Source of the DNA: Planococcus halocryophilus
Lineage (GTDB): Bacteria > Bacillota > Bacilli > Bacillales_A > Planococcaceae
Assembly: GCF_001687585.2 (NCBI RefSeq)
Contig: NZ_CP016537.2
Span: 1,832,001-1,896,000, forward strand
Reading direction: 5' to 3'
DNA: 64,000 nucleotides
Positions 1-64,000 of this stretch are shown here, piece after piece; the stretch's first letter is position 1; the number at the start of each line of letters is the position of its first letter. The notes beneath the pieces are model-generated. The model did not search any database, had not been told where the DNA came from, and saw only the letters and a list, made by a program, of their open reading frames with translations. The translations under genes and the position numbers were made by a program.

Positions 1-544
1 TTTCTCGTCCTTTTTCTGCCGTGCCTTCCATAAGCTCATTACGAATAACCGATCCTGTACACGTGGACTTATCACTAGGTACGTGAGCTAATGTTTCTTT
101 AAAAACCGTGAAAATATGATCAGCAAAAGGTAATGCGATTTTGTTTGCTAGTCCAGGTGTAACATCAGATTCATGAATAATGACCGGAATTGATCTCATT
201 CGACCTGCCATTACAACGGGAACAGACACAAATCCACCTTTTGAAAAAATGGCTGCAGGCTTTGTTTTGCCAATGATTTTCAACGCTTGCATCAACCCTG
301 CACCTACCCGAAAAGGATCTGAGAAGTTTTTTGTAGAGAAATAACGTCTTAGTTTCCCACTAGATATGGCGTGATACGGAACCGACGGAAACGATTCTCG
401 AATAAGTTCATTTTCAATGCCCTCTTTAGAACCGATATATTCAACATGAAAACCTAAGTTCTTTAACTCCGGTATTAATGCCTGATTTAGAGAGACATGC
501 CCTGCTGTTCCGCCCCCGGTCAATAAAATTGTTTTGTTGTTCAT
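1..544 (-). CDS. murG: UDP-GlcNAc:lipid I GlcNAc transferase MurG (N-terminal part, cut by window edge)
   Basis: MurG adds N-acetylglucosamine to lipid I on the inner face of the membrane, giving lipid II for peptidoglycan. The N-terminus reads MNNKTILLTGGGTAGHVSLN, with the glycine-rich GGGTAGH loop that defines the family, followed by a readable IFSKGGFVSVPV stretch and IIHESDVTPGLAN, both typical of MurG. The gene starts at an ATG and runs off the left edge, so only about 181 codons, half of the usual length, are present. It is divergent from the MATE gene, and the shared intergenic region carries a perfect palindrome. Away from the division cluster, this may be a second or relocated copy. 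Identification is firm; the missing half cannot be checked. Confidence 0.93.
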   Translation of the reverse strand, partial: MNNKTILLTGGGTAGHVSLNQALIPELKNLGFHVEYIGSKEGIENELIRESFPSVPYHAISSGKLRRYFSTKNFSDPFRVGAGLMQALKIIGKTKPAAIFSKGGFVSVPVVMAGRMRSIPVIIHESDVTPGLANKIALPFADHIFTVFKETLAHVPSDKSTCTGSVIRNELMEGTAEKGRE

Positions 545-571
545 CACTCGTCCTACTCTCATCTATATAAT

Positions 572-618
572 TTGACAAAGCTAGTTTTCTCTTAAGAGAA
601 AGACTAACTATGCTATAC
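572..618. promoter_or_regulatory. Divergent promoter region with a 16-bp perfect palindrome
   Basis: Between murG and the MATE gene lies TTTCTCTTAAGAGAAA (586-601), a perfect palindrome. A TATACT preceded by TG (613-618) is an extended -10 candidate reading toward the MATE gene; TTGACA at 572-577 has no matching -10 at 17 nt. The palindrome sits upstream of that -10, as an operator would. Which protein binds is not visible here. Confidence 0.4.
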
Positions 619-757
619 TGAAATTTATGTGTTAAATTTATTTGAATTCATTTTACTGCATAAGAGAAATATTTGGCTCTACTTATCATCTTAGTAAATA
701 CTTGATAAATTAGCGATTAAAAATTCAACATACGTAGATTTTGGGAGGAAAGAACAT

Positions 758-2116
758 ATGAACGAAACGCACACTAAAAAAGAAAAAATATTATTATTAG
801 TGAAAATTGTTTTTCCAATTCTAGTTACACAAGTAGCTATGTATTTGGTTACATTTTTTGACATTTACATGACTTCCCGTTACGGAACAGAAGATTTAGC
901 TGGCGTATCGATTGGGTCCTCTTTTTGGGTTCCCGTCTACATAGGTCTAGCTGGTATTCTCATGTCCATTACCCCAATTGTAGCACAATTGATGGGGGCT
1001 AAGAAAAAAGAACAAGTAAAACAAGCTGTCCAACAAGGAATTTATTTGTCCCTTTTGCTTGCCACAATTGTTTTTGCTTTTTTCTACTTCGGAATTGATT
1101 CTTTGCTAACACTCATGAATCTTGAACCAGCCGTTGCCGATGTTGCCAGTCGTTATATTCAAGCAATGAGCATTGGATTAATCCCATTATTTATATACAC
1201 TACATTACGTTCTTACATTGATGCACTTGGTGCCACTCGTGTCACTATGGTCATCTCTCTTTTATCAACGCCAATCAATATTCTTTTCAACTATTTATTA
1301 ATTTTCGGGAAATTTGGATTCCCTGAACTTGGTGGTGTCGGTGCAGGGCTTGCTTCTGCAATCACCTATTGGTTAATTTTAGCGATTGCTGCATGGATCA
1401 TTCATACAAGAAATCCTTTCTCTGTTTATGGCATCTTCCGCAAATGGCCTAAGCTGTCATTAAGCCGATGGATTGAAATTAGTCGGATTGGTGTCCCTAT
1501 CGGCATTTCGATTTTTGTGGAAACAAGTATATTCTCAGCAGTGACATTTATGTTAGCTGCCTATGGAACTTATACCATTGCGGCTCACCAAATCGCATTA
1601 AACTTTACTTCACTCTTGTATATGCTGCCACTTAGTATATCGATGGGTGCTACCATCCTTGTTGGTTACGAAGTGGGCGCTAAACGTTTCCGTGATGCGA
1701 GACAATATAGTTGGTTGAGTGTCGTTACTGCAGTTTCGTTTAGTTTTGTATCTGCTTGTATTCTCTACTTTATGCGTGTTGAAATTGCTGCTTTGTATAC
1801 ATCCGACCCCGTAGTAGTGGAACTTGCGGTCCAATTTTTACTATTTGCAGCTTTGTTCCAACTATCGGATGCCATTCAAGCGCCCGTACAAGGAGCACTT
1901 CGAGGCTATAAAGATGTCAACATCACGTTTGTTATGGCAGTCATTTCTTATTGGATCATCGGATTACCTTGTGGTTACTTGCTGGCCAACTACACAGATT
2001 TTGGCGCATTTGGATATTGGATTGGCTTGATTATCGGTTTAACGGCGGGTGCTATCACCTTGTCTATTCGCTTATTAAGTATCCAGAAAAAAATTGCTAG
2101 ACATACAACTACATGA
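758..2116 (+). CDS. MATE family multidrug efflux transporter
   Basis: A 452-residue integral membrane protein of normal MATE length with about twelve hydrophobic segments in two similar halves (roughly residues 15-225 and 235-440). MATE proteins exchange Na+ or H+ for cationic drugs or metabolites across the cytoplasmic membrane. The first half contains SITPIVAQLMGAKKKEQV and the second GATILVGYEVGAKRFRDAR, the paired loop motifs expected of the family. The ATG is preceded by GGGAGGAAAG at good spacing. It is a single-gene unit between a divergent promoter region and a strong terminator. The substrate cannot be told from sequence. Confidence 0.9.
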   Translation: MNETHTKKEKILLLVKIVFPILVTQVAMYLVTFFDIYMTSRYGTEDLAGVSIGSSFWVPVYIGLAGILMSITPIVAQLMGAKKKEQVKQAVQQGIYLSLLLATIVFAFFYFGIDSLLTLMNLEPAVADVASRYIQAMSIGLIPLFIYTTLRSYIDALGATRVTMVISLLSTPINILFNYLLIFGKFGFPELGGVGAGLASAITYWLILAIAAWIIHTRNPFSVYGIFRKWPKLSLSRWIEISRIGVPIGISIFVETSIFSAVTFMLAAYGTYTIAAHQIALNFTSLLYMLPLSISMGATILVGYEVGAKRFRDARQYSWLSVVTAVSFSFVSACILYFMRVEIAALYTSDPVVVELAVQFLLFAALFQLSDAIQAPVQGALRGYKDVNITFVMAVISYWIIGLPCGYLLANYTDFGAFGYWIGLIIGLTAGAITLSIRLLSIQKKIARHTTT

Positions 2117-2122
2117 TTATAA

Positions 2123-2167
2123 AAAAGCAGGAAGCGAAAATCATTGATTTTCGCTTCCTGCTTTTAA
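2123..2167 (+). terminator. Intrinsic terminator, probably bidirectional
   Basis: An 18-bp perfect stem beginning AGCAGGAAGCGAAAATCA with almost no loop, flanked by A-run and T-run. It serves the MATE gene on the plus strand and the converging 79-residue gene on the minus strand. Confidence 0.9.
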
Positions 2168-2170
2168 TTT

Positions 2171-2410
2171 TTATTGCGACGCTAATTTTTTATACAAGGA
2201 AGCCAAACTTGTTTTTTCTGACTCAGACAAATCCGATTCTGATATGCGCATTAATGCAATCTCTAATTTTTGTTGTTTCGATTTGCGAACACGCGGATGC
2301 GTCAACTCATCATTCAACTCGATAAGCACATATTTCTCGAGCTCATCTTGTGTACGAATTTGTTCTGCCGCTGATCTCTGCGGCCAAAGTTTTTGGTACG
2401 ATTCTATCAT
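2171..2410 (-). CDS. Hypothetical protein translationally coupled to the CobW gene
   Basis: A 79-residue soluble, charged protein starting MIESYQKLWPQ. I do not recognise the family. Its ATG overlaps the stop of the CobW-type gene in an ATGA junction, so the two are very probably co-translated. A longer reading frame extends upstream, but that part would overlap the CobW gene and is arginine-rich nonsense, so the internal ATG is preferred. The C-terminal half looks helical (KQQKLEIALMRISESDLSE). Coupling suggests a helper or accessory of the GTPase, which is inference only. Confidence 0.65.
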   Translation of the reverse strand: MIESYQKLWPQRSAAEQIRTQDELEKYVLIELNDELTHPRVRKSKQQKLEIALMRISESDLSESEKTSLASLYKKLASQ

Positions 2411-3291
2411 GGAAGCTCGACCCCTTCTAACCCTTCTCCTATGACAACGATTTGGTTTTGCATTTTCATGTATTCCGGTAGCCATTGTGCCATTCCATAG
2501 GCAAATTGAAAGGCATGTGGGTACTTATCGCCTTCAAGTGGCACATATCCTTTAATCCGGTAAACCGAATCCGGTAATGTGCGTAGCCACTCTTCAAACT
2601 TTTCCCGTTGAACAGGCGCATCAAACTGCAATACTTTAGCGTTTAAATTCAGCTTTGAAACAGGAGCTTGTTTGATATTTTTTTTCGGAGAAGTAGCCAA
2701 ATTATCAACTGCTGAAAACGGGATTTTAGCATGAACTGTTTGGATAATTTGGGCCGTCGGATTCAACGATTGAATTTCATAAATCACTGTTCCTTGCTCA
2801 CTGTCTGATAGTAAATCCATTTTGTTGGCTAGTATCAAGTCAGCGTGACGAATTTGTTCTAAAAACAACGAACGAATTTGCGGAGACAGGTTATTGCGAT
2901 CCATCCATCTTTTACTATCTGCTACAGTTACGATGCCTTTGAAGTTTAATTTCTCAGCAAATAAGGGAGAGAAAATTGCATCTAAAGCTTCTACAGGATG
3001 TGCAGCACCTGTTGTTTCAATAAGCAGCACATCAAAATCTTCTTCTGCCAAAAGCGTTTGAATTTGTGCTTCTGATTTTTCAGAACCCGTACAACAAATA
3101 CAGCCGTCTAGAATTTCTTTCAGTGGCACTCCATCTTCGACTGAATCAGAATCCATATTCATTTTGCCAAGCTCATTCATGAAAACTGCTGGTTTCAACC
3201 CTTTATCTTTCATCTGACTTATCATATTTTTTAAAAGCGTCGTTTTACCGCTCCCTAAAAATCCACTGAACAAATATACATCTTTCATCAA
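2407..3291 (-). CDS. CobW/COG0523 family GTP-binding metallochaperone
   Basis: A cytoplasmic P-loop GTPase of the G3E class. Members of COG0523 deliver zinc, cobalt or other metals to client proteins, often under metal limitation. Visible motifs are the Walker A GFLGSGKT at residues 10-17, the metal-binding CICC at 64-67 (the CxCC signature of the family), the Walker B region ending in ETTGAAHP, and the guanine-specificity NKMD. The C-terminal CobW_C domain follows. At 294 residues it is slightly shorter than typical and lacks a His-rich tail. No Zur-type box was found upstream by eye, so the metal stays unknown. Confidence 0.88.
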   Translation of the reverse strand: MMKDVYLFSGFLGSGKTTLLKNMISQMKDKGLKPAVFMNELGKMNMDSDSVEDGVPLKEILDGCICCTGSEKSEAQIQTLLAEEDFDVLLIETTGAAHPVEALDAIFSPLFAEKLNFKGIVTVADSKRWMDRNNLSPQIRSLFLEQIRHADLILANKMDLLSDSEQGTVIYEIQSLNPTAQIIQTVHAKIPFSAVDNLATSPKKNIKQAPVSKLNLNAKVLQFDAPVQREKFEEWLRTLPDSVYRIKGYVPLEGDKYPHAFQFAYGMAQWLPEYMKMQNQIVVIGEGLEGVELP

Positions 3292-3315
3292 CTCACCCTT
3301 TCAATCACAGATTAA

Positions 3316-3345
3316 GAAAAGGCCCGCATAAGCGGACCTTTAGGA
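3316..3345 (-). terminator. Intrinsic terminator after ctpA
   Basis: Read on the minus strand, AAAGGTCCGC-TTAT-GCGGGCCTTT (one G-U pair) followed by TCTT lies directly after the ctpA stop codon. Confidence 0.75.
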
Positions 3346-4869
3346 TCACTCTTCAGTTTCTTCAACTTCTTCTGGTTCAGAAGCTGTAATTCCTGCTTCT
3401 TCCATTGAAAGTTTTTTAGCTTCTTGCAATTGCGGATCATCATTTTTGATTTTCTCACGCAATGCATCCATGATGGCAAATGTACTGTCTCCAGTCAAGA
3501 CACCTGTTGCTTCCAGTTCTTTTTCTTCCTGGAAAGCTTTAACTGCCTCTGTCATTTGCTCTTCAAATACGCCATCTACTTCTCCAACCTCATAGCCAAG
3601 TGCTTCGAGCATTTGCTCAGCAGTTTTCACTTGGTCAGAAATCGTCCCATCTTTTAATTCGATGGAAGTATCTAAAACTGGTAGAGAAGCATAAGCAGGA
3701 TAACCAACTTCTACATCTGGCTCGATTCCTTTTTCATGAATCCAGTTACCATCCGGCGTTAACCATTTAGCTGTTGTAAACTTCAAGTTAGAACCATCTT
3801 GAAGATCATTAGCTGTTTGGACAGTACCTTTACCAAAAGTCTTTTCTCCAACTAATTGAATATCAGCCGATTCGTTCATCGCTCCAGCTAAAATCTCAGA
3901 AGCTGAGGCACTTCCTCCATCAATTAATAATGTAACTGGAACTTTAATTTTAGTTCCAGAGGAAGACGTATAAACTTCAGGTTCTTCGCCTTTTGCTTGA
4001 ACTTCAAACAATGGTTTTCCTTCTTCAATAAATAAGTCGGAAATATCAAGTGCCACATTTAGCAAGCCGCCTGGGTTTCCACGCACGTCCATAACGAGCG
4101 CTTCCATTCCTTCGTCTTCCATTTCTTTAATGGCGTCTAGCAATTCTTGATACGTATTTTCAGAAAAACTAGTCACTTGAATATGCGCTATATTGTCCCC
4201 AATCATTTCCGCATAAACGGTCTCGATTGGAATTTCATCACGAATAATCTTAATGTCTATAGGGTCTGCATTCTCACCACGTTTGACCGTTAACGTGACT
4301 TCAGTTCCCTTTTCACCACGGATTAGCATAACAGCTTCCGTTGTTGTGAAACCTTGTATGCTATCTCCATCAACCGCGATAATTTGGTCGTTCGGCAGGA
4401 TGCCCGCTTTTTCTGCTGGTGAATTCTTGATAGGAGAAACCACGGTTATAAAGCCCCCGCGCTCTTGCACTTCTGCGCCAATTCCTTGGAAGCTAGACGA
4501 AATCCCCTCTAAAAATTGTGAAGCTTCTTCTTCATCCAAGTAATCTGAATAAGGATCTTCTAACGAATCGACCATGCCGTTAATGGCACCATTAACTAAG
4601 ACATTTCGATCGACGTCTTTATAGTATTGGTCCTGTATTTGATCATATGCTGTATAAAGTTTTTCGAATTCACGTCGCTCCGGAGAATTTACTTCCACAG
4701 CTTTTTCGTCACCAAATGTTAAAGCGAAAACAGTTAATCCAGCCGTTGCTATTATTAAAAGAAACACTAGCATAATAAACGAGAATGTTTTCATCTTAAT
4801 AGTATGTGACGGTGATTCTTCTACCGGAGGAGTAGGTTCTTGCTGTTCTTCCGGACGTTTGTCATCCAT
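3346..4869 (-). CDS. ctpA: S41 family carboxyl-terminal processing protease (CtpA/CtpB type)
   Basis: A 507-residue membrane-anchored serine protease acting outside the membrane. Order of parts: a short cytoplasmic proline/glutamate-rich tail, one membrane segment at about residues 28-50, a PDZ domain at about 125-205 that holds substrate C-termini, the S41 protease core with the Ser/Lys pair in DGGSASASEI and GEKTFGKGTVQ, and a C-terminal peptidoglycan-binding-like domain from about 405. The acidic tail is unusually rich in Glu. B. subtilis has two paralogues, CtpA and CtpB (CtpB in sporulation signalling); the proximity to deoD fits CtpA, but the choice is not secure. Confidence 0.88.
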   Translation of the reverse strand: MDDKRPEEQQEPTPPVEESPSHTIKMKTFSFIMLVFLLIIATAGLTVFALTFGDEKAVEVNSPERREFEKLYTAYDQIQDQYYKDVDRNVLVNGAINGMVDSLEDPYSDYLDEEEASQFLEGISSSFQGIGAEVQERGGFITVVSPIKNSPAEKAGILPNDQIIAVDGDSIQGFTTTEAVMLIRGEKGTEVTLTVKRGENADPIDIKIIRDEIPIETVYAEMIGDNIAHIQVTSFSENTYQELLDAIKEMEDEGMEALVMDVRGNPGGLLNVALDISDLFIEEGKPLFEVQAKGEEPEVYTSSSGTKIKVPVTLLIDGGSASASEILAGAMNESADIQLVGEKTFGKGTVQTANDLQDGSNLKFTTAKWLTPDGNWIHEKGIEPDVEVGYPAYASLPVLDTSIELKDGTISDQVKTAEQMLEALGYEVGEVDGVFEEQMTEAVKAFQEEKELEATGVLTGDSTFAIMDALREKIKNDDPQLQEAKKLSMEEAGITASEPEEVEETEE

Positions 4870-4916
4870 CTATTTCACCACTTTCATAATCGTACTTAAA
4901 ACTTAAGAACATGAAA

Positions 4917-4948
4917 AGAAAAAGACTGTCGAAACAGTCTTTTTTAAA
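4917..4948 (-). terminator. Intrinsic terminator after deoD
   Basis: AAAAAGACTGT-CGAA-ACAGTCTTTTT, an eleven-bp stem with a tetraloop and T-run on both sides, between deoD and ctpA. Confidence 0.85.
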
Positions 4949-4951
4949 GCC

Positions 4952-4998
4952 GACATTTAACACTAAAGATTTTAGAATAATTTTCAGTGTTAAATGTC
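4952..4998. repeat. 13-bp perfect inverted repeat between deoD and its terminator
   Basis: GACATTTAACACT (4952-4964) and AGTGTTAAATGTC (4986-4998) are perfect reverse complements around 21 nt that pair partly as well. The mRNA of deoD would fold this into a long AU-rich hairpin just after the stop codon and ahead of the real terminator. It has no U-run, so it may be a 3-prime stabilising structure or an operator. Function unknown. Confidence 0.6.
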
Positions 4999-5009
4999 AA
5001 TACTTTTTA

Positions 5010-5714
5010 CTAGTCTTGAATTGCTGCGTCTAATGCAACAACAATCATGTCGTTGAACGTTGTTTGACGTTCTTCAGCTGTAGTGACTTCACCTGTTAAT
5101 AAGTGATCGCTCACTGTTAAAATAGATAGTGCTTGGCAACCAAATTTAGCAGCTAAAGTGTAAAGTGCTGCAGATTCCATTTCAAGAGCAAGTACTCCGT
5201 ACTGAGCCCATTTTTCATGTTCTGCAAATTCATTATAGAAAATATCTTCAGTAAAGACGTTTCCTACACGCAAGTTCAATCCTTTTTCAATGCCAGCATT
5301 ATAAGCTTTTAACAACAAATCGAAATCTGCAGTTGGTGCATAATCAATGCCATTGAAAATGACTTCATTCATTTTTGAATTAGTTGAAGAACTTTGTGCC
5401 AAAATTACATCACGCACTTTTACGTCTTTATGGATTGAACCACAAGTACCTACGCGGATTAATTTTTTTACATCATATTCTTGCATCAATTCTGTTACGT
5501 AAATTGCAATTGACGGTACGCCCATTCCAGTTCCTTGAACAGAGATACGCTTCCCTTTATATGTTCCGGTATAACCGAACATGTTGCGGACTTCGTTGTA
5601 CAAAGTCACATCTTCCAAAAAAGTTTCCGCTATGTATTTAGCACGAAGCGGATCTCCTGGTAGTAAAATTGTTTCGGCAATATCGCCTTTTTTCGCATTA
5701 ATGTGAACACTCAT
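5010..5714 (-). CDS. deoD: Purine nucleoside phosphorylase DeoD type
   Basis: Cleaves purine (deoxy)nucleosides with phosphate to base and (deoxy)ribose-1-phosphate in purine salvage. The protein is 234 residues, the normal size of the hexameric DeoD class. Visible family motifs are [13 protein letters not shown] near the N-terminus, [20 protein letters not shown], the substrate-contacting EMESAALY and the late SDHLLTGE with the catalytic Asp. The ATG follows a GAGG ribosome binding site. No purine riboswitch is visible upstream. Identification is firm. Confidence 0.96.
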
Positions 5715-5784
5715 TTAAAAAACCTCACTTTTATATTGTAGATTTAATCATACTGTTTTTTTACAGCTTGTGCAACGACCAGCT

Positions 5785-6000
5785 TTATTCGTCTGCGTAT
5801 TCTCTCCACATTTCATCGAATACGCTTGCTCTCATGACCGGATGTGCTTTTTCTTCAATGTATTTAGAAAGTCGTTCAAAATCAGTTTCAGATTTCGGAA
5901 ATGAATGATCCAAAAACATCGAATCCGAAAAATGCGAAAAGTCATCAGCCTCGAGTTTGCCACGGTATTTCAATGCAAATTGGTAAAATGAACGTTCCAT
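5785..6000 (-). CDS. yozE: YozE family SAM-like protein
   Basis: A 71-residue protein, MERSFYQFALKYRGK onward, that matches the small YozE family of Bacillales (a helical SAM-like fold, function unknown): the DHSFPKSETDF segment and the FDEMWREY end agree with the B. subtilis protein as I remember it. The start is set by the internal ATG with a clear AAAGGAG eight bases upstream; an upstream in-frame ATG would place the first 20 residues inside the msrB terminator. It is the first gene after that terminator but in the same direction, so probably has its own weak promoter or is fed by read-through. Confidence 0.8.
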   Translation of the reverse strand: MERSFYQFALKYRGKLEADDFSHFSDSMFLDHSFPKSETDFERLSKYIEEKAHPVMRASVFDEMWREYADE

Positions 6001-6024
6001 GGTCGAACTCCTTTCGAATTTCGG

Positions 6025-6051
6025 GCAAAAAAAACCGGACAACATGTCCGG
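6025..6051 (-). terminator. Intrinsic terminator after msrB
   Basis: CCGGACA-TGT-TGTCCGG on the minus strand followed by eight T residues, directly after the msrB stop. Confidence 0.9.
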
Positions 6052-6059
6052 ATAAGCCA

Positions 6060-6485
6060 TTATTCAAATAATTTCTTGTACTCGGATAAGCCTTCTGCAT
6101 CTAACTGCTCTTTAGGTACAAAACGAAGAGCCGCAGAATTAATACAATAGCGAAGTCCACCTAAAGATGATGGCCCATCAGGGAATAAATGCCCTAAGTG
6201 AGAATCCGCCGTTGCTGAACGGACTTCTGTTCTTCGCATCCCATGACTTGTATCAAAATTTTCTTTTACTTCAGTTTCTTCGATTGGTTTTGCAAAACTT
6301 GGCCAACCACAATGAGCATCAAATTTATCTTTTGAACTAAACAAAGGTTTTCCTGAAACAATATCTACATAAATTCCGTCTTCAAAATGTTGGTCATATT
6401 CTCCTTGAAATGGAGGCTCAGTACCACTTTCTTGCGTCACATGATATTGCATCGGTGTTAACTTTGATTTCAATTCGTCTTTCAT
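6060..6485 (-). CDS. msrB: Peptide-methionine (R)-S-oxide reductase MsrB
   Basis: Reduces the R-epimer of protein methionine sulfoxide using thioredoxin. The protein shows [18 protein letters not shown], the AHCGWPSF segment, [17 protein letters not shown] and the catalytic cysteine in [11 protein letters not shown], all hallmarks of MsrB. The preferred ATG overlaps the msrA stop by four bases (ATGA) with GGGGTGGA just upstream; an ATG five codons earlier is also in frame but less well placed. About 141 residues, typical. MsrA and MsrB are thus translationally coupled and cover both sulfoxide epimers. Confidence 0.95.
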
Positions 6486-7012
6486 AATTGTCCACCCCAA
6501 TTCTTTTCTATAAATGCAGTCCGTCCCGATCCAACCGAATAACGGTTGTAATGGCCAGGGTTTTTCTTATAGTAATCTTGATGGTATGTTTCTGCCAAAT
6601 AAAATGGTTTTGCTTCTAATATTGGTGTCACAACAGCTTTCTCGAATCTACCCGAATTGTCTAGGTCTTGTTTAGACTTTTCTGCTTTGAGTCGTTGTTC
6701 CTCGGAATGATAATAAATAGCCGTCTGATACGATTCCCCACGGTCAAAAAATTGACCTCCCGCATCTGTCGGATCAATTTGTGTCCAGAAAACGTCTAAC
6801 AATTTTTCATATGGAAAAATATCGGGTTGAAATGTGATTTGGACCGCTTCAACATGTCCCGTAGCATTGGAGCAAACTTGTTCATAGCTCGGATTTTTCA
6901 ACTCACCGCCTGTGTATCCACTCACAACTTCTTCAATGCCATCTAATGAATCAAAAGGTTTGACCATGCACCAAAAACAGCCACCTGCAAATGTCGCTTT
7001 TTCTGTCTTCAT
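6482..7012 (-). CDS. msrA: Peptide-methionine (S)-S-oxide reductase MsrA
   Basis: Reduces the S-epimer of methionine sulfoxide. The catalytic GCFWC motif is at residues 11-15, followed by [10 protein letters not shown] and GHVEAVQI, and later [15 protein letters not shown] and YHQDYY. At 176 residues it is a single-domain MsrA, not an MsrA-MsrB fusion. It lies in the chain ypmR-ypmS-msrA-msrB, the same neighbours as in B. subtilis though there the msr order is reversed. Firm call. Confidence 0.96.
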
Positions 7013-7028
7013 CTACTCACTCCGTTCC

Positions 7029-7607
7029 CTATGGTTCGATTGTTACCAATAATCGGATATCATCATCTTTTAAGTTAAACGATGACGCTCGAACAGAAAT
7101 CCCATCATCTAAAGGTATTTCCGTAAGCTTTAATACCACTTCTTCATCTTTAGGCATCACTTCCATAAAATCCGGAAGGTCAACTGAATCTCTAAGTAAC
7201 TTTAACGCAGATTCAGGCGGAATATCCAGCATGCCGACTTCTACAGACTTTTGTTCTAGTAACAAATTACCATCTTCTTGAACAAGAGGTTCAAATTTCA
7301 TCAAGATTGGCAAGGTCACCGAAAATACAGTTAGTTCTGTTGAGATGCTGACATCATCCGCCACCGACAAAGCCAAAGGAATCGGTTGATCTTTCATCGC
7401 TTTTTGAATATAAGTATTAGCAATCCCTTCAAAATCTGCTTTAGTAGTATTGACTACGACTGTGTTACCGGCTGCAGGTCCATTTTCTAAGGCCTGATAC
7501 GATGTATAGTCTTTTGGCGGAGTCGTTACATAAAGCACCGCTCCTACCAATGCCAATGCATTCAACGCCAACAGAGCAAAAAAGGCCAAACGCCATTTTC
7601 TCATCAT
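7029..7607 (-). CDS. ypmS: YpmS family membrane-anchored protein (DUF2140)
   Basis: A 192-residue protein with one N-terminal membrane anchor (residues 5-27) and an extracytoplasmic domain. The family is conserved in Bacillales next to ypmR and msrAB; its biochemical role is unknown. The C-terminal half carries LTEIPLDDGISVRASSFNL, typical of the family. It follows ypmR by nine bases, so the two are one transcript. A partnership with the YpmR hydrolase at the cell surface is plausible but is inference. Confidence 0.85.
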   Translation of the reverse strand: MMRKWRLAFFALLALNALALVGAVLYVTTPPKDYTSYQALENGPAAGNTVVVNTTKADFEGIANTYIQKAMKDQPIPLALSVADDVSISTELTVFSVTLPILMKFEPLVQEDGNLLLEQKSVEVGMLDIPPESALKLLRDSVDLPDFMEVMPKDEEVVLKLTEIPLDDGISVRASSFNLKDDDIRLLVTIEP

Positions 7608-7616
7608 ATCCTCACC

Positions 7617-8414
7617 CTATTCTTCATAACTCAATCCACATTCTTCCATCCTCTTTAAAATACGCTTTGTCATCAAGTCATAACCTCTACTATTGGGATG
7701 AAAAAAATCGGAATGGTAAACCAAATTTTTATTACCGACAAATAAATCACTGACAGGCACAAAACAAGCCTGAGGATCTTCATCTATCCTTTTTTGCATT
7801 ACTTGATTAAAAGAGTCTATAATTTGATCAAATTCTTCTACTTCATCCGTTACGAGCGAAAAAGGATTATAAATGCCCATCATAATAATAGGCACAGTTG
7901 GATTGATCTCTCGTATCGAAGTCAGAATCGTATCAAAGCGGCTTTCATAGAAAACCAATTCATCATCGAAAGCTTCTATATTCAGTGAAAACAAATCGCG
8001 TTTCACAATTCGCATAACATCATTTCCACCAATGGTCATAGTTAAATAATCTGCTTCTGAAATAGGACCCGTTAGTTTGCCTTGCTGGAACATTGCTAGC
8101 AATTGATCGCTACGTCGACCCCTTTTAGCGGTGTTTTCAACAGCGACCCCTTCAATTCCCTGCCAAGTTTGAATTTCGGCTGCTAACCTGCCTGTATAGC
8201 CCCCTAAATCTGCTTCATCACCAACTCCTTGAGATAACGAATCACCAAGAGCTGTGATGATGACGGCTTGAGGTTTAAAGTTCGGCGGTACCGTATAAGA
8301 ACCGATTGATGGTTCATTTCTCGGCTCTGCCTCTTCGTTGCCAAAGATAAACGTTGGACTGCACCCCGCTACTATACCCGTGGACAAAATGACGATTAAC
8401 AGGATGCGTTTCAA
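7617..8414 (-). CDS. ypmR: YpmR-type SGNH/GDSL hydrolase lipoprotein
   Basis: A 265-residue exported lipoprotein: signal peptide with lipobox GIVAGC (Cys18), then an SGNH hydrolase domain. Block I is GDSLSQG (57-63), block III is GGNDV, and the catalytic Asp/His pair is in DFFHPNSRGY. Such enzymes are esterases or lipases, often acting on acyl or acetyl groups of envelope polymers; the substrate is not known. Gene order with ypmS and msrAB matches B. subtilis, which supports the name. Confidence 0.88.
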   Translation of the reverse strand: MKRILLIVILSTGIVAGCSPTFIFGNEEAEPRNEPSIGSYTVPPNFKPQAVIITALGDSLSQGVGDEADLGGYTGRLAAEIQTWQGIEGVAVENTAKRGRRSDQLLAMFQQGKLTGPISEADYLTMTIGGNDVMRIVKRDLFSLNIEAFDDELVFYESRFDTILTSIREINPTVPIIMMGIYNPFSLVTDEVEEFDQIIDSFNQVMQKRIDEDPQACFVPVSDLFVGNKNLVYHSDFFHPNSRGYDLMTKRILKRMEECGLSYEE

Positions 8415-8453
8415 ATTCGTCTCTCCTTTTTTACATAGGACTGTACTTTATCG

Positions 8454-9293
8454 TTAATCGGTATAATACATAAATCCTATTGCACCGATTCCTGTGTGCG
8501 TGGAAATTACTGGCGTTGTAAAGTCAAATTGAATATCGTCAAAACCGGTTTCTTTAATTTTTTCACGCAACGGACCTGCCATTGCAAGTCCATTGGCGTG
8601 AGCGATACCAACACCTTTTACTTGCTTGCCTGTAGTCCGGTCGAGAAAGTCTTTCATTAAATAATCTACTACTTGCTTATGGCTTCTAACTTTAGCAACT
8701 GGTGTATATTCACCACTATCTAAAGAAGCGATCGGCTTGATTTTCATCAAGGATCCTAATAACGCACGACCTTTTCCGATTCGTCCGCCTTTCACAAGGT
8801 TATCTAGTGTATCTACCACTACAAACAGTTTTGTATTGAGGCGAACTTGCTCTATTCGCGCAACAATTTCGTCCATCGACTTTCCTTCCTTGGCCATTTT
8901 AGCTGCCTCAAAAACTTGGAAAGTTAAAGCGTGCGAAATATAACGAGAATCAACGACCGTGACGTCTGAATCAGAGAGTTGAGCTGCTGTTTTTGCAGAC
9001 TCAACAGTACCACTCATCCCTCCAGTCATATGGATAGATAAAATTTGATCCCCATTTCCACCTAGCTTGTCATACAACTCTTTGAAAACGCCCGGAGCTG
9101 GTTGGGAGCTTTTTGGCATTTCTTTTGTATTTTTCATTAACTCTAGAAAAGATTCTGGTTCAAGATCTACTCGATCCAAATAAGTTTTTCCACCGACTTG
9201 TATGCTCAATGGAACTACATGTAAATCATATTTTTTAATGACCTCCGGTTTTAAATCAGCGGTCGAATCCGTGACGATATGAATTTTTGACAT
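8454..9293 (-). CDS. DegV family fatty-acid-binding protein
   Basis: A 279-residue cytoplasmic protein beginning MSKIHIVTDSTADL. DegV/FakB proteins bind a single fatty acid, and some present it to the FakA kinase for phosphorylation. The family signature is seen at the start (VTDSTADL), in SIHMTGGMSGTVESA and VVDSRYISHAL, and at the end THTGIGAIGF. A longer frame adds 18 residues upstream, but GAAAAGAG before the internal ATG and the family start favour this one. It lies beside the plsC-like acyltransferase, in keeping with a lipid role. No fakA is in the window. Confidence 0.9.
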   Translation of the reverse strand: MSKIHIVTDSTADLKPEVIKKYDLHVVPLSIQVGGKTYLDRVDLEPESFLELMKNTKEMPKSSQPAPGVFKELYDKLGGNGDQILSIHMTGGMSGTVESAKTAAQLSDSDVTVVDSRYISHALTFQVFEAAKMAKEGKSMDEIVARIEQVRLNTKLFVVVDTLDNLVKGGRIGKGRALLGSLMKIKPIASLDSGEYTPVAKVRSHKQVVDYLMKDFLDRTTGKQVKGVGIAHANGLAMAGPLREKIKETGFDDIQFDFTTPVISTHTGIGAIGFMYYTD

Positions 9294-9368
9294 GAAATCA
9301 CTCTTTTCTTCACTTAGATTTAAGTAATGGAATTGCAAGAAAACCATGTAAATTGCTATTCAGTAATA

Positions 9369-10118
9369 TTAATCTAAATTGTATTTTTGCATAGATAGTG
9401 TAACAATCGTTTCAGCAATTCTTGAATGAATCATTGCTATTGCCTCTTTTGTATTCATTTCTTTTATTGTGTCACTAGAAATCGGATCCAAAAGTTGAAC
9501 TTGTACAGTTGCCGGCATTACTTTATTGTTGTTTTTTTCCATAATATCCGCAGTTCCATGGATTGCAATTGGTAAAATCGATACATTTGCATCTTTTGCA
9601 ATACGCAAGAAACCTGCTTTAAATTCACCAAGGCCATCACCTTTGCTTCTCGTTCCTTCAGGAAAAATCAAAATTGAATGGCCTTCTTTCAACTTTTCTA
9701 CTGTATCTGTAATCGATTTCAATGCACTTCGGCGATCGGTTCGATCTAAAAATACACAGTTCATCTCTTCCATATACATCGGAATGATAGGGAATTTTTT
9801 TACTTCTTTTTTAGAAATAAAACCAAATGGTTTTGGAATCGTAGAAAGCAATGTTGGAATATCAAAGTTTCCTTCATGATTACTGACAAACAGCACAGGT
9901 CCTTCAGGTAATTTTTCAAGCCCTTGAATAGACACTTTACTTTTCGTCCGCTTCATAATGCCCGTTGCCCATTTTTGCGGTTCCGTATGAATTAGTTGAT
10001 CATATTCCTCAAGAGACAATTGTTTCTTCTGTTTCATGAATTTCCTCAAACTTATTGCGCTAAATGGCAAATAGCCAAAAATAAAGGAGAATGTACGAAA
10101 AGAATTAAGCATGGGCAT
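9369..10118 (-). CDS. plsC: 1-acyl-sn-glycerol-3-phosphate acyltransferase (PlsC family)
   Basis: Transfers an acyl chain to lysophosphatidic acid at the membrane, making phosphatidic acid. The catalytic NHEGNFD (NHx4D type) and the later FPEGTRSKGDG motif are both present, as is IIPMYMEEMNCVFLDR. At 249 residues the length is usual. The start overlaps the end of dfrA by up to 14 bases (two close ATGs, the second two codons later), so the genes are coupled. Its place inside a folate gene chain is unusual for plsC and may mark a paralogue; the exact lipid substrate is not certain. Confidence 0.88.
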   Translation of the reverse strand: MPMLNSFRTFSFIFGYLPFSAISLRKFMKQKKQLSLEEYDQLIHTEPQKWATGIMKRTKSKVSIQGLEKLPEGPVLFVSNHEGNFDIPTLLSTIPKPFGFISKKEVKKFPIIPMYMEEMNCVFLDRTDRRSALKSITDTVEKLKEGHSILIFPEGTRSKGDGLGEFKAGFLRIAKDANVSILPIAIHGTADIMEKNNNKVMPATVQVQLLDPISSDTIKEMNTKEAIAMIHSRIAETIVTLSMQKYNLD

Positions 10119-10602
10119 TTTTCTTTTTCCGTCTTTCGTATACTAAATATGAAAAAGCTACATCATTTGAAATTTGCTGCTCCGATTCTGAAACAAGTTT
10201 CCACTCACGGCCATATTCCGGAAAATAAGTGTCTCCGTCAAATTCTTGGTGAATTAATGTAATGTAAAGGCGATCAGCATCAGGTAATACCGACTCAAAA
10301 ATTTGTTCTCCACCAATAATCATTACTTCCTCATGTGCTTCTTTTGCCAATTTGATGGCATCAGACAAATTGTGTACCACGTCTACGCCTTCTGCCTCGT
10401 AATAATCGTTGCGTGTCACAACGATATTACGGCGTTTTGGAAGCGGACGACCTATAGATTCATACGTATTGCGACCCATAACAATGCCTTTTCCAATCGT
10501 ATGTTCTTTAAAATAAGCCAAATCAGCAGGAATATGCCAAGGCAATTCGTTATTCTTTCCAATGACCCGGTTAGGATCATGCGCTACCATCAATGAAATC
10601 AT
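10105..10602 (-). CDS. dfrA: Dihydrofolate reductase
   Basis: Reduces dihydrofolate to tetrahydrofolate with NADPH and is the target of trimethoprim. The N-terminal MISLMVAHDPNRVIGKNNEL, the PWHIPADLAYFKEHT stretch with the substrate-binding acidic residue, GRNTYESIGRPLP and IIGGEQIFE are diagnostic. 165 residues, normal. It follows thyA by about 64 bases, the common thyA-dfrA arrangement in which DHFR recycles the dihydrofolate made by thymidylate synthase. Firm call. Confidence 0.97.
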   Translation of the reverse strand: MISLMVAHDPNRVIGKNNELPWHIPADLAYFKEHTIGKGIVMGRNTYESIGRPLPKRRNIVVTRNDYYEAEGVDVVHNLSDAIKLAKEAHEEVMIIGGEQIFESVLPDADRLYITLIHQEFDGDTYFPEYGREWKLVSESEQQISNDVAFSYLVYERRKKKNAHA

Positions 10603-10666
10603 ACATATTCCTCCTACCCCGCTTTTTACGGGTGTTAAACTCTATTTAACGAAATCCTGTTGCCCA

Positions 10667-11611
10667 TTAAACCGCAACGGGTGCTTTTATCCGCGGGTGT
10701 GGATCATAACCTTCAATCGTGATATCTGCAAGCGTTAAATCAAATATGGATTCGACTTCCTCATTAATATGTAATGTTGGAAGCGGTTTTGGCTCTCTAG
10801 TTAGTTGTTCTTCTACTTGTGATAAGTGATTTGAATATAGATGTGTGTCGCCTGTTGTGTAAACAAAATCGCCAACTTCCAAATTGCATTCACGGGCAAT
10901 AAGGTGTGTCAACAATGCATAAGAAGCGATATTAAACGGCACCCCTAAAAAGACATCTGCACTTCGTTGATACAGCTGACATGAAAGTTTTCCATCTGCT
11001 ACGTAAAACTGGAAAATAATATGGCAAGGCGGTAAGGCCATGTCGTCTATAAATTCTGGATTCCATGCGGTAACAAGATGTCGACGGGAATCCGGATTCT
11101 TTTTAATGGATTCGATGACATTTTTTAATTGATCGATCGTTTCGCCTTCTGTTGTTGCCCACGAACGCCATTGCTTACCGTAAACCGGACCTAAATCCCC
11201 GTATTTCCCAGCGAATACCGGGTTATTAATCACTTGTTGTTGGAAAATTTGCATCTGCTGTTTATATAGTTCTGCAAACTCAGGATCTTTCTGGGCACGA
11301 CGACCAAAATCTGTCATATCCGGCCCTGTATATTCGTCACTTTCTACCCACTGGGCAAATGCCCATTCGTCCCATATATGATTATTGTCTTGTAGCAATG
11401 CTCGAACGTTTGTATCTCCTTTAATAAACCAAAGTAGTTCAGATACAATTAAACGGAATGCCGTTTTTTTAGTTGTCATTAATGGAAATCCTTGCGTCAA
11501 GTCAAATCGCATTTGATGGCCAAAAACACTCAATGTTCCTGTACCCGTTCGATCTTCTTTTGTTGCTCCATTATGTAAAATGTGTTCGCATAATTCTAAA
11601 TATTGCTTCAT
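10667..11611 (-). CDS. thyA: Thymidylate synthase
   Basis: Converts dUMP to dTMP with methylene-tetrahydrofolate. The catalytic cysteine lies in [11 protein letters not shown], followed by [18 protein letters not shown] and GDTHLYSNH. The protein is 314 residues, the longer form with the insertion known from lactobacilli and staphylococci, not the 264-residue form. Start [12 protein letters not shown] follows a GGAGG-like site. It heads the chain with dfrA, plsC-like and degV genes. Firm call. Confidence 0.97.
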
Positions 11612-11704
11612 GTAATTCGCCTCCGTTGTTAAGTTTAATCATAACAAAAATATTGACTAAGGACACATCTGAACTAATAATACCTATTCATAAAATTATC
11701 AAAA

Positions 11705-11735
11705 CAAAAAACCGTCACAAAGTGAACGGTTTAAG
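11705..11735 (-). terminator. Intrinsic terminator after ypjP
   Basis: On the minus strand AACCGTTCAC-TTT-GTGACGGTT with one bulge, then TTTTTG; the hairpin begins at the ypjP stop codon. Confidence 0.75.
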
Positions 11736-12324
11736 AAAGCCATTTTGGCGGTGTGTTTTTAGACCAATAGATATCACCTAGAGTAATATGTTTTTGGAAG
11801 TTATCTTCAGCTATATGATAATGGAAGTTAAAAGAATAACCTACTTGAGGCTTTTTCTCTGTTCGAACATGAAAACGAATTTCGTCTATATTTGTTTTAG
11901 TATCGTAAATATGGAATATTTTTTCAGCATAATCACCTGACGGCTTTTCGGAAATTGCCAAGGTTTTCAGTTTGCCGTCTTCTAGACTTGCCAAATGAAC
12001 GTCGATTGCTCGCTGAATGTTTGGCAAAATCATTGTTTGGAATTCATCTTGAATGACAGGACCGATTCGAGATCCAAATTTCAAATACGCCTGCTCTTCT
12101 GCAGATTGATAAGCCAAATCGAATATGGAGTCATTTGTGTCATAAAACTCGCTCGGATCTACCCAATCATAAATATATTGTTTGTTATCACTTTCCGCTG
12201 CGTGTGATTTTGGTTGACCCTTTTCGTCTAAAAGCGACTCCCAGATTAAATGATTCGGAGAGATTGCGCCCAATGTCAAAACGGCAACTGCAATCATCAG
12301 CGACTTTTGCCACCAATTTTTCAT
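11731..12324 (-). CDS. ypjP: YpjP-like exported protein
   Basis: A 197-residue protein with an N-terminal signal or anchor (KSLMIAVAVLTLGAISP) and a soluble extracytoplasmic domain. It resembles the YpjP family, which lies beside thyB and dfrA in B. subtilis, the same neighbourhood as here; function is unknown. The C-terminal part contains FHVRTEKKPQVGYSFNFHYH. The ATG chosen is preceded by AAAAGGTGA; two codons just upstream could also start. Moderate certainty, driven by both similarity and synteny. Confidence 0.72.
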   Translation of the reverse strand: MKNWWQKSLMIAVAVLTLGAISPNHLIWESLLDEKGQPKSHAAESDNKQYIYDWVDPSEFYDTNDSIFDLAYQSAEEQAYLKFGSRIGPVIQDEFQTMILPNIQRAIDVHLASLEDGKLKTLAISEKPSGDYAEKIFHIYDTKTNIDEIRFHVRTEKKPQVGYSFNFHYHIAEDNFQKHITLGDIYWSKNTPPKWLS

Positions 12325-12471
12325 GAACATCACCTTTTCTTTATGAACATTTTAGTAACATATCTGTTTATTTATACGATTTTCACGGGGAAAGGTTTCA
12401 TCTTCTTGAAATTCATTGTACAATAAAGTCATTAACAACGCCTTGTTTTTTTTTGAAAAGGAGGAATTTTC

Positions 12472-12549
12472 GTGGATGCATCATTATTGATCGGATTGGG
12501 TCTCCTATTTATGCTCGGATACTTGACTTCACTTTCATTTACAGATTAA
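12472..12549 (+). CDS. Candidate 25-residue membrane miniprotein
   Basis: A GTG-started frame of 25 codons, translated (M)DASLLIGLGLLFMLGYLTSL plus SFTD, is preceded by AAAAGGAGG at seven bases and followed at once by a strong terminator. The product would be a single membrane helix with an acidic tail. The tight package of strong ribosome binding site, short frame and terminator argues for a real gene. It is divergent from ypjP. No homologue is recognised; it could also be a leader of an unknown RNA. Confidence 0.55.
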   Translation: MDASLLIGLGLLFMLGYLTSLSFTD

Positions 12550-12556
12550 TAACAAA

Positions 12557-12597
12557 TAAAAAAACTCCCTAAAATTTAGGGAGTTTTTTTATTTGTT
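12557..12597 (+). terminator. Intrinsic terminator, bidirectional
   Basis: ACTCCCTAAA-ATTTAGGGAGT with seven T on the right and seven A on the left; serves the miniprotein gene and the converging rhodanese operon. Confidence 0.9.
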
Positions 12598-12621
12598 TTA
12601 ACTCATTTTTTCAATAATCGC

Positions 12622-12993
12622 CTATTTTTCTACGTTGCCTTCCCATGAAGACATCCCTTGAGCTACATTTACAAACTCATAGCCTTCTTCAAGCATCAAT
12701 TCACTCGCTTGTTGAGACCGGTTGCCAGACTGGCAAATGACAACGTATTTTTTGTCTTGTTGAATACCTTCAAAATCACCATTTTGCATTCCCGTAAGTG
12801 GCTCGTTTTGCGCCCCTGGGATATGCCCTTGATCAAATTCAAACGGTTCGCGAACGTCCAATACAGTGTAGCCGGCATCTTGCTTTTCAGCCACTTGATC
12901 GATTTGGATAGTTTCATAATCTGCTTCTTGTCCGCACGCCGCTAACAGTAGCGCACTGACAATTGCGAGCATCAATACGAGTCGCTTTGTCAT
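12622..12993 (-). CDS. Rhodanese-domain lipoprotein
   Basis: A 123-residue lipoprotein with lipobox LLLAAC (Cys20) and one rhodanese domain. The active-site loop CQSGNRS places the catalytic cysteine at residue 87; the domain also shows VLDVREPFEFDQGHIPGA. Rhodaneses carry sulfane sulfur as an enzyme persulfide. An exported lipoprotein form would act outside the membrane. Its ATG shares one base with the stop of the cytoplasmic rhodanese gene (TAATG), so the pair is coupled. Third gene of the glutaredoxin/rhodanese operon. Confidence 0.9.
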   Translation of the reverse strand: MTKRLVLMLAIVSALLLAACGQEADYETIQIDQVAEKQDAGYTVLDVREPFEFDQGHIPGAQNEPLTGMQNGDFEGIQQDKKYVVICQSGNRSQQASELMLEEGYEFVNVAQGMSSWEGNVEK

Positions 12994-13289
12994 TACTCAA
13001 TGTCGCCTTCCCATGCCATCATGCCGCCTTCAACGTTTGTTACATTATAACCTTGGTTGTCTAAAAATTTGCATGCAGAGCTACTACGTCCGCCTGCTTG
13101 GCAGTTCACATAGTATTGTTCTTTTTTGTCCAATTCGTTCATCTTGAATTCCAATAACCCTAAAGGCATATTCACAGCTCCAGGAATTTTTCCAGTCGCC
13201 ACTTCTGATGTTTCACGCACGTCAATAATGTTTACTTTTTTACCTTCTTCTAATAATGTCTGTAGCTCTTTTGTAGAAATCGATTTCAT
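12993..13289 (-). CDS. Cytoplasmic single-domain rhodanese
   Basis: A 98-residue sulfurtransferase with IIDVRETSEVATGKIPGAVN and the active loop CQAGGRSSSA (catalytic Cys63). Such small rhodaneses move persulfide sulfur, often in operons controlled by the persulfide sensor CstR. It lies between a glutaredoxin and a rhodanese lipoprotein, and the promoter of this operon contains a CsoR/CstR-like operator, which fits a role in handling sulfide or persulfide. The exact acceptor is unknown. Confidence 0.9.
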   Translation of the reverse strand: MKSISTKELQTLLEEGKKVNIIDVRETSEVATGKIPGAVNMPLGLLEFKMNELDKKEQYYVNCQAGGRSSSACKFLDNQGYNVTNVEGGMMAWEGDIE

Positions 13290-13348
13290 CTATAATTCCT
13301 CCTAATAATTTGGTTTTTAATTAGTATTTTATTCATAATGTAAATTGT

Positions 13349-13585
13349 TTATGCGTTCAATAATTCCGAAACGCGATTCGGATCGAAACCGAGAACCCAC
13401 TCACCGTTTATATTTGTTTGTGGTACGCCCATTTGGCCAGTTGTTTGCACGAGGCGATTAGCTGCCGCTTGATCGTGCTGCACATTTACTTCTGTATACG
13501 CAACATTATTCTGTTCCAGAAAATTTTTCATCATTGTGCAGTAAGGGCACGTATCTGTTGAGTAAACTGTAACTTGGTTTGACAT
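13349..13585 (-). CDS. Glutaredoxin family protein
   Basis: A 78-residue thioredoxin-fold protein with the CPYC active site at residues 13-16 and GQMGVPQTNINGEWVLGFD, whose cis-Pro (VPQ) is standard. Glutaredoxins reduce disulfides or mixed disulfides with glutathione or other thiols; this NrdH/YruB-like short form could also accept electrons from thioredoxin reductase. Glutathione is likely available in this organism because gshF is in the same window. First gene of the operon; ribosome binding site AGGAGGAAGCG. Confidence 0.88.
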   Translation of the reverse strand: MSNQVTVYSTDTCPYCTMMKNFLEQNNVAYTEVNVQHDQAAANRLVQTTGQMGVPQTNINGEWVLGFDPNRVSELLNA

Positions 13586-13628
13586 AATCGCTTCCTCCTA
13601 AAAAATAAGATCAATTGAATGTACTCGA

Positions 13629-13657
13629 AATATACCACAGGGGGTATATAGTTTCAA
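13629..13657 (-). promoter_or_regulatory. Promoter of the glutaredoxin/rhodanese operon with a CsoR/CstR-like operator in the spacer
   Basis: Read on the minus strand: TTGAAA (-35, 13657-13652), 17-nt spacer, TATATT (-10, 13634-13629) with TGG before it, about 45 nt from the glutaredoxin ATG. The spacer contains ATATACCCCCTGTGGTATAT, a near-palindrome with outer arms ATATACC/GGTATAT and a C-run, the shape of CsoR-family operators. CstR, a persulfide sensor of this family, controls rhodanese operons in staphylococci. Promoter elements are seen; the identity of the regulator is inferred and no csoR/cstR gene is in the window. Confidence 0.65.
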
Positions 13658-13719
13658 GAGATTTGCTTGGCTTTGATTTCTTTTTATGCTTTATCATTTA
13701 CAAATTAAATTAACAAAAT

Positions 13720-13779
13720 AAAAATAGCATCTTATTTCGCAAATCAGATTGAAAAATCTGGCGATAATAGATGCTATTC
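13720..13779 (-). terminator. Terminator after the ypiP-like gene
   Basis: AATAGCATCT (13723-13732) pairs with AGATGCTATT (13769-13778); a second small hairpin CAGATT-GAAAA-AATCTG sits inside. On the minus strand the stem is followed by a T-rich run. Confidence 0.75.
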
Positions 13780-13795
13780 TTCAATCTTACTTCGA

Positions 13796-14581
13796 TTAGT
13801 TATTTTCCTGTGCGAGAATGATCACACCGTAGTGAAATTTAGTATTCGGTCGCACGCGTCGCACAAAACCAAACCGTTCAAAATCCTGAGAGCTGAAATG
13901 CGCTTTTAACACAATACTCTTTCTAGCCACCCGTTTAGCTTCAGCTACCCATTGTGCTGTTAACTGACCTTGATTAGCCAAGCCTTTAATTGCTGTAAAG
14001 TTTGTTGCTTCTGTAATTTCTTCTGTAAACATCGGATCCATGTATATGACATCGATAGAATTCGACTCAAGTTTTTTTAGAAACGAAACGGCATCACAAG
14101 AAACCACTTCTATTCGTTTCATCGCGTCTATTAAGTGCGGCATTCCACTATATTGTTTTAACCCTTGTTTTACGACGTAAGCAAGAATCGGATGACTTTC
14201 GCAACCAATAACGTGCCCACCTTTCCCTACGCGCTGAGAAGCGACCAAAGAGTCTGATGCAAGACCTAAAGTACAATCTAAAAAAGAGTCTCCTGGCTTT
14301 AAATTAGAAACTACAACTAACGGATCTTCCTCGAGCGGTCTCTTCGTCCGATACGCAGCTGAATTCGGATGAAAAAAGAACGGCTCCGTTTTACCCAGTG
14401 GATAAAACTCGAGTCGTTCTTTTAAACAAATCAACAAATCAGACGATTCATCCGCATGCATTTTCTTAATAGAGCGCTTATTGCGTACCACTTGCTGAAG
14501 CGACAGTTCTGTTGAAACTCGCTCCGCCCACTCCATCATAGATGAAGTTGAGCGAGAAGCTGTTGTGACGACCGTTTTCAC
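13796..14581 (-). CDS. ypiP: Class I SAM-dependent methyltransferase, YpiP/RsmJ-like
   Basis: A 261-residue cytoplasmic methyltransferase. FLDCTLGLASDSLVAS is the SAM-binding motif I of the YpiP family, HPNSAAYRTKRPLEEDPL precedes it as in the RsmJ (16S rRNA m2G1516) group, and DVIYMDPMF is a DPMF motif IV of base N-methylating enzymes. An rRNA or tRNA substrate is therefore plausible but unproven for the Bacillales members. It overlaps brxA by four bases (ATGA), a coupling also consistent with the yph/ypi neighbourhood. Function beyond methyl transfer is inference. Confidence 0.82.
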   Translation of the reverse strand: MKTVVTTASRSTSSMMEWAERVSTELSLQQVVRNKRSIKKMHADESSDLLICLKERLEFYPLGKTEPFFFHPNSAAYRTKRPLEEDPLVVVSNLKPGDSFLDCTLGLASDSLVASQRVGKGGHVIGCESHPILAYVVKQGLKQYSGMPHLIDAMKRIEVVSCDAVSFLKKLESNSIDVIYMDPMFTEEITEATNFTAIKGLANQGQLTAQWVAEAKRVARKSIVLKAHFSSQDFERFGFVRRVRPNTKFHYGVIILAQENN

Positions 14582-15015
14582 TGAGCGGCCACCTGTTCAA
14601 GCGCTTGTGCTAGATGGTCACGAATTTGTTCCATTGGATAACCCTCTATTTGTTCGCGTGGAATAAAATGTGCCAACTCGCCATCTTTGACTACCGCAAT
14701 CGATGGTGAAGACGGAGCAACTTCTTCAAAATAATGACGCATTTGCGCTGTCGCTTCTTTATCTTGTCCTGCAAAGACCGTTACCAAATGTTCGGGTTTT
14801 GCTTCTACTGTTTGAAGCGCTTCTATAACCGCTGGACGTGCCAATCCTGCTGCACAGCCACAAATTGAGTTAATCACAATTAGACTTGTTCCTTTAGCGC
14901 TACTCATATGGTCATTTACTTCCTCAGCCGTCAACAATTCTGTAAATCCTGCTCCAGCCAATTCCTGGCGCATCGGCACCACAATGCCCTTCATGTATTC
15001 ATCATATGCGTTCAT
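14578..15015 (-). CDS. brxA: Bacilliredoxin BrxA (YphP family)
   Basis: A 145-residue thioredoxin-fold protein with the CGC active site (Cys52, Cys54) in VINSICGCAAGLARPA, the signature of BrxA/BrxB. Bacilliredoxins remove bacillithiol from S-bacillithiolated proteins after oxidative stress. Its presence implies that the organism makes bacillithiol, which matters because gshF for glutathione is also in this window. The start is MNAYDEYMKG after a GGGGCGAAAAGC site. Firm identification. Confidence 0.95.
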   Translation of the reverse strand: MNAYDEYMKGIVVPMRQELAGAGFTELLTAEEVNDHMSSAKGTSLIVINSICGCAAGLARPAVIEALQTVEAKPEHLVTVFAGQDKEATAQMRHYFEEVAPSSPSIAVVKDGELAHFIPREQIEGYPMEQIRDHLAQALEQVAAQ

Positions 15016-15192
15016 GCTTTTCGCCCCTTTTCGTTTAAACTTTTTCTAAAAACTCTAAGTTTTATCTACTTAAGTGTAACCTAGATGCTCCTGAATTTCA
15101 TAGTATGCCGATTTAAATGTGATTTTTTTATGAATTTATTAGTTTAGTTCTGTATGATTAGATTTAAGTTAAAGGGATGAGGGTGAAAACAG

Positions 15193-15978
15193 ATGGATTT
15201 ACTAAAACAAATTAACGAATTAGACTTTGCATTGTTGCAGTCATTTTCCACCAAACATGATCGTCCATGGGGTGCTTTGTTTTTAAACGAACACCAACCA
15301 GATTATTATGATGCAAATCATGCATATGTAAGTGAACAGCCCGAACACCCTGAAAAAGTAATCGATGAAGTGGTGTCATTTTATAGATCTCACTCAATTA
15401 CGCCACGATTTTATTTAGATTATATCGATTCGCTGACAAGTTTTATTGCCCAATTAAAAAATAACGGCTTTCAGTATGAAGAAATTCCTCAACCTATTCA
15501 GTTATGGAACAAAGAACTAACGTCATTATCAATCCCTGACCATGTAACGGTCGAAAAAGTAAACAATACGAATTATCATGACGCCTCGTGGGTCGAGTGT
15601 CAGATTAAAGAATTTGGTGGAAAAGCAGTTCGCGAAAAGGCTTTTGAAACAGAGTTTAAAGACAATCGTTATACGCATTATTTATTAAAAGTTAATGGCA
15701 AACCTAGTTCGACAGCGTGCTTATTTGTACATAAAAATCAAGGTCGTATCGAAAGTGTTGCGACTATCGAGAAAAATAGAGGAAAAGGATTAATTGGTTT
15801 TGTCTTACATCATATACAAAAAGAAGCTCAAATGATGCAGCTAGAAAAATTATGGGTTCACCCTATTAATGAACAAGTTGAAAAAGTCTATAGTCGATAC
15901 GCATTTGCTACGATTCATATTTTACAATCTGGTCATGCTTTTTTAGATGGGAAAAGCATTAAAGGCATTCACGAGTAA
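15193..15978 (+). CDS. GNAT-fold acetyltransferase-like protein
   Basis: A 261-residue protein in which residues about 120-255 look like a GNAT domain: SSTACLFVHKNQGRIESVATIEKNRGKGL contains the acetyl-CoA-binding RGKGL loop after a beta-strand, followed by GFVLHHIQKEAQ. The N-terminal half (about 1-115) resembles a degenerate second GNAT half. The acceptor is unknown. Start ATG follows AAAGGGATGAGGG. Monocistronic and divergent from brxA. Confidence 0.72.
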   Translation: MDLLKQINELDFALLQSFSTKHDRPWGALFLNEHQPDYYDANHAYVSEQPEHPEKVIDEVVSFYRSHSITPRFYLDYIDSLTSFIAQLKNNGFQYEEIPQPIQLWNKELTSLSIPDHVTVEKVNNTNYHDASWVECQIKEFGGKAVREKAFETEFKDNRYTHYLLKVNGKPSSTACLFVHKNQGRIESVATIEKNRGKGLIGFVLHHIQKEAQMMQLEKLWVHPINEQVEKVYSRYAFATIHILQSGHAFLDGKSIKGIHE

Positions 15979-16039
15979 ATCAGAAGTGACATTAATCGAG
16001 TGGGTTCTAAACAAGAAACTTAAATGATAGGAGAAATCC

Positions 16040-16186
16040 ATGAAAAAGAAAAAGAAGAAAGACAATTGCATTACTGATTTCTTTAAAGACCTTAGTATTC
16101 AAATTGTTTTTGAATTGCTCTTATCCGCTGTTTGGAACACATTATTATTTATTCCAAGACTGTTGATTCGATTATTTAGCAGTGTT
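16040..16186 (+). CDS. Small basic membrane protein (48 aa)
   Basis: A 48-codon frame starting MKKKKKKDN, with six lysines in a row followed by an amphipathic then hydrophobic stretch (LSIQIVFELLLSAVWNTLLF) and an arginine-containing tail. The ATG has ATAGGAG at seven bases. It lies 61 nt after the GNAT gene and may be co-transcribed. I do not recognise the family; similar tiny Lys-rich membrane proteins are common in Bacillales. Function unknown. Confidence 0.6.
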
Positions 16187-16241
16187 TAACTTTGCGTTTA
16201 CGCATTTATCAAGCTATCTATTATTATCTATAAGACAATTT

Positions 16242-16265
16242 AAAAAGCCACCCATCAGGATGACT
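16242..16265 (-). terminator. Terminator overlapping the 3-prime end of the 68-aa gene
   Basis: On the minus strand AGTCATCC-TGAT-GGGTGGCT (with G-U pairs) followed by five T; the hairpin includes the stop region. Confidence 0.6.
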
Positions 16266-16461
16266 TGAATAGTGATATTTGAATACCTTCAGCTGATGGT
16301 GGGCGAAGAGTTATGGTAGTTCCCATTTCTTCTACCGTATAATCTTTTAAAAACTCTTCTACGTCTTTTGCATGCTCAGCAACTGATTCTCTGATAAGCT
16401 CTCTAATAATTAATGTACTTCTTTTTTGACTCAATACTATTCCATTGACCGTAAGATTCAC
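16255..16461 (-). CDS. Hypothetical protein (68 aa)
   Basis: A GTG-started frame, (M)NLTVNGIVLSQKRSTLII onward, with a strong AGGAGGG nine bases upstream. The protein is soluble and mixed charged, with a predicted helix (HAKDVEEFLKDYTVEEMG). I do not recognise it. It is a single-gene unit with its own terminator. Nothing around it suggests a job. Confidence 0.6.
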   Translation of the reverse strand: MNLTVNGIVLSQKRSTLIIRELIRESVAEHAKDVEEFLKDYTVEEMGTTITLRPPSAEGIQISLFKSS

Positions 16462-16658
16462 CTGAAACCCTCCTATGTATACTTAAAAGATATCATAAAT
16501 TTATTAACAAAAAACGTACACATGGACCTAATATTTTTAATTTTTTTTAGAAAAAAAGAGTAGATTATTGTCTTTTGTATCATTAAATGATTTTATATAC
16601 CTACTTTATGCCATGTTTATAATAGTTTTTACCATGAAACGGCGTTTTCTGACAAAGT

Positions 16659-16692
16659 AAAAAACTACCCCAATTGGGTAGTTTTTTTATTT
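16659..16692 (+). terminator. Orphan terminator in a 378-nt intergenic region
   Basis: ACTACCC-CAATT-GGGTAGT with T7 to the right and A6 to the left. No gene ends here on the plus strand. A TATAAT at 16618-16623 lies 41 nt upstream, so a very short transcript (with an eight-codon frame MKRRFLTK inside) could be made, or the hairpin terminates the 97-aa gene from the other side. The rest of 16462-16839 is AT-rich with nothing else recognised. Confidence 0.65.
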
Positions 16693-16839
16693 TATTAAAT
16701 AAAAATACATGGTAGCCAAGCTTTTATGGGTAGTTACGTGTAATAACTGTATACCTTAAATATCTCAACGCTGCGATGTTTTAGCTAAATATAGACAGCT
16801 TCCAGACGTTTTTACACACATTAGGTCTAAAGACTTTAT

Positions 16840-17133
16840 TCATTCAAATTCATGATTAATAAAATCGAGCATTTTGCTAAAGGCATCGTAATCGAACCAT
16901 TCAATAGTCATATTTTGAGCGTATTCACCGTCATCTTGAAGTTCTAAGTTATTAGAAGACAACTGGACAATTCTTGTGTCATCTACTTCTTCATCTTGTT
17001 TGTTGACTTTTTGATCATTAAACTCATGAATCACTTTTTCATAAAAAGAATCAAGTTTTTCTCGACTCGCAAATTCCCAGGATTCGTATTTTCCACTATA
17101 TAAAATTTCTACTGAGTAAACATTCGCATTCAT
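16840..17133 (-). CDS. Hypothetical acidic protein (97 aa)
   Basis: A 97-residue soluble acidic protein beginning MNANVYSVEILYSGKYESWE, with alternating beta-like and helical segments and a tail WFDYDAFSKMLDFINHEFE. The ATG is preceded by GAGGAGGAATAACG. I do not recognise the family. It is a single-gene unit upstream of the orphan terminator at 16.66 kb. Confidence 0.6.
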   Translation of the reverse strand: MNANVYSVEILYSGKYESWEFASREKLDSFYEKVIHEFNDQKVNKQDEEVDDTRIVQLSSNNLELQDDGEYAQNMTIEWFDYDAFSKMLDFINHEFE

Positions 17134-17239
17134 TCGTTATTCCTCCTCGTAAATGATGATTGTCAGAAAAAATCAACTAAAAGCTCCTTACCTCTTAAAT
17201 AACCGTTAAAAACATATTATTGAAAATCTAGGTAAAAAT

Positions 17240-17273
17240 AAAAAAACCGGCGACTCAAAAGTCACCGGTTTTT
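17240..17273 (-). terminator. Intrinsic terminator after cvfC
   Basis: AACCGGTGACT-TTTG-AGTCGCCGGTT (one G-U pair) with T7 on the minus strand and A-run opposite. Confidence 0.9.
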
Positions 17274-17274
17274 T

Positions 17275-18405
17275 CTATTCACCTTTCATGGCTTGTCTTG
17301 CTTCGGTCATTTGTTTCCAAACAGAACCTTTCGCATCTTCACCTTCTGCAATACGTGCAATGGCCATTTTAATCTGCAATTTCACTTCGAATTCAGGATC
17401 GTTTTCTGTTTTTTTTAATGCTGACAATGCTGCTTCTGTACCCGTTTCATATAGAAACATTGCCGCTCTCCAACGAACCAATTTGTTTTTATCATTTAAG
17501 GTTTCAATCATGATTGGCTCAAACTCTTCAAATCCCAAATCACTAATGGTGTCACCTGCAGTTCTACGTACAGCCCAGCTTTTGTCTTTCATTGCACGTT
17601 CCACATAAGAAACAACTGCTTTATCGTTGATATCCCCAAGGAAAATGGCCGCTTGTCGGCGAATTGACATTTTTTCGTCATCAAGTGCAAGCGATAATAA
17701 TGGCAAATCGTCCAGTTCCGCTTCGATCATTTGATCGAGTAGCTGAAAACGCGTTTCCCAGTCGGGCGCATTAAATTCTTCTGGGGAGATTTTGCGTCCA
17801 CGCGGTGCTGCTTCGTGTTGTTCTGTATCTTTTTTTGCTGTTAATGCATCTAAGCGTTGTTGTGGGTAAGCCGCTTCGATTTCTTCTACCATACTTTTGC
17901 CAATTTCTGCTTTATCACCATAACGCACGCCGTAATCCGCCCATTTACGTTGCATTAAATAATTTTCTTCAGTTGGGTCCATCACTTGTTTCATCGCTGT
18001 AACAAATCGCTCAGACATCCCAAAGCGTTCTTCTGATGCGTTATCGAACACTTTGACTTGCAACGGAATGCCTTTGAACTCCTGAACATGGACATATACT
18101 TCGCCGAAATGTTCATCTAATTCTACTTCGTCACCTATATGTTCACGGTCTTCACCAAAGACATTGCGTACTTGAGCTAAAATAGTTTCCCAATCAAATT
18201 TCGAAATGCGTTCGACTGCCAAGAAGTCAGCAACGTGATAAACACCTTTAACGCCGTCAATCGTAAGCAATTCTTGAACTTCTTTTGGAGCAGCTTCTAT
18301 AGTGTCTTTATTGTAATTATGACTTTTGCCAAATGGCAATTCTTGATCGATGATTACTTTCATCGTATTCGGGCTTGGTGTCGGTTCTATCGTTAAAATT
18401 TTCAC
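17275..18405 (-). CDS. cvfC: Conserved virulence factor C family protein (YpgR), Nfu-like N-terminus plus HEAT repeats
   Basis: A 376-residue cytoplasmic protein. The N-terminal ~90 residues (EPTPSPNTMKVIIDQELPFG) are an Nfu_N-like domain; the C-terminal part is a set of HEAT-like helical repeats (LSLALDDEKMSIRRQAAIFLG, ALSALKKTENDPEF). Homologues are CvfC of Staphylococcus aureus, linked to haemolysin and virulence regulation, and YpgR of B. subtilis. The start is a GTG with GGAGGG seven bases upstream; an upstream frame with ATG lies in the preceding ABC gene and is not used. Position next to ypgQ matches B. subtilis ypgQ-ypgR, with the ABC-F gene inserted between. Molecular role unknown. 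Confidence 0.85.
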   Translation of the reverse strand: MKILTIEPTPSPNTMKVIIDQELPFGKSHNYNKDTIEAAPKEVQELLTIDGVKGVYHVADFLAVERISKFDWETILAQVRNVFGEDREHIGDEVELDEHFGEVYVHVQEFKGIPLQVKVFDNASEERFGMSERFVTAMKQVMDPTEENYLMQRKWADYGVRYGDKAEIGKSMVEEIEAAYPQQRLDALTAKKDTEQHEAAPRGRKISPEEFNAPDWETRFQLLDQMIEAELDDLPLLSLALDDEKMSIRRQAAIFLGDINDKAVVSYVERAMKDKSWAVRRTAGDTISDLGFEEFEPIMIETLNDKNKLVRWRAAMFLYETGTEAALSALKKTENDPEFEVKLQIKMAIARIAEGEDAKGSVWKQMTEARQAMKGE

Positions 18406-18430
18406 TAAAATCCCTCCTGCAATTAGTCGA

Positions 18431-20308
18431 TTACGCTTCTGCGATTTCTTGAAGATAAGTCCAACGTTCAACCAATGCATCATACTCTGCAGTTAACATA
18501 TTCACTTCTTCTGTCAGCTGTTGCAATTTATCGTAATCTGCACCAGCTAAAGCCATCTCTTCTTCGCGAGCTTCGATCTTTGCTTCAGCTTCTGCAATTT
18601 TATCTAAGATGCTATCGTACTCTAGTTGATCTTTATAGCTCATCTTTTTTTTTGACTTTACAGGCTCCGTCACGACAGTTTCTACTAACTCTTGTTCAGC
18701 AAGAGCCACAGGGTTGTTTTTCTCTTTTATAAATTCCGAATAAAGTCCTTGGTATTCTTCAATTTTCCCAGTACCTGTTGTCCATAATTTCTGCGCGATG
18801 CGATCTAGGAAAAAGCGATCATGCGAAATCGTAATAACAACGCCCGGGAAGTTTTCTAAGAAATCTTCCAACACGGATAGTGTTTGAATGTCCAAGTCGT
18901 TTGTCGGCTCATCTAAGAATAAAATATTTGGTTGTTCCATTAAAAGTTTCAATAAATACAGACGTTTGCGCTCGCCACCGGATAATTTGCCAATTTGTGT
19001 GCCGTGACCATTTGATGGGAATAAGAAACGCTCAAGCATTTGGGTAGCAGATAAACGGACGCCTTTTTCCGCTTCAAAATCACTTGACGTTTCTTGAATA
19101 TACTCAATCATTCGTTGTGATTCGTCCATTTCAGGCAAATGCTGCGTAAAGTGAGCAATTTTCACTGTGCTGCCGTATTCCATTTTGCCAGTCGTCGGCT
19201 CAAGTTCTCCCGCTAACATTTTCATTAATGTCGATTTCCCCGCACCGTTTGGTCCAACAATTCCGATGCGATCTCCACCTTGTAACAGGAAATCAAATCC
19301 ACTGAAGATTTGTTTGTCGCCATAAGCGACGCCCATATCCTTACCTTCGATAATTTTCTTACCAAGGCGTTGGCTTTGCATCGATAGTTCAAGCGATGTG
19401 TTGTCATTTTCTTTTTGTACATTTTCTTTAATTTCATCAAAGCGTTGAATCCGCGCTTTTTGTTTTGTCGAACGTGCTTTTGCACCACGACGAATCCATT
19501 TTAATTCTGAACGGAATCGGTTTTCAAGTTTTTGCTGAGAGGAAGCGTTCATTTCATCGCGAATTGCTTTGTTTTCAAGGTAATCACCGTAATTCCCTTT
19601 GTGTGTATACATTGTTTGATCTGCAATTTCGAATATATGGGTAGATACTGCATCTAAGAAATAACGATCATGCGTCACGAAAAGCATAGCTGATCCCATA
19701 CGTAACAGCGTTTCTTGTAACCATTCTGTCGAAACCGCATCAAGATGGTTGGTCGGCTCATCCAATAAGATTAAATCTGCTGGTTCGATCAATGCTTTTG
19801 CAAGAGCTACACGTTTTCGCTGCCCACCTGATAACTCACCAACCGATTGGTCATACATATCGATACCCAATTTCGACAAGGCAGTTTTTGCAAGTGCGTT
19901 AATGTCCCATGCATTTTCCTGCTCCATTTTTTCTTGAATATCCATCAATTCGTCTTGAAGTTGTGTCGAACTTGAATCGACCATCATATTTTTTAATGCA
20001 TTTTCATATGCACGATTTAATGCGAGAATTGGAGATTCTCCTGAGAATACTGTTTCTAGTACCGTTAATGACTCATCAAACTCAGGCTCTTGCATCAAAT
20101 AGGTTATTTGATATTTTTTTGGATGATCCATGACAACACTGTCTGCATCCATTGATCCTGCTAATATCGACATCAAGGTCGACTTTCCTGTTCCATTTAC
20201 ACCGATCAATCCGGCACGTTCTCCAGGATACAATGAAAATTCGACATCCTTGAATAATGTTTTGGCTCCAACTGTTTTTGTTAATTTCGTAATATTTAAG
20301 TGGCTCAT
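18431..20308 (-). CDS. yfmR: ABC-F ATPase of the Uup type
   Basis: A 625-residue soluble protein with two ABC ATPase domains and no membrane part. Walker A GVNGTGKST and GPNGAGKST, signatures LSGGQRKR and LSGGERKR, and two DEPTN motifs are all intact. The linker contains ELKWIRRGAKARSTKQKARI, characteristic of Uup/YfmR, and a C-terminal coiled coil (from about 545) follows. Uup/YfmR act on ribosomes, relieving stalls such as those at polyproline. The ATG overlaps the ypgQ stop (ATGA), so they are coupled. Family firm, the ortholog name fairly likely. Confidence 0.88.
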   Translation of the reverse strand: MSHLNITKLTKTVGAKTLFKDVEFSLYPGERAGLIGVNGTGKSTLMSILAGSMDADSVVMDHPKKYQITYLMQEPEFDESLTVLETVFSGESPILALNRAYENALKNMMVDSSSTQLQDELMDIQEKMEQENAWDINALAKTALSKLGIDMYDQSVGELSGGQRKRVALAKALIEPADLILLDEPTNHLDAVSTEWLQETLLRMGSAMLFVTHDRYFLDAVSTHIFEIADQTMYTHKGNYGDYLENKAIRDEMNASSQQKLENRFRSELKWIRRGAKARSTKQKARIQRFDEIKENVQKENDNTSLELSMQSQRLGKKIIEGKDMGVAYGDKQIFSGFDFLLQGGDRIGIVGPNGAGKSTLMKMLAGELEPTTGKMEYGSTVKIAHFTQHLPEMDESQRMIEYIQETSSDFEAEKGVRLSATQMLERFLFPSNGHGTQIGKLSGGERKRLYLLKLLMEQPNILFLDEPTNDLDIQTLSVLEDFLENFPGVVITISHDRFFLDRIAQKLWTTGTGKIEEYQGLYSEFIKEKNNPVALAEQELVETVVTEPVKSKKKMSYKDQLEYDSILDKIAEAEAKIEAREEEMALAGADYDKLQQLTEEVNMLTAEYDALVERWTYLQEIAEA

Positions 20309-20940
20309 TTATTCCCATCCGTTTCTGTTTGAAGTTGCTTTAAAAAGGATAGCATAAATTCGTGGCGTTCTTCAGCCATCTGCTTACCAGTTTCCGTTGT
20401 CATTTGATCTTTTAGCAATAAAAGCTTTTCGTAAAAATGCGTAACACTGCTTGGCTGCGCTTCCCGGTATTCCTGCTCGGTCATTTCCGTTCGTGCTTTT
20501 TCGTTCCAATCGTATAGTTTACGTCCTTTAGCTCCCCCGTATGCAAAAGCTCTAGCAATGCCAATTGCACCAATTGCATCTAGGCGATCTGCATCTTGAA
20601 CAATTTTGGCTTCGCTACTAGTTGCGGGCTTACCGTTTCCACCTTTAAAAGAGACAGACGCAATGACATCTTGTATTTCTTGGCGTTGCTTATTGGTTAA
20701 GTCCAAACCCTCTAATATCTCACGCTCTAAATCTTCATTTGGCTTTTTGTACTTTGGATCTGAAACATCGTGTAGCAGTACCGCTAACTCAACGATAAAG
20801 ACATCTGCGTTTTCGTGCGCCAAAATCATTTTGGCGTTTTTCATGACGCGTTCAATATGCTGCCAGTCGTGGCTCGCATCAAACTGCTCATAAATTTTCT
20901 TTACTTTATTTTGACATTGATTGATTTTTTCCTGATCCAT
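20305..20940 (-). CDS. ypgQ: HD-domain nucleotide pyrophosphohydrolase YpgQ-like
   Basis: A 211-residue HD-superfamily phosphohydrolase. The metal-binding set is visible: H in SHDWQHIERV, HD in LLHDVSDPKY, and D in IVQDADRLDAIGAIG. B. subtilis YpgQ, described as a dinucleotide/NTP pyrophosphohydrolase, has the same motif order. The start is an ATG (MDQEKINQC) with ATAGGAGCGG just upstream; a 40-residue upstream extension lies in poor sequence and was not used. It heads the ypgQ-yfmR-cvfC chain. Confidence 0.85.
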   Translation of the reverse strand: MDQEKINQCQNKVKKIYEQFDASHDWQHIERVMKNAKMILAHENADVFIVELAVLLHDVSDPKYKKPNEDLEREILEGLDLTNKQRQEIQDVIASVSFKGGNGKPATSSEAKIVQDADRLDAIGAIGIARAFAYGGAKGRKLYDWNEKARTEMTEQEYREAQPSSVTHFYEKLLLLKDQMTTETGKQMAEERHEFMLSFLKQLQTETDGNK

Positions 20941-21014
20941 TCTTCCGCTCCTATCGCTTGTTTCTTCTATTATAACCTGAAGTGACTCCAAAATGCCTGT
21001 ATTCCCAACGATTA

Positions 21015-21043
21015 TTGACGTATACATAGGCTTCATGTATAGT
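21015..21043 (+). promoter_or_regulatory. SigA-type promoter of the cold-shock gene with a leader
   Basis: TTGACG (21015-21020), 17-nt spacer, TATAGT (21038-21043). A leader of about 55 nt follows, with a small hairpin GCCAT...ATGGC, as often seen ahead of csp genes where the mRNA leader senses temperature. Confidence 0.6.
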
Positions 21044-21105
21044 ATAGCCATCCATAACATGGCGTCTATAGATCCATGACATACTCAATACTAGGGGGAA
21101 CTTGT

Positions 21106-21315
21106 ATGAACCAAGGGACAGTAAAATGGTTTAACTCAGAAAAAGGTTACGGATTTATTGAGTATAATGATGGCGATGATGTATTTGTCCATTTTACAGG
21201 CATCCAAGGTGATGGGTTTCGTACATTAACTGAAGGCAAAACTGTATCTTTCGATATTATTGATGGCAACCGTGGACCACAGGCTGCAAATGTTATCGAA
21301 GTTGACTCAGAATAA
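21106..21315 (+). CDS. Cold-shock domain protein (CspA/CspB family)
   Basis: A 69-residue single-stranded nucleic acid-binding protein, [20 protein letters not shown], with RNP1 (KGYGFIEY) and RNP2 (DVFVHFTGI) motifs. It acts as an RNA chaperone at low temperature or in stationary phase. Start chosen at the ATG after AGGGGGAACTTGT; the ten upstream codons are in the leader. Which of the csp paralogues it is cannot be decided. Confidence 0.95.
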
Positions 21316-21330
21316 CAAATAAAAAAAGAA

Positions 21331-21366
21331 AAAAGCAGGGACGGATTTCCGTTCCTGCTTTTTGTA
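21331..21366 (+). terminator. Intrinsic terminator after the csp gene, bidirectional
   Basis: AAAGCAGGGACGG-ATTT-CCGTTCCTGCTTT with T-run right and A-run left (one G-U pair). Confidence 0.9.
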
Positions 21367-21382
21367 TGCTAGTAGAAAACAG

Positions 21383-21583
21383 TTATTGTTTCGTTCTGGT
21401 TCCAATTTTATTAAGTTCTTCCCCCAGAAATTGCAGTTGAGTCCCAACTGTACAATTGCTAATACAAAACCTGTGAGCAGCCGTTTTCCCTTCATCTTTT
21501 CGGATTTGAGACCTCACAAAGCAACCGTCACAATAAGTCGTCAGCATTTCATCAATTTCATTTATAATAGAAATTTTCTTCAC
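21383..21583 (-). CDS. Small zinc-finger protein (zf-C2HCIx2C-like)
   Basis: A 66-residue protein with a CxxC (TYCDGCFV) and an HRFCxxxC (HRFCISNCTVG) arrangement, which together form a C2HC-like metal site typical of small Bacillales zinc-finger proteins (Pfam zf-C2HCIx2C, from memory). The start is a GTG seven residues into the frame, with AGAGGTGA upstream. It lies opposite to the csp gene and converges with its terminator. A nucleic-acid or redox role is possible; nothing firmer. Confidence 0.75.
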   Translation of the reverse strand: MKKISIINEIDEMLTTYCDGCFVRSQIRKDEGKTAAHRFCISNCTVGTQLQFLGEELNKIGTRTKQ

Positions 21584-21681
21584 TTTGTCACCTCTTAGCA
21601 AAACATCATTTTCTCATTCTACTACGCATTTGTTTTTTATACCAACAATAGTTATACTAGCTGAGGATATTTCAAGGTATG

Positions 21682-21722
21682 AAGCGGTTCGCAAACTCCC
21701 GCTTTACCAAAACTAAGGAGGA
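21682..21722 (+). ncRNA. PreQ1-I riboswitch (translational type)
   Basis: The leader reads AGCGG-TTCGCAAACTC-CCGCT then TTACCAAAACTAAGGAGG. This fits the preQ1-I fold: P1 stem AGCGG/CCGCT, a C-A-rich loop, and an A-rich tail that forms the H-type pseudoknot. The Shine-Dalgarno AAGGAGG is the end of the tail, so ligand binding would hide it and repress translation. The following gene is a queuosine-precursor transporter, exactly the expected target. I compared by eye with known Thermoanaerobacter and Bacillus examples. Confidence 0.88.
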
Positions 21723-21728
21723 AGTTTT

Positions 21729-22412
21729 TTGTTTAATGAATTTTGGGGACTTGGCTTTGCCTTGTTCAATTTTGTTCTTTTATTAATCATGTATAAATGT
21801 TTCGGAAAAACAGGTTTGTTTGCTTGGGTGGCGATTTCCACAGTCCTTGCCAACATCCAAGTTACGAAAACCATTGAAATCATTGGCTTAACTGCTACAC
21901 TTGGCAACAGTTTGTATGCTTCCACATTTTTAGCAACCGATATTTTAAATGAAAAATATGGCAAAAAAGAGGCGAAAAAAGCAGTATGGCTTGGCTTTTC
22001 TTCTCTGCTAATCATGGTGTTAGTGATGCAATTTGGCATTAAGTTTATACCTGCTGACAGTGATTTTGCTCAAAGTTCTTTAGAAACGATTTTTGGCCTT
22101 ATCCCGCAAATCGCTATCGGTAGCATGATTGCTTATCTAGCCAGCCAACATTTAGACGTTATCATTTTCGGGGCACTTCGCAAAATCTTTCCGAAAGATA
22201 GTCAATTTTGGATTCGTAATAACGGCTCTACTTTACTCAGCCAATTATTAGATACGTTAATTTTTACTTCGATTGCATTTTGGGGAGTGTTTCCGTTTGA
22301 TGTATGGCTCCAAATTTTCTTCTCGACTTATGTGTTGAAATTTATTGTTTCTATCTTGGATACGCCATTTGGCTATTTAGCAAAAATGATTACGCCCATT
22401 GACGAAAAGTAG
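21729..22412 (+). CDS. ypdP: Queuosine precursor transporter, YhhQ/YpdP family
   Basis: A 227-residue membrane protein (about six segments) of COG1738, which imports queuosine precursors such as preQ0/preQ1. Family motifs are TATLGNSLYASTFLATDILNE, IWIRNNGSTLLSQLLDT-like (here FWIRNNGSTLLSQLLDT) and the final YLAK. The start is a TTG placed eight bases after the riboswitch-embedded Shine-Dalgarno. Control by a preQ1-I riboswitch directly supports the assignment. The next gene starts nine bases later, so it shares this control. Confidence 0.9.
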   Translation: MFNEFWGLGFALFNFVLLLIMYKCFGKTGLFAWVAISTVLANIQVTKTIEIIGLTATLGNSLYASTFLATDILNEKYGKKEAKKAVWLGFSSLLIMVLVMQFGIKFIPADSDFAQSSLETIFGLIPQIAIGSMIAYLASQHLDVIIFGALRKIFPKDSQFWIRNNGSTLLSQLLDTLIFTSIAFWGVFPFDVWLQIFFSTYVLKFIVSILDTPFGYLAKMITPIDEK

Positions 22413-22420
22413 GTGATTGG

Positions 22421-22810
22421 ATGTTAGAAGTGTTTGTAGATGCCGCAAGTGCTGGTACGCCACAAGTAAGTGCTATTGGCGTTTTTATTCGCGGGGAAGG
22501 TCATGTTATTCACTGGAGCGAATATGTGGGTGAAATGGACAATCATACTGCGGAATTTACAGCGCTCGTTAAAGGTTTGGAACTTGCCAAAGAATTGTCA
22601 CCTCAACTGATTTCAATCAAATCAGATTCACAAGTAACGGTTGATGCATTTGAAAGAAGGTTTATTAAAAACCCGAAATTCAAGCCTTTACTGGAACGGG
22701 CGTTAGAAATTGGCGATCAGTTTGAATATTGCTTTATTAAATGGATTCCTGATTCTCAAAACCGTGCAGCGGATGCCCTAGCAAGAACTGAACTTCGAGC
22801 ACATAAATAA
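22421..22810 (+). CDS. RNase HI-like protein (YpdQ/YpeP type)
   Basis: A 129-residue reverse-transcriptase-like RNase H fold protein: FVDAASAGTPQVSAIGVF start, NHTAEFTALVKGLELA with the catalytic-type Glu, KSDSQVTVDAF with the Asp, and QNRAADALARTEL with the last Asp. In the classical enzyme the first Asp is in DGS; here it is DAAS, so the set D-E-D-D seems kept. It lies in the ypdP operon, as in B. subtilis where an RNase H-like gene adjoins ypdP. Substrate unproven. A linked role with queuosine uptake is not obvious. Confidence 0.82.
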   Translation: MLEVFVDAASAGTPQVSAIGVFIRGEGHVIHWSEYVGEMDNHTAEFTALVKGLELAKELSPQLISIKSDSQVTVDAFERRFIKNPKFKPLLERALEIGDQFEYCFIKWIPDSQNRAADALARTELRAHK

Positions 22811-22821
22811 TGTTACAAACT

Positions 22822-22859
22822 TGCAGTCGTCCTTGGTTTTTATGGGCGGCTGTTTTTCT
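22822..22859 (+). terminator. Intrinsic terminator of the ypdP operon
   Basis: CAGTCGTCC and GGGCGGCTG pair (with G-U pairs) around an 11-nt loop, followed by TTTTTC. Confidence 0.75.
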
Positions 22860-22925
22860 TTCTATGCATACGCCAGTGTTAAAGTCTGATAAGATTAAGT
22901 TATCATCTTTTATTGGAGGAAGCTC

Positions 22926-23135
22926 ATGAGAACAAAACTTGGTACCGCACTTGATATTTTTATACTGGTCATTGGACCATGGATCGTCTACACACGAATC
23001 AATGAAATGATGCAAAATGGAGTATCTGTTTATCCGATGATTTCGGTCGTTATTGTTACCATCGCGGTTATTTTCTCGATTTATAATTTGTATTTACTAT
23101 TTGGTCGTAAACAACAAAACAACATGAAAAAATAA
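22926..23135 (+). CDS. Small membrane protein (69 aa)
   Basis: A 69-residue protein with two hydrophobic segments (about 8-24 and 37-60), starting MRTKLGTALDIFILVIGPWI after TTGGAGGAAGCTC. The loop INEMMQNGVSVYP joins the helices. I do not recognise it. The next membrane gene starts 21 bases later, suggesting a two-gene unit. Confidence 0.65.
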   Translation: MRTKLGTALDIFILVIGPWIVYTRINEMMQNGVSVYPMISVVIVTIAVIFSIYNLYLLFGRKQQNNMKK

Positions 23136-23155
23136 GCAGAAAAGAGGCTTTTCAC

Positions 23156-23470
23156 GTGAAATCGCTTTTGTTTTATTTTATTCCGCTCATGCTTTTCGCA
23201 GTAATCAATAATGTATTTTCCGTTTTCTCATGGCCTCATTATTTGGTTTTGTTGCTGGCTTTTCTTGTATTTCAGTTGGCACGTACTCGCTACCCGAAAG
23301 ACGCGATTCCGTTTATTGCAAAACTCACCCAAGCTGCTTTCTATATATTGACAGTCGCAACTATTTTCCGCGATCAATACTTAAATCCATTGATCATTAA
23401 CGTGTTATTAGGCGTTACGTTCGGATTTGTTATCGTAGAAATTATGCAAACGAGAAAAAAGCCAGTTTGA
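23156..23470 (+). CDS. Membrane protein of unknown function (104 aa)
   Basis: A GTG-started 104-residue protein with three to four hydrophobic segments and a basic tail ending TRKKPV. The ribosome binding site is AAAGAGG. It ends eight bases before a strong terminator. No family recognised. It is probably co-transcribed with the preceding 69-aa gene. Confidence 0.65.
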   Translation: MKSLLFYFIPLMLFAVINNVFSVFSWPHYLVLLLAFLVFQLARTRYPKDAIPFIAKLTQAAFYILTVATIFRDQYLNPLIINVLLGVTFGFVIVEIMQTRKKPV

Positions 23471-23475
23471 AATAC

Positions 23476-23518
23476 TGAAGACCTTAGCCATCTCGAGTCG
23501 GCTAAGGTCTTCTTTTTA
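23476..23518 (+). terminator. Strong intrinsic terminator
   Basis: GAAGACCTTAGCC and GGCTAAGGTCTTC (13 bp, perfect) around ATCTCGAGTC, followed by T5. Confidence 0.92.
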
Positions 23519-23533
23519 TGTTGAGAAGAAACT

Positions 23534-23696
23534 CTATCTCTCGCCTTCTGTTTGTCTCTCATTTAAATAATTCTCATACGCCTCTCTTGCATGATCAGAT
23601 TTCGGCACATGTTTTGAAACCCTTTTATGATGGACCCACCACAAATAAGAGCAACCCTAATATACCCGATAACACTATTGATATTGTTAAATACAC
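23534..23696 (-). pseudogene. Candidate small membrane-protein gene with a frame break
   Basis: On the minus strand a GTG with AAGGAGAAGG upstream opens (M)YLTISIVLSGILGLLLFVV, a membrane helix, then stops at TAA. In the +1 frame the protein-like text continues WWVHHKRVSKHVPKSDHARE and AYENYLNERQTEGER to a TAG. One base gained or lost would join them into a ~54-residue helix-plus-charged-tail protein. It may be a real frameshift, a sequencing error, or chance. The rest of 23517-23841 shows only the GGAGG upstream of the next gene. Confidence 0.4.
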
Positions 23697-23841
23697 TGTA
23701 CCTTCTCCTTGAAATTTGTTTACCTATACAACGAAAAAATCACGAAAATAACTTCTACTCAATGCAAACTGTCAAAAACTCATTGTATTATTTCCTATCG
23801 ACGCACCCTTCCATTAAAATAATGAAAAGGAGGTTTTTTTC

Positions 23842-24852
23842 GTGAAAAAGATTTTAATGGCTTCACTGTCGATATTGCTTTTAGCCGGTTGCAATAACTC
23901 AGCTGCTGACCCTGAAAAAGCAACGGCACCTTTTGAAGAAATTGCCACAGGATTAGAGACGCCGTGGGCAATTAATAAATTGGGTAATGAGTTTTATATT
24001 TCAGAACGAACTGGCAACGTAGCCTATATTGATGAAGATGGTACAGTGACGCATCAACAAGTTAACTTTTCAGATAAGCTTTCGGGTGCCTCAGAAGCTG
24101 GGTTTTTAGGATTTGTCTTAAAGCAAGATTTTGAAACAAACAAGAAAGCTTATGGCTATTATGTTTACGAACGCAACGGCAAAGATTTCAATAAAATTAT
24201 CACACTTGTGTTAGAAAATGGTGAATGGCAAGAAAGCCAAGTTTTACTAGAAGGCATTCCAACAGGCAATGTTCATCACGGCGGCCGTTTAGCATTAGAT
24301 GAAGACGGTACACTTTTTGCAACGATTGGCGATGCCTCTACTCCAGAGCTTGCTCAAGACTTAGGATCCGTGAATGGCAAAATTTTAAAGCTCAATTCTT
24401 CCGATGAATTTGAAATTTACTCATCAGGTCACCGAAACCCTCAAGGTATTACTTGGGACGAAGACATCATGTACGCTTCTGAACACGGTCAATCGGCTAA
24501 TGATGAACTCAATATTATTGAAGAAGGCAATAATTACGGATGGCCAACCATTGAAGGCAATGCAACTGAAGATGGATTAGAATCTCCATTTTTCACTACT
24601 GGCTCAGATGAAACTTGGGCTCCGAGTGGTATCACGATGCACGACGGCTTTCTATACGTTGCGGCACTTAGGGGAACTGCTATTAAAGTGGTAGATCCAG
24701 AGAATGCTGTAGTTACAGATTCAATTGAAGGCTTTGGTCGTGTTCGAGATGTTTTGTCAGATGAAGACGCTGTCTATTTCATAACCAATAACACTGATGG
24801 TCGGGGTACACCAGCAGACGACGATGATAAACTGTATAAATTGAATGAATAA
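23842..24852 (+). CDS. PQQ-dependent sugar dehydrogenase-type lipoprotein (Asd/YliI family)
   Basis: A 336-residue exported lipoprotein, lipobox LLLAGC (Cys17), with a six-bladed GSDH/sorbosone-dehydrogenase beta-propeller. Visible motifs: TGLETPWAINKLGNEFYISER at the start of the propeller, VHHGGRLALDEDGTLFATIGD, GHRNPQGITW and EHGQSANDELNIIEEGNNYG with the metal- and cofactor-contacting residues. Soluble aldose dehydrogenases of this class use PQQ, but whether this organism has PQQ is unknown. GTG start after AAAAGGAGG. Single-gene unit. Confidence 0.88.
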   Translation: MKKILMASLSILLLAGCNNSAADPEKATAPFEEIATGLETPWAINKLGNEFYISERTGNVAYIDEDGTVTHQQVNFSDKLSGASEAGFLGFVLKQDFETNKKAYGYYVYERNGKDFNKIITLVLENGEWQESQVLLEGIPTGNVHHGGRLALDEDGTLFATIGDASTPELAQDLGSVNGKILKLNSSDEFEIYSSGHRNPQGITWDEDIMYASEHGQSANDELNIIEEGNNYGWPTIEGNATEDGLESPFFTTGSDETWAPSGITMHDGFLYVAALRGTAIKVVDPENAVVTDSIEGFGRVRDVLSDEDAVYFITNNTDGRGTPADDDDKLYKLNE

Positions 24853-24854
24853 GG

Positions 24855-24891
24855 AAAAGGTGAATTGGAGTTGTCCAATTCACCTTTTTTC
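24855..24891. terminator. Intrinsic terminator, bidirectional
   Basis: AAGGTGAATTGG-AGTTGT-CCAATTCACCTT with T-run right and A-rich left; serves the sugar dehydrogenase and the converging GNAT gene. Confidence 0.9.
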
Positions 24892-24896
24892 AATTG

Positions 24897-25394
24897 CTAT
24901 AGGAATTTTACCATCAGATTTTCATCGATGTATTTTTCAGGTGTTTTCATAGCTTGTGGGTCTGTTCCGTATTTTTCAAAACCAAGCTGTTCATATAAGG
25001 CAATAGCTGCCTTGTTTTCACTTGCGACTGCTAAATCTAAACGCTCTAGCCCATGCATTTTTTTAGCAAACTCAAAAAGTTGGTGCATTAAACGACTAGC
25101 CAGTCTTTTGCCTCTTTCGCTAGGTGTTACGTATACCGCATAAACTGAACCCCGGTGGTGTAACTTTGGTGCTAAATTGCGCACCAAAGTTACATTTCCT
25201 AGTAATCTTCCTTCTGAAAATGCACCAAACGTATAGGCGTTTTTCATCGCCAAGTTTTGTGCTGTTTTTTCAATTGGGTTTTTCAGTGCATCCTCTAGTC
25301 TCGTCGCGAACGCATCTGGATTGTTTTTTAGAGCCTCAATACGCAAGTCGTAATACGCTTGCGTATCTTTAATGGTGAGTTGGCGAAATTCCAT
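24897..25394 (-). CDS. GNAT family N-acetyltransferase
   Basis: A 165-residue acetyltransferase: MEFRQLTIKDTQAYYDLRIEA at the N-terminus, then AVYVTPSERGKRLASRLM with the acetyl-CoA pyrophosphate loop (RGKRLA), and LAVASENKAAIALYEQLGFEKYG in motif B. The start chosen has AAAAGGA eight bases upstream; an ATG three codons earlier is too close to that site. Acceptor unknown, the RimI/YjcK-like group being possible. Confidence 0.88.
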   Translation of the reverse strand: MEFRQLTIKDTQAYYDLRIEALKNNPDAFATRLEDALKNPIEKTAQNLAMKNAYTFGAFSEGRLLGNVTLVRNLAPKLHHRGSVYAVYVTPSERGKRLASRLMHQLFEFAKKMHGLERLDLAVASENKAAIALYEQLGFEKYGTDPQAMKTPEKYIDENLMVKFL

Positions 25395-25408
25395 AAACAA
25401 CATCCTTT

Positions 25409-26419
25409 TTATATAAATTGCTGTGTGATGGTCCCTTTTCCATTTACCACTCGAACTTCTGCGTAAGCGCCGTTGACAAAGGTGAGTTGTGGCGGCACAT
25501 GTCCTAAGTCAATATCGTAAGCAATCGGTATATCCAATTCTTCTGCTAAATCCTCGTACATTTTTTCCACTGTATATTCTTGATTTGGCTCATTTGCAGG
25601 ACTTCGACCAAAAATGATGCCGGTACAATGATCAAACCAACCTGCATATTTCATTTGGGTTAACGATCTTTTTAAATCTGCTACAGGTAACTCACAGTTT
25701 TCCAAATACCAAACAACTGGTTCTTCTGGAATATGCTCTTTCCTAAAACTTTGGACATCGCCAAAAGAAGTTCCGATCAAGTGACGGATTACATCGATGC
25801 AACCGCCTAACAATCGGCCCGAGAAGTTTTCTTCCCCTCCTGAAATGGTTTTCCATACAGTCGGTTCACTCAAATGAAAGACGACAGGAGATGGAATCGA
25901 ATGATTCCACTCTTTTTGATACAACGTGGATGAACTTTGGGCAACAGAGCCCTTTGCCCTAGTTTGTAAAATCGATAGCCAGCGACCTGTAGTTTCGTCA
26001 CTTTGTTCACCACGCAAGTCGATCAAGTTGGTACCGTGTGCTGTTGCGATTCCTGTTTTTAATGTAACAGCTAGTAATAGGACACTAAGGTCTGAATACC
26101 CTAGAATCCATTTCGGCTGCATCTTCGAAAAATCCAGGTATTCTAATATTTCAATCAACAATTCCCCGCCCCACGGTGGAAGAATCAAATCAATAGCTGG
26201 ATCTATCATCATTTCCATCAATTCTTCGGCACGTTTTTTAGCAGGAGCTGATTTGGCCATGTTTTGAGTCCAAGCAGTATCACCTGTTACAAACGTAAAA
26301 CCGTTCTGCTCCTGCCTTTTGATTGCTTGTTTTAAAAGCGCATGATTTTCCTTACCAACTCCTGATGACGGAGCGGTAACACCAATTGTCTTTATAGTTG
26401 TTGCAGGATACCGAATCAT
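25409..26419 (-). CDS. S66 family LD-carboxypeptidase / MccF-like peptidase
   Basis: A 336-residue serine peptidase of family S66. IGVTAPSSGVGKENH, the nucleophile region WILGYSDLSVLL (Ser in GYSD), LENCELPVADLKRSL with the Glu, and GHVPPQLTFVNGA with the His complete the Ser-Glu-His triad. Relatives are LD-carboxypeptidase A in peptidoglycan recycling and MccF, which gives immunity to microcin C-like nucleotide peptides. The chosen ATG follows AAAGGGGGACT; the upstream 28 codons are not used. Substrate undecided. Confidence 0.88.
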   Translation of the reverse strand: MIRYPATTIKTIGVTAPSSGVGKENHALLKQAIKRQEQNGFTFVTGDTAWTQNMAKSAPAKKRAEELMEMMIDPAIDLILPPWGGELLIEILEYLDFSKMQPKWILGYSDLSVLLLAVTLKTGIATAHGTNLIDLRGEQSDETTGRWLSILQTRAKGSVAQSSSTLYQKEWNHSIPSPVVFHLSEPTVWKTISGGEENFSGRLLGGCIDVIRHLIGTSFGDVQSFRKEHIPEEPVVWYLENCELPVADLKRSLTQMKYAGWFDHCTGIIFGRSPANEPNQEYTVEKMYEDLAEELDIPIAYDIDLGHVPPQLTFVNGAYAEVRVVNGKGTITQQFI

Positions 26420-26439
26420 ACAATAGTCCCCCTTTCGTT

Positions 26440-26646
26440 TCAAACAAAATAAAATAACGAAAAAATCATCGCTAGTAAAATGCCTGCTCCTGCAAAGAAC
26501 CATAAAGCATGTTTAACCATTTCAAGAAACTGGCTTGGTTCTTTATCAAGCCTTTTCCCTTTAAACTGGGAAAAATCTGGCGGTGTCTCTCTTCTGTGCG
26601 TCGTTTTTTTCATGTACGTTTTTTTTGTTTCAGACATCGGGTTCAT
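26440..26646 (-). CDS. Small single-pass membrane protein (68 aa)
   Basis: A 68-residue protein: 43 polar, basic residues (KKTYMKKTTHRRETPPDFSQ) then one membrane helix (ALWFFAGAGILLAMIFSLFY) at the C-terminus. The ATG is preceded by AAGGAGGAACAC. It lies 20 bases upstream of the S66 gene and in the same direction, so is probably co-transcribed. Family not recognised. Confidence 0.65.
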   Translation of the reverse strand: MNPMSETKKTYMKKTTHRRETPPDFSQFKGKRLDKEPSQFLEMVKHALWFFAGAGILLAMIFSLFYFV

Positions 26647-26837
26647 TGTGTTCCTCCTTGAATCATTAGCAATAGCATTTTTAATATATTTACCATTATA
26701 CTAAAGTTAACTTGAGAATATAGTCCCCTTTTTGACTAATTGTCATTTTTCAGAACAAACAATCTAAAGCCCTACTTGAAATAGTCTTTGGAGCGTATAT
26801 GATGGAGATAGAGTGAAAATATCAAGGGGGTTTGTGG

Positions 26838-27482
26838 ATGAAAGTTTTAGTAGTCGGAGCAAACGGACAAATCGGAAGGCATTTCGTTAAAATGCTTGCA
26901 AGCAGTGACACACACACACCGAAAGCAATGATCCGCAAAGAAGAGCAAGTTAGTTTTTTTAATAGTTTAGGCGTAGAAACCGTATTGACTAGCCTTGAAG
27001 GTAGTGTCGAGGAAATTACAGAAGCGATGGAAGGTTGCGATGCGGTAGTTTTTGCTGCGGGTAGTGGCGGTAAAACCGGTGCAGACAAAACTTTGCTAAT
27101 TGATTTGGATGGGGCTGCAAAAACTATTGAAGCCGCTGAGCGTACTGGTACTGAACGTTTCCTTATGATTAGCGCTATTAATGCTGACAAACGTGCTATG
27201 TGGAAAGAAGATATGGCTCATTACTATGTGGCGAAGCATCATGCTGATAATATTTTACGAGCCAGCGGATTGGTTTATACCATTATCCGCCCTGGTATTT
27301 TAACGAACGAACCCGGTACCGGTAAAATTTTAGCAGTAGAAGATTTAGATTCAGGAGAGATTTCACGTGAAGATGTAGCTCGTGTTTTGTTTAATGCGCT
27401 AGATAATGAACATGTTTTCAACAAAACCTTTGCAGTGGTTTCAGGGGATAATGAAGTTGAAACAGCTCTTAACCAACTATAA
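26838..27482 (+). CDS. yhfK: YhfK-type atypical SDR / NAD(P)-binding protein
   Basis: A 214-residue Rossmann-fold protein with the NAD(P) loop GANGQIG at residues 7-13. It agrees closely along its length with B. subtilis YhfK as I remember it: EGCDAVVFAAGSGGKTG, DKTLLIDLDGAAKTIEAAE, YYVAKHHADNIL, YTIIRPGILTNEPGTG and ISREDVARVL. The YxxxK motif of SDRs appears as YYVAK. Substrate unknown. ATG preceded by AAGGGGGTTTG. Single gene with its own terminator. Confidence 0.9.
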   Translation: MKVLVVGANGQIGRHFVKMLASSDTHTPKAMIRKEEQVSFFNSLGVETVLTSLEGSVEEITEAMEGCDAVVFAAGSGGKTGADKTLLIDLDGAAKTIEAAERTGTERFLMISAINADKRAMWKEDMAHYYVAKHHADNILRASGLVYTIIRPGILTNEPGTGKILAVEDLDSGEISREDVARVLFNALDNEHVFNKTFAVVSGDNEVETALNQL

Positions 27483-27492
27483 TTTTTCCATA

Positions 27493-27526
27493 CAAAAAGG
27501 CTTTGATCTTAGATCAAAAGCCTTCT
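27493..27526. terminator. Intrinsic terminator, bidirectional
   Basis: AAGGCTTTGATC-TTA-GATCAAAAGCCTT (one bulge/mismatch) between converging yhfK and the 82-aa gene. Confidence 0.85.
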
Positions 27527-27531
27527 CTTAT

Positions 27532-27780
27532 TTATTGTGCTACTGTTTTTAAATTTCTGAAGCCCATAACGAGTTGAAATATAAATGCAATCGAACAAAT
27601 AATGATTGCGGCATAGCCAAGTATGCCAATTGGTGTCATCATAAATGTTTGAATAACGAGTAAAACCATCATGACAGCGATACCAAAATTCACAATATAA
27701 GGTTTGTTGTAAAACTTTTTAGACGCAATGCCAACAAAAATTGCTGCAGCAATGATAAACATCAATAAAAGACTCCCCAT
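27532..27780 (-). CDS. Membrane protein of unknown function (82 aa)
   Basis: Three hydrophobic segments (about 3-19, 29-47, 52-74) with short loops (KKFYNKPY) and a C-terminal basic end. Start MGSLLLMFIIAAAIF with GAGGGAGAA upstream. No family recognised with confidence. Single-gene unit ending at the shared terminator. Confidence 0.68.
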   Translation of the reverse strand: MGSLLLMFIIAAAIFVGIASKKFYNKPYIVNFGIAVMMVLLVIQTFMMTPIGILGYAAIIICSIAFIFQLVMGFRNLKTVAQ

Positions 27781-27829
27781 TTTTCTCCCTCATCCTTTTG
27801 CTTTGTCTATTGTAAGTTTAGCATTTATC

Positions 27830-28345
27830 CTAAATATCCGATAGGGCACTCGGAATTTTTTTGTAAGCCATCTTTTTAATGATTCCCTCATGTTCAGGGA
27901 AACGTTCTAATAAGTCTGACTGCATCAACAATTCAAAGTCAGCAAAGTCAAAACCAGGTGAAACCATACAGCCAACTAATGAAAATGCATCATCAGCTTC
28001 TACTGTCGAACCGAATATGCTGCCTTTCTCTACTAGTACTTGCGGTCGTTCACCCGAAGCAATATTTAAACCTAATTTTTCAGCACGGTAATTTCCATTT
28101 TTATCAAGTATATGCACTGTAACAGCTTCCCCTGCATGAAAGTACCAAACTTCATCTGACTTTAATCGATGAAAATGGGAAATATCATGTGACTGTAGCA
28201 AAAAGTAAATGCTCGTGTACAAGTTGCGCTCTTGCGGATGATCGATTGTTGTAATTTTTTCAGCTGATACAAACGATTGCTTATAATAGCCACCTTCGGG
28301 ATGTGCAGTCATATCAAGTCGCGTAATCCATTCTTGTGCATTCAT
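27830..28345 (-). CDS. Cupin-fold DUF985 family protein
   Basis: A 171-residue single-domain cupin of the DUF985/YML079w type. MTAHPEGGYYKQSF at the N-terminus, SIYFLLQSHDISHFHRLKSDEVWYFHAGEAVTVHIL in the barrel core with the metal-type H-x-H and E, and LVGCMVSPGFDFADFELL near the end are diagnostic. Members may act as sugar or nucleotide-sugar epimerase-like proteins; no activity is established. Ribosome binding site GGAGATGGGAT. Single gene. Confidence 0.85.
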   Translation of the reverse strand: MNAQEWITRLDMTAHPEGGYYKQSFVSAEKITTIDHPQERNLYTSIYFLLQSHDISHFHRLKSDEVWYFHAGEAVTVHILDKNGNYRAEKLGLNIASGERPQVLVEKGSIFGSTVEADDAFSLVGCMVSPGFDFADFELLMQSDLLERFPEHEGIIKKMAYKKIPSALSDI

Positions 28346-28455
28346 CTATCCCATCTCCTATCCGTTTTTTCCTACACAATATTTTGAAACTTTCTATCGT
28401 TCAAGACGTATTTATTATATAACATAAATCCTATGAGAAAAAAGGAGGAGTAAAA

Positions 28456-29256
28456 ATGAACAATCATGAAATAGACTACAAATTGCATGGTGACGATATG
28501 CAGTTTGTCGAAGTAGAACTGGATCCTTCAGAAACGGTCATTGCAGAGGCCGGCGCATTAATGATGATGGAAGATGGCATTGCCATGGAGACAATTTTTG
28601 GTGACGGTTCTCAAAGTTCAGGCGGCAGTGGCTTGATGGGCAAATTGATGGGCGCAGGTAAGCGTATTATTACCGGCGAGAGTTTATTTATGACTACTTT
28701 CACAAACAACGGAACAGGCAAACGTCATGTTTCTTTTGCTGCTCCTTATCCTGGTAAAATTATTCCTATGGATTTAAGTACTTTGAATGGTAAAATCATT
28801 TGTCAAAAAGATGCATTTTTAGCTGCAGCTAAAGGTGTTTCCATTGGGATTGAGTTTCAACGTAAAATCGGCGCCGGCTTTTTTGGTGGCGAAGGCTTTA
28901 TCATGCAAAAACTAGAAGGCGATGGTTTGGCATTTGTCCATGCCGGCGGTACGATTTACCGTAAGAATCTTCAAAAAGGTGAAGTGATTCGCGTTGATAC
29001 AGGTTGCTTAGTCGCTATGACTGGTGACGTAGACTACAACATTGAAGCTGTGCCTGGCATTAAAACGGCATTATTTGGCGGCGAAGGCTTATTTTTCGCC
29101 ACATTGCGCGGTCCTGGTAGCGTGTGGATACAATCTATGCCATTTAGTCGTTTAGCAAGTCGTGTCTTTGCAGCAGCTCCCCAAAACCCTGCTGGACGTT
29201 CAAAAGGTGAAGGCAGTGCCGCAGGTGGTCTATTCGATTTACTCGGTGGTAGATAA
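28456..29256 (+). CDS. AIM24/TIGR00266 family protein
   Basis: A 266-residue protein of the AIM24 beta-helix family: [70 protein letters not shown] and [20 protein letters not shown]. The family is widespread in bacteria; function unknown, the yeast member being mitochondrial. The C-terminus ends in a glycine-rich tail (GGLFDLLGG). ATG after AAAGGAGGAG. Single gene with its own terminator. Confidence 0.9.
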
Positions 29257-29278
29257 TTCTTTGACTTAATAAAGCGAA

Positions 29279-29328
29279 TTAAAGGCGTCGTTCATTTCCT
29301 TACAAGGTTATGAATAGACGCCTTTTTC
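29279..29328 (+). terminator. Intrinsic terminator
   Basis: AAAGGCGTC...GACGCCTTT with inner TTCAT/ATGAA pairs and T5 on the right. Confidence 0.8.
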
Positions 29329-29336
29329 TATTTTAT

Positions 29337-29382
29337 TGACTTTGCTTATTGTCCATGAGATCATTACCTAACGACCGTTAGG
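29337..29382 (+). promoter_or_regulatory. Promoter and palindromic operator of the TetR/MFS pair
   Basis: TTGACT (29337-29342) is a good -35; the -10 is weak (GATCAT at 17 nt). CCTAACGACCGTTAGG (29367-29382) is a palindrome with perfect 7-bp arms and a two-base centre, ending 12 bases before the regulator ATG. Position over the start region fits autorepression by the TetR-type protein, which is inference. Confidence 0.65.
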
Positions 29383-29394
29383 AAGGTAGATGAC

Positions 29395-29973
29395 ATGAAA
29401 GCTAATCTGATTTTACAAACCGCAGTAAGCCATTTCGCAAAAGAAGGCTATGCAGGCGCTTCACTCAGTAAAATCGCTGAAGAAGTCGGCATAAAAAAAC
29501 CATCGATATACGCCCATTACAAAGGAAAAGATGACTTATTTATTTCTGCGCTTCACTATTCTCTCGATACGCAAAAAGCTCAAATTGCTAGTTATTTTTA
29601 TTCGATGAAAAACGAACCGTTAGAACCTCTTCTTTACGGCTATTTTGAATGGTTCGCTAAAGAAAGCGAAGACAATGAGCGCATGAAATTCATTTTACGC
29701 GCGGCTTATTTTCCACCCCTTAAACTTGAAAAAGAAGTAGGGAAACTGTTTAATCCCTTTTTCGATAGCCTGCATTTACATCTGACTCGATTGTTGCGAG
29801 AGCGGCATCGACATGAAAAAGTATTGTATTCCGAGGATTTTTCGGCTATAGCTTTAGCGTATTTGACAATGACTGAAGGAACGATGACTGAACTCGTTTA
29901 TACCGATGTAGAAAGATACAACAAACGTCTCCATGCTGTTTGGCCAATTTTTTGGCGCGGCTTGACTAAGTAA
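29395..29973 (+). CDS. TetR/AcrR family transcriptional regulator
   Basis: A 192-residue regulator with the N-terminal TetR helix-turn-helix (ILQTAVSHFAKEGYAGASLS, KIAEEVGIKKPSIYAHYKGK) and a helical ligand domain. It is upstream of an MFS drug transporter with 57 bases between, so very probably controls it together with itself through the palindrome just upstream. The AcrR_C-like C-terminal domain (YFEWFAKESEDNERMKFIL) resembles regulators of drug efflux. Ligand unknown. Confidence 0.92.
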   Translation: MKANLILQTAVSHFAKEGYAGASLSKIAEEVGIKKPSIYAHYKGKDDLFISALHYSLDTQKAQIASYFYSMKNEPLEPLLYGYFEWFAKESEDNERMKFILRAAYFPPLKLEKEVGKLFNPFFDSLHLHLTRLLRERHRHEKVLYSEDFSAIALAYLTMTEGTMTELVYTDVERYNKRLHAVWPIFWRGLTK

Positions 29974-30030
29974 TAGCTAGAAACTGTTAGTCCAATTCAC
30001 CAGGCACGATGAATATAAGGAGATCGTTAC

Positions 30031-31209
30031 ATGAAATCAAATAAACTCGTATTATCAACATTATTGCTTAATCTATTTATCGCATTTTTAGGAATTGGAC
30101 TCGTCATTCCTGTTACCCCAACCATCATGAACGAATTAAACATTTCAGGGACTGTTGTCGGTTATATGGTTTCCGCTTTTGCATTAGCTCAACTCATCGT
30201 TTCTCCCATTGCCGGACGTTGGGTAGACAATATCGGACGTAAACCGATGATTATTATCGGCTTGCTCATTTTTAGTATTTCCGAATTTTTATTCGGTATT
30301 GGACAAACCGTTGAAGTGCTGTTTGCTTCACGAATTCTCGGCGGTATCAGTGCTGCATTTATCATGCCGGCAGTTACAGCTTACATTGCCGACATTACAA
30401 CAAGTAGCACGCGTCCAAAAGCTTTAGGTTATATGTCGGCCGCAATTTCGACTGGATTTATCATAGGCCCTGGAATTGGTGGATTTTTAGCAGACATTAG
30501 CACCCGTCTGCCGTTCTTCTTTGCAGCTGGCTTTGGCTTGTTCGCGACAATATTATCGCTAATCACATTGACAGAGCCCGATCGTAGTTATGAAGTAGAA
30601 GAGAATTTTCACCCTATTCCCAAAGCTGGTTTTAAGAAGATTTTCTCTCCTATGTATTCAATCGCGTTTATGGTGATCTTTATTTCTTCATTCGGACTGG
30701 CTGCTTTTGAGTCGTTGTTTGCGCTATTTGTCGACCATAAATTTGGCTTTACCGCAAAAGACATTGCCGTCATTATTTCACTTGGCGCCATTGTCGGAGT
30801 GATTTTCCAAGTAGGCTTGTTTGATAAACTGACTCGTTGGTTTGGCGAAATTCGCTTGATTCGCTATAGTTTACTCGTTTCTACAAGTCTCGTCTTCATC
30901 ATGACGTTTGTTTCGAGTTATTGGTCGATTCTCCTTGTGACCATGTTGGTGTTTGTCGGATTTGATTTAATGCGCCCCGCTGTCACAACTTATTTATCAA
31001 GAATTGCCGGAAACGAACAAGGCTTTGCCGGTGGAATGAACTCGATGTTTACAAGTCTCGGGAATATTTTTGGTCCGATTGTCGGCGGAATTTTGTTCGA
31101 CATCGATTTAAACTATCCCTTCTACTTCGCGACCGCCGTTTTAGGAGCAGGAATAGCGTTGACGTATTTGTGGAAACGCCCAGCCTTTTCAGAAACTAAA
31201 TTGGTTTAA
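30031..31209 (+). CDS. MFS multidrug efflux transporter, NorA/Bmr-like
   Basis: A 392-residue 12-segment major facilitator of the DHA1 group. Motif A (GRWVDNIGRKPM) lies between segments 2 and 3 and motif C (GFIIGPGIGGFLAD) in segment 5, both typical of drug:H+ antiporters. Overall order resembles NorA and Bmr. ATG preceded by AAGGAGATCG. It forms an operon with the TetR regulator. The exact drugs cannot be told. Complete, in contrast to the broken MFS gene 2 kb away. Confidence 0.9.
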   Translation: MKSNKLVLSTLLLNLFIAFLGIGLVIPVTPTIMNELNISGTVVGYMVSAFALAQLIVSPIAGRWVDNIGRKPMIIIGLLIFSISEFLFGIGQTVEVLFASRILGGISAAFIMPAVTAYIADITTSSTRPKALGYMSAAISTGFIIGPGIGGFLADISTRLPFFFAAGFGLFATILSLITLTEPDRSYEVEENFHPIPKAGFKKIFSPMYSIAFMVIFISSFGLAAFESLFALFVDHKFGFTAKDIAVIISLGAIVGVIFQVGLFDKLTRWFGEIRLIRYSLLVSTSLVFIMTFVSSYWSILLVTMLVFVGFDLMRPAVTTYLSRIAGNEQGFAGGMNSMFTSLGNIFGPIVGGILFDIDLNYPFYFATAVLGAGIALTYLWKRPAFSETKLV

Positions 31210-31218
31210 TTTAGTTAA

Positions 31219-31270
31219 TAAACCCCAAGTAAGAAGTCGATTTTCTGCTTTCTTGTTTGGGGTTTTGTGT
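31219..31270 (+). terminator. Long intrinsic terminator
   Basis: AAACCCCAA-GTAAGAAG pairs with CTTTCTTG-TTGGGGTTTT around an 11-nt loop, with T-rich ending; follows the MFS gene. Confidence 0.8.
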
Positions 31271-31300
31271 TTTTACCGGTTGTTGGTTTAAGGGTACTTG

Positions 31301-31426
31301 TTTGTTTGCAGGAAGTTGGGGTTTATTTGCAGAATAGACGTGGTTGTTTGCAAGATCGCTCTATTTGTTTGCGCGAAATCCGAATTTGTTTGCGGAATAT
31401 ACTAGTTTGTTTGCAGATCTGCCTAT
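31301..31426 (+). repeat. Array A: six 21-bp direct repeats (TTTGTTTGC units)
   Basis: Six consecutive units of exactly 21 bp, each opening with TTTGTTTGC or a close form (TTTATTTGC, GTTGTTTGC); the C of TTTGC falls at 31309, 31330, 31351, 31372, 31393 and 31414. The 12 bases that follow vary. Same strand as arrays B, C and D. The reading frame through it gives a CLQ/CLR heptad repeat running into the pseudogene, which I take as chance because 21 is a multiple of 3. Confidence 0.92.
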
Positions 31427-31470
31427 TTCCAATATTTACGCTATGTTTTTCTCTAGAGAGGAGTGAGCTA

Positions 31471-31992
31471 ATGAAAACCAGAAAAGCGACTGAACAAGAT
31501 GCACCGGGAATTGCGAAAGTCCACGTCGATAGTTGGAAAACTACGTATAAAGAGATTCTGCCTAGCGCATTTTTAACGAGCTTGTCCTATGAGTAACGGA
31601 CAACTCTATGGGAAAACAACATTGCCGACAAGAGCAATTACATCGTTGTTTCAGAAACTGACGAAGGCCACATCACCGGATTTGGTACGGCTTCGAAAAG
31701 AGATACGAATACGGTAGCTAACTCTGGGGATTTAACTTCTATCTATTTGCTCGATGAATATCACAGTCAAGGAATTGGAAAATTGCTGATGAAAGCATTA
31801 TTTCTTCAATTTAAAAAACTAAGTTATGAAAAAGTCTTTGTCGAAGTTCTTGAAGATAATAAAACACGATTTTTCTACGAGTATTACGGAGCACAGTTGA
31901 TTGATACCGTGCAACTCCAATTTGGCGAAATAGTAGTTAATGAACTGATTTATGAATGGACAAATATTGATGAAGTTCTAGAAATGCTATAG
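31471..31992 (+). pseudogene. GNAT acetyltransferase with one premature stop
   Basis: The frame starts MKTRKATEQDAPGIAKVHVD after AGAGAGGAG and reads a normal GNAT of 173 residues, but codon 42 is TAA (31594-31596): LTSLSYE-stop-RTTLWENN. The same frame continues to a full acetyl-CoA site (EYHSQGIGKLLMKALF) and the usual end. CAA (Gln) to TAA is a one-base change and Gln is usual at this SYExR position in relatives, so this looks like a recent nonsense mutation. A sequencing error is possible. Confidence 0.85.
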
Positions 31993-32002
31993 TCTTTCAA
32001 AA

Positions 32003-32038
32003 CAAAAAACCGTGTTTCAAAAGAAATACGGTTTTTGG
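32003..32038. terminator. Intrinsic terminator, bidirectional
   Basis: AAAAACCGTGTTTC-AAAA-GAAATACGGTTTTT, one mismatch, between the acetyltransferase pseudogene and the converging GNAT gene. Confidence 0.85.
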
Positions 32039-32089
32039 AACAGTCTATTGTTCAAAGCTGTTACGCAGCTATAATATTATTTATCAGTT

Positions 32090-32566
32090 TTACTTCTTTG
32101 ATTGGAATTGATGCTTTTGCTTCGTCAATTCCCAATAAACCATATCGCCTTTTTTCTCAACTTGCTCCATCCCCACTTTTTGCAGAACCCGGATTGATCC
32201 GCTATTTTCTAATCTGGTTTCTGCAACCACTTTCTCTACTACCAATAAATCAAGTGCCCACTTTACAAGGCTTTCGACAGATTCGGTCGCATAGCCCATA
32301 TGCCAGCAAGATTCTAGAAAACCATAACCGACTTCCACTTCCTTTTTAGAATTCGGCGCTCCTTTAAATCCAGCATCTCCAATAATCATGCCATCTGAAT
32401 TCCGAAGGACCAACCAACTTCCCCATCCATATAAAGTTGGGTCTTTCGACAGCTCTTTTATATGATTAAGAGATTGAGGTCCATTGTCGTAACCTTGTTT
32501 TTTCATCATCTCAATTGAACCACTATCACATGGCATTAATGTCAAGCGCTTAGTTTCTATTTTCAT
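32090..32566 (-). CDS. GNAT acetyltransferase of the RimJ/RimL type
   Basis: A 158-residue acetyltransferase beginning MKIETKRLTLMPCDSGSIEM, then IIGDAGFKGAPNSKKEVEVGYGF and GYATESVESLVKWAL, the acetyl-CoA site in its RimJ/L form (GYATE in place of GxGxG), and RLENSGSIRVLQKVGMEQVEKKG at the end. Acceptor unknown. Ribosome binding site AAAAAGGTGAT. Intact, with its neighbours on both sides broken. Confidence 0.88.
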   Translation of the reverse strand: MKIETKRLTLMPCDSGSIEMMKKQGYDNGPQSLNHIKELSKDPTLYGWGSWLVLRNSDGMIIGDAGFKGAPNSKKEVEVGYGFLESCWHMGYATESVESLVKWALDLLVVEKVVAETRLENSGSIRVLQKVGMEQVEKKGDMVYWELTKQKHQFQSKK

Positions 32567-32646
32567 CTTCTACCATCACCTTTTTTTAAAGACATAATAT
32601 CTTTTCCTCATTCAAATCTGCTAGTAGGCAAATCTTGTTTGTATTT

Positions 32647-33894
32647 TTAAATCATACGAGCTTTTTTCAGGTCTTCGGTGTCTTCCTCATACCACCTCGA
32701 ATATTTCGGATGCCAAACGGCAAATGAATAAATAATTGCGGTTGTTGACATAATTATAGATAGTGATGCAATTGTTAATTTCAACGAAATAATGTCTGCG
32801 AGAAAGCCCATTGCCAAGATGAAAAAAATTTGAAAGACACTTTGAAACAATTGAAAAACGCTCGTCACTCTGCCCATTACCGAAACTGGAATATTGTTTT
32901 GATAAAACGTTGCAATGCCTGCATTTAAAAAGACATTAAAAAAACCGAGTATGATAAAGCCAACCGCAATCGATACGAACGACCAAGAAAATGCGTAAAT
33001 AACGTATCCTCCTGACATCATTAACATGCCGATTACTATCATGGAGCGGATCGAGATTTTATTCGAAATGAATGTCAGAAATAACGCGCCACTCACCGAA
33101 CCGATTCCAGTAATGCTGATGAGCAAGCTATATTCCACTCTACTCAAGCCAATTACTTGTTAAGTAAAAACCACTTCCTGAACATCCATCGCAAATGAAA
33201 ATAGCATGACTGCCAAAAAGCCAAGATAGATGGCAGACACGTACTTTTTGTCTGCCATCAAATCCAACACAACGTTAAAATCTTTGACCACTTGCGAAAA
33301 AGTTAGTGCAGGGATTTCTTCCTGTACAATTTTTTCAGTTTCTGGCAATAAAGACAACAAGAATGCTGCAATCAAGAAAAACGCCGCATTCAACCACAAC
33401 GTGACTGTTAAATTTGCCAGAAAAATAAGCGATCCGCCAATTGCGGGTCCGATAATAAACGCGCCAGATGATGTAAATGAACGTAGCGAATTAAATCGCT
33501 TCCGCTTTGCTGGTGGGACTAGCATCGTGACATAAGTCATTGAGGCTGGTCCAAAAAACGCTTTAGCAATACTAAGAAAGACAAGAATTGTATAAACCGC
33601 AAAAAGACTAGAAGCAAAAGGAATCAACGCAATAAATACTGCTCGTAAAATATATGTCACCATTACGATTTTCTTCTTACTTCTGTAATCGATAAAACTT
33701 CCTGTCCAAAATTTTGTGACGATATTGGTCAATGGACTAATCACCCATAACCCTGCAACTGCAGCGGCGGATCCTGTCATTTGGTAGACGATGATGTTGA
33801 TTGCTACGAGATAGATAAAGTCTCCAATACTCGCGATTCCTAAAGACCCCAGCAAAATCGCTGGCACTTTCCAATCTTTCGATGTTTGTTTCAA
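32647..33894 (-). pseudogene. MFS transporter split by one in-frame stop
   Basis: A 12-segment MFS_3-type transporter of about 415 codons. The frame runs from a TTG (site GGGAGGA) through IGDFIYLVAINIIVYQMTG to VQEVVFT, meets TAA at 33160-33162 (about codon 245), and continues in the same frame with QVIGLSRVEYSLLISITGIG to the normal end with six more segments. Again CAA to TAA would explain it. Both pieces could be read as separate proteins, but neither is a complete transporter. Best taken as a nonsense mutant or, less likely, a sequencing error. Confidence 0.85.
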
Positions 33895-33960
33895 GTTAGA
33901 TCCTCCCTTAGGCTCCAAACTTTCGTGCGTTTTATTGCTTGCAACTAAAAGATAGTTGAG

Positions 33961-34066
33961 TTTATTTGCGAGATGTCAGGGTTTTATTTGCGCAATACGC
34001 TCTGTTGTTTGCACTATATTGTCGTTTGTTTGCACTATCTCCTATTTTGTTTGCAAAAGATAAAAG
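33961..34066 (+). repeat. Array B: five 21-bp direct repeats
   Basis: Units with the C of TTTGC at 33969, 33991, 34012, 34033 and 34054, spacing 22, 21, 21, 21. First two units have TTTATTTGC, the rest KTTGTTTGC. It fills the gap between the MFS pseudogene and the HIT gene, both on the minus strand, yet the repeats read on the plus strand as in the other arrays. The last unit carries GCAAAA, like those of arrays C and D. Confidence 0.9.
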
Positions 34067-34071
34067 CACTC

Positions 34072-34476
34072 TTATTTTCTTACCCTTTTGTTCTCTGGTT
34101 GCTTCAGCCAATGACGTAGTCCTTTACCTGCTAAAGGTTCATCATGATAGCGCGGAATGACATGAAGGTGACTATGCTGAATCGACTGGTTCGAAGCCTC
34201 GCCCACATTCCACCCAAGTGTATAGCCATCTGGGGCATAGATTCGATCTAAATATTCTTTCGCTTTTTGCAATAACTCATATGTATCATCCCACTCGTCT
34301 TTTGTTAAATCGAACGTTGTTGCACGGTGCTGCTTCGGCACGATCACCCCACTGCCTTCTAGGACATCTTGTTGCTTGTCATGTTGGAGAAAATAACAGG
34401 TTTTATTTTCAACTACGATATTTTGATTGTGGTCTTTTGTTGGATTACAAAAAGGACAATTGGTTTCATAAGACAT
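34072..34476 (-). CDS. HIT family hydrolase
   Basis: A 134-residue histidine-triad protein. The HIT motif is HSHLHVIPR; the N-terminal CPFCNPTKDHNQNIVVEN is the usual CPFC/zinc-like start. HIT proteins are nucleotide hydrolases or transferases acting on adenosine phosphoramidates or dinucleotides. The 3-prime end of the upstream NUDIX gene overlaps its start by 11 bases, so they form an operon, a sensible pairing of two nucleotide-cleaving enzymes. Confidence 0.92.
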   Translation of the reverse strand: MSYETNCPFCNPTKDHNQNIVVENKTCYFLQHDKQQDVLEGSGVIVPKQHRATTFDLTKDEWDDTYELLQKAKEYLDRIYAPDGYTLGWNVGEASNQSIQHSHLHVIPRYHDEPLAGKGLRHWLKQPENKRVRK

Positions 34477-34903
34477 GCTTGTTCACCTCTGGTATATAAT
34501 TTGGTGGGGTAATGAAAGTCAGTAGCAATTCCAAGTCTTCTGGATAATCATGTTCAATTGTTAAAAGATCGTCATAGTTTTGCCAAGCGATTTCTTCAAT
34601 TTCGTCATCTGGGTCTGTATACATGATTTCTCCAGTACTTATTGTGCAATAAAAATAATATGTTGTTACATTGAAATTTCCGATAACCATATTTTTGGTA
34701 TGAATGGCTTTTCCCACTGACACGCTAAGCCCTGTCTCTTCGTGTATTTCTCTTACACACGCTTGTTCCACAGTTTCTCCGTTTTCAATTTCTCCTGATG
34801 GCACACTCCATCTTTTAGTCGCTTTTTCTTTAACCATCAAGATTTTGTTGTCCAACACGACAACTCCGGCCGCTCCAATCCAAGATTTTCTAGCTTTAGT
34901 CAT
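34466..34903 (-). CDS. NUDIX hydrolase
   Basis: A 145-residue NUDIX protein. The box is complete: GEIENGETVEQACVREIHEE followed by TGL, matching GX5EX7REUXEEXGU. The N-terminus GAAGVVVLDNKILMVKEKATK is the usual first strand. Substrates of the family are nucleoside diphosphates linked to another group; no subfamily can be named. Overlaps the HIT gene downstream. ATG preceded by AAGGAGTGTTCAA. Confidence 0.92.
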   Translation of the reverse strand: MTKARKSWIGAAGVVVLDNKILMVKEKATKRWSVPSGEIENGETVEQACVREIHEETGLSVSVGKAIHTKNMVIGNFNVTTYYFYCTISTGEIMYTDPDDEIEEIAWQNYDDLLTIEHDYPEDLELLLTFITPPNYIPEVNKHVL

Positions 34904-34925
34904 TTGAACACTCCTTTGGAAATGC

Positions 34926-34999
34926 TAGTTACTGCAGTTGTTTGCGCAAAATCCCATTATGTTTGGGCGAAATCTTACTTTATTTGCAAAATCGTCACT
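34926..34999 (+). repeat. Array C: three 21-bp direct repeats with a conserved leading flank
   Basis: C of TTTGC at 34945, 34966 (as TTTGG) and 34987, spacing exactly 21. The first unit is preceded by TAGTTACTGCA, the same flank found in front of array D. Lies between two minus-strand NUDIX genes. The unit TTTGCGCAAA is itself a palindrome here. Confidence 0.88.
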
Positions 35000-35035
35000 C
35001 ACCTAACTACGCCGCACGCTCATTCACTATCAAAT

Positions 35036-35425
35036 TTACAAATTTTTTATATTTCCCATAATGCTTCTGGGTCTAATATCTAAGGAATCAAGAATATTGA
35101 TATTCAGCCAGACTGGACGATATGTACCTCGCGCTCTTTTCTCCTCTACAAACTCTGCACCCAATCCGGAACCAAAATTGCCCCCTGTGATAGTTGCTCT
35201 AAAAAAGTAATGAGTGCCATTCCACTCGACTTTTTTGAGACATTCCAAAATTTCAACTTCAAGTCCGGTTTCTTCCAAAGCTTCTCTTTTCGCGGCTTCT
35301 TTTGGTGTTTCACCTTTTTTAATTCCTCCGCCTGGAAAAACAAAATAAGTATCCCCATTTTTTACTCGTTCAATAAAAGCAACCTCGCTATTTTTTATGA
35401 GGATCACTCTCGCAGAATCTCGCAT
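35036..35425 (-). CDS. NUDIX hydrolase
   Basis: A 129-residue NUDIX protein: MRDSARVILIKNSEVAFIER, then GGGIKKGETPKEAAKREALE and ETGLEVEILE form the complete box. Ribosome binding site AAAAGGTG precedes this ATG; an ATG eight codons earlier is less well placed. It differs from the other NUDIX gene 130 bases away, so the pair are paralogues, not a duplication. Substrate unknown. Confidence 0.9.
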   Translation of the reverse strand: MRDSARVILIKNSEVAFIERVKNGDTYFVFPGGGIKKGETPKEAAKREALEETGLEVEILECLKKVEWNGTHYFFRATITGGNFGSGLGAEFVEEKRARGTYRPVWLNINILDSLDIRPRSIMGNIKNL

Positions 35426-35470
35426 CGTGTTCACACCTTTTCCATTCACTTAAACTGTTTATTTACATCT

Positions 35471-35586
35471 TAGTTACTGCAGTTGTTTGCGGGATACAAG
35501 GCGTTGTTTGCGCATTAATCTATTTTGTTTGCAGGAACACTCTATTTGTTTGCGCAAAATTCCACTTTGTTTGCAAAACCAGTAAT
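35471..35586 (+). repeat. Array D: five 21-bp direct repeats with the same leading flank as array C
   Basis: C of TTTGC at 35490, 35511, 35532, 35553 and 35574, spacing exactly 21 in all. Preceded by TAGTTACTGCA as in array C, and closing with GCAAAA. Between a NUDIX gene and a membrane-protein gene, both on the minus strand. Confidence 0.92.
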
Positions 35587-35618
35587 CCCTCCACCAAAAA
35601 GCATCTATCACCAAAATT

Positions 35619-36098
35619 CTACAAACTCGTCCTTCTCTTCAAACTCCATCCCGCTCCCACCACAAAACAAATCACGACGACTCCAAAGAACGTCAATGGA
35701 TTAAAGAATAAATGATTTGAAAATACGTTTAGCAATGCGAATTCTTTTGGATCGCTATATGCCTCTTTCGTCTCTACTATATAAGTTCGAAAGCGATCAG
35801 CTGCACGAATGGTCCATAAAGCTGTGCCTACTAAATAAATCAAACTTAATGAAATCACAATAATTGTCTTTTTTCGACTAAGCCATTTCTCTGCCAGCCG
35901 CATCGACAACTCAATAGTTCCATACAAGAAATAAAATATAAATGGCATAAGAACTACAGGGAAAAATAAAGCCGGATTGCCATTCCCACCCCGATAATCA
36001 TTATTAAGAACCGGAGCAGTCAAGTAATTCATCCAGTAAAAAACAGTGATTGTTAAAATGGCGGACACCCCATATAATGCCATCAATATTTTATTCAC
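35619..36098 (-). CDS. Membrane protein of unknown function
   Basis: About 159 residues with four hydrophobic segments; the last ends with WSLKRRTSL. A larger frame begins 44 codons upstream, but its first residues come from the terminator hairpin of the M1 peptidase gene, so I start at the GTG (VNKILMALYGVSA) with TGGAG upstream. Family not recognised. It could be transcribed from its own promoter or by read-through. Confidence 0.62.
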   Translation of the reverse strand: MNKILMALYGVSAILTITVFYWMNYLTAPVLNNDYRGGNGNPALFFPVVLMPFIFYFLYGTIELSMRLAEKWLSRKKTIIVISLSLIYLVGTALWTIRAADRFRTYIVETKEAYSDPKEFALLNVFSNHLFFNPLTFFGVVVICFVVGAGWSLKRRTSL

Positions 36099-36197
36099 AG
36101 TGAATCGCTCCAGTCGAGTTAGAGTCAAAAGCCATATGGTACTATTCTCCATATGGCAAATAAACCCTTTAAAATTTTCCCGATAAGAAATATACAT

Positions 36198-36232
36198 AAA
36201 AAAAGAAGCTGTAAGTCCAGCTTCTTCCAAAC
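36198..36232 (-). terminator. Intrinsic terminator after the M1 peptidase gene
   Basis: GAAGCTG...CAGCTTC-type stem, AGAAGCT-G/GGACTTAC-AGCTTCT, followed by T7 on the minus strand. Confidence 0.82.
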
Positions 36233-36242
36233 AATCACAATG

Positions 36243-37625
36243 TTATTTTAACCAACTATCCAAAAACTTACTTTGATCGCCCTCGAAATACTCCTCGAAA
36301 AACATTTTAAACTCTTCTGTATTTACTTGCTTAAACTGAAATTCTTCGTAATAAGCCGACAAGAACAAAAGTGCTCTTTCTCTGCCACCATTTTCATCAA
36401 AATATTCTTTTAACACCATTGGAACTTTGCCGTAAATGGTCGAATAATACGTCTCATCACTAAATTTTGAAAGAGGCAAATTCACATATTTTTCTGGTCG
36501 GTAATATTGTTCCGCTGATGAAGCGCCCCAGAAACCGTATTCTTCATCGTCGTAGCGATCACTTAAAAACAACGAACTACTAAATTCTGTAAATCCTTCG
36601 TCTAACCAGGATTCATAATACGGATCGTTCGTTACTAAATAATAAAACCATTGATGAGCAATTTCATGTACGAGAACCATTTCTTGAGATTCTCCATCTG
36701 CAGCCACTTCAATAACATTCGGATATTCCATATAGCCGTCGTTTGCAATAATATCAAGCTCTGTAAATGGATTATCGCCAATTTCCACTTCAAAATAGAG
36801 ATACGCGTCAACTGCGAGTGAAGAAGTTTCTTCTAATATATTTTGCGTAGCCCGGGTAAACACGTTCAGCTGAGTGTCATTAGCTTGAATAGTTTCAAAC
36901 TCCCATTCATCAGGATCCATAATTGCCATGTAAAAATCTTTGATGTTTTCTCCTTTTACTGTGCCTGTTGATGCTGCTTTAATTGGACCATCATTTCCAG
37001 AACTCGCAACTAAATAGTCTTTAGGTAACTCATAACTCACGATAAAGTCCCCATAATCTGTATTGTAAGACTCTCCTTTTGCATCATAATCGTTAATATC
37101 CCAGCCGTTTCGATATAGTGCGAGCATAGGATACCAATGAGCCAAGTAAAAATTATCATCTACTTGAGACAAGCGCATGCCGTTTTGTGGCAAAGTCATT
37201 GAATAGTCGACTGTTACAGTTGCCCCAGACCCTGTGTCTAGCTGAGTTTCCAACTCCACTAATAAACCATTATTTTCCAATGTATAAGATACTTCTTTTC
37301 CATCAACCGTTATGGAAGAAATCTCAATTTGCGCTCTATCATCTTCATAAGCCTGTGTCTCTTCAGCATTCATCGCATTTGGAACCAAATAAAATCCAAT
37401 ATCCGACCAAGCGTCGGTTGAATCGTTTGTCACATCAATCATTGTCTGCACTTGAAAGTCATTTTCCTTATCCATATTAATTGATATATCGTAAACTGCA
37501 TTGGTTGTTTCAACATACTTTTCCATGACAACGGCTTTGTCTTTGTCACGCAATACTACCGCTGCCACCACTCCAATAATTAACACGCTAACAACTACAA
37601 TCGCTACTACTACTTTTTTTTTCAT
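36243..37625 (-). CDS. M1 family metallopeptidase, membrane-anchored
   Basis: A 460-residue zinc aminopeptidase-type protein with an N-terminal signal anchor (VVVAIVVVSVLIIGVVAAVV). The zinc motif is HEIAHQW with the second Glu in DEGFTEFSS, 18-20 residues downstream as expected for gluzincins; the GxMEN-like exopeptidase motif appears only as NDGYMEYP, so the substrate preference may differ. It acts outside the membrane. Shorter than full aminopeptidase N because the helical C-terminal domain is cut down. Single gene; AGGAGATGGG site. Confidence 0.88.
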   Translation of the reverse strand: MKKKVVVAIVVVSVLIIGVVAAVVLRDKDKAVVMEKYVETTNAVYDISINMDKENDFQVQTMIDVTNDSTDAWSDIGFYLVPNAMNAEETQAYEDDRAQIEISSITVDGKEVSYTLENNGLLVELETQLDTGSGATVTVDYSMTLPQNGMRLSQVDDNFYLAHWYPMLALYRNGWDINDYDAKGESYNTDYGDFIVSYELPKDYLVASSGNDGPIKAASTGTVKGENIKDFYMAIMDPDEWEFETIQANDTQLNVFTRATQNILEETSSLAVDAYLYFEVEIGDNPFTELDIIANDGYMEYPNVIEVAADGESQEMVLVHEIAHQWFYYLVTNDPYYESWLDEGFTEFSSSLFLSDRYDDEEYGFWGASSAEQYYRPEKYVNLPLSKFSDETYYSTIYGKVPMVLKEYFDENGGRERALLFLSAYYEEFQFKQVNTEEFKMFFEEYFEGDQSKFLDSWLK

Positions 37626-37757
37626 AGCCCATCTCCTATATTTTAATTAACTAAGTAAGATTGATATTTATTAAATTTTACCATTTATTCTTTTACCTGG
37701 TATACATAATTTATTGACCTTTCCCGTCATTATTATATCGGTACTAATGCTTCAAAT

Positions 37758-37798
37758 AAAAAAGCACTGATTTCTAAAAAGAAATCAGTGCTTTGATC
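37758..37798 (-). terminator. Intrinsic terminator
   Basis: AAAGCACTGATTTCT-AAAA-AGAAATCAGTGCTTT, a 15-bp perfect stem with T-run on the minus strand. Confidence 0.92.
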
Positions 37799-37803
37799 GT
37801 TCA

Positions 37804-38019
37804 TTATTCGCCACGTGGCGGTTTTGGTGGTTGGCACACGTCACATTTACGTTGGTTTTTTGTGTTGAATTTTGTGAAAGTTTTTTCGAAGTTATTCCCG
37901 CAAGCGCATTTAAATAGCAGCTTTTGAGAAAATCCATGATATTCTGTCGACAGTAGTTTGCTGTCTGAATTTTTTTCGACAAATGCTTTAATTTCTTTAA
38001 TTGTCCATCGTTTGTTCAT
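37804..38019 (-). CDS. Small zinc-ribbon-like protein (71 aa)
   Basis: A 71-residue basic protein starting MNKRWTIKEIKAFVEKNSDS. Two cysteine pairs, FKCACGNNFE (CxC) and KCDVCQPP (CxxC), spaced 20 residues apart, form a likely treble-clef/zinc-ribbon of the sort found at the ends of nucleases. The N-terminal helix resembles a DNA-binding or AP2-like helper. Basic charge suggests nucleic-acid binding. Ribosome binding site GGAGGTG. No assured family. Confidence 0.68.
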   Translation of the reverse strand: MNKRWTIKEIKAFVEKNSDSKLLSTEYHGFSQKLLFKCACGNNFEKTFTKFNTKNQRKCDVCQPPKPPRGE

Positions 38020-38117
38020 TTTGTTACACCTCCATATATTAACGGTAAGCGGAGGCTTTTTGGCATCCGTTCACTAAAGAGCAAAACCATCTATGCCCTA
38101 AGTTCTTTATTATACCA
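38020..38117 (-). promoter_or_regulatory. Extended -10 promoter and ~85-nt leader of the zinc-ribbon gene
   Basis: TATAAT preceded by TGG (38114-38109 on the minus strand) is an extended -10. The leader contains CCTCC (38055-38051) which could pair with the GGAGG ribosome binding site (38033-38029) over a 17-nt loop. This five-bp pairing is weak, so leader control is only possible. The remainder of 38118-38232 shows no gene. Confidence 0.45.
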
Positions 38118-38229
38118 CGGTCAGTCCGATAAATTGAAGAATTAGTGATGTTTTGGTTTCATCACGCTAAAAAGGTTGATAGAAAATCGTAATGAACCTC
38201 GTTATTTTTATCAGAATATTATAAAAATA

Positions 38230-38238
38230 TGATATAAT
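38230..38238 (+). promoter_or_regulatory. Extended -10 promoter of the 63-aa gene
   Basis: TGATATAAT is a full extended -10 (TGn plus TATAAT) with no good -35. A ~95-nt leader follows before AAGGAGGG and the ATG. Confidence 0.55.
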
Positions 38239-38338
38239 GAATAGAGAATAGCTGAGTTGGTTAATGGTGATAAGTGGTTTGTACGAGTGAAATTTTCATT
38301 CTTATTGCATATAAAACATTAAAAAGGAGGGCCTAAAA

Positions 38339-38530
38339 ATGAGTGAACAACATCAAACAGCTTTGGAACGTTTTAATGCCATAGATCAAATGATTAATGA
38401 AGGACTCGGAAGCGGATCAATTAATCCGAGCTATACAGAAGCTCATTTGAGATTAAAAGAAAAGCAAGAAGCTCAATTACTTGCAGCTTTAATGGCGGAG
38501 GTTTCTGAAAAAGATGAAAAAAAAGCTTAG
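38339..38530 (+). CDS. Hypothetical small acidic protein (63 aa)
   Basis: A 63-residue soluble protein, MSEQHQTALERFNAIDQMIN onward, with a Gly/Ser turn (GLGSGSINPS) and a long charged helix (HLRLKEKQEAQLLAALMAEV). A strong AAAGGAGGG precedes the ATG and a strong terminator follows. Family not recognised. Divergent from the zinc-ribbon gene, and both have long leaders. Confidence 0.65.
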   Translation: MSEQHQTALERFNAIDQMINEGLGSGSINPSYTEAHLRLKEKQEAQLLAALMAEVSEKDEKKA

Positions 38531-38537
38531 TTCATCA

Positions 38538-38575
38538 AAAAAAAGCTAATCCATCAATGGATTAGCTTTTTTAAC
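38538..38575. terminator. Intrinsic terminator, bidirectional
   Basis: AAAAGCTAATCCAT-CA-ATGGATTAGCTTTT with T-run; serves the 63-aa gene and the converging DNA-alkylation gene. Confidence 0.92.
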
Positions 38576-39278
38576 ATCTGACATATTTGCGTTTAAAGCC
38601 CAATCTACCTTTTTCCATAGCCGTTTGAATGCTTTCATAGGCATTTAACAGGCTATTTTTTTTGTTATCCCGTTCAATTTCTACAATCCCGACTCTTTTC
38701 GAAACTTCGACTGCCTTGTCATTTAATGGCCGAAATGAAATTCCAACCGTGTATAAAAAATTATTCATTGAGGATTTCGTACGTGGCGGTGAGCTGTGTA
38801 TGTTCTTTTCCACAGTATCAAGCATAGCTGAAATCTTGCTTTCGGAAAATTCCTCGTCTGAACGATTACCGAGTAGCCAACAATAACAGCTCCATCCCGC
38901 CGACATTTTCAATTCTTCTCCGCTGGCAATCCATTGATCAGCTACTTCCTGTGCAATATTAGACTCTGATAAAGTTACCGCCACGACAAAATCAGCAATC
39001 ATATAAAAATACGCGTCCTCTATCCAGCAATCAAAGTCCTCAGCAGTCATAGCTTTTGGGTCTGCAATAATACCTGCAAAATACATCGCATCGTAGTTAC
39101 CTGTTGCATACAATTGTTCTGCCAACGCTTGATTTATCTTTATTTTCTTCGCGATTGGCTTCATAGCACCTGTTGCTACGCCAAATAAAGGTTCATGTGC
39201 ACCGTTGGATAAATAAATCTTTTTCATTCGTTCTTTTCCTAATGCCTCTAGTTCTTGCATTACTGTTTCGCAATTCAT
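38571..39278 (-). CDS. DNA alkylation repair protein (AlkD-like HEAT repeat)
   Basis: A 235-residue all-helical protein of the AlkD/AlkC-like DNA glycosylase family (PF08713). It shows PLFGVATGAMKPIAKKIKIN at the N-terminus and repeating two-helix units, with CYCWLLGNRSDEEFSESKI and HSSPPRTKSSMNNFLY late. AlkD enzymes excise positively charged alkyl bases. Whether the catalytic Trp/Asp/Arg set is kept cannot be told by eye. Ribosome binding site GAAGGTAAATCG. Confidence 0.8.
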   Translation of the reverse strand: MNCETVMQELEALGKERMKKIYLSNGAHEPLFGVATGAMKPIAKKIKINQALAEQLYATGNYDAMYFAGIIADPKAMTAEDFDCWIEDAYFYMIADFVVAVTLSESNIAQEVADQWIASGEELKMSAGWSCYCWLLGNRSDEEFSESKISAMLDTVEKNIHSSPPRTKSSMNNFLYTVGISFRPLNDKAVEVSKRVGIVEIERDNKKNSLLNAYESIQTAMEKGRLGFKRKYVRC

Positions 39279-39461
39279 CGATTTACCTTCTTTCTATTCG
39301 CGCTTTTAATCCGACTCCATTCTTGTATAGTTCGCTTTTCAGTAGCAATACCATTTTACAGTAAAACGTTCTTTCTAAACTTAAAACTTTCATGGAACTT
39401 TCGAACACGATTGGTCGTTTACTTTCTAATAGTTAATATAGGTAGTAAAAAGGAGTCCTCC

Positions 39462-39929
39462 ATGACCGAAAGTATGAAAGAACTTGTTGTGCGCAAATTA
39501 AAAGTTACATTTCTTACTGCTTTTATCTTTTCAACAGTATGGAGTTTTTGGGAGACATATATGCGCATTAAATCTGACGGTGATTATGCAGATTTTCCTG
39601 GCATGTTTATGATATTCTTCTTTTACATTTTCATTATTATTCTCATTTACGGTAATCTAATTTCGATTTTCTTCGAATTTCTACAACGAAAGTGGTTCGC
39701 TCGATCAAATTGGCTGTATATTTTTCTACTTGGTTTATTTGGATCAGTCAATGGAGTTCTCGATTTCGAACTCTTTTTTATGGTATTTGGAATACTCGCT
39801 GCTCTCCTCTACGCCATCATTGACAAATGGCTGTTAAAAAGTTGGGCTCTACAAGAGTCGAATAAATCATTTTATATCCTCCCTTTAATTTTGTTTTTTT
39901 TATTTTGGATATATTTCAATATTACTTAG
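39462..39929 (+). CDS. Membrane protein of unknown function (155 aa)
   Basis: Starts MTESMKELVVRKLKVTFLTA after AAAAGGAG. Four hydrophobic segments, one rich in Phe/Ile (MFMIFFFYIFIIILIYGNL), with the ends basic. A longer frame upstream lacks a ribosome binding site and was not used. No family recognised. Single gene. Confidence 0.65.
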   Translation: MTESMKELVVRKLKVTFLTAFIFSTVWSFWETYMRIKSDGDYADFPGMFMIFFFYIFIIILIYGNLISIFFEFLQRKWFARSNWLYIFLLGLFGSVNGVLDFELFFMVFGILAALLYAIIDKWLLKSWALQESNKSFYILPLILFFLFWIYFNIT

Positions 39930-39971
39930 GCCTTCAACATCCTATCGTCGAATATGTCTCCCTATTAACTA

Positions 39972-40013
39972 TAATAAAGGAAGAGACCATAAAATAGTCT
40001 CTCCCTTTATTGT
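39972..40013 (-). terminator. Intrinsic terminator after the cardiolipin synthase gene
   Basis: AATAAAGG-AAGAGAC and GTCTCTC-CCTTTATT pair around an 8-nt loop. Confidence 0.8.
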
Positions 40014-40024
40014 TCAACATCATC

Positions 40025-41452
40025 TTACAAAATTGGTGATACTAACTGTGCTACATCTTGCTTAATTTTTTCCATCCACGATTGACTCTTAAATGTTTCT
40101 TCTGTCAATTCGGCAGAAAGTTCCTTATCTCGGAAAAATAAATCTTCCATTTCACGTGCTGACTGCTCATCGTATACAAAAGCATTCACTTCAAAATTCA
40201 ATTTAAAACTACGAATGTCCATATTAGCTGATCCTACCGAATAGGATTGCCCATCAACTACGAGTGTTTTGGCATGTAAAAAGCCATTTTTATAGCTATA
40301 CACTTTGACACCATCTCGTAGCAATTCACGAGCGAATGACAGTGTAGCCGAATGAACAAATATGTGGTCAGCTTGATGCGGAATCATAATTTGAACATCA
40401 ACGCCACCTAATGCTGCTGTTTTTAATGCATCCATAATCGACTTATCTGGGATAAAATACGGTGTTTGTAGATAAATACTTTTGCGAGCATGATAAATCA
40501 TTTTCAAGTACCCGTTTTTAATGTCTTCATGTGTGTCCAAAGGTCCACTTGCAACCATTTGCATCGCCGTGCCTGAATTTTCATCTTTACTAGGGAAAAA
40601 GCTTTCAGCAAACTTTAACGGAAATTTCTCAGTTGCTTGATTCCAGTCAATAAAAAAACGATTTTGAAGTGAATAAATGATACTTCCTTCTAGACGGAGG
40701 TGAGTATCTCGCCAATAGCCTAGTTCCTTCTTGCCTAAATATTCATCACCAACGTTGAACCCACCGATATAACCAACCGAACCATCCACAACCACTAATT
40801 TACGGTGATTTCTGTGATTCAGCCGAGGATTAATGCTCGACATCAGTGCCGGTAAAAAGGGAACTGCTATCCCCCCACTTGCATGGAATTCATCAAAAAA
40901 ATCTTTCGGGAGATTTTTGGAACCTAGGTCATCATACAAGAACCGGATATTAACCCCTTGTTTGGCTTTTTTAGTTAACAAACCTATGAGGCGACGACCT
41001 AAATCGTCATTGTTTAAAATGAAATATTGCAGGTGGACATGATCTTTTGCCTTACAAATATCTTCAAATAACGCATTAAATTTTTTGGTGCCATCGTTAA
41101 AGATTTGAATATCTGTTGCAGTCGACAAAGGTGCATCCGTTCTAGACATATTCATTTGGATAAGATCTAACCACTTTTCTACATTTTTTGAAGATGGACG
41201 AAAACTACCTTCTTTTAGTTCGTTTAGTTGACGTATGCGATATTCCTTAAATTTTTTATTGTCATAGGTAGCTGTACTATTTAACCGTTTTGGTCGTAAC
41301 GATTTACCGAATAGCAAATATAAAACGAAACCAACTATCGGTACGAAAAATAATATTAAAATCCATGCCCATGCCGATGTTGCCGTTTTTCGTTCAAAAA
41401 ATAAAATAAAGATTGCCAGCATTACATTGACCACAACAAAAATATTACTCAC
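40025..41452 (-). CDS. cls: Cardiolipin synthase
   Basis: A ~475-residue phospholipase D-superfamily enzyme that joins two phosphatidylglycerols into cardiolipin at the membrane. Two N-terminal membrane segments, then two HKD motifs: HRNHRKLVVVDG (HxKx4D form) and HAKTLVVDG, each followed by GG/GSAN. The given start is a GTG without a ribosome binding site. Eight codons upstream, an ATT (41476) has GAGGGGGG six bases before it and would add ISFEWFST, giving an N-terminus more like known Cls; see findings. Single gene. Confidence 0.93.
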   Translation of the reverse strand: MSNIFVVVNVMLAIFILFFERKTATSAWAWILILFFVPIVGFVLYLLFGKSLRPKRLNSTATYDNKKFKEYRIRQLNELKEGSFRPSSKNVEKWLDLIQMNMSRTDAPLSTATDIQIFNDGTKKFNALFEDICKAKDHVHLQYFILNNDDLGRRLIGLLTKKAKQGVNIRFLYDDLGSKNLPKDFFDEFHASGGIAVPFLPALMSSINPRLNHRNHRKLVVVDGSVGYIGGFNVGDEYLGKKELGYWRDTHLRLEGSIIYSLQNRFFIDWNQATEKFPLKFAESFFPSKDENSGTAMQMVASGPLDTHEDIKNGYLKMIYHARKSIYLQTPYFIPDKSIMDALKTAALGGVDVQIMIPHQADHIFVHSATLSFARELLRDGVKVYSYKNGFLHAKTLVVDGQSYSVGSANMDIRSFKLNFEVNAFVYDEQSAREMEDLFFRDKELSAELTEETFKSQSWMEKIKQDVAQLVSPIL

Positions 41453-41525
41453 AGTGCTAAACCATTCGAATGAAATCGAAATCCCCCCTCGAACTTTGAC
41501 TTATATACTATCGTTAGAAATAGTG

Positions 41526-41575
41526 AAAAAATAGTAGAACAAACCATTGTTGGTTCGAACTACTATTTCTTCATA
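41526..41575 (-). terminator. Intrinsic terminator after the acidic lipoprotein gene
   Basis: AAATAGTAG-TTCGAACC and GGTTTGTT-CTACTATTT pair with a short inner loop, with T-run on the minus strand. Confidence 0.72.
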
Positions 41576-41700
41576 AACAAAGTAACTAAATTACTTGTAT
41601 CACCACTATTGCTTTATGGGGTACGTTATTAGCTCAATACGTGGAAGTGATAAGCAGCTTAAAACATCTATTCAATAAAATACAATTTGGTCATCAAACT

Positions 41701-41934
41701 TTACTCTTCGTCTACTTGAACGTCTTCGTCTTCTACTGCATCTTCCACGCCTTGATTTTCTATTTCTTCTTCTAATTCACCAACGGGTTCTACCACATCT
41801 TCTTCTATCGCATCTTCTAGTTCTTCCTCTTCTACTTCTTTTTCTAGCTCTTCTCCTGGATTACAAGCAGCTAGAAAACCAAGAGACAATGTGAAAGTTA
41901 ATCCCCATTTTGCTAAGACCTGTGATTTCTTCAT
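41701..41934 (-). CDS. Small highly acidic lipoprotein (77 aa)
   Basis: Signal peptide with lipobox FLAAC (Cys24), then 50 residues of which more than half are Glu or Asp (EEELEDAIEEDVVEPVG). Such proteins are surface lipoproteins with a charged tail; no enzyme domain is visible. A second, larger acidic lipoprotein of YusW type is divergent from it 219 bases away. Function unknown; binding of cations is possible. GGAGGG site. Confidence 0.75.
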   Translation of the reverse strand: MKKSQVLAKWGLTFTLSLGFLAACNPGEELEKEVEEEELEDAIEEDVVEPVGELEEEIENQGVEDAVEDEDVQVDEE

Positions 41935-42152
41935 TCGAATCCCTCCATTTCGTCTGGATTTTTATGAGCCTTGTTACTCACTTACCCGCTTGGACTCATC
42001 AAAAACGTATCCATTGCTACTTTTAATACTTTATTGTTATCAAACCTATTTTTTTGTTCACCATTAGCTATATCCGTTTCTACTTAAAAGCATATTTTTT
42101 TCAAATTCGGGAAACATCATTAATAATCGGAAAAAGAAAGGATGAGAAAATA

Positions 42153-42653
42153 ATGATTAGAAAAAATGCAATTGCAACTGGCTTCCTTTTCTCCGCTGTA
42201 TTTTCTCTAGGGGCTTGTGGCAATGATGACCAAGTAACAGATACCGTTACAGAAGATGCTGTGGATTACGAAGGTGTTGAAGATGCTAATCCTGGCGGAG
42301 GTCTTGAGGATGAAAATATTGGTGGCGAGGTTTACGGCTTTACCGAGTTCGAGTTAGAAGTTGAGTACACGGATCCAGAAGAAAAATTAAAAGTTTCTTA
42401 TGAAGAAGACCGTGATCTTGTAGAGGCTGAATATGAAGATTCCTCTGCTGAAGAAATGCTATCAGGTAATAATGCATTTGATAAGATCGAACCTTTTTTA
42501 GCTCAACTCGAGTTGACTCCGGATATGTCTGATGAAGATGTTATTAATAAAGTTACGGAAGTATTCGACCTTGCACCGGATTATGAATCCTTAGAGATTG
42601 ATGTAACGTATGCTGACGGAACCGATAAAGAATATGAGTCTTCAGGAAACTAG
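42153..42653 (+). CDS. YusW-like acidic lipoprotein
   Basis: A 166-residue lipoprotein: MIRKNAIATGFLFSAVFSLG then lipobox LGAC (Cys22), an acidic linker, and a C-terminal YusW-like domain (FTEFELEVEYTDPEEKLKVS, then YADGTDKEYES). The YusW family has no known role. The ATG is preceded by GAAAGGATGAG; the 33 upstream codons were not used. Divergent from the small acidic lipoprotein. Confidence 0.75.
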   Translation: MIRKNAIATGFLFSAVFSLGACGNDDQVTDTVTEDAVDYEGVEDANPGGGLEDENIGGEVYGFTEFELEVEYTDPEEKLKVSYEEDRDLVEAEYEDSSAEEMLSGNNAFDKIEPFLAQLELTPDMSDEDVINKVTEVFDLAPDYESLEIDVTYADGTDKEYESSGN

Positions 42654-42694
42654 CTTGCGACAAAGTAAATTAGGTTGATTAGGCATTTACTATA

Positions 42695-42725
42695 AAAAAA
42701 AGCCGGTTTTAAACCGGCTTTTTGA
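42695..42725. terminator. Intrinsic terminator, bidirectional
   Basis: AAAGCCGGTTT-TAAACCGGCTTTTT; serves the YusW-like gene and the mntABC operon. Confidence 0.92.
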
Positions 42726-42753
42726 ATGTAAATTTATATCTTAACTTTTTTCT

Positions 42754-43692
42754 TTACTCAGTTAACCCTTTATAAATCGTATCTATATTCCACTGCATCA
42801 TTTTGATATACGTATCTCCATCTTCGCCTGGTTTCCCAATTGAATCGGTAAAGACTTTTCCTTTAATATCCATACCTGTTTCTCTCGACACCATTTCCAT
42901 ACTGCGTGGGTCAATACTTGTTTCTAAAAACAAACCTTGAATTTGCTGTTCATTGATCAAATCAAGTACACGCGTAATTTGTGATGGTGTTCCTTGGTTT
43001 TCTTGGTTGATCTCCCAAATGTACTCAGCTTGGAAATCATAAGCTTTACTGAAGTATTTAAATGCCCCTTCACTTGTTACAAAAATCCGTTTTTCTTTTG
43101 GAATTTTGCTATATTGATCGATGGCTTTCTGATGAAGTGCTTCCAACTCACTAATATAAGCTTGTGCATTTTTTTCATACTCTTCTTTATGGTCCGGGTC
43201 TATTTCAATAAAGGCATCTCTTGCATTCTCTGCATATTTAATGCCATTTTGAACATCTAACCAAGCGTGCGGATCTTCTTCGCCTTCTTTTCCTTCAGTG
43301 GTTAAATACATCGGCTCTACGCCTTCGCTCATTTTGTAGACAGGTGCTGAATCTTCTGATTTCCCAGCAGTAATCATCAACTTTTCAAACCATGAGTTAC
43401 CTGCCTCTAAATTTAAGCCGTTATAAAAAACGATATCTGCGTCTGTTGCTTTTTGTACATCTAATGGCAATGTTTCATATTCATGTGGGTTCGAGCCAAT
43501 TGGCGCTAAACTATGAAGGTCAATTTGATCTCCTCCCACATTTTTTACAATGTCATATAGAATCGAATACGTTGTTACTACTTGTAACTTGTCATCTTTT
43601 GTATCGCTATTTTCGCTTTCGTTACTAGAACATCCTGCTAATAAAAAAAGCAAGACGATACTAATGATAAAAATTTTATTCTTTTTAAACAT
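42754..43692 (-). CDS. mntC: Manganese ABC transporter substrate-binding lipoprotein (MntC/PsaA type)
   Basis: A 312-residue cluster A-I metal-binding lipoprotein, lipobox LLAGC (Cys21). The four metal ligands expected of the Mn/Fe group are visible in order: H in SNPHEYE, H in DPHAWLD, E in TSEGAFKYF and D in VFTDSIG. There is no His-rich loop as in zinc ZnuA. Third gene of the ATPase-permease-binding protein operon, the staphylococcal mntABC order, with an MntR-like box at the operon head. Confidence 0.92.
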   Translation of the reverse strand: MFKKNKIFIISIVLLFLLAGCSSNESENSDTKDDKLQVVTTYSILYDIVKNVGGDQIDLHSLAPIGSNPHEYETLPLDVQKATDADIVFYNGLNLEAGNSWFEKLMITAGKSEDSAPVYKMSEGVEPMYLTTEGKEGEEDPHAWLDVQNGIKYAENARDAFIEIDPDHKEEYEKNAQAYISELEALHQKAIDQYSKIPKEKRIFVTSEGAFKYFSKAYDFQAEYIWEINQENQGTPSQITRVLDLINEQQIQGLFLETSIDPRSMEMVSRETGMDIKGKVFTDSIGKPGEDGDTYIKMMQWNIDTIYKGLTE

Positions 43693-43715
43693 AAATACTC
43701 TCCCTTTTCAAAAAA

Positions 43716-44573
43716 TTAATTGGTTACTGTTCTTTGTTTTCTGGCATTTAATTTCCGCCATAACATTCCTTGCTTAGGCGAGAAAACAAAGGCTAAAAAG
43801 AACAGAGTCGTCGCAGCAAGCACAATAGTAGCACCTGACGCCAAGTTGTATGTGAAACTAAAGTACAAGCCGATTACAGCTGCACTCACCCCAATAGATG
43901 CCGATATGAAAATCATTGTTGATAGGCGATCCGTCAGTAAATATGCTGTTGCAGCAGGTGTGATTAGCATCGCCACTACTAATATAATTCCGACTGTTTG
44001 AAGCGAAGCTACTGTCACCATTGTCAGAAGTGTCATTAAAAAGTAATGAATCAATCTCACTGGAAGACCGTAAACTTCTGCCATCGTCTCATCAAACGAC
44101 GTTACAAGAAGTTCTTTGTAAAAACCAAAAACAGAAACTAAAACAATTAGCCCGATGCCAAGCGTAATCCACATATCTGATGGCCTTACCGCTAACACAT
44201 TACCAAACAAAATATGATACAAATCGGTACTACTTTCAAGAACCGTAATAAGGATTGCCCCTAACGCAAATGCTGCAGAAAACATAATACCAATTGCCGT
44301 ATCTTGTTTGATCCGACTGTTTTGACTAACAAAACCGATCCCAATCGCGGTTAACACACCTGTAAATACCGCACCAAAGAAGAAATTGATGCCAATTGCA
44401 TAAGAAATTGCCACTCCTGGTAAAACCGCATGGGAAATCGCATCTCCCATTAAAGCCATTCCTCTTAAAATGATAAAACAACCGATGACTCCGCAAATAA
44501 TTCCTACCATAATCGAGGTAAGTAAAGCTTTTTGCAAAAAGTCATATTCAATAAGCCCTTCGATAAAAGCCAT
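43716..44573 (-). CDS. mntB: Manganese ABC transporter permease
   Basis: A 285-residue integral membrane protein of the ABC-3 family with about eight or nine segments. FLQKALLTSIMVGIICGVIG and GMALMGDAISHAVLPGVAIS are the family signature; the second is next to the ATPase contact. It starts three bases after the stop of the ATPase gene, and mntC follows by 23 bases. Together the three form one importer. Confidence 0.93.
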   Translation of the reverse strand: MAFIEGLIEYDFLQKALLTSIMVGIICGVIGCFIILRGMALMGDAISHAVLPGVAISYAIGINFFFGAVFTGVLTAIGIGFVSQNSRIKQDTAIGIMFSAAFALGAILITVLESSTDLYHILFGNVLAVRPSDMWITLGIGLIVLVSVFGFYKELLVTSFDETMAEVYGLPVRLIHYFLMTLLTMVTVASLQTVGIILVVAMLITPAATAYLLTDRLSTMIFISASIGVSAAVIGLYFSFTYNLASGATIVLAATTLFFLAFVFSPKQGMLWRKLNARKQRTVTN

Positions 44574-44575
44574 AA

Positions 44576-45316
44576 TCAGTTCACCCCAACTTCATACAAA
44601 AAAGATAATTCGCTTTCATAGGCTTTCCGCATAACCTCAGGTATCAACACTTGTTGCGGACTACCATACTCAATTACTTGTTTGTTTAGTAATAATAGTT
44701 CATCAAAGTATTCATTTGCTTTACTTAAATCATGGTGGACCACGACTACTGTTTTGCCTTGGTCTCTCAAATCTTTTAGTAGTTTGACGATCATTTCTTC
44801 ACTTGTCGCGTCAATGCCGACAAATGGTTCATCCAAAAAGAAGATATCTGCTTTTTGCGCTAGTGCTCTTGCAAGAAAAACACGCTGTTGCTGCCCTCCG
44901 GAAAGTTCCCCTATTTGTCGATGAGCAAATTCTTCCATGCGTACTTTTTTCAAACATTCGTAAGCCCATTCTTTGTCTTTTTTCTTTGGTCGCTTAAATA
45001 TTCCTAAGATTGGATAAGTACCGATCAAAACAGCATCTAGAACATGGATGGGGAAATCCCAATCGTATTGATTTCTTTGAGGCACATAAGCAATTCGTTT
45101 TCTATTTTCTTTTAATGCTTCACCAAATATTTCAATGACGCCTTTATCAATAGAAACTAAATTTAATATCGCTTTTAATAATGTTGATTTGCCTGCGCCG
45201 TTCGGACCAATTATGCCAAGAACTTTACCTTGTTCAAGAGTCAAGTCAATGGCTTCTATTGCAGAATGGCCATGATAGGAAACTTGAACATCTTTTATTT
45301 TAATTGCAGAAACCAT
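44576..45316 (-). CDS. mntA: Manganese ABC transporter ATPase
   Basis: A 246-residue ABC ATPase. Walker A GPNGAGKST, signature LSGGQQQR, Walker B FFLDEPF and the H-loop VVHHDL are intact. Energises the permease encoded next. First gene of the operon, ribosome binding site GGCGGAGGGG. The operon is headed by a promoter with an MntR-like box, supporting Mn rather than Zn. Confidence 0.93.
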   Translation of the reverse strand: MVSAIKIKDVQVSYHGHSAIEAIDLTLEQGKVLGIIGPNGAGKSTLLKAILNLVSIDKGVIEIFGEALKENRKRIAYVPQRNQYDWDFPIHVLDAVLIGTYPILGIFKRPKKKDKEWAYECLKKVRMEEFAHRQIGELSGGQQQRVFLARALAQKADIFFLDEPFVGIDATSEEMIVKLLKDLRDQGKTVVVVHHDLSKANEYFDELLLLNKQVIEYGSPQQVLIPEVMRKAYESELSFLYEVGVN

Positions 45317-45354
45317 TTTACTTCCCCTCCGCCATTTACTTTCTTTTTTAAAAT

Positions 45355-45411
45355 GTTTTTCCCTAAGGAAACTTTTCTTTAGTTTATACTTATCATGTCC
45401 ATTTGTAAACA
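45355..45411 (-). promoter_or_regulatory. mntABC promoter with MntR-like box
   Basis: On the minus strand TGTTTA (45411-45406), 17-nt spacer, TATAAA (45388-45383). Just downstream lies the palindrome TTTCCTTAGGGAAA (45371-45358), part of AGTTTCCTTAGGGAAAAAC, close to the MntR operator of B. subtilis (TTTGCCTTAAGGAAAC as remembered). Repression by Mn-loaded MntR is inferred. Confidence 0.7.
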
Positions 45412-45448
45412 GAAAAGTTTTCAGAAAAATATAATTTGGTTAAATGAA

Positions 45449-45487
45449 AAAAAAAGACAAAACGCTTTGAAATGCGCTTTGTCTTCT
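45449..45487 (-). terminator. Intrinsic terminator after the CGNR gene
   Basis: AAGACAAA-CGC and GCG-TTTGTCTT pair around TTTGAAAT, with A- and T-runs at the flanks. Confidence 0.8.
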
Positions 45488-45495
45488 TGCTATCT

Positions 45496-46056
45496 TTATG
45501 AACTTAGTTGTTTAGCGTAATGTCTTCTCGCTTTTTCACGATTCCCGCAAACTTCCATTGAACACCATTTACGCTTGCCGCTTGTATCTATAAAAAATGC
45601 ATAGCAGAGGGAACTATCGCATTTTTTTAGTTTTTTAAAGATGCCACTTTGAGATGCTTGGAGCATTTCAAACGACAGCATGGCAAGAAGTCCTTCTGTG
45701 CCACCTTTACTTGGAATGGGTTTTAGTGAATGATCAAAATACAAAGGCGTTTGTTTCGTATACATAGCTAATGATTCAATTGCGTTTTGTAATTCTTCCG
45801 ATTCCTCAAAGTAATTTCTCCACTGGTCACGAAAATCTTTCATTTTCTTCACATCAATCGAAGACTTTTCCAGTTGCTCTACTTGCTGCAAAGTCAATAT
45901 ACCTTGTTTCACCATAAACGATATCCAGTCTTCTATTCCATTTTCTTCTTCTAGAAAATCTGTTACCGCTATTTTTTTGATATTGATTGTATTTAAAAAG
46001 TTGATAAATAAATAGTCACTTACATATGAATAATAATTTTCATTGTTTGTTGTCAT
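45496..46056 (-). CDS. CGNR zinc-finger (ABATE-type) transcription regulator
   Basis: A 186-residue protein. The C-terminal CGNR zinc finger reads KKCDSSLCYAFFIDTSGKRK, then WCSMEVCGNREKARRHYAK, with four cysteines and the CGNR motif; the N-terminal ~130 residues form the ABATE ligand-sensor domain. It is divergent from the thioredoxin gene, and the shared promoter region holds a 15-bp inverted repeat, so it likely represses or activates the thioredoxin-peroxiredoxin pair and itself. The ATG used has AAGGAG eight bases upstream. Confidence 0.88.
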   Translation of the reverse strand: MTTNNENYYSYVSDYLFINFLNTINIKKIAVTDFLEEENGIEDWISFMVKQGILTLQQVEQLEKSSIDVKKMKDFRDQWRNYFEESEELQNAIESLAMYTKQTPLYFDHSLKPIPSKGGTEGLLAMLSFEMLQASQSGIFKKLKKCDSSLCYAFFIDTSGKRKWCSMEVCGNREKARRHYAKQLSS

Positions 46057-46109
46057 GATCATTTCTCCTTAAGACTGAATAATTGACTTCCATCATAACA
46101 TATCGTAAA

Positions 46110-46154
46110 GTTTGTTTCTAACCACTTGATTTGTTTAAATGGTTAGAAACGAAC
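46110..46154. promoter_or_regulatory. Inverted repeat operator between the CGNR and thioredoxin genes
   Basis: GTTTGTTTCTAACCA (46110-46124) and TGGTTAGAAACGAAC (46140-46154) are reverse complements at 14 of 15 positions, 11 of them perfect and contiguous, with 15 nt between. Half-site centres are 30 bp apart, near three helical turns. The best candidate for the binding site of the divergent CGNR protein. Confidence 0.7.
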
Positions 46155-46170
46155 AAAAAGGAGAGATACT

Positions 46171-46485
46171 ATGTCTATTAAAGACGTTACAGATTCAACA
46201 TTTGTCGATGAAACGAAAGAAGGTTTTGTAATTGCAGAACTTGGTGCAGCTTGGTGTGCTCCCTGCAAAATGATCGCTCCTTCTTTAGAAGAAATCAATG
46301 AAGATCAGCAAAATAACATAAGCGTTGTCCAAGTAGATATTGATGACAATCAAGAAACTGCACAAAAATATGGTGTTATGAGTATTCCTACACTTCTATT
46401 CTTTAAAGATGGTGAATTGATGGAACAATCTGTAGGCTTCCAGCCGAAAGAAGAAATTCTTGCTATCGCTCAAAAACACATCTAA
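46171..46485 (+). CDS. Thioredoxin
   Basis: A 104-residue thioredoxin with active site WCAPC at residues 28-32 (CGPC is the usual form; Ala replaces Gly), SIPTLLFFKDG with the cis-Pro, and the closing GFQPKEEILAI. Not the main trxA, more likely a stress-linked paralogue since it lies with a peroxiredoxin and a divergent regulator. AAAAGGAGAGATACT site. Confidence 0.95.
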   Translation: MSIKDVTDSTFVDETKEGFVIAELGAAWCAPCKMIAPSLEEINEDQQNNISVVQVDIDDNQETAQKYGVMSIPTLLFFKDGELMEQSVGFQPKEEILAIAQKHI

Positions 46486-46556
46486 CTTACAAATGCACTT
46501 ATAATTTCATATGCAATTTTAGTAACTTATTTTATTTTGAAAAGGAGTTTTTATTA

Positions 46557-47207
46557 ATGACTACAAACATGAGAGAAGAAATCCAGGAATATATCGAGAA
46601 CTTTAAGAAAAAAAAGCCAGCTGAAGCGCAAGAGAAGATGCAAAATGCGATTGACGAGTTAGAAGCTTCTGACCAAGGAAAAGGATTAAAAACAGGCGAA
46701 AAAGCACCAAACTTTAACTTACCGAATGCTACAGGTGAAACGGTTGAACTATATGAACAGTTAAAACAAGGACCTGTAGTTCTAACATTCTATCGTGGCA
46801 ACTGGTGTCCGTATTGCAATATGGAACTGCGTGCGTATCAGCAAGTAATCGGTGAAATTCACGGCCAAAACGCTGAATTGATTGCCATTAGCCCACAAAC
46901 ACCAGATCAATCGATGTCTATTCAAGAAAAGCATGACTTAGAATACATCGTCTTAAGTGATGAAAATAACGAAGTAGCCAACCAATTTAACTTGGTTTAC
47001 CAATTACCTGAATACCTAGTAGACATTTATAAAAGCAGTGGTTTGAATGTTGATAAGTATAACGGTGAAGATACGTGGAGACTTCCTGTTTCGGCGACGT
47101 ATATTATTGGTACTGATGGAACGATTGCCTATGACTACACAAAATCAGATTATAGAGATCGTGTAGAACCTTCAACAGTCGTAGAAGAATTAAAGAAAAT
47201 TAACTAA
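46557..47207 (+). CDS. Peroxiredoxin-like (AhpC/TSA) protein
   Basis: A 216-residue AhpC/TSA-fold protein. The active region is FYRGNWCPYCNMELRAYQQV, where a CPYC pair replaces the TxxC peroxidatic site of classical AhpC, a form seen in a group of Bacillales peroxiredoxin-like proteins. N-terminal ~45 residues are a helical extension. Substrate may be peroxide or disulfide; electrons probably come from the thioredoxin encoded 71 bases upstream in the same direction. AAAAGGAG site. Confidence 0.88.
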   Translation: MTTNMREEIQEYIENFKKKKPAEAQEKMQNAIDELEASDQGKGLKTGEKAPNFNLPNATGETVELYEQLKQGPVVLTFYRGNWCPYCNMELRAYQQVIGEIHGQNAELIAISPQTPDQSMSIQEKHDLEYIVLSDENNEVANQFNLVYQLPEYLVDIYKSSGLNVDKYNGEDTWRLPVSATYIIGTDGTIAYDYTKSDYRDRVEPSTVVEELKKIN

Positions 47208-47215
47208 TTTTGCAC

Positions 47216-47265
47216 AAAGCGCTATCCTAAAAGTCGATTAGACTTTCAGGATAGCGCTTTTTTTC
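47216..47265 (+). terminator. Intrinsic terminator of the thioredoxin/peroxiredoxin operon
   Basis: AAAGCGCTATCCT and AGGATAGCGCTTT with inner AGTC/GACT pairs; T7 on the right. Confidence 0.92.
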
Positions 47266-47332
47266 TTAATAAAAATAGTAGTTTTTTATTCGTTATCTTT
47301 TTTTGGCATACACCTCAAACAAATAAGCATAG

Positions 47333-48109
47333 CAATCTTCATATCCCTTCCCTTATTCGTTCTTGTTCGGTTTATTGGTGGAAGGAATAGCCAATGAAGC
47401 TGTTAAAAATAATTACAAGTTAGTTCTCTTTCAAACAAACTATGAGGAACAAAGAGAACTTGAAGATTTAGAAATGCTAAAGCATAAACAAATAGATGCT
47501 TTGATCTTTTGTTCTCGTGATTCTCCATTAAAAATAATTGATGAGTACATAGTTTACGGCCCAATTATTCTTTGCGAGGATACACGCGGAAAGAATATCT
47601 CTTCGACATTCATCGATCATTACAAAATTTTTACTGAAGCTTTAAACTATCTCTACAACAAAGGACACCGAAAAATTGGTTATTGCCTTGCCAGAAGAAC
47701 GGGTTCTAATAGTAGTTCTAGAGAAAAAGCTTATCATGATTTTCTTCAAAAAATTAATGAACCGTTTGAACCCCATTATCGGTTTTATGACTGCTTGAAT
47801 TTTGAAGATGGTCAAGAAATAATTAAAAGCTTATGTGCTATGGCTAATCCCCCAACCGCTTTAATCGTAACGAGTGATCAAGTAGCTGCTGGTATATTGT
47901 TTGATTGCAAGGAGAAAAAAATAGCAGTGCCAGATAAGTTAGCAATACTTGGTTTTGACAATCAACCCATCGCGCAAGTAATGAAACTAACCACTTTTGA
48001 CATGCCATTAACTAAAATGGGAATCAACCTATCGCGGCAGGCAATGAATCCTCGAGTAGTTAATCATGAGGAAGTATATGTTAAAATAGTTGAAAGAGAA
48101 ATAGTTTAA
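47333..48109 (+). pseudogene. LacI-type regulator remnant without the DNA-binding domain
   Basis: The frame encodes the sugar-binding core of a LacI/GalR repressor: GLLVEGIANEAVKNNYKLVL, RELEDLEMLKHKQIDALIF, NYLYNKGHRKIGYCLARRTG, PPTALIVTSDQVAAGI and AILGFDNQPIAQ. The helix-turn-helix (about 60 residues) and first strand are missing: a terminator lies only 70 nt upstream. The start of the core looks frame-broken too, since AFFISLP-like text (KQISIAIFIS) continues in another frame before SYPFPYSFLF. It starts at a TTG without a ribosome binding site. Probably a decayed gene. Confidence 0.75.
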
Positions 48110-48208
48110 TCCAGCTAAATCAACTAGATAAAAAGTTAACAACACCTTCATTTCGGAGTAATGTAAATGCTTACTAATTGAAGCTGTCTTTTCGTTTATT
48201 CAATTCAA

Positions 48209-48238
48209 CAAAAAAAGCTAGCCGGATAGGCTAGCTCT
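48209..48238 (-). terminator. Intrinsic terminator
   Basis: AGCTAGCC-TATCC-GGCTAGCT with T7 on the minus strand, after the duplicated wall protein gene. Confidence 0.9.
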
Positions 48239-48252
48239 TACTCCATATTTAG

Positions 48253-49614
48253 TTACTGTTTGCGTGTACGAACCGCTACAACTGTAGTCAATGCAGCTAA
48301 CATCAAGCCTGCAAGAACCCATAAGAATGGGAATGACCCTTGGTCAGCCATGCCGCCCATGCCTGTTTTCGGCATTTCAGATGGCATTTCTGTTGCGCTA
48401 AATTGATCTGGGAATTGATCAACAATCGCGGCAGATAGACCTGCTGCTGGCATTTGCATATGTGCATAAGCTTCACGAATCGAGCTGTAAGCAGCGTCAA
48501 AGTCGCCTGCTACATACGAATCAAATGCGCCAAGTAGTTGTCCAACGTGTGCTGTTAAGCCTTCTTCAAGTGCATCTGCTGGTACGCGACCTTCTGTTGC
48601 TGCATCTAAGAATGCTGCTTGGTCGACAATGTATTGATCCAGTTCAGCACGTGCTTGTTCTTGGCCTTCTTTGTTGCCTTCACTTGTTGCTGTTACGTAA
48701 TCCACAAAGTAGCCAATGTGTGACTTCCATGTTTCTTCAAATTGAGCACCGGCTTCTTCGCCGTATACTGAACCAACTGCTGCAGATAAGTCATCGGCGT
48801 TCGCTAGTAACGCGCCTGCTGCTTGGTCAAAGCTTTCCGCGCCATCGGCACCGTCTTGCATTGCCATCACTGCAAGTCCAGCGTGTTCTGTGAACGTTTG
48901 GTTCAATGTTGCACGCAAGTCAATCGCTGGTGTATCGGCACTTGTGTTATCGAATTTGTCTGGGAATTGAGTTGTGATCGCAATTGACAAGCTTTCTGCG
49001 AACATGCTCATGTGTTGAATCCCTTCACGCTCTAATGAGTATGCTTTTTCGAAATCGCCGGCAACGTATGCGTCAAACGCGTTGATCAACTGATCTACGT
49101 GCATGTCCAATCCTTCTTGAACAGCTGCCGCTGGCAGTAAGCCACCCGTTGCCGTATCAAAGAACTCAGATTGTTCCACTTTGTATTTTTCCAGTTCTGC
49201 TAATGCTTGGTCTTTGCCTTCTTGGTTGTCTTCAGCGGTTGCTGTCACGTAATCCACGAAATAGCCGATATGTGATTTCCATACTTCGTCAAATTGCGCA
49301 GCGCCTTCGTCACCGTAAACTGAACCAACTGCTGCAGACAAGTCATCTGCATTGGCTAAAAGTGCACCCGCTGCTTGGTCAAAATCTTCTGCGCCGTCGA
49401 CGCCTTTACGCATCGCTTCGATTGCGAGGAAGGCATGCTCCGTTAATGTCGTGTCGAGTGCAATGCGTAATTCCGCAGCTGGTGTTGCTGTTGCCATTTC
49501 CATGGATGCTTCGCTCGCTGTAGAATGTCCTCCGTGGCTGTCGGCAAGTGCCGCCGTTGGTACCAGTAAGGCTAGGCTAAGTGGTACGGCTAAAAGTACT
49601 TTGTTTAATTTCAT
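48253..49614 (-). CDS. Cell-wall-anchored protein with two tandem copies of an unknown helical domain
   Basis: A 453-residue exported protein: signal peptide ending near AALADS, a His/Met/Ser-rich spacer (HGGHSTASEASMEM), then two ~175-residue copies of one helical domain at about 45-225 and 230-410. The copies share FDQAAGALLANADDL and SHIGYFVDYVTAT exactly. The end has MPKTG, a membrane helix and RTRKQ, a variant of the LPxTG sortase signal. The family is sometimes labelled copper amine oxidase-like; I see no such motif. GC is higher than the surroundings. Divergent from the cupredoxin lipoprotein. Copper binding is possible but unproven. Confidence 0.82.
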   Translation of the reverse strand: MKLNKVLLAVPLSLALLVPTAALADSHGGHSTASEASMEMATATPAAELRIALDTTLTEHAFLAIEAMRKGVDGAEDFDQAAGALLANADDLSAAVGSVYGDEGAAQFDEVWKSHIGYFVDYVTATAEDNQEGKDQALAELEKYKVEQSEFFDTATGGLLPAAAVQEGLDMHVDQLINAFDAYVAGDFEKAYSLEREGIQHMSMFAESLSIAITTQFPDKFDNTSADTPAIDLRATLNQTFTEHAGLAVMAMQDGADGAESFDQAAGALLANADDLSAAVGSVYGEEAGAQFEETWKSHIGYFVDYVTATSEGNKEGQEQARAELDQYIVDQAAFLDAATEGRVPADALEEGLTAHVGQLLGAFDSYVAGDFDAAYSSIREAYAHMQMPAAGLSAAIVDQFPDQFSATEMPSEMPKTGMGGMADQGSFPFLWVLAGLMLAALTTVVAVRTRKQ

Positions 49615-49869
49615 CTAAAATCGCTCCCTTTTTTTCTTTTTTATTTTTCGATATACAGGCATAACGCAAAGGGTTTATCTTTAGATCACTTTTTTGAAAT
49701 TAATTTAAATTTATTATTTCAGGTTGCTTGACCGAACAAACTATAGCATTAGATTTTCATCTACTTATATAGAAGGAAACCATTCCCATAAGTTTTTTCA
49801 CTCAAAAGCAATCTATTTCTCATCTTTATACGTTCTATTAGCAAGAACAAAAAACGAGGAGGAAAAATA

Positions 49870-50397
49870 ATGATTAACAAAAAATTTAGTTTTATTCTTG
49901 CGGCAGGTATTTTATCACTCTCCGCTTGTGGTCAAGAACAACCTGTAACCGAGGAAACAACAGAGCCTATGGCTGAAGAACAAGAAAGTACGACTGAAGA
50001 AACAACAACAGAAGAACCGGAAGAAGAAAGTACTGAAGAAGAAGGTACCGAAGAAGAAGGTGCTGAAGAAGAAGGTGCTGAAGAAGAAGGTGCTGAAGAA
50101 GAGCCTACACAAGAAAGCGCGCCGGAAGCAATGAGCGGCACAGCATCGAACCTGTTATCTAATGGCGAAACAACAAGTTTTGTCTTTAATGAAGCTGGTG
50201 AATTTTCGGTATTCTGTGAGCCACATCCGGTTATGCAAATGACCGTACTGGTAGAAGAAGGTGCAGAAGCCATGGATAGCGTAGAAGTTGATATCGCTGA
50301 TTATGCATTTGGCGAAGAAACCATCACTGTTGCTCCAGGAACAACAATTGTTTGGACAAACCAAGATCAAGTTCAGCATAATGTAGCTTTCAAATAA
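49870..50397 (+). CDS. Cupredoxin (blue-copper) lipoprotein with permuted strand order
   Basis: A 175-residue lipoprotein, lipobox SLSAC (Cys20), with a Glu/Thr-rich low-complexity linker (about 24-85, GAEEE repeated three times), then a cupredoxin-like domain. The usual last part, SFVFNEAGEFSVFCEPHPVM (Cys116, His119, Met122), comes before the usual first part, VEVDIADYAFGEETITVAPG then WTNQDQVQHNVAF (His170), after which the protein stops. All four type-1 copper ligands are thus present but in permuted order. Copper binding is inferred. AAACGAGGAGG site. See findings. Confidence 0.85.
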   Translation: MINKKFSFILAAGILSLSACGQEQPVTEETTEPMAEEQESTTEETTTEEPEEESTEEEGTEEEGAEEEGAEEEGAEEEPTQESAPEAMSGTASNLLSNGETTSFVFNEAGEFSVFCEPHPVMQMTVLVEEGAEAMDSVEVDIADYAFGEETITVAPGTTIVWTNQDQVQHNVAFK

Positions 50398-50444
50398 AAA
50401 TAAAATTTCAATTCGACTCTTTAATAATTAAATTCTCAATAAAA

Positions 50445-50479
50445 ATAAAGGCCATCGGTAGTTTACCGGTGGCCTTTCA
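50445..50479 (-). terminator. Hairpin H1: intrinsic terminator
   Basis: AAAGGCCA-T-CGGTA-GTT-TACCG-G-TGGCCTTT, a 14-bp stem with one G-U pair; the T-run lies on the minus strand. It follows the cupredoxin gene and bounds the structured element. Confidence 0.75.
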
Positions 50480-50720
50480 GCTTGAAGACAGAGGAGTTAT
50501 TGCGATGAACTTGATTCAATATATCATCACTTATATATAGAGAAAATTCCGATATTCTTAGACACGCTTATTTATCATAGGCGCTAGCGATGGCGCGTCC
50601 ACGGGGTAGACGAAGCAAGAAGACAGGTGATTTCCCTGTCTTCTTGCGGGAGTCATCCCCAAAGCGACCAGCGCGGTTTTATAACGTCACACTGTGCAAA
50701 CAGACTTTGTATATAGACTG
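50478..50720. other. Structured intergenic element flanked by inverted 17-bp arms
   Basis: Between hairpins H1 and H2 lies a GC-richer stretch. A 13-bp perfect stem GCAAGAAGACAGG/CCTGTCTTCTTGC (50615-50627, 50635-50647) is flanked by GGGG-TAGAC and AGTC-AT-CCCC, which extend it, and by a short GCGCTAGCG palindrome region. The outer arms TACCGGTGGCCTTTCAG and CTGAAAGGCCACCGGTA are perfect reverse complements. No long frame; a site GAGGAG precedes an 11-codon MNLIQYIITYI. It may be a mobile hairpin repeat (MITE-like) or a structured RNA. Confidence 0.55.
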
Positions 50721-50758
50721 AAAGGCCACCGGTAGTTTACCAGTGGCCTCTATTTTTT
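50720..50758 (+). terminator. Hairpin H2: terminator-like
   Basis: AGGCCACCGGTA-GTT-TACCAGTGGCCT with CTATTTTTT on the right (plus strand); ends next to the converging gshF stop. Nearly the same sequence as H1. Confidence 0.7.
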
Positions 50759-50759
50759 G

Positions 50760-53027
50760 TTATTTCATTTTACCGAGCTCTGGGAATAAATAGTAGAGCA
50801 AATTCATCGTTAGACGGCGGGATTTCCCTTTATACGGAAAAACATGCATGTACATAGATGGATTAAAGTTTGCTTCAATGATTCCGTATGCTTTGTTATT
50901 CGAAGCGGGAACTTCAATGTCCTCAATGATTAAATCAAGTCCACTAATTTTCGCACCAAGAGCAGCCACTGAATCTACTGCTATCTTTTTATAGTCTTCA
51001 CGAATTTGATCGGTAACATCAATTGAATCTCCACCTGTACTCACATTAGAGTTTTCGCGCAAATAAAGAACTTCACCTTTTTTCGGAATAGAGTTTATTT
51101 GCATGCCTTGACCTTTTAACATTAAAATTTCAAGTTCACCTAATTGAATTTTTTCAAGTGGTGTCCGATGATCTTTCCCTCTTAACGGATCTTTATTTTT
51201 TTCAGCAACTAACTCTTCGACTGTCTTTTCTCCATCCCCTGTTACGTTTGCAGGAATTCGAGCCATAACCGCTTCCACTCTATCATTGATAACAAAAAAG
51301 CGATATTCAGTACCTGAAAGAAACTCTTCTAGTAAAACAGAAGAATCTTCTTTAAAAGCAATTTTCAAAGCCTGTTCATAATCTTCATACGCTGCACCAT
51401 CTTTAAAGATAGATATACCAAGACCGTAATTTGTTGATTTTGGCTTTACAACAAAAGCTTTTTTAGCAAATAAAGCATATGAACGTAAAGCTTCGTCAAT
51501 GTTATTAAACTCCTCACCTAAAGGTACACGGAACCCTTGCTTTTGAAGAATTTTTTTCGTCACTGTTTTGTTTTCCATGATCAACGTAGCGATATAACTA
51601 TCTTTACTCGTCATATTGCCGTTTTTAACGTACTCAACATGATCATTCAACTTAAGTTTTAAAAATTGATCTTGGCGATCTATAATTTCTACTTGAATTC
51701 CTAATTGAATCGCATCGAACATTAATAACTGAGTTGATAACTCCATATCCGTAAATGCAGTTAATTGATAAGGCATATCCCAAGCTTTTTCATGATATTC
51801 TTTAGCAATTTTCACTGCTAGTTGACTTTGACTGACTTGCTGACTTTCTTTATAAAGTCTCCCAGCTATCGTTTTACTTGGGTCATTCAACATGTCTCTT
51901 TCATTGACAAATAACTTATCTGAAACAGATAACTCTAAAGTTTTCACTAATTGCTCCATTTCTTCCAAAATGGTTTCAGCCTCATCTTTAAACTGTGTTG
52001 GCTTTAGTGGATGCTCAAGCGCCACTTTTTCATTATTAAGCTCTCCTTCTTTTACCCACTCGTCATGATGAACACTTTCATCTTTCCATAATAGATAAAC
52101 CAAAAATAGATTCAGAAATTCTGCTTGTTCATAACTGATTCCATTTTTATCAAAAGGATTAATATCTATATTTCTTAACTCAATATAACCTATACCACGC
52201 TTTTCTAAATCTGCAACTTGACTGCCGCCTCTTAAGCGCACAGCTGAGTAGAACTCTTTCTCTTCAACTAATACATCCTTTTCCACAAGTGCAGAAATAT
52301 CTGAGATGTATTTTTTTAAGCTGCTATACGAGACTTGAACATTTTCACTATTTACATAACCGTATTTACTGCTTCTAATACTTCGCACCGGTTCTACTAA
52401 AGAATTGTCATTAAAGAAATTCTTTTCGCTACTAGGTGAAGCCCCATATAAATAAGTAATGAACCAACGATAATGCAAATAGTTTCTCGTTAGTTTCATG
52501 TAGATTTCAGTTTTAAACTGATGAAATTCTGTAACTTCAGACTGTGCTTCAAATAGTGCTTGAAGTAATTCTTCACTAAATTCAAAATTATAATGAATTC
52601 CACTAATCATTTGTTTACGACGGCCATAAGATTCGGCTAAGGAATGACGGTATCGAACACTTTCAGCATCTGCTAATTTAGCAATGATAATATCTTCTTC
52701 TTTTTCTGGTAGCTCAGGAGGCATACTCAATGGCCAGATCATTTCGTTCTTGTCTAAAGACCGGTAAGCTACCTCATGAATCGACTCTAAGTAGTCAAAT
52801 AGCTCTTTTAACGTTTCCGTAACAGGTGTGACTAGTTCCATTTGCGTTTCTGCAAAATCCCGTTTTATATAGGGATGATCATCGCTCTTCGATATGTTTT
52901 CTGGGTGGTCTGTGTTCACCAACTGACCTGTTAAATCAACTCGTTGACCTTCTTTCTCAAGACCATAACGGGCTTTTAACACATATGGTTTTACACGATC
53001 ATTTTCTAATATTTTTTTAATATCCAC
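50760..53027 (-). CDS. gshF: Bifunctional glutamate-cysteine ligase / glutathione synthetase GshF
   Basis: A 755-residue fusion that makes glutathione from Glu, Cys and Gly. The N-terminal ~450 residues are gamma-glutamylcysteine ligase (KARYGLEKEGQRVDLTG, ISGIHYNFEFSE, IGYIELRNIDINPFDKNGIS); the C-terminal part is an ATP-grasp glutathione synthetase (FVVKPKSTNYGLGISIFKDG, EYRFFVINDRVEAVMARIPA, GIIEANFNPSMYMH). Length is typical of GshF. Start is a GTG, AAAAGGTTGTGA upstream. Glutathione synthesis is not general in Bacillales, so the gene may be acquired; the formaldehyde genes upstream need its product. Confidence 0.94.
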   Translation of the reverse strand: MDIKKILENDRVKPYVLKARYGLEKEGQRVDLTGQLVNTDHPENISKSDDHPYIKRDFAETQMELVTPVTETLKELFDYLESIHEVAYRSLDKNEMIWPLSMPPELPEKEEDIIIAKLADAESVRYRHSLAESYGRRKQMISGIHYNFEFSEELLQALFEAQSEVTEFHQFKTEIYMKLTRNYLHYRWFITYLYGASPSSEKNFFNDNSLVEPVRSIRSSKYGYVNSENVQVSYSSLKKYISDISALVEKDVLVEEKEFYSAVRLRGGSQVADLEKRGIGYIELRNIDINPFDKNGISYEQAEFLNLFLVYLLWKDESVHHDEWVKEGELNNEKVALEHPLKPTQFKDEAETILEEMEQLVKTLELSVSDKLFVNERDMLNDPSKTIAGRLYKESQQVSQSQLAVKIAKEYHEKAWDMPYQLTAFTDMELSTQLLMFDAIQLGIQVEIIDRQDQFLKLKLNDHVEYVKNGNMTSKDSYIATLIMENKTVTKKILQKQGFRVPLGEEFNNIDEALRSYALFAKKAFVVKPKSTNYGLGISIFKDGAAYEDYEQALKIAFKEDSSVLLEEFLSGTEYRFFVINDRVEAVMARIPANVTGDGEKTVEELVAEKNKDPLRGKDHRTPLEKIQLGELEILMLKGQGMQINSIPKKGEVLYLRENSNVSTGGDSIDVTDQIREDYKKIAVDSVAALGAKISGLDLIIEDIEVPASNNKAYGIIEANFNPSMYMHVFPYKGKSRRLTMNLLYYLFPELGKMK

Positions 53028-53194
53028 ATTATCACAACCTTTTAATTTACATGCTTTCGGTGTCTTTTTCGATTAATTGTAAGTTTTTTTACACAATATA
53101 AGCTGATTATACCTTACAGTAGGTCTAACTTCCTTTTTATTGCCTATACATTTGTATTGATCTTAAATCCAACTAATTTTTAGAACTTTAATAT

Positions 53195-53239
53195 AATGGA
53201 ACATCCCTACATTTCACTAGAATGTAGGGATGTTCCATT
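53195..53239. repeat. 19-bp perfect inverted repeat after frmB-type gene
   Basis: AATGGAACATCCCTACATT (53195-53213) and its reverse complement at 53221-53239, loop TCACTAG. No T-run on either side, so it is not a standard terminator, although it may act as one for the S-formylglutathione hydrolase gene or stabilise the RNA end. Confidence 0.85.
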
Positions 53240-53246
53240 GTTAACC

Positions 53247-54083
53247 TTATTTTAAGTGTTTGACATGAAAAGCAAAATGATCATCCAAGAATGTTGAGAT
53301 AAAGAAATAGCTGTGATCATAACCTTCGTTTTTTATATAATCTACCCTCTGGTTATTTTCTTCAGCATTTTTCAAAAACGTCGATTCATCTAACTGCTCT
53401 GGATAAAAGCCATCTTGCGTTCCTTGTGAAATCATAATTGGGGCTGCATCAGTTTTTTTAATCAGTTCTGAAGCGTCCCATGATTTCCAAGCTGCTCGAT
53501 CTTCTCCTAAATAAGTTGAAAAAGCTTTAATTCCCCAAGGAACTTGTATTGGATTTAAAATTGGCGAGAAGGCTGAGATTGCTTTAAAGCGTTCTGCATT
53601 TTTCAATCCAATTACTAATGCCCCGTGGCCCCCCATCGAGTGCCCCATAATGCTTTCTTTTCCTGAAAAATTAGGAACTAATGAAGACGCAATTCCAGCT
53701 AATTCATCTGTAATATACGTATACATTTTATAATGCTCTGACCAGGGTTTTTCAGTGGCATCTATATAAAACCCTGCGCCTTGTCCAAGGTCGTATGCAG
53801 CGTCATCCGCAACATTTTCTCCACGAGGAGAAGTGTCCGGAATCATAACTGCTACTTGGTGTTGATCTGCTAATCGCTGAAACCCACTTTTCTGACTAAA
53901 ATTATCGTCTGTACAAGTTAGGCCCGATAGCCACCATATAAGAGGAATTTCTTTTTTTTCTTTATTGGAAGGTAAGTATATGCTAAACGTCATATCGCAC
54001 TGTAATGCTTCCGAGTAATGAGTATATTTACGTTGTTCCCCACCAAAAGCAAATTTCGTTTCACTAATATTAAGATTCATCAT
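53247..54083 (-). CDS. frmB: S-formylglutathione hydrolase
   Basis: A 278-residue esterase-D type alpha/beta hydrolase that splits S-formylglutathione into formate and glutathione, the last step of glutathione-dependent formaldehyde oxidation. It shows PLIWWLSGLTCTDDNFSQKS, the nucleophile elbow GHSMGGHGALV, and the late GYDHSYFFISTFLDDH with the His. Family signature TDDNF is intact. It starts two bases after the dehydrogenase stop with GGAGAGTGA, so they are one transcript. Firm call. Confidence 0.95.
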   Translation of the reverse strand: MMNLNISETKFAFGGEQRKYTHYSEALQCDMTFSIYLPSNKEKKEIPLIWWLSGLTCTDDNFSQKSGFQRLADQHQVAVMIPDTSPRGENVADDAAYDLGQGAGFYIDATEKPWSEHYKMYTYITDELAGIASSLVPNFSGKESIMGHSMGGHGALVIGLKNAERFKAISAFSPILNPIQVPWGIKAFSTYLGEDRAAWKSWDASELIKKTDAAPIMISQGTQDGFYPEQLDESTFLKNAEENNQRVDYIKNEGYDHSYFFISTFLDDHFAFHVKHLK

Positions 54084-54084
54084 T

Positions 54085-55236
<1,152 letters not shown>

Positions 55237-55260
55237 CTATACCCATGTTCACACAGAAAA

Positions 55261-55305
55261 ACGCATTAAACAATACTGACGTTTTTGTCACTATGCGTTA
55301 TAATT
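55261..55305 (+). promoter_or_regulatory. Divergent promoter/operator between adhC and hxlR
   Basis: TACTGAC-GTTTTT-GTCACTA (55274-55293) is an inverted repeat with one mismatch, with outer ACGCAT/ATGCGT pieces. CTGACG-17 nt-TATAAT (55299-55304 region) is a promoter toward hxlR overlapping it. HxlR-family regulators bind such TACT-rich dyads; the link is inferred. Confidence 0.5.
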
Positions 55306-55326
55306 TACGTAAAGGAGTGAAAATAC

Positions 55327-55689
55327 TTGGAAATTCAATATAAAGATAAAACTTATTTCTCTGGCAAAGACTTGGCCTTATCAGCAATCGGCGGGCGATG
55401 GAAAATAGCCGTTATTTGGTGTTTATTGCAAGAGTCTCCACTAAGACTAAGTGAAATTCAAAAAAAATTACCTCAAGCCAATCAGCGTATGCTTATTCGA
55501 CAACTGAGAGAACTAGAAGAAGATAAACTCATCAATCGATTTGTTTACCCAGTGGTCCCACCAAAAGTCGAGTATCAACTAAGTGATATCGGTCTTCAGC
55601 TAGAGCCAGTCGTTACTTCTATTTGTGATTGGGGAGATGAATTTACTGCCTTTGTGGAAAAAGAGGCAAACACCCCATCCGTTAACTAA
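55327..55689 (+). CDS. HxlR family transcriptional regulator
   Basis: A 120-residue winged-helix protein: LALSAIGGRWKIAVIWCLLQ, LRLSEIQKKLPQANQRMLIR and YPVVPPKVEYQLSDIG are the family text. It is divergent from adhC-frmB and probably controls formaldehyde detoxification, like B. subtilis HxlR. There Cys11 and Lys13 cross-link with formaldehyde; the aligned positions here are Ser12 and Lys14, so the sensing cysteine is missing and Cys32 is the first cysteine. TTG start after AAAGGAGTG. Confidence 0.9.
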   Translation: MEIQYKDKTYFSGKDLALSAIGGRWKIAVIWCLLQESPLRLSEIQKKLPQANQRMLIRQLRELEEDKLINRFVYPVVPPKVEYQLSDIGLQLEPVVTSICDWGDEFTAFVEKEANTPSVN

Positions 55690-55698
55690 CTAATTTAG

Positions 55699-55749
55699 AT
55701 CAACAGCCTTTGCCTAATACTCAATCAGGCAAGGGCTGTTAACTTTTTG
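55699..55749. terminator. Intrinsic terminator, bidirectional
   Basis: AACAGCCTTTGCCT and AGGCAAGGGCTGTT pair (one G-U) around a 10-nt loop, followed by AACTTTTTGG; serves hxlR and the converging GNAT gene. Confidence 0.8.
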
Positions 55750-55751
55750 GT

Positions 55752-56246
55752 TTAAGTCGTCCAGTGAATTTTGTTGTTATTTTCTTTAACCTGTTTGAGT
55801 CCGGCTTTCTCTAACACTCGAACTGAAGCCATATTGCTAGCATCACAATTTGCTACAATTTTTATGATTCCCGGTTGCTTTAATCCCCAACCCACGATCG
55901 CTTGTGCCATTTCTGTTGCAAAGCCAAAGCCTTGAAAATCAGGAGCGATGCTGTATCCCAATTCCAATTCATCTTCGATTTCATGGCGTACTCTAAAACC
56001 CATGTCCCCCATTATTGTCTGAGACTCATTATGGATAATAATTCCTTCCCATTCGTTTTCGCAATGATATTCGCTGTAACGCTTAATTTTGTAAGGGATA
56101 ATTTCTTTGTATTCTTCAGATGGATACCCATCAGCCACTTTATAAGGTGTTATTTTGGCTAATTCTAACTGGTCAGTAATCGCAGCTTGCATCAATTCCG
56201 TTGTAAATGTAACTAAGGTCAATCGACTTGTTTGAATATAAGGCAC
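55752..56246 (-). CDS. GNAT acetyltransferase
   Basis: A 164-residue acetyltransferase of the RimJ/L type: MPYIQTSRLTLVTFTTELMQ start, IIHNESQTIMGDMGFR, YSIAPDFQGFGFATEMAQAI with the acetyl-CoA loop (QGFGFA), and CDASNMASVRVLEKAGLKQV. Acceptor unknown. AGGAGGTAACAC upstream. Single gene. Confidence 0.9.
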   Translation of the reverse strand: MPYIQTSRLTLVTFTTELMQAAITDQLELAKITPYKVADGYPSEEYKEIIPYKIKRYSEYHCENEWEGIIIHNESQTIMGDMGFRVRHEIEDELELGYSIAPDFQGFGFATEMAQAIVGWGLKQPGIIKIVANCDASNMASVRVLEKAGLKQVKENNNKIHWTT

Positions 56247-56343
56247 TTGTGTTACCTCCTAATAATATCTGTCTAGAAAACTTATCCAATTTTCGTTCCA
56301 CATCTTAATATTTTCGTTTTCTTATTGGAAACTCCTCTTTTAC

Positions 56344-56396
56344 TAAAAAAAAAACTGTAGCCAACTCCTAATCCTCGAGTTAACTACAGTCTGTGA
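56344..56396 (-). terminator. Intrinsic terminator after yhgE
   Basis: ACTGTAGTTAACTC and GAGTTGGCTACAGT pair with G-U/mismatch, loop GAGGATTAG, followed by T10 on the minus strand. Confidence 0.88.
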
Positions 56397-56424
56397 TTTA
56401 TAAATTCCTATGCAATTTCTTTTA

Positions 56425-59265
56425 TTAATTTTCTTCTGCTAATTTAAAAGCTTTGCGGCTTCTTAAACTCAAGACGCCCCACAACAGTAAATTGAATACT
56501 AAGATGAAAGCACCAAGTACTGAAAGACTCATCATTAACGTGTCGGTTCCATATGCCGAAGACATTGCTTCTCGGAACCCTAAAATTGCATAGCTCATCG
56601 GAACAAAGTCATGAACACTTTCGAAGAATTTATTTGTCAATTCGACTGGGAACGTGCCACCACTCGAACCTAACTGAAGAACCAGAATAATCATGGCAAC
56701 AAAGCGTCCTGGATTTCCAAAAGTAATACTTAAAAACATGATTAAGAACATATAGGTAAGCGAAGTGACAATAGAGACTGTTATAAACTCACCAACATGT
56801 TCTACTTGGAGATGAAAACCAAACAACATAATCGCATCCACAATTAATGCGGCTGCAGTCGCTTGGACAAATCCAAGCGAAAATTTGCTAAGCCACCAAG
56901 CAAAACCTGATGTCGGTCGTCCTGCTGGAGCGTTTATTGGAAATACTAAGTTAAACGACAAAGCACCAACAAAAAGGGCTAATGACAAAATATAAGGGGC
57001 TAACGCATGACCATAGTTAGGCACTTCACTCTTTTTGCTCTCGGTTGTTGTTGCAGGTGCAGCAATCATATCGTAATTCGCATCTGATACTAGAGCATCC
57101 CCTACGTCTTCTGCTCCATTTGAAAGTTTGCCTGCTAATTCAGCTGCACCTTCCTCAAGTTCTCCAATGCCATTGCCCAATTCTCCTGAACCGTCCTCAA
57201 GTTTGCTAGCACCACTGTTCAATTCAGCTGCTCCTCCAACAAGTTCACCTGCTCCGCCTGACAATGCTTGAACACCTTTTGTTAGACGGTCAGTACCCAT
57301 TGCCAAGTCAGCAGAACCCGAGTTTAATTTGTCGGAGTTTGCAGCAAGTTCAGCGGTTCCTTGTTGAAGTTGACCTGCTCCTTGTGCTGCTTCTGATACT
57401 CCAGCTGTATAAGCAACTGTTCCTTTTTCTAATTCCTCAGATCCTTGTTGCAGTGAGTTAGCTCCTTCCACAAGTCCTTGTGAACCTGAAGCAAGAGAAG
57501 ATACACCTTCAGTTAAAGAGGAGCTTCCTTGCGCTAAGCGATCAACCGCCGCTGCAAGTTTCGGTAAATTATCAGCTGTTTTATCTACTCCAGCTTGAAG
57601 TTTTTTATTTGCTTCTCCAGCTTTTTCTACTCCAGTATGCAAAGTTTTTGCACCTGGAATGAGTTGTGCGGAAAGTGCGTTTTGAACGGATGAATAGCCG
57701 CCAAGTGCTGATGATGCCGCTGGATTCACTTTCGTTACCGCATTATTCAATTCAGCCACTTTCTCTGGCAATGACCCAAGAGTTTGAAATGCGGGAACTA
57801 ATTGGCCATTGAGGTTTGCTGATATTGCTGCCAAACTTCCTTTTAGCTTCTCAACAGTTTCTTGCTGAGTTGCTGATTGGCTTTCTATACTTCCGCTAAC
57901 TGCTGCAGTTAGTTCAGTTTGTTGTTCTGTCGTTAAACTACTAAAAGTTGATGTTGCTTCTAGAGCAGCAATTGTAGTTTGTGAAGATGTTCCTTGAAGT
58001 TCATTAACCGCTTGCTGTGCTGCTACCAAATTGGCTTGAATTTGCGAAATACCTTGTGTATCACCTATAGAGACAGCACTATTTAATTGGTTTGCGCTTT
58101 CTTGAATTGCTGTTAATCCTTGCTGTAAACTAGCTATTTGATCTGCTGAAGGAAGCTGGCCCTCTAGCGATCCAAGTCCTTCTTGAAGAGCTAAACTACC
58201 GGAAGATAGCTCTGAAAGTCCATCTCCTAAAGCTGCTTGTCCAGACACCAATTGCTGTATACCAGAAGAGCTATTTGTCAGTTGGCTTGTTTGCGCTTGT
58301 AACTCACGTAGCCCTTCCGTTAACTGTTCACTGCCATCTTGAGTTTTCCAAAGCCCTTGGTTTAATTGTTCAGCTCCAGGGACAAGTGAACTAAGTCCTT
58401 CTGTCAGTTTTTGAGAACCTTGCACAAGTTGTGGACCTTTATTGGTAAGCTCTGCAGTTCCTTCAGCTAGCCCATTTATACCGGTTTGCAGTTTGCCTAC
58501 ACCCGCTGTATACGAAATAATCCCTTTGTTTAAAAAGTTAGCCCCTTCGTTTAATTCGGTTGTTCCAGCTGCAAACTGACTCAGGCCAACTTCTAATTTC
58601 TCTGCGCCTTCTTGAAAACTCAAACTTCCTTCTGAAAGAGTTCCCAGTCCTGCAACTAAGTCGGCAGTCCCTTCTTGCAATTGCACAGTTCCAGAATCGA
58701 TTTGCTCCGCCCCGTCAGCAGCCTCTTCCATTCCTTCGCCTATTGCTTCAATTTGTGCGAATACCGCTTTTACGTATTCTTTAGTCACACTTTCAGCAAT
58801 TTCTTCTTTTATATTAGCAGTTGCTTGTTTGCTTACCGCCTCGATAAAAAATCCGCGACCTGGATTGGTTTCATACTGTAAATTCATTGGTGTTGGCTGC
58901 TCGTTCATAACAGAAGCTGCATTGGCTGAAAAATCTTTTGGAATGGTAAGTATCATAAAATACTTGCCATCTTCCATTCCTTGCTCAGCTTCTTTTGCAT
59001 CCGTAAAATACCAGTCAAGTGCGTCATTTTCTTTTAAGTTTCCGACTAATTCATCCCCAATGGATAAGGTTTCCTCTTCATAGTTTGCCGGTACATCCGC
59101 ATTTACCACCGCTACTGGTAAGCGATCTGTCTTGCCGTATGGATCCCACGAGGAGCCGAGAAAAAACCCACTATAAATAATCGGTATAAACATCATTACA
59201 ATCATAGTTCCGAGTAATAAAGGTTTTGAAAATAATTGTTTCCACTCTTTTTTCAACATTTTCAC
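56425..59265 (-). CDS. yhgE: YhgE/Pip family membrane protein with a long repeat domain
   Basis: A 946-residue membrane protein related to YhgE, phage infection protein and EsaA. One membrane segment near residues 18-38 (MMFIPIIYSGFFLGSSWDPY), a large extracellular part of heptad/11-residue repeats (LxxGxxxLxxGxxxL, from about 180 to 720), and five or six segments at the C-terminus (from about 760). This class serves as phage receptor or export component; here the paired Rrf2 regulator suggests a transport role under regulation. Overlaps the regulator by four bases (ATGA). Confidence 0.88.
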   Translation of the reverse strand: MKMLKKEWKQLFSKPLLLGTMIVMMFIPIIYSGFFLGSSWDPYGKTDRLPVAVVNADVPANYEEETLSIGDELVGNLKENDALDWYFTDAKEAEQGMEDGKYFMILTIPKDFSANAASVMNEQPTPMNLQYETNPGRGFFIEAVSKQATANIKEEIAESVTKEYVKAVFAQIEAIGEGMEEAADGAEQIDSGTVQLQEGTADLVAGLGTLSEGSLSFQEGAEKLEVGLSQFAAGTTELNEGANFLNKGIISYTAGVGKLQTGINGLAEGTAELTNKGPQLVQGSQKLTEGLSSLVPGAEQLNQGLWKTQDGSEQLTEGLRELQAQTSQLTNSSSGIQQLVSGQAALGDGLSELSSGSLALQEGLGSLEGQLPSADQIASLQQGLTAIQESANQLNSAVSIGDTQGISQIQANLVAAQQAVNELQGTSSQTTIAALEATSTFSSLTTEQQTELTAAVSGSIESQSATQQETVEKLKGSLAAISANLNGQLVPAFQTLGSLPEKVAELNNAVTKVNPAASSALGGYSSVQNALSAQLIPGAKTLHTGVEKAGEANKKLQAGVDKTADNLPKLAAAVDRLAQGSSSLTEGVSSLASGSQGLVEGANSLQQGSEELEKGTVAYTAGVSEAAQGAGQLQQGTAELAANSDKLNSGSADLAMGTDRLTKGVQALSGGAGELVGGAAELNSGASKLEDGSGELGNGIGELEEGAAELAGKLSNGAEDVGDALVSDANYDMIAAPATTTESKKSEVPNYGHALAPYILSLALFVGALSFNLVFPINAPAGRPTSGFAWWLSKFSLGFVQATAAALIVDAIMLFGFHLQVEHVGEFITVSIVTSLTYMFLIMFLSITFGNPGRFVAMIILVLQLGSSGGTFPVELTNKFFESVHDFVPMSYAILGFREAMSSAYGTDTLMMSLSVLGAFILVFNLLLWGVLSLRSRKAFKLAEEN

Positions 59266-59768
59266 GTTTGATCATCCTGTTCTTTGTTCAATACATCACT
59301 TAAGGTTTCTTGGTTCCAATTTAATGTTGGCAGGTTAGACATGCCTAACCCTTCTTTTAATAAGTCTGCTGCGGTTACTTTCGAAAGATATTCGATTAAC
59401 AAGCGATCTCCTTGTGCAAAAACATTTTGGAGAATTGCTTGTCCTTTTTGTGCATATTCACCATCTTTAAAAGCAAGCCGAATCAATCCCGTATCTGGGT
59501 AAATCTTGATTGGACCTTCCATTGCTTCAATAACATCAAGCATCGTAATTTCGGTTGCGGATTTAGCTAAAGAAACGCCACCATTATTTCCAGATACAGA
59601 TACAGCAATACCTTGCACAACTAACTTTCTTGTAATTTTCTTCATATAAGAAGGAGATACTCCTAGTCGTTTACTAATTTCATCTGAAGCAAGCGGCGCG
59701 CTGCTTTCTTGTGTAGCTAATAACACGATAATACAAATTGCTTGTTCTACCCCTTTAGTTAACTGCAA
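59262..59768 (-). CDS. Rrf2 family transcriptional regulator
   Basis: A 168-residue winged-helix protein, MQLTKGVEQAICIIVLLATQ onward, with helix-turn-helix DEISKRLGVSPSYMKKITRK and a wing LVVQGIAVSVSGNNGGVSLA. The three cysteines of Fe-S Rrf2 proteins (IscR, NsrR) are absent; only Cys12 exists, so it likely senses without a cluster or by another ligand. Overlaps yhgE, so forms an operon that it probably autoregulates through a palindrome upstream. Confidence 0.9.
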   Translation of the reverse strand: MQLTKGVEQAICIIVLLATQESSAPLASDEISKRLGVSPSYMKKITRKLVVQGIAVSVSGNNGGVSLAKSATEITMLDVIEAMEGPIKIYPDTGLIRLAFKDGEYAQKGQAILQNVFAQGDRLLIEYLSKVTAADLLKEGLGMSNLPTLNWNQETLSDVLNKEQDDQT

Positions 59769-59796
59769 ACTAACACCTCTCTCTTATCTATCTTCA

Positions 59797-59813
59797 ATAT
59801 CCATTATGGATAT
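59797..59813 (-). promoter_or_regulatory. Palindromic operator ahead of the Rrf2/yhgE operon
   Basis: ATATCCAT-T-ATGGATAT, perfect 8-bp arms around a single base, 29 bases upstream of the Rrf2 ATG. AT-rich dyads of this kind are typical of Rrf2 sites. A promoter TAGACA-17 nt-ATATTG would overlap it. Confidence 0.6.
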
Positions 59814-59888
59814 ATAATGTCTATTAAGGAATAATACTCCCTTTTCGAGAAATTGCAATCATAAACATAAACTTTTTATAAAAAATAA

Positions 59889-59925
59889 AAAAGCAGACAA
59901 ACCGTTTTCTGACGGTTGTCTCCTT
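59889..59925 (-). terminator. Intrinsic terminator after egtB
   Basis: AGACAACCGT-CAGAAA-ACGGTTTGTCT with one extra base, then GC and T6 on the minus strand. Confidence 0.82.
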
Positions 59926-59953
59926 TTCAACTTTTAAATAAGAAAATCCATTA

Positions 59954-61225
59954 TCAACTTTGGTCTTCTGCTAACCTAAAACCACTAAATTGCCATCTTT
60001 TCTCTGGAGGAAAGAAATTCCGATACGTTTCCCGAATGTGATCTACAGGCGTTGCACATGAACCACCGCGCAACACCATTTGGTTACACATGAATTTCGC
60101 ATTATACTCACCTAATGCGCCTTCTAACGGCTTACTGCCAGGATAGGGCGAGTAGGCACTGGAAGTCCATTCCCATACATCTCCAAACATTTTTGATAAT
60201 GATGCACTTTGTAAATCATAGCTATTTGCTACAGGATGGTAAACTCCATCATCCATCGTATTCCCACGAATAGCAACGCTTTGAGAAGCATATTCCCATT
60301 CAGCTTCAGTAGGTAATCTTTTGCCTTTCCACCTGCTAAAAGCATCTGCTTCGTAAAAACTAACATGACTAGCCGGTTCATCAAGTTCTAGGTCTTGTAT
60401 GCCCGCTAAGGTAAAGATTCGCCATTTTTCTTCTGTATCTTTCAGCCAATAAAGTGGTGCTTTCCAATTGTACTCTTTCACAATACTCCAACCATCAGAA
60501 AGCCAATATTCCGGTTTTTCATAGCCCCCGGATTTTATAAATTCAAGAAATTCTCCATTGGTTACAGGTTTTGTTGCCAACTTGAAAGGTTCAAGCCAAA
60601 CCTTGTGAAGCGGACTTTCGTTATCAAACGCAAAGCCATTACCATCGTGGCCAATTTCGACCAATCCTCCCTCAAATTCAACAAACTGAGTTTCCTGCTG
60701 TTTGCTTAGCGGACGTTTTTCCGTTTGTCCATACGCAGGAAAAAGTGGATTAACAAAAAAGTTGTACTTTATATCCATTAAGATCAATTCCTGATGCTGT
60801 TGTTCATGTTGAAGCCCCATATATATTAAAGCTTCTATTTCTTTTTTTGTTTCACTAGCTGATTCAGCAAGTAAGTTATATATTTGCTGATCCACATAAT
60901 TACGATAATCAATAATTTGATCTACAGTCGGTCGTGATAGCACGCCGCGTTGGTGGCGTGGTTGATAAGGACCAATCGTGTTGTAATACGAATTAAACAA
61001 AAAATCAAAAGCCGTATTGAATTCTTCATAACTCGAATTGAATTCTTTTAAAATCATACGCTCGAAAAACCATGTTGTATGGGCGATATGCCATTTAGCT
61101 GGACTAACATCTTCGTGGGATTGGATAATAAAATCTTCGGTTTCTAAAGGCTCGATCAGTTTCATCGTAACGCCTCTTATTTCTGCAAAGCGCTCTGCTA
61201 TAGACGTATTTTTTATTGCTTTCAT
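59954..61225 (-). CDS. egtB: EgtB-like sulfoxide synthase (DinB plus FGE-sulfatase domains)
   Basis: A 423-residue non-haem iron enzyme. The DinB_2 part holds the metal histidines, WHIAHTTWFFERM and LQHEQQHQELILMD; the FGE-sulfatase part follows from about residue 170 with EIGHDGNGFAFDNESPLHKV, LPTEAEWEYASQS, GDVWEWTSSAY and LRGGSCATP. EgtB joins hercynine to gamma-glutamylcysteine or cysteine in ergothioneine synthesis. The methyltransferase EgtD and lyase EgtE are not in the window, so SenA- or OvoA-like roles stay possible. Strong architecture; exact reaction moderate. Confidence 0.8.
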   Translation of the reverse strand: MKAIKNTSIAERFAEIRGVTMKLIEPLETEDFIIQSHEDVSPAKWHIAHTTWFFERMILKEFNSSYEEFNTAFDFLFNSYYNTIGPYQPRHQRGVLSRPTVDQIIDYRNYVDQQIYNLLAESASETKKEIEALIYMGLQHEQQHQELILMDIKYNFFVNPLFPAYGQTEKRPLSKQQETQFVEFEGGLVEIGHDGNGFAFDNESPLHKVWLEPFKLATKPVTNGEFLEFIKSGGYEKPEYWLSDGWSIVKEYNWKAPLYWLKDTEEKWRIFTLAGIQDLELDEPASHVSFYEADAFSRWKGKRLPTEAEWEYASQSVAIRGNTMDDGVYHPVANSYDLQSASLSKMFGDVWEWTSSAYSPYPGSKPLEGALGEYNAKFMCNQMVLRGGSCATPVDHIRETYRNFFPPEKRWQFSGFRLAEDQS

Positions 61226-61286
61226 CGAAAAACTCCCCTTACCTACTAAAAAAATTTCTACTTACTTTAGATGTTAATAAGCTTCT

Positions 61287-62189
61287 CTATTCTTCAATCA
61301 ATTCTTTTTCGATTAGAAATTCGCGAGCTACGTCTTGCGGTTGCTCTTTATCAACATCTACTTTAGAGTTCATCGCCAACATTTCTTCTGCGCTGATTTG
61401 CCCAGCAAGTTTATTTAATACCACTTCTAAGTCAGGGTATTCTTCAAGCGTCTCCAAGCGGACAACTGGTACGGCATCATATTTCGGGAAAAAGTTTAAA
61501 TCATCTTTTGTCGTAGTCAATTCGAATAAGTCTATTCTGCTATCTGTTGTAAAAGCAGGGATTACATTTACATCTCCATTTTTTAATGCTTCATACATAA
61601 TAGAAGGATCGAAACTTTCAGTAGTGGAAAAATTAAAGTCATAAGTTGCTTTTAAATCTTCGTAGCCATCCCCTTTTCGTTCATAGAAAGAATGCGGTCC
61701 GCCAAAAGATATGTCTTGCGAACGAGAAAGTTCAGCTAGTTCTGAGTAAGTTGTAGCGTCTAAGCCACTTTCTTTGGAATAGGCTAACGTATAGCCATTT
61801 TCAAAACCTAAAGGCTCTAACCAAGTTGCCCCTAACTCCTCTTCATAGCCTTCTCGAACCGCTTGTAGAACTTCTTCAGAAGTTTGTCCGGGTTCTGATT
61901 CGAGTTTCAATACGTCTTTAAATCCTGTACCTGTGTACTCAACGTACATATCAATATCACCTTTTTCTAAAGCTGGTGTTAAAATTGCCACTTCGCCTAA
62001 ACCGTCTTTATATTCAACGGTGTAATTTGAATTTGCCTCTATGTACTCCCCTAAAATATAAGGCAAAATATATTGCTCAGTCCAAGGCTTACCACCAATC
62101 ACCAGCGGTTCAGTTGCTTCATCCCCAGAACTACATCCATATAAAGCTGCTGACGCAATCAAAGTCATTCCCACTATTTTTTTATTCAT
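61287..62189 (-). CDS. Osmoprotectant-type ABC substrate-binding lipoprotein, possibly ergothioneine-binding
   Basis: A 300-residue lipoprotein, lipobox ALYGC (Cys19), of the OpuAC/ProX-like family: VIGGKPWTEQYILPYILGEY, GLGEVAILTPALEKGDIDMY, VEYTGTGFKDVLKL, FDPSIMYEALKNGDVNVIPA and FTTDSRID. Family members bind glycine betaine, choline or carnitine; a related group (EgtU/BilE-like fusions) binds ergothioneine. No permease or ATPase is nearby. Its place between egtB and a disulfide-reductase-like gene suggests a thiol ligand, but that is inference. Confidence 0.82.
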   Translation of the reverse strand: MNKKIVGMTLIASAALYGCSSGDEATEPLVIGGKPWTEQYILPYILGEYIEANSNYTVEYKDGLGEVAILTPALEKGDIDMYVEYTGTGFKDVLKLESEPGQTSEEVLQAVREGYEEELGATWLEPLGFENGYTLAYSKESGLDATTYSELAELSRSQDISFGGPHSFYERKGDGYEDLKATYDFNFSTTESFDPSIMYEALKNGDVNVIPAFTTDSRIDLFELTTTKDDLNFFPKYDAVPVVRLETLEEYPDLEVVLNKLAGQISAEEMLAMNSKVDVDKEQPQDVAREFLIEKELIEE

Positions 62190-62227
62190 GTTTTTCCCCC
62201 CTATTTTTTTGGTATTTTAATGCACCT

Positions 62228-63577
62228 CTATAGCATTGAGGCAATATCAGAAGCTGCAGTTGGATAAGCAAAAATCATCTGTTTTAATTCATAAGTTGTT
62301 AAATTAAATTGAATCGCTAAAGCAAAATGATTAATGAGTTCATCTGCTTCTTGGCCTATTAAATGTGCGCCGAGTATTTGGTCGGAATCCTCATCAATAA
62401 TTATTTTCACCATCGCATGCTTTTCATTTGTACGTTTATAGGTATACCAACTTGAAATATCTTTTTGCAGAACTTTATAGTTATAACCTCTTTCTTTCGC
62501 TTGATCTTCAGACATTCCTACAGCGGCTAATTTGGGAATAGTGAAAACAACCGTTGGCATCACTTTGTAACTTGGTGTTTTTTGATTGCCTTTTAATAAA
62601 TTCGATGCGACTACATGAGACTCCATTGAAGCAATAGGCGTTAACGGCAGTCCTTCTGTTGCTGCCGCATCTCCTGCAGCATAAACACGCGAGTTACTTA
62701 CACTTTGAAGGTATTCGTTCACAGTTATGCCTCCAGATTCGCGTTCTACATTAGCTTTTTCCAATTGCATATCATCAATATTTGGAACTCTTCCTGCCCC
62801 GTGTAGAACAAGGTCGCAATCTAGTTCAAGTGATTCAGTTCCATTTTCACCAGTAACCTTGAAAGACGAGCCTATTTTCTCGATAGATTTCACTTCCGTA
62901 CCAAGATGAATATGAATGCCAACTTCTTTTGATCTTTCTAATAACACGTCCACCAAATCCGACTCAAAATTCTCAAGTGGTCGCTTTCCTCTATGAATGA
63001 TGTGTACTTCAGCACCTGCACGCGCGGCTATATGAGCAAATTCGAATGAAATGTACCCTCCACCCACAAAAACTAATCTCGCTGGTAACTTATCGAGTTC
63101 TAAAAATTCATCGCTCATTGTAAGATGTTCTGCACCGTTAATGGGTAAAGATACTGGCTTTGCGCCATTCGCGATTAGTATCTTTTCACTAGACAATTCA
63201 TCTTCTCCAACTTGAATTTTGTCTTCACCGATAAAAAAAGCTTCTCCGTGAAACGTGACAATTCCAGCTTTTTGAAAACCTTTCAACCGATTTTCAGGTA
63301 CAGGCTCTGTGAAAGTTCGCTTGAATTCCATTAATTCGCCCCAGTCTATTTTAGGTGCCCCTGTAATTCCCTTTCCTTTCATGCGGTCGGCCCCGTCAAT
63401 TATACTTGCAGCTCCAACCAATATTTTTTTTGGATCACATCCCCTTAAAGCGCAAGTACCCCCAAATGGTCTTGAATCAATTATCGCGACTTCCCACCCA
63501 GCTTTTTTGCACTTCATGGCTGCTGCCATACCAGCTGATCCTGTTCCAATTACGATTAAATCAAAATTCTTTTGCAT
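62228..63577 (-). CDS. Pyridine nucleotide-disulfide oxidoreductase, glutathione-reductase-like
   Basis: A 449-residue class I flavoprotein. FAD loop IGTGSAGMAAAMKCKKAG, redox-active disulfide GGTCALRGCDPKK (CxxxxC), NAD(P) loop FVGGGYISFEFAHIAARAGA followed by HIIHRGKRP, and GD motif YAAGDAAATEG are intact. The C-terminal catalytic HPTxxE of glutathione reductase reads FAYPTAASD, so the His-Glu pair is Tyr and Asp. Substrate uncertain: a low-molecular-weight disulfide is likely by context (gshF, egtB). Start at the ATG after AAAGGAGATG, ten residues into the longer frame. Confidence 0.87.
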   Translation of the reverse strand: MQKNFDLIVIGTGSAGMAAAMKCKKAGWEVAIIDSRPFGGTCALRGCDPKKILVGAASIIDGADRMKGKGITGAPKIDWGELMEFKRTFTEPVPENRLKGFQKAGIVTFHGEAFFIGEDKIQVGEDELSSEKILIANGAKPVSLPINGAEHLTMSDEFLELDKLPARLVFVGGGYISFEFAHIAARAGAEVHIIHRGKRPLENFESDLVDVLLERSKEVGIHIHLGTEVKSIEKIGSSFKVTGENGTESLELDCDLVLHGAGRVPNIDDMQLEKANVERESGGITVNEYLQSVSNSRVYAAGDAAATEGLPLTPIASMESHVVASNLLKGNQKTPSYKVMPTVVFTIPKLAAVGMSEDQAKERGYNYKVLQKDISSWYTYKRTNEKHAMVKIIIDEDSDQILGAHLIGQEADELINHFALAIQFNLTTYELKQMIFAYPTAASDIASML

Positions 63578-63711
63578 CAATGGCATCTCCTTTTTGTATT
63601 TAAACATCCGAATTTTTACAGCTAGCTTTGGCGATATACTTTTATACCCTTTCCCATAATTTTCACTCTTATTTTTCTCGCATGGTAAACTGTAAGTAAA
63701 TGAAAATACTT

Positions 63712-64000
63712 TTAATTGTTATTCTTTTTAGAATATTCGATATTTATCGAACATATTCCTGCTGAGTACGTAAATCTGTTTAATGTTGAAAATGATTCGT
63801 CCTTATACGCTGCTTTAACGGCCAACTTTTGTACATACGCTAACTTCTTGTTTTTCAAATCCAATATTTCAGTTAACGAATAATAATTTTCTTGAATCTT
63901 CATTAGTGGCAATCCTTGGATCTTTTTCTCAATAGGCATGCTTTTACATAATGCACGATGTTCGAAAATGTTATAAGCTTGATAAGGAATCTTCAGCTCA
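63712..64000 (-). CDS. Protein of unknown function, C-terminal part (cut by window edge)
   Basis: The minus-strand frame is open from the right edge to a TAA: LKIPYQAYNIFEHRALCKSM, then PIEKKIQGLPLMKIQENYYSL and KLAVKAAYKDESFSTLNRFT, ending in Asn/Lys. At least 95 residues are present. An ATG with AAGGAT (63903) could start a short gene, but the uninterrupted frame to the edge makes a truncated longer gene at least as likely. No family recognised. Confidence 0.45.
   Translation of the reverse strand, partial: ELKIPYQAYNIFEHRALCKSMPIEKKIQGLPLMKIQENYYSLTEILDLKNKKLAYVQKLAVKAAYKDESFSTLNRFTYSAGICSINIEYSKKNNN

Follow-up and report, generated by a model that had tools for sequence, protein, structure and literature searches.

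Our data suggest that four arrays of a 21-bp direct repeat, found in a 64,000-nucleotide stretch of the Planococcus halocryophilus chromosome (the window), are probably the DNA half of a chromosomal two-part system, the other half of which is a NERD-domain (PF08378) protein carrying a zinc ribbon. The arrays pair with chromosomal genes for such proteins, located outside the window, and sequence comparison across genomes shows that a direct-repeat array phased at 20-22 bp usually lies next to a zinc-ribbon NERD gene.

Phased repeat arrays in the window and the chromosome

The four arrays comprise 19 units (Table 1), and unit-by-unit coordinates and a shuffle control agree with a preliminary description of this DNA, which had placed 6, 5, 3 and 5 units on one strand in 21-bp phase. 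Intervals between units are 21 bp throughout, except for one of 22 bp, and TTTGTTTGC occurs 11 times on the + strand of the window and never on the - strand. Counting as an array any run of three or more units, we found none in 37 of 40 dinucleotide-preserving shuffles of the window and one in each of the other three, versus four observed. As first described, the last units of arrays B, C and D run into GCAAAA, the flank TAGTTACTGCA is common to C and D, and the neighbouring genes differ in direction (+ at A; - at B, C and D). The single strand was likewise borne out but is not a random choice: arrays B, C and D all lie antisense to their flanking genes, the usual state in the GCAAACAAA family, and array B read in the sense of the HIT-domain gene gives GCAAACAAA. 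Array A, with + genes on both sides, is the exception to this rule. Rfam returned no matches in the window at gathering score.

Table 1. Repeat arrays in the window and the genes next to them.
Array	Position	Strand	Units	Neighbouring genes
A	31301-31426	+	6 units, 21 bp, KTTRTTTGC+12	both genes +: MFS, with its stop at 31209, and an interrupted GNAT gene beginning near 31471
B	33961-34066	+	5 units, first interval 22 bp	HIT-domain gene, - strand, stop codon at 34072; array past stop
C	34937-34999	+	3 units, middle core degenerate (TATGTTTGG)	NUDIX gene 35036-35449, - strand; array past gene
D	35482-35586	+	5 units	gene 35619-36230, - strand, no Pfam match; array past stop

A genome-wide scan for further copies found 44 phased pairs versus none in a reversed control, and the family is not confined to the region of the window. 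Twelve arrays of at least three units, the window's four included, are scattered over 628-1920 kb of the 3.42-Mb chromosome. All 12 GCAAACAAA arrays of this genome fall at 0.63-1.92 Mb, in the terminus-containing part.

Pairing with zinc-ribbon NERD genes

Each of the five NERD genes in the same genome is accompanied by a 20-22-bp array of its own, and the cores all differ. The GCAAACAAA (= TTTGTTTGC) family, which includes arrays A-D, flanks on both sides the NERD gene at C1:1335310-1336272 (its start codon was our choice), half a megabase from the window. In a second set of genes, an array lies beside 16 of 19 NERD genes versus 3 of 155 control windows, and the arrays in those three control windows resemble dispersed NERD-family arrays. 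Core class follows the NERD phylogeny, on which it changes 10 times, compared to a shuffled mean of 19.2; GCAAnnAAA and TCATAGAA are each found with two distant NERD clades. At least four of the genome's five cores recur in arrays away from their NERD gene: GCAAACAAA makes up 12 arrays in all, GACAGTAT is found at 1549.9 kb, TTACATGAACTTT at 622-625 kb, and GCGYAT near 3254 and 3256 kb. For CGCACCTC, no dispersed array was found in the part of the genome searched.

A strict array finder detected no array at 9 of 28 zinc-ribbon NERD genes, in a comparison in which ribbon-less NERD genes come mostly from other genera and ribbon and taxon are confounded. At one of the nine (L398) arrays are plain by eye, and five come from a group of nine Planococcus genomes in which the cores at a locus marked by an M42 peptidase gene are off consensus, yet one or two NERD genes are kept. 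Spacers at the M42 locus of these nine genomes are conserved too (0.81 versus 0.64 at four-fold sites), a pattern that simple loss of function does not explain.

In a set of 46 Planococcus genomes, counts of NERD genes and of arrays are correlated (Spearman 0.80), a relationship that amounts to one independent contrast on a 30-genome tree. Pfam NERD as such occurs almost throughout the order (249 of 261 genomes), and having a member of the family is therefore not predictive by itself. Four genomes with at least four NERD genes contain no triple of either of two families searched; in G012 and G025, which are among the four, arrays with different cores are present.

The PF08378 scores are 47-68 bits against a gathering cut-off of 22.1 in 8 of 8 proteins. 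A fold search covering mainly residues 37-191 predicts a PD-(D/E)XK nuclease with the D...ExK residues present, and the catalytic residues are intact without exception (49 of 49). From its secondary structure, we read the C-terminal part as a possible winged helix. Sequence searches of PDB chains gave no credible relative, and the only matches from PADLOC and NCBIfam, to PglW and MAD6, were weak or far below cut-off and covered the NERD region.

Core conservation, orientation and alternative readings

Between two related species, the core is 99.7% identical, while the 12-bp spacer is 71.5% identical versus 65.2% at four-fold sites. This comparison used 9 of 10 array pairs; array B was left out because its copy in the second species (G006) carries array A units. 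G006 shows local duplication as well as copying from one array to another, and it also has an array at the place matching array A and a six-unit counterpart of array D. The core differs between species, and array position at the M42 locus is conserved. The conserved position, together with the purifying selection that acts on the core, indicates that the arrays have a kept function and are not a fresh invader. With its fixed core, drifting spacer, 20-22-bp phase and lack of RNA structure or a consistent coding frame, the one-face protein-binding array proposed initially is still the best description of the DNA.

Arrays lie a median of 58 bp past a stop codon. Over all genomes, GCAAACAAA runs in the direction of the preceding gene in 45 codirectional gaps versus 9 against it, and 3 of 85 are divergent, in a count that left out four arrays with near-identical units as well as repeated sequences. 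In 13 of 19 arrays (a number that takes in orthologues), the first core comes after an intrinsic terminator, versus 140 of 303 control gene ends that have one. Dispersed GCAAACAAA arrays mostly follow a gene end closely, in many cases beyond its terminator, and in one orientation to the gene. The TCATAGAA family is less clean, with 13 sense and 8 antisense rows. Two suggestions of the preliminary description gained no support. One is a replication mark: both strands are used on the arm before the skew switch (+ at 628, 630 and 1274 kb; - at 769, 1335, 1336 and 1402 kb; all five arrays beyond the switch are +), and orientation over all genomes follows the 3' end of the adjacent gene. Silencing of an accessory region is not supported because same-family arrays also follow core genes, such as the M42 peptidase gene and what we take from its sequence to be rpsD.

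These patterns of placement, orientation and terminators are also what would be expected if the arrays were mainly polar roadblocks, with protein bound behind a gene end blocking passage in one direction and so insulating against read-through or antisense transcription, and with the nuclease fold vestigial or regulatory. We consider this possible, if somewhat doubtful, and it is compatible with the two-part reading. Stoperators of cluster A mycobacteriophages, as portrayed in an excerpt of the source, offer a parallel, being likewise asymmetric, set in short intergenic spaces and tied in orientation to transcription (PMC9283540); NERD arrays differ in being chromosomal, tandem and beside zinc-ribbon NERD genes, with no phage match. 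A stoperator is bound by a phage repressor, which halts elongation. Weighing against a roadblock are the intact catalytic residues, the mixed orientation of the TCATAGAA family, the presence of a GCAAACAAA array at only 12 places in its own genome, and arrays lacking a terminator: none was found between the HIT-domain gene end and array B, or ahead of array D. That NERD proteins instead recognise or cut read-through transcripts containing gene-sense repeats is unlikely. With a terminator so often ahead of the array, a transcript would rarely contain it; 27 arrays have no RNA structure beyond shuffles (mean z -0.21 and -0.39); and 20-22-bp phasing fits duplex DNA. A small-RNA reading was set aside because several arrays lie only 30-50 bp from the next start codon.

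A selfish or neutral minisatellite, spread by slippage and gene conversion and linked to NERD genes by chance or hitch-hiking, would account for the duplication and copying in G006. This reading, already disfavoured, is very improbable given a core kept while spacers drift and a conserved position at the M42 locus, and a repeat without the gene does not account for the frequency of arrays beside NERD genes in the second set. We give least credence to Rho utilisation sites, segregation or nucleoid-protein sites, or coding heptads. The low-structure DNA at gene ends and the terminus-containing location of the 12 arrays would suit this group, but Rho occurs throughout the genus, in 46 of 46 genomes irrespective of the arrays they have, and the core varies among species. 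The arrays had been called non-coding, and this holds in that no frame is consistently open and five of six are at or below spacer-shuffled expectation; the sixth, however, is open through 12 of 19 arrays versus 6.9 expected. A plasmid or phage origin was also rejected: array A has no DNA match and P0001 no protein match. Pattern hits in viral contigs numbered 24, of which a stricter finder kept three 3-unit arrays; the spacers compared were identical, as in ordinary repeats.

A possible mechanism and known systems

In the two-part reading, the NERD protein would bind one core per two helical turns, so that copies come to lie on the same face and all have the same polarity, and the zinc ribbon and C-terminal helices would read the core. 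The PD-(D/E)XK centre may then nick or cut DNA at the array. Such breaks could allow arrays to be copied to further gene ends, in the way that RAYT spreads REPINs, or alternatively could serve to repair existing arrays and keep them homogeneous; once filled, an array might in addition be a polar barrier behind the gene end. We tentatively propose that these steps define an undescribed two-part class, in which a NERD nuclease recognises, cuts and copies its own phased array behind terminators, and the filled array then becomes a polar barrier. Such a class would resemble REPIN-RAYT, although neither its enzyme nor its DNA design is related to those of REPIN-RAYT, and a single genome would hold several specificities. 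The "mobile repeat family" of the preliminary description comes close to this logic, although the copying step is one that we infer.

Excerpts of two studies describe REPIN-RAYT systems as vertically inherited, with each enzyme paralogue next to a repeat class of its own, extragenic copies dispersed in the genome, and more repeats in genomes that have the enzyme (PMC3116915, PMC8049555). NERD arrays share the enzyme gene beside its own repeat class (5 of 5 in this genome, 16 of 19 in the second set), dispersed extragenic copies of the same class (GCAAACAAA, GACAGTAT, GCGYAT and TTACATGAACTTT), vertical inheritance and the excess of repeats in genomes with the enzyme, here with one independent contrast across genomes. 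Unlike RAYT, a tyrosine (HuH/Y1) transposase, the protein here is a PF08378 member with a predicted PD-(D/E)XK fold; and where REPINs are palindromic and hairpin-forming, these arrays are asymmetric, direct and phased at 20-22 bp, with no structure beyond shuffles.

Direct repeats in phase, each about 20 bp long, also make up plasmid iterons, but the arrays here have no plasmid match. In CRISPR loci, long repeats alternate with spacers that are acquired and about 30 bp long; the 12-bp spacers here are not acquired but drift by mutation at fixed positions, in line with the initial view that these are not CRISPRs. SmdA of Staphylococcus aureus (PF08378) shares the NERD domain, which scores above the Pfam cut-off here, whereas proteins of our branch also have a CxxC-CxxC ribbon and helices at the C-terminal end, and DNA arrays go with them. 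An excerpt of the 2022 SmdA paper states that, to its authors' knowledge, the role of NERD in bacteria had never been studied (PMC9040797). Among the matches listed in open-licence PMC text, we found no description of such intergenic arrays or of their pairing with NERD.

NERD proteins are widespread, and the pairing gives the ribbon branch predicted DNA targets that can be tested paralogue by paralogue, while offering an account for a class of intergenic repeats across Bacillales. If correct, it would represent a second, independent invention of the REPIN-RAYT plan of an enzyme plus dispersed cognate repeats. The 81 proteins encoded next to arrays include no dominant family, with at most four members in any one and two in NERD; a second cluster, MreB-like by sequence, occurs in three genera, at 4 of 20 loci.

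A phased repeat family across the Bacillales

Our analysis bears out the preliminary description of four direct-repeat arrays in the window: labelled A to D in order, they hold 6, 5, 3 and 5 units, every one on the + strand, spaced by 21 bp with a single interval of 22. Across 40 dinucleotide shuffles of the window, 37 lacked any array of at least three units and the maximum was one. In units from P. halocryophilus and two further genomes (G006 and G002), the 137 internal copies read KTTRTTTGC plus a 12-bp spacer, of which the first five positions lean to RSRAT and the remainder is nearly free, and the 35 last copies are A-rich (TTTGTTTGCAAAA...AAAAA).

A scan of the one-contig, 3.42-Mb genome, in which the window spans C1:1832001-1896000, found further copies, with 44 matches to TTRTTTGC-N13-TTRTTTGC versus 0 in the reversed control. 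We read twelve arrays of at least three units, the window's four among them. All 12 GCAAACAAA-family arrays lie in the terminus-containing part of the contig, which begins with dnaA (by sequence) and whose GC skew changes sign in the interval 1.62-1.71 Mb. The pattern matched in 37 of 46 Planococcus genomes, nine of them with a single pair that can be chance or coding, and in 67/200 genomes of a family-level sample.

A three-unit scan of named genomes detected at least 119 stretches. The Bacillales among the 80 matches listed include Planococcus, Planomicrobium, Neobacillus, Gottfriedia, Metabacillus, Filobacillus, Ureibacillus, Lysinibacillus, Fictibacillus, Cytobacillus and others, and the core varies by lineage (TTTATTTGC, TTTAGTTGC, TTTCGTTGC, etc.). 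Spacers of these listed Bacillales arrays are mostly divergent: mean spacer identity was below 0.6 in 31 of 39 with at least four units, versus 0 of the 14 listed for other taxa, whose arrays resemble ordinary tandem repeats.

Open frames run through arrays in the window and at locus L088 (heptad peptides, e.g. ANKxxxx, CLRxxRx), so automatic annotation may give spurious or N-terminally extended proteins. A GNAT gene and an MFS transporter gene of the window each contain an in-frame stop codon, which suggests that this gene group is decaying. A 15/30 bp tandem repeat also lies within an open frame of the window.

Coordinates of arrays, NERD genes and associated features
Feature	Sequence	Position	Array core
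NERD gene	P. halocryophilus contig C1	1335310-1336272 (array, 1335 kb)	GCAAACAAA
NERD gene array	C1	1409 kb	CGCACCTC
NERD gene array	C1	3091 kb	GCGTATTT
NERD gene array	C1	2820 kb	GGACAGTAT
NERD gene array	C1	2710 kb	TTACATGAACTTT
Region with all 12 arrays of the family	C1	628000-1920000	GCAAACAAA
Open frames through arrays	window	31267-31596
Open frames through arrays	L088	8086-9273
GNAT gene	window	31471-31992
MFS transporter gene	window	32647-33918
Tandem repeat	window	50010-50115
Near-identical arrays	G006, L094	8408-8728
Array B carrying array A units	G006, L096	8104-9516

Array position and core conservation

We determined array orientation for 93 unique arrays, after removing repeated sequences and dropping four arrays of near-identical units, with simple open frames as gene calls. 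In codirectional gaps, 45 arrays were antisense and 9 sense to the adjoining gene, a bias whose significance the pooled p-value of 7e-7 overstates because the genome sets are partly orthologous; named Bacillales alone gave 23 versus 4 (p 3e-4). Convergent gaps held 28 arrays and divergent gaps, which account for 16% of the intergenic bases of sampled P. halocryophilus stretches, held three; in eight cases a gene was missing on one side. Arrays lie a median of 58 bp from the stop codon, and within 100 bp in 58/77 cases. Of 19 Planococcus arrays (orthologues included), 13 have an intrinsic terminator ahead of their first core; among control gene ends the figure is 140/303.

Aligning 45 orthologous units from nine array pairs of P. 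halocryophilus and G006 gave identities of 99.7% for the fixed core positions and 71.5% for the spacers, and with G002 added (68 unit pairs) all nine core positions average 93.5% and spacers 68.6%; the core values are biased upward because arrays were located via the core. Four-fold sites in nearby genes are 65.2% identical between P. halocryophilus and G006 (5613 sites). Two G006 loci contain related copies: one array is near-identical to another 195 bp off, and elsewhere the counterpart of the window's array B carries units of array A, 1.3 kb away.

Pairing with zinc-ribbon NERD genes

When we compared the proteins encoded at 20 array-rich loci in several genera, a NERD-domain protein was the most widely shared (7 loci, four genera); an MreB-like protein (by sequence) was common to four loci in three genera. 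P. halocryophilus encodes five NERD genes, all five with their own array, and the one after the M42 peptidase gene is flanked by arrays on both sides. In the part of this genome examined, GACAGTAT, GCGYAT and TTACATGAACTTT arrays are also present away from their own NERD gene, and no dispersed CGCACCTC array was found.

We then counted arrays at 61 loci fetched by NERD, two without a usable frame. A strict finder detected an array at 19/28 loci encoding a zinc ribbon, versus 1/31 without one (mostly other genera) and 1/136 control windows. A second set of 20 loci from five genomes gave 16/19 with a ribbon, 0/1 without and 3/155 control windows, the last three carrying the cores of the NERD4 and NERD3 genes. 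This set includes arrays at 5/6 and 4/4 loci of G012 and G025, neither of which has a triple (three phased cores) of the two searched families. On a tree of 49 NERD proteins (36 with arrays), nine core classes require 10 changes, versus a mean of 19.2 and never under 15 in 200 label shuffles.

Across 46 genomes, NERD and array numbers correlate (Spearman 0.80), and triples of two families occur in 26/30 genomes with at least four NERD genes, versus 2/16 with at most two and none of the five NERD-free genomes; NERD class changes once on a 30-genome tree, so this correlation amounts to a single independent contrast. NERD of any kind occurs in 249/261 genomes of the order, and it is the zinc-ribbon branch, not NERD at large, that matters. 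Homologues of the Lysinibacillus NERD, irrespective of the ribbon, occur in Ureibacillus, Lysinibacillus, Metasolibacillus, Neobacillus, Peribacillus and Fictibacillus; in Lysinibacillus endophyticus arrays lie on either side of NERD. Arrays at two Bacillus loci adjoin NERD fragments, one of 52 residues and one of 95, the latter ended by the locus edge.

The NERD active-site residues are intact. We propose that NERD proteins would align along the phased cores, that the predicted nuclease may keep up or copy the arrays, by cutting, and that a protein-loaded array could act as a directional barrier beyond the gene end. Inverted transposon ends are ruled out, since arrays on both NERD sides read in the same direction in all 13 cases. 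The proposed scheme resembles REPIN-RAYT (PMC3116915, PMC8049555), but two defining features of the latter, the transposase type and the palindrome, are absent here, so the NERD-array system is not a member. Among the matches listed from open-licence papers, we found no account of these arrays or of NERD-repeat pairing.

The M42 locus and a second repeat family

Behind the M42 peptidase gene, 22/30 Planococcus genomes carry GCAAACAAA-type cores, nine of these arrays being degenerate, some down to two or three units. No array was found in five genomes (L297, L298, L299, L302, L305). With identities taken from whole alignments, one five-genome clade gave core, spacer and four-fold values of 0.979, 0.619 and 0.554, and a three-genome clade gave 1.000, 0.573 and 0.529. 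Nine genomes with off-consensus cores (G001, G005, G013, G014, G015, G018, G036, G040, G043) form another clade, for which the values were 0.928, 0.808 and 0.642. Here the entire stretch is better conserved than four-fold sites, a pattern that does not fit simple decay; perhaps it was adopted by another function. In G002 (L101/L287), the array has only three units, followed by an apparent insertion-sequence transposase start.

Three of the 30 genomes (L301, L303, L307) carry a different 20-21-bp array here, with core TCATAGAA. This family occurs in 13/46 Planococcus genomes and 17/215 of an order sample (many genomes are in both sets), with zero reversed-control matches in either. Its orientation is less clean, with 13 sense and 8 antisense rows, repeated loci included. 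The highest triple counts in the order search were 148 (G082) and 156 (G236).
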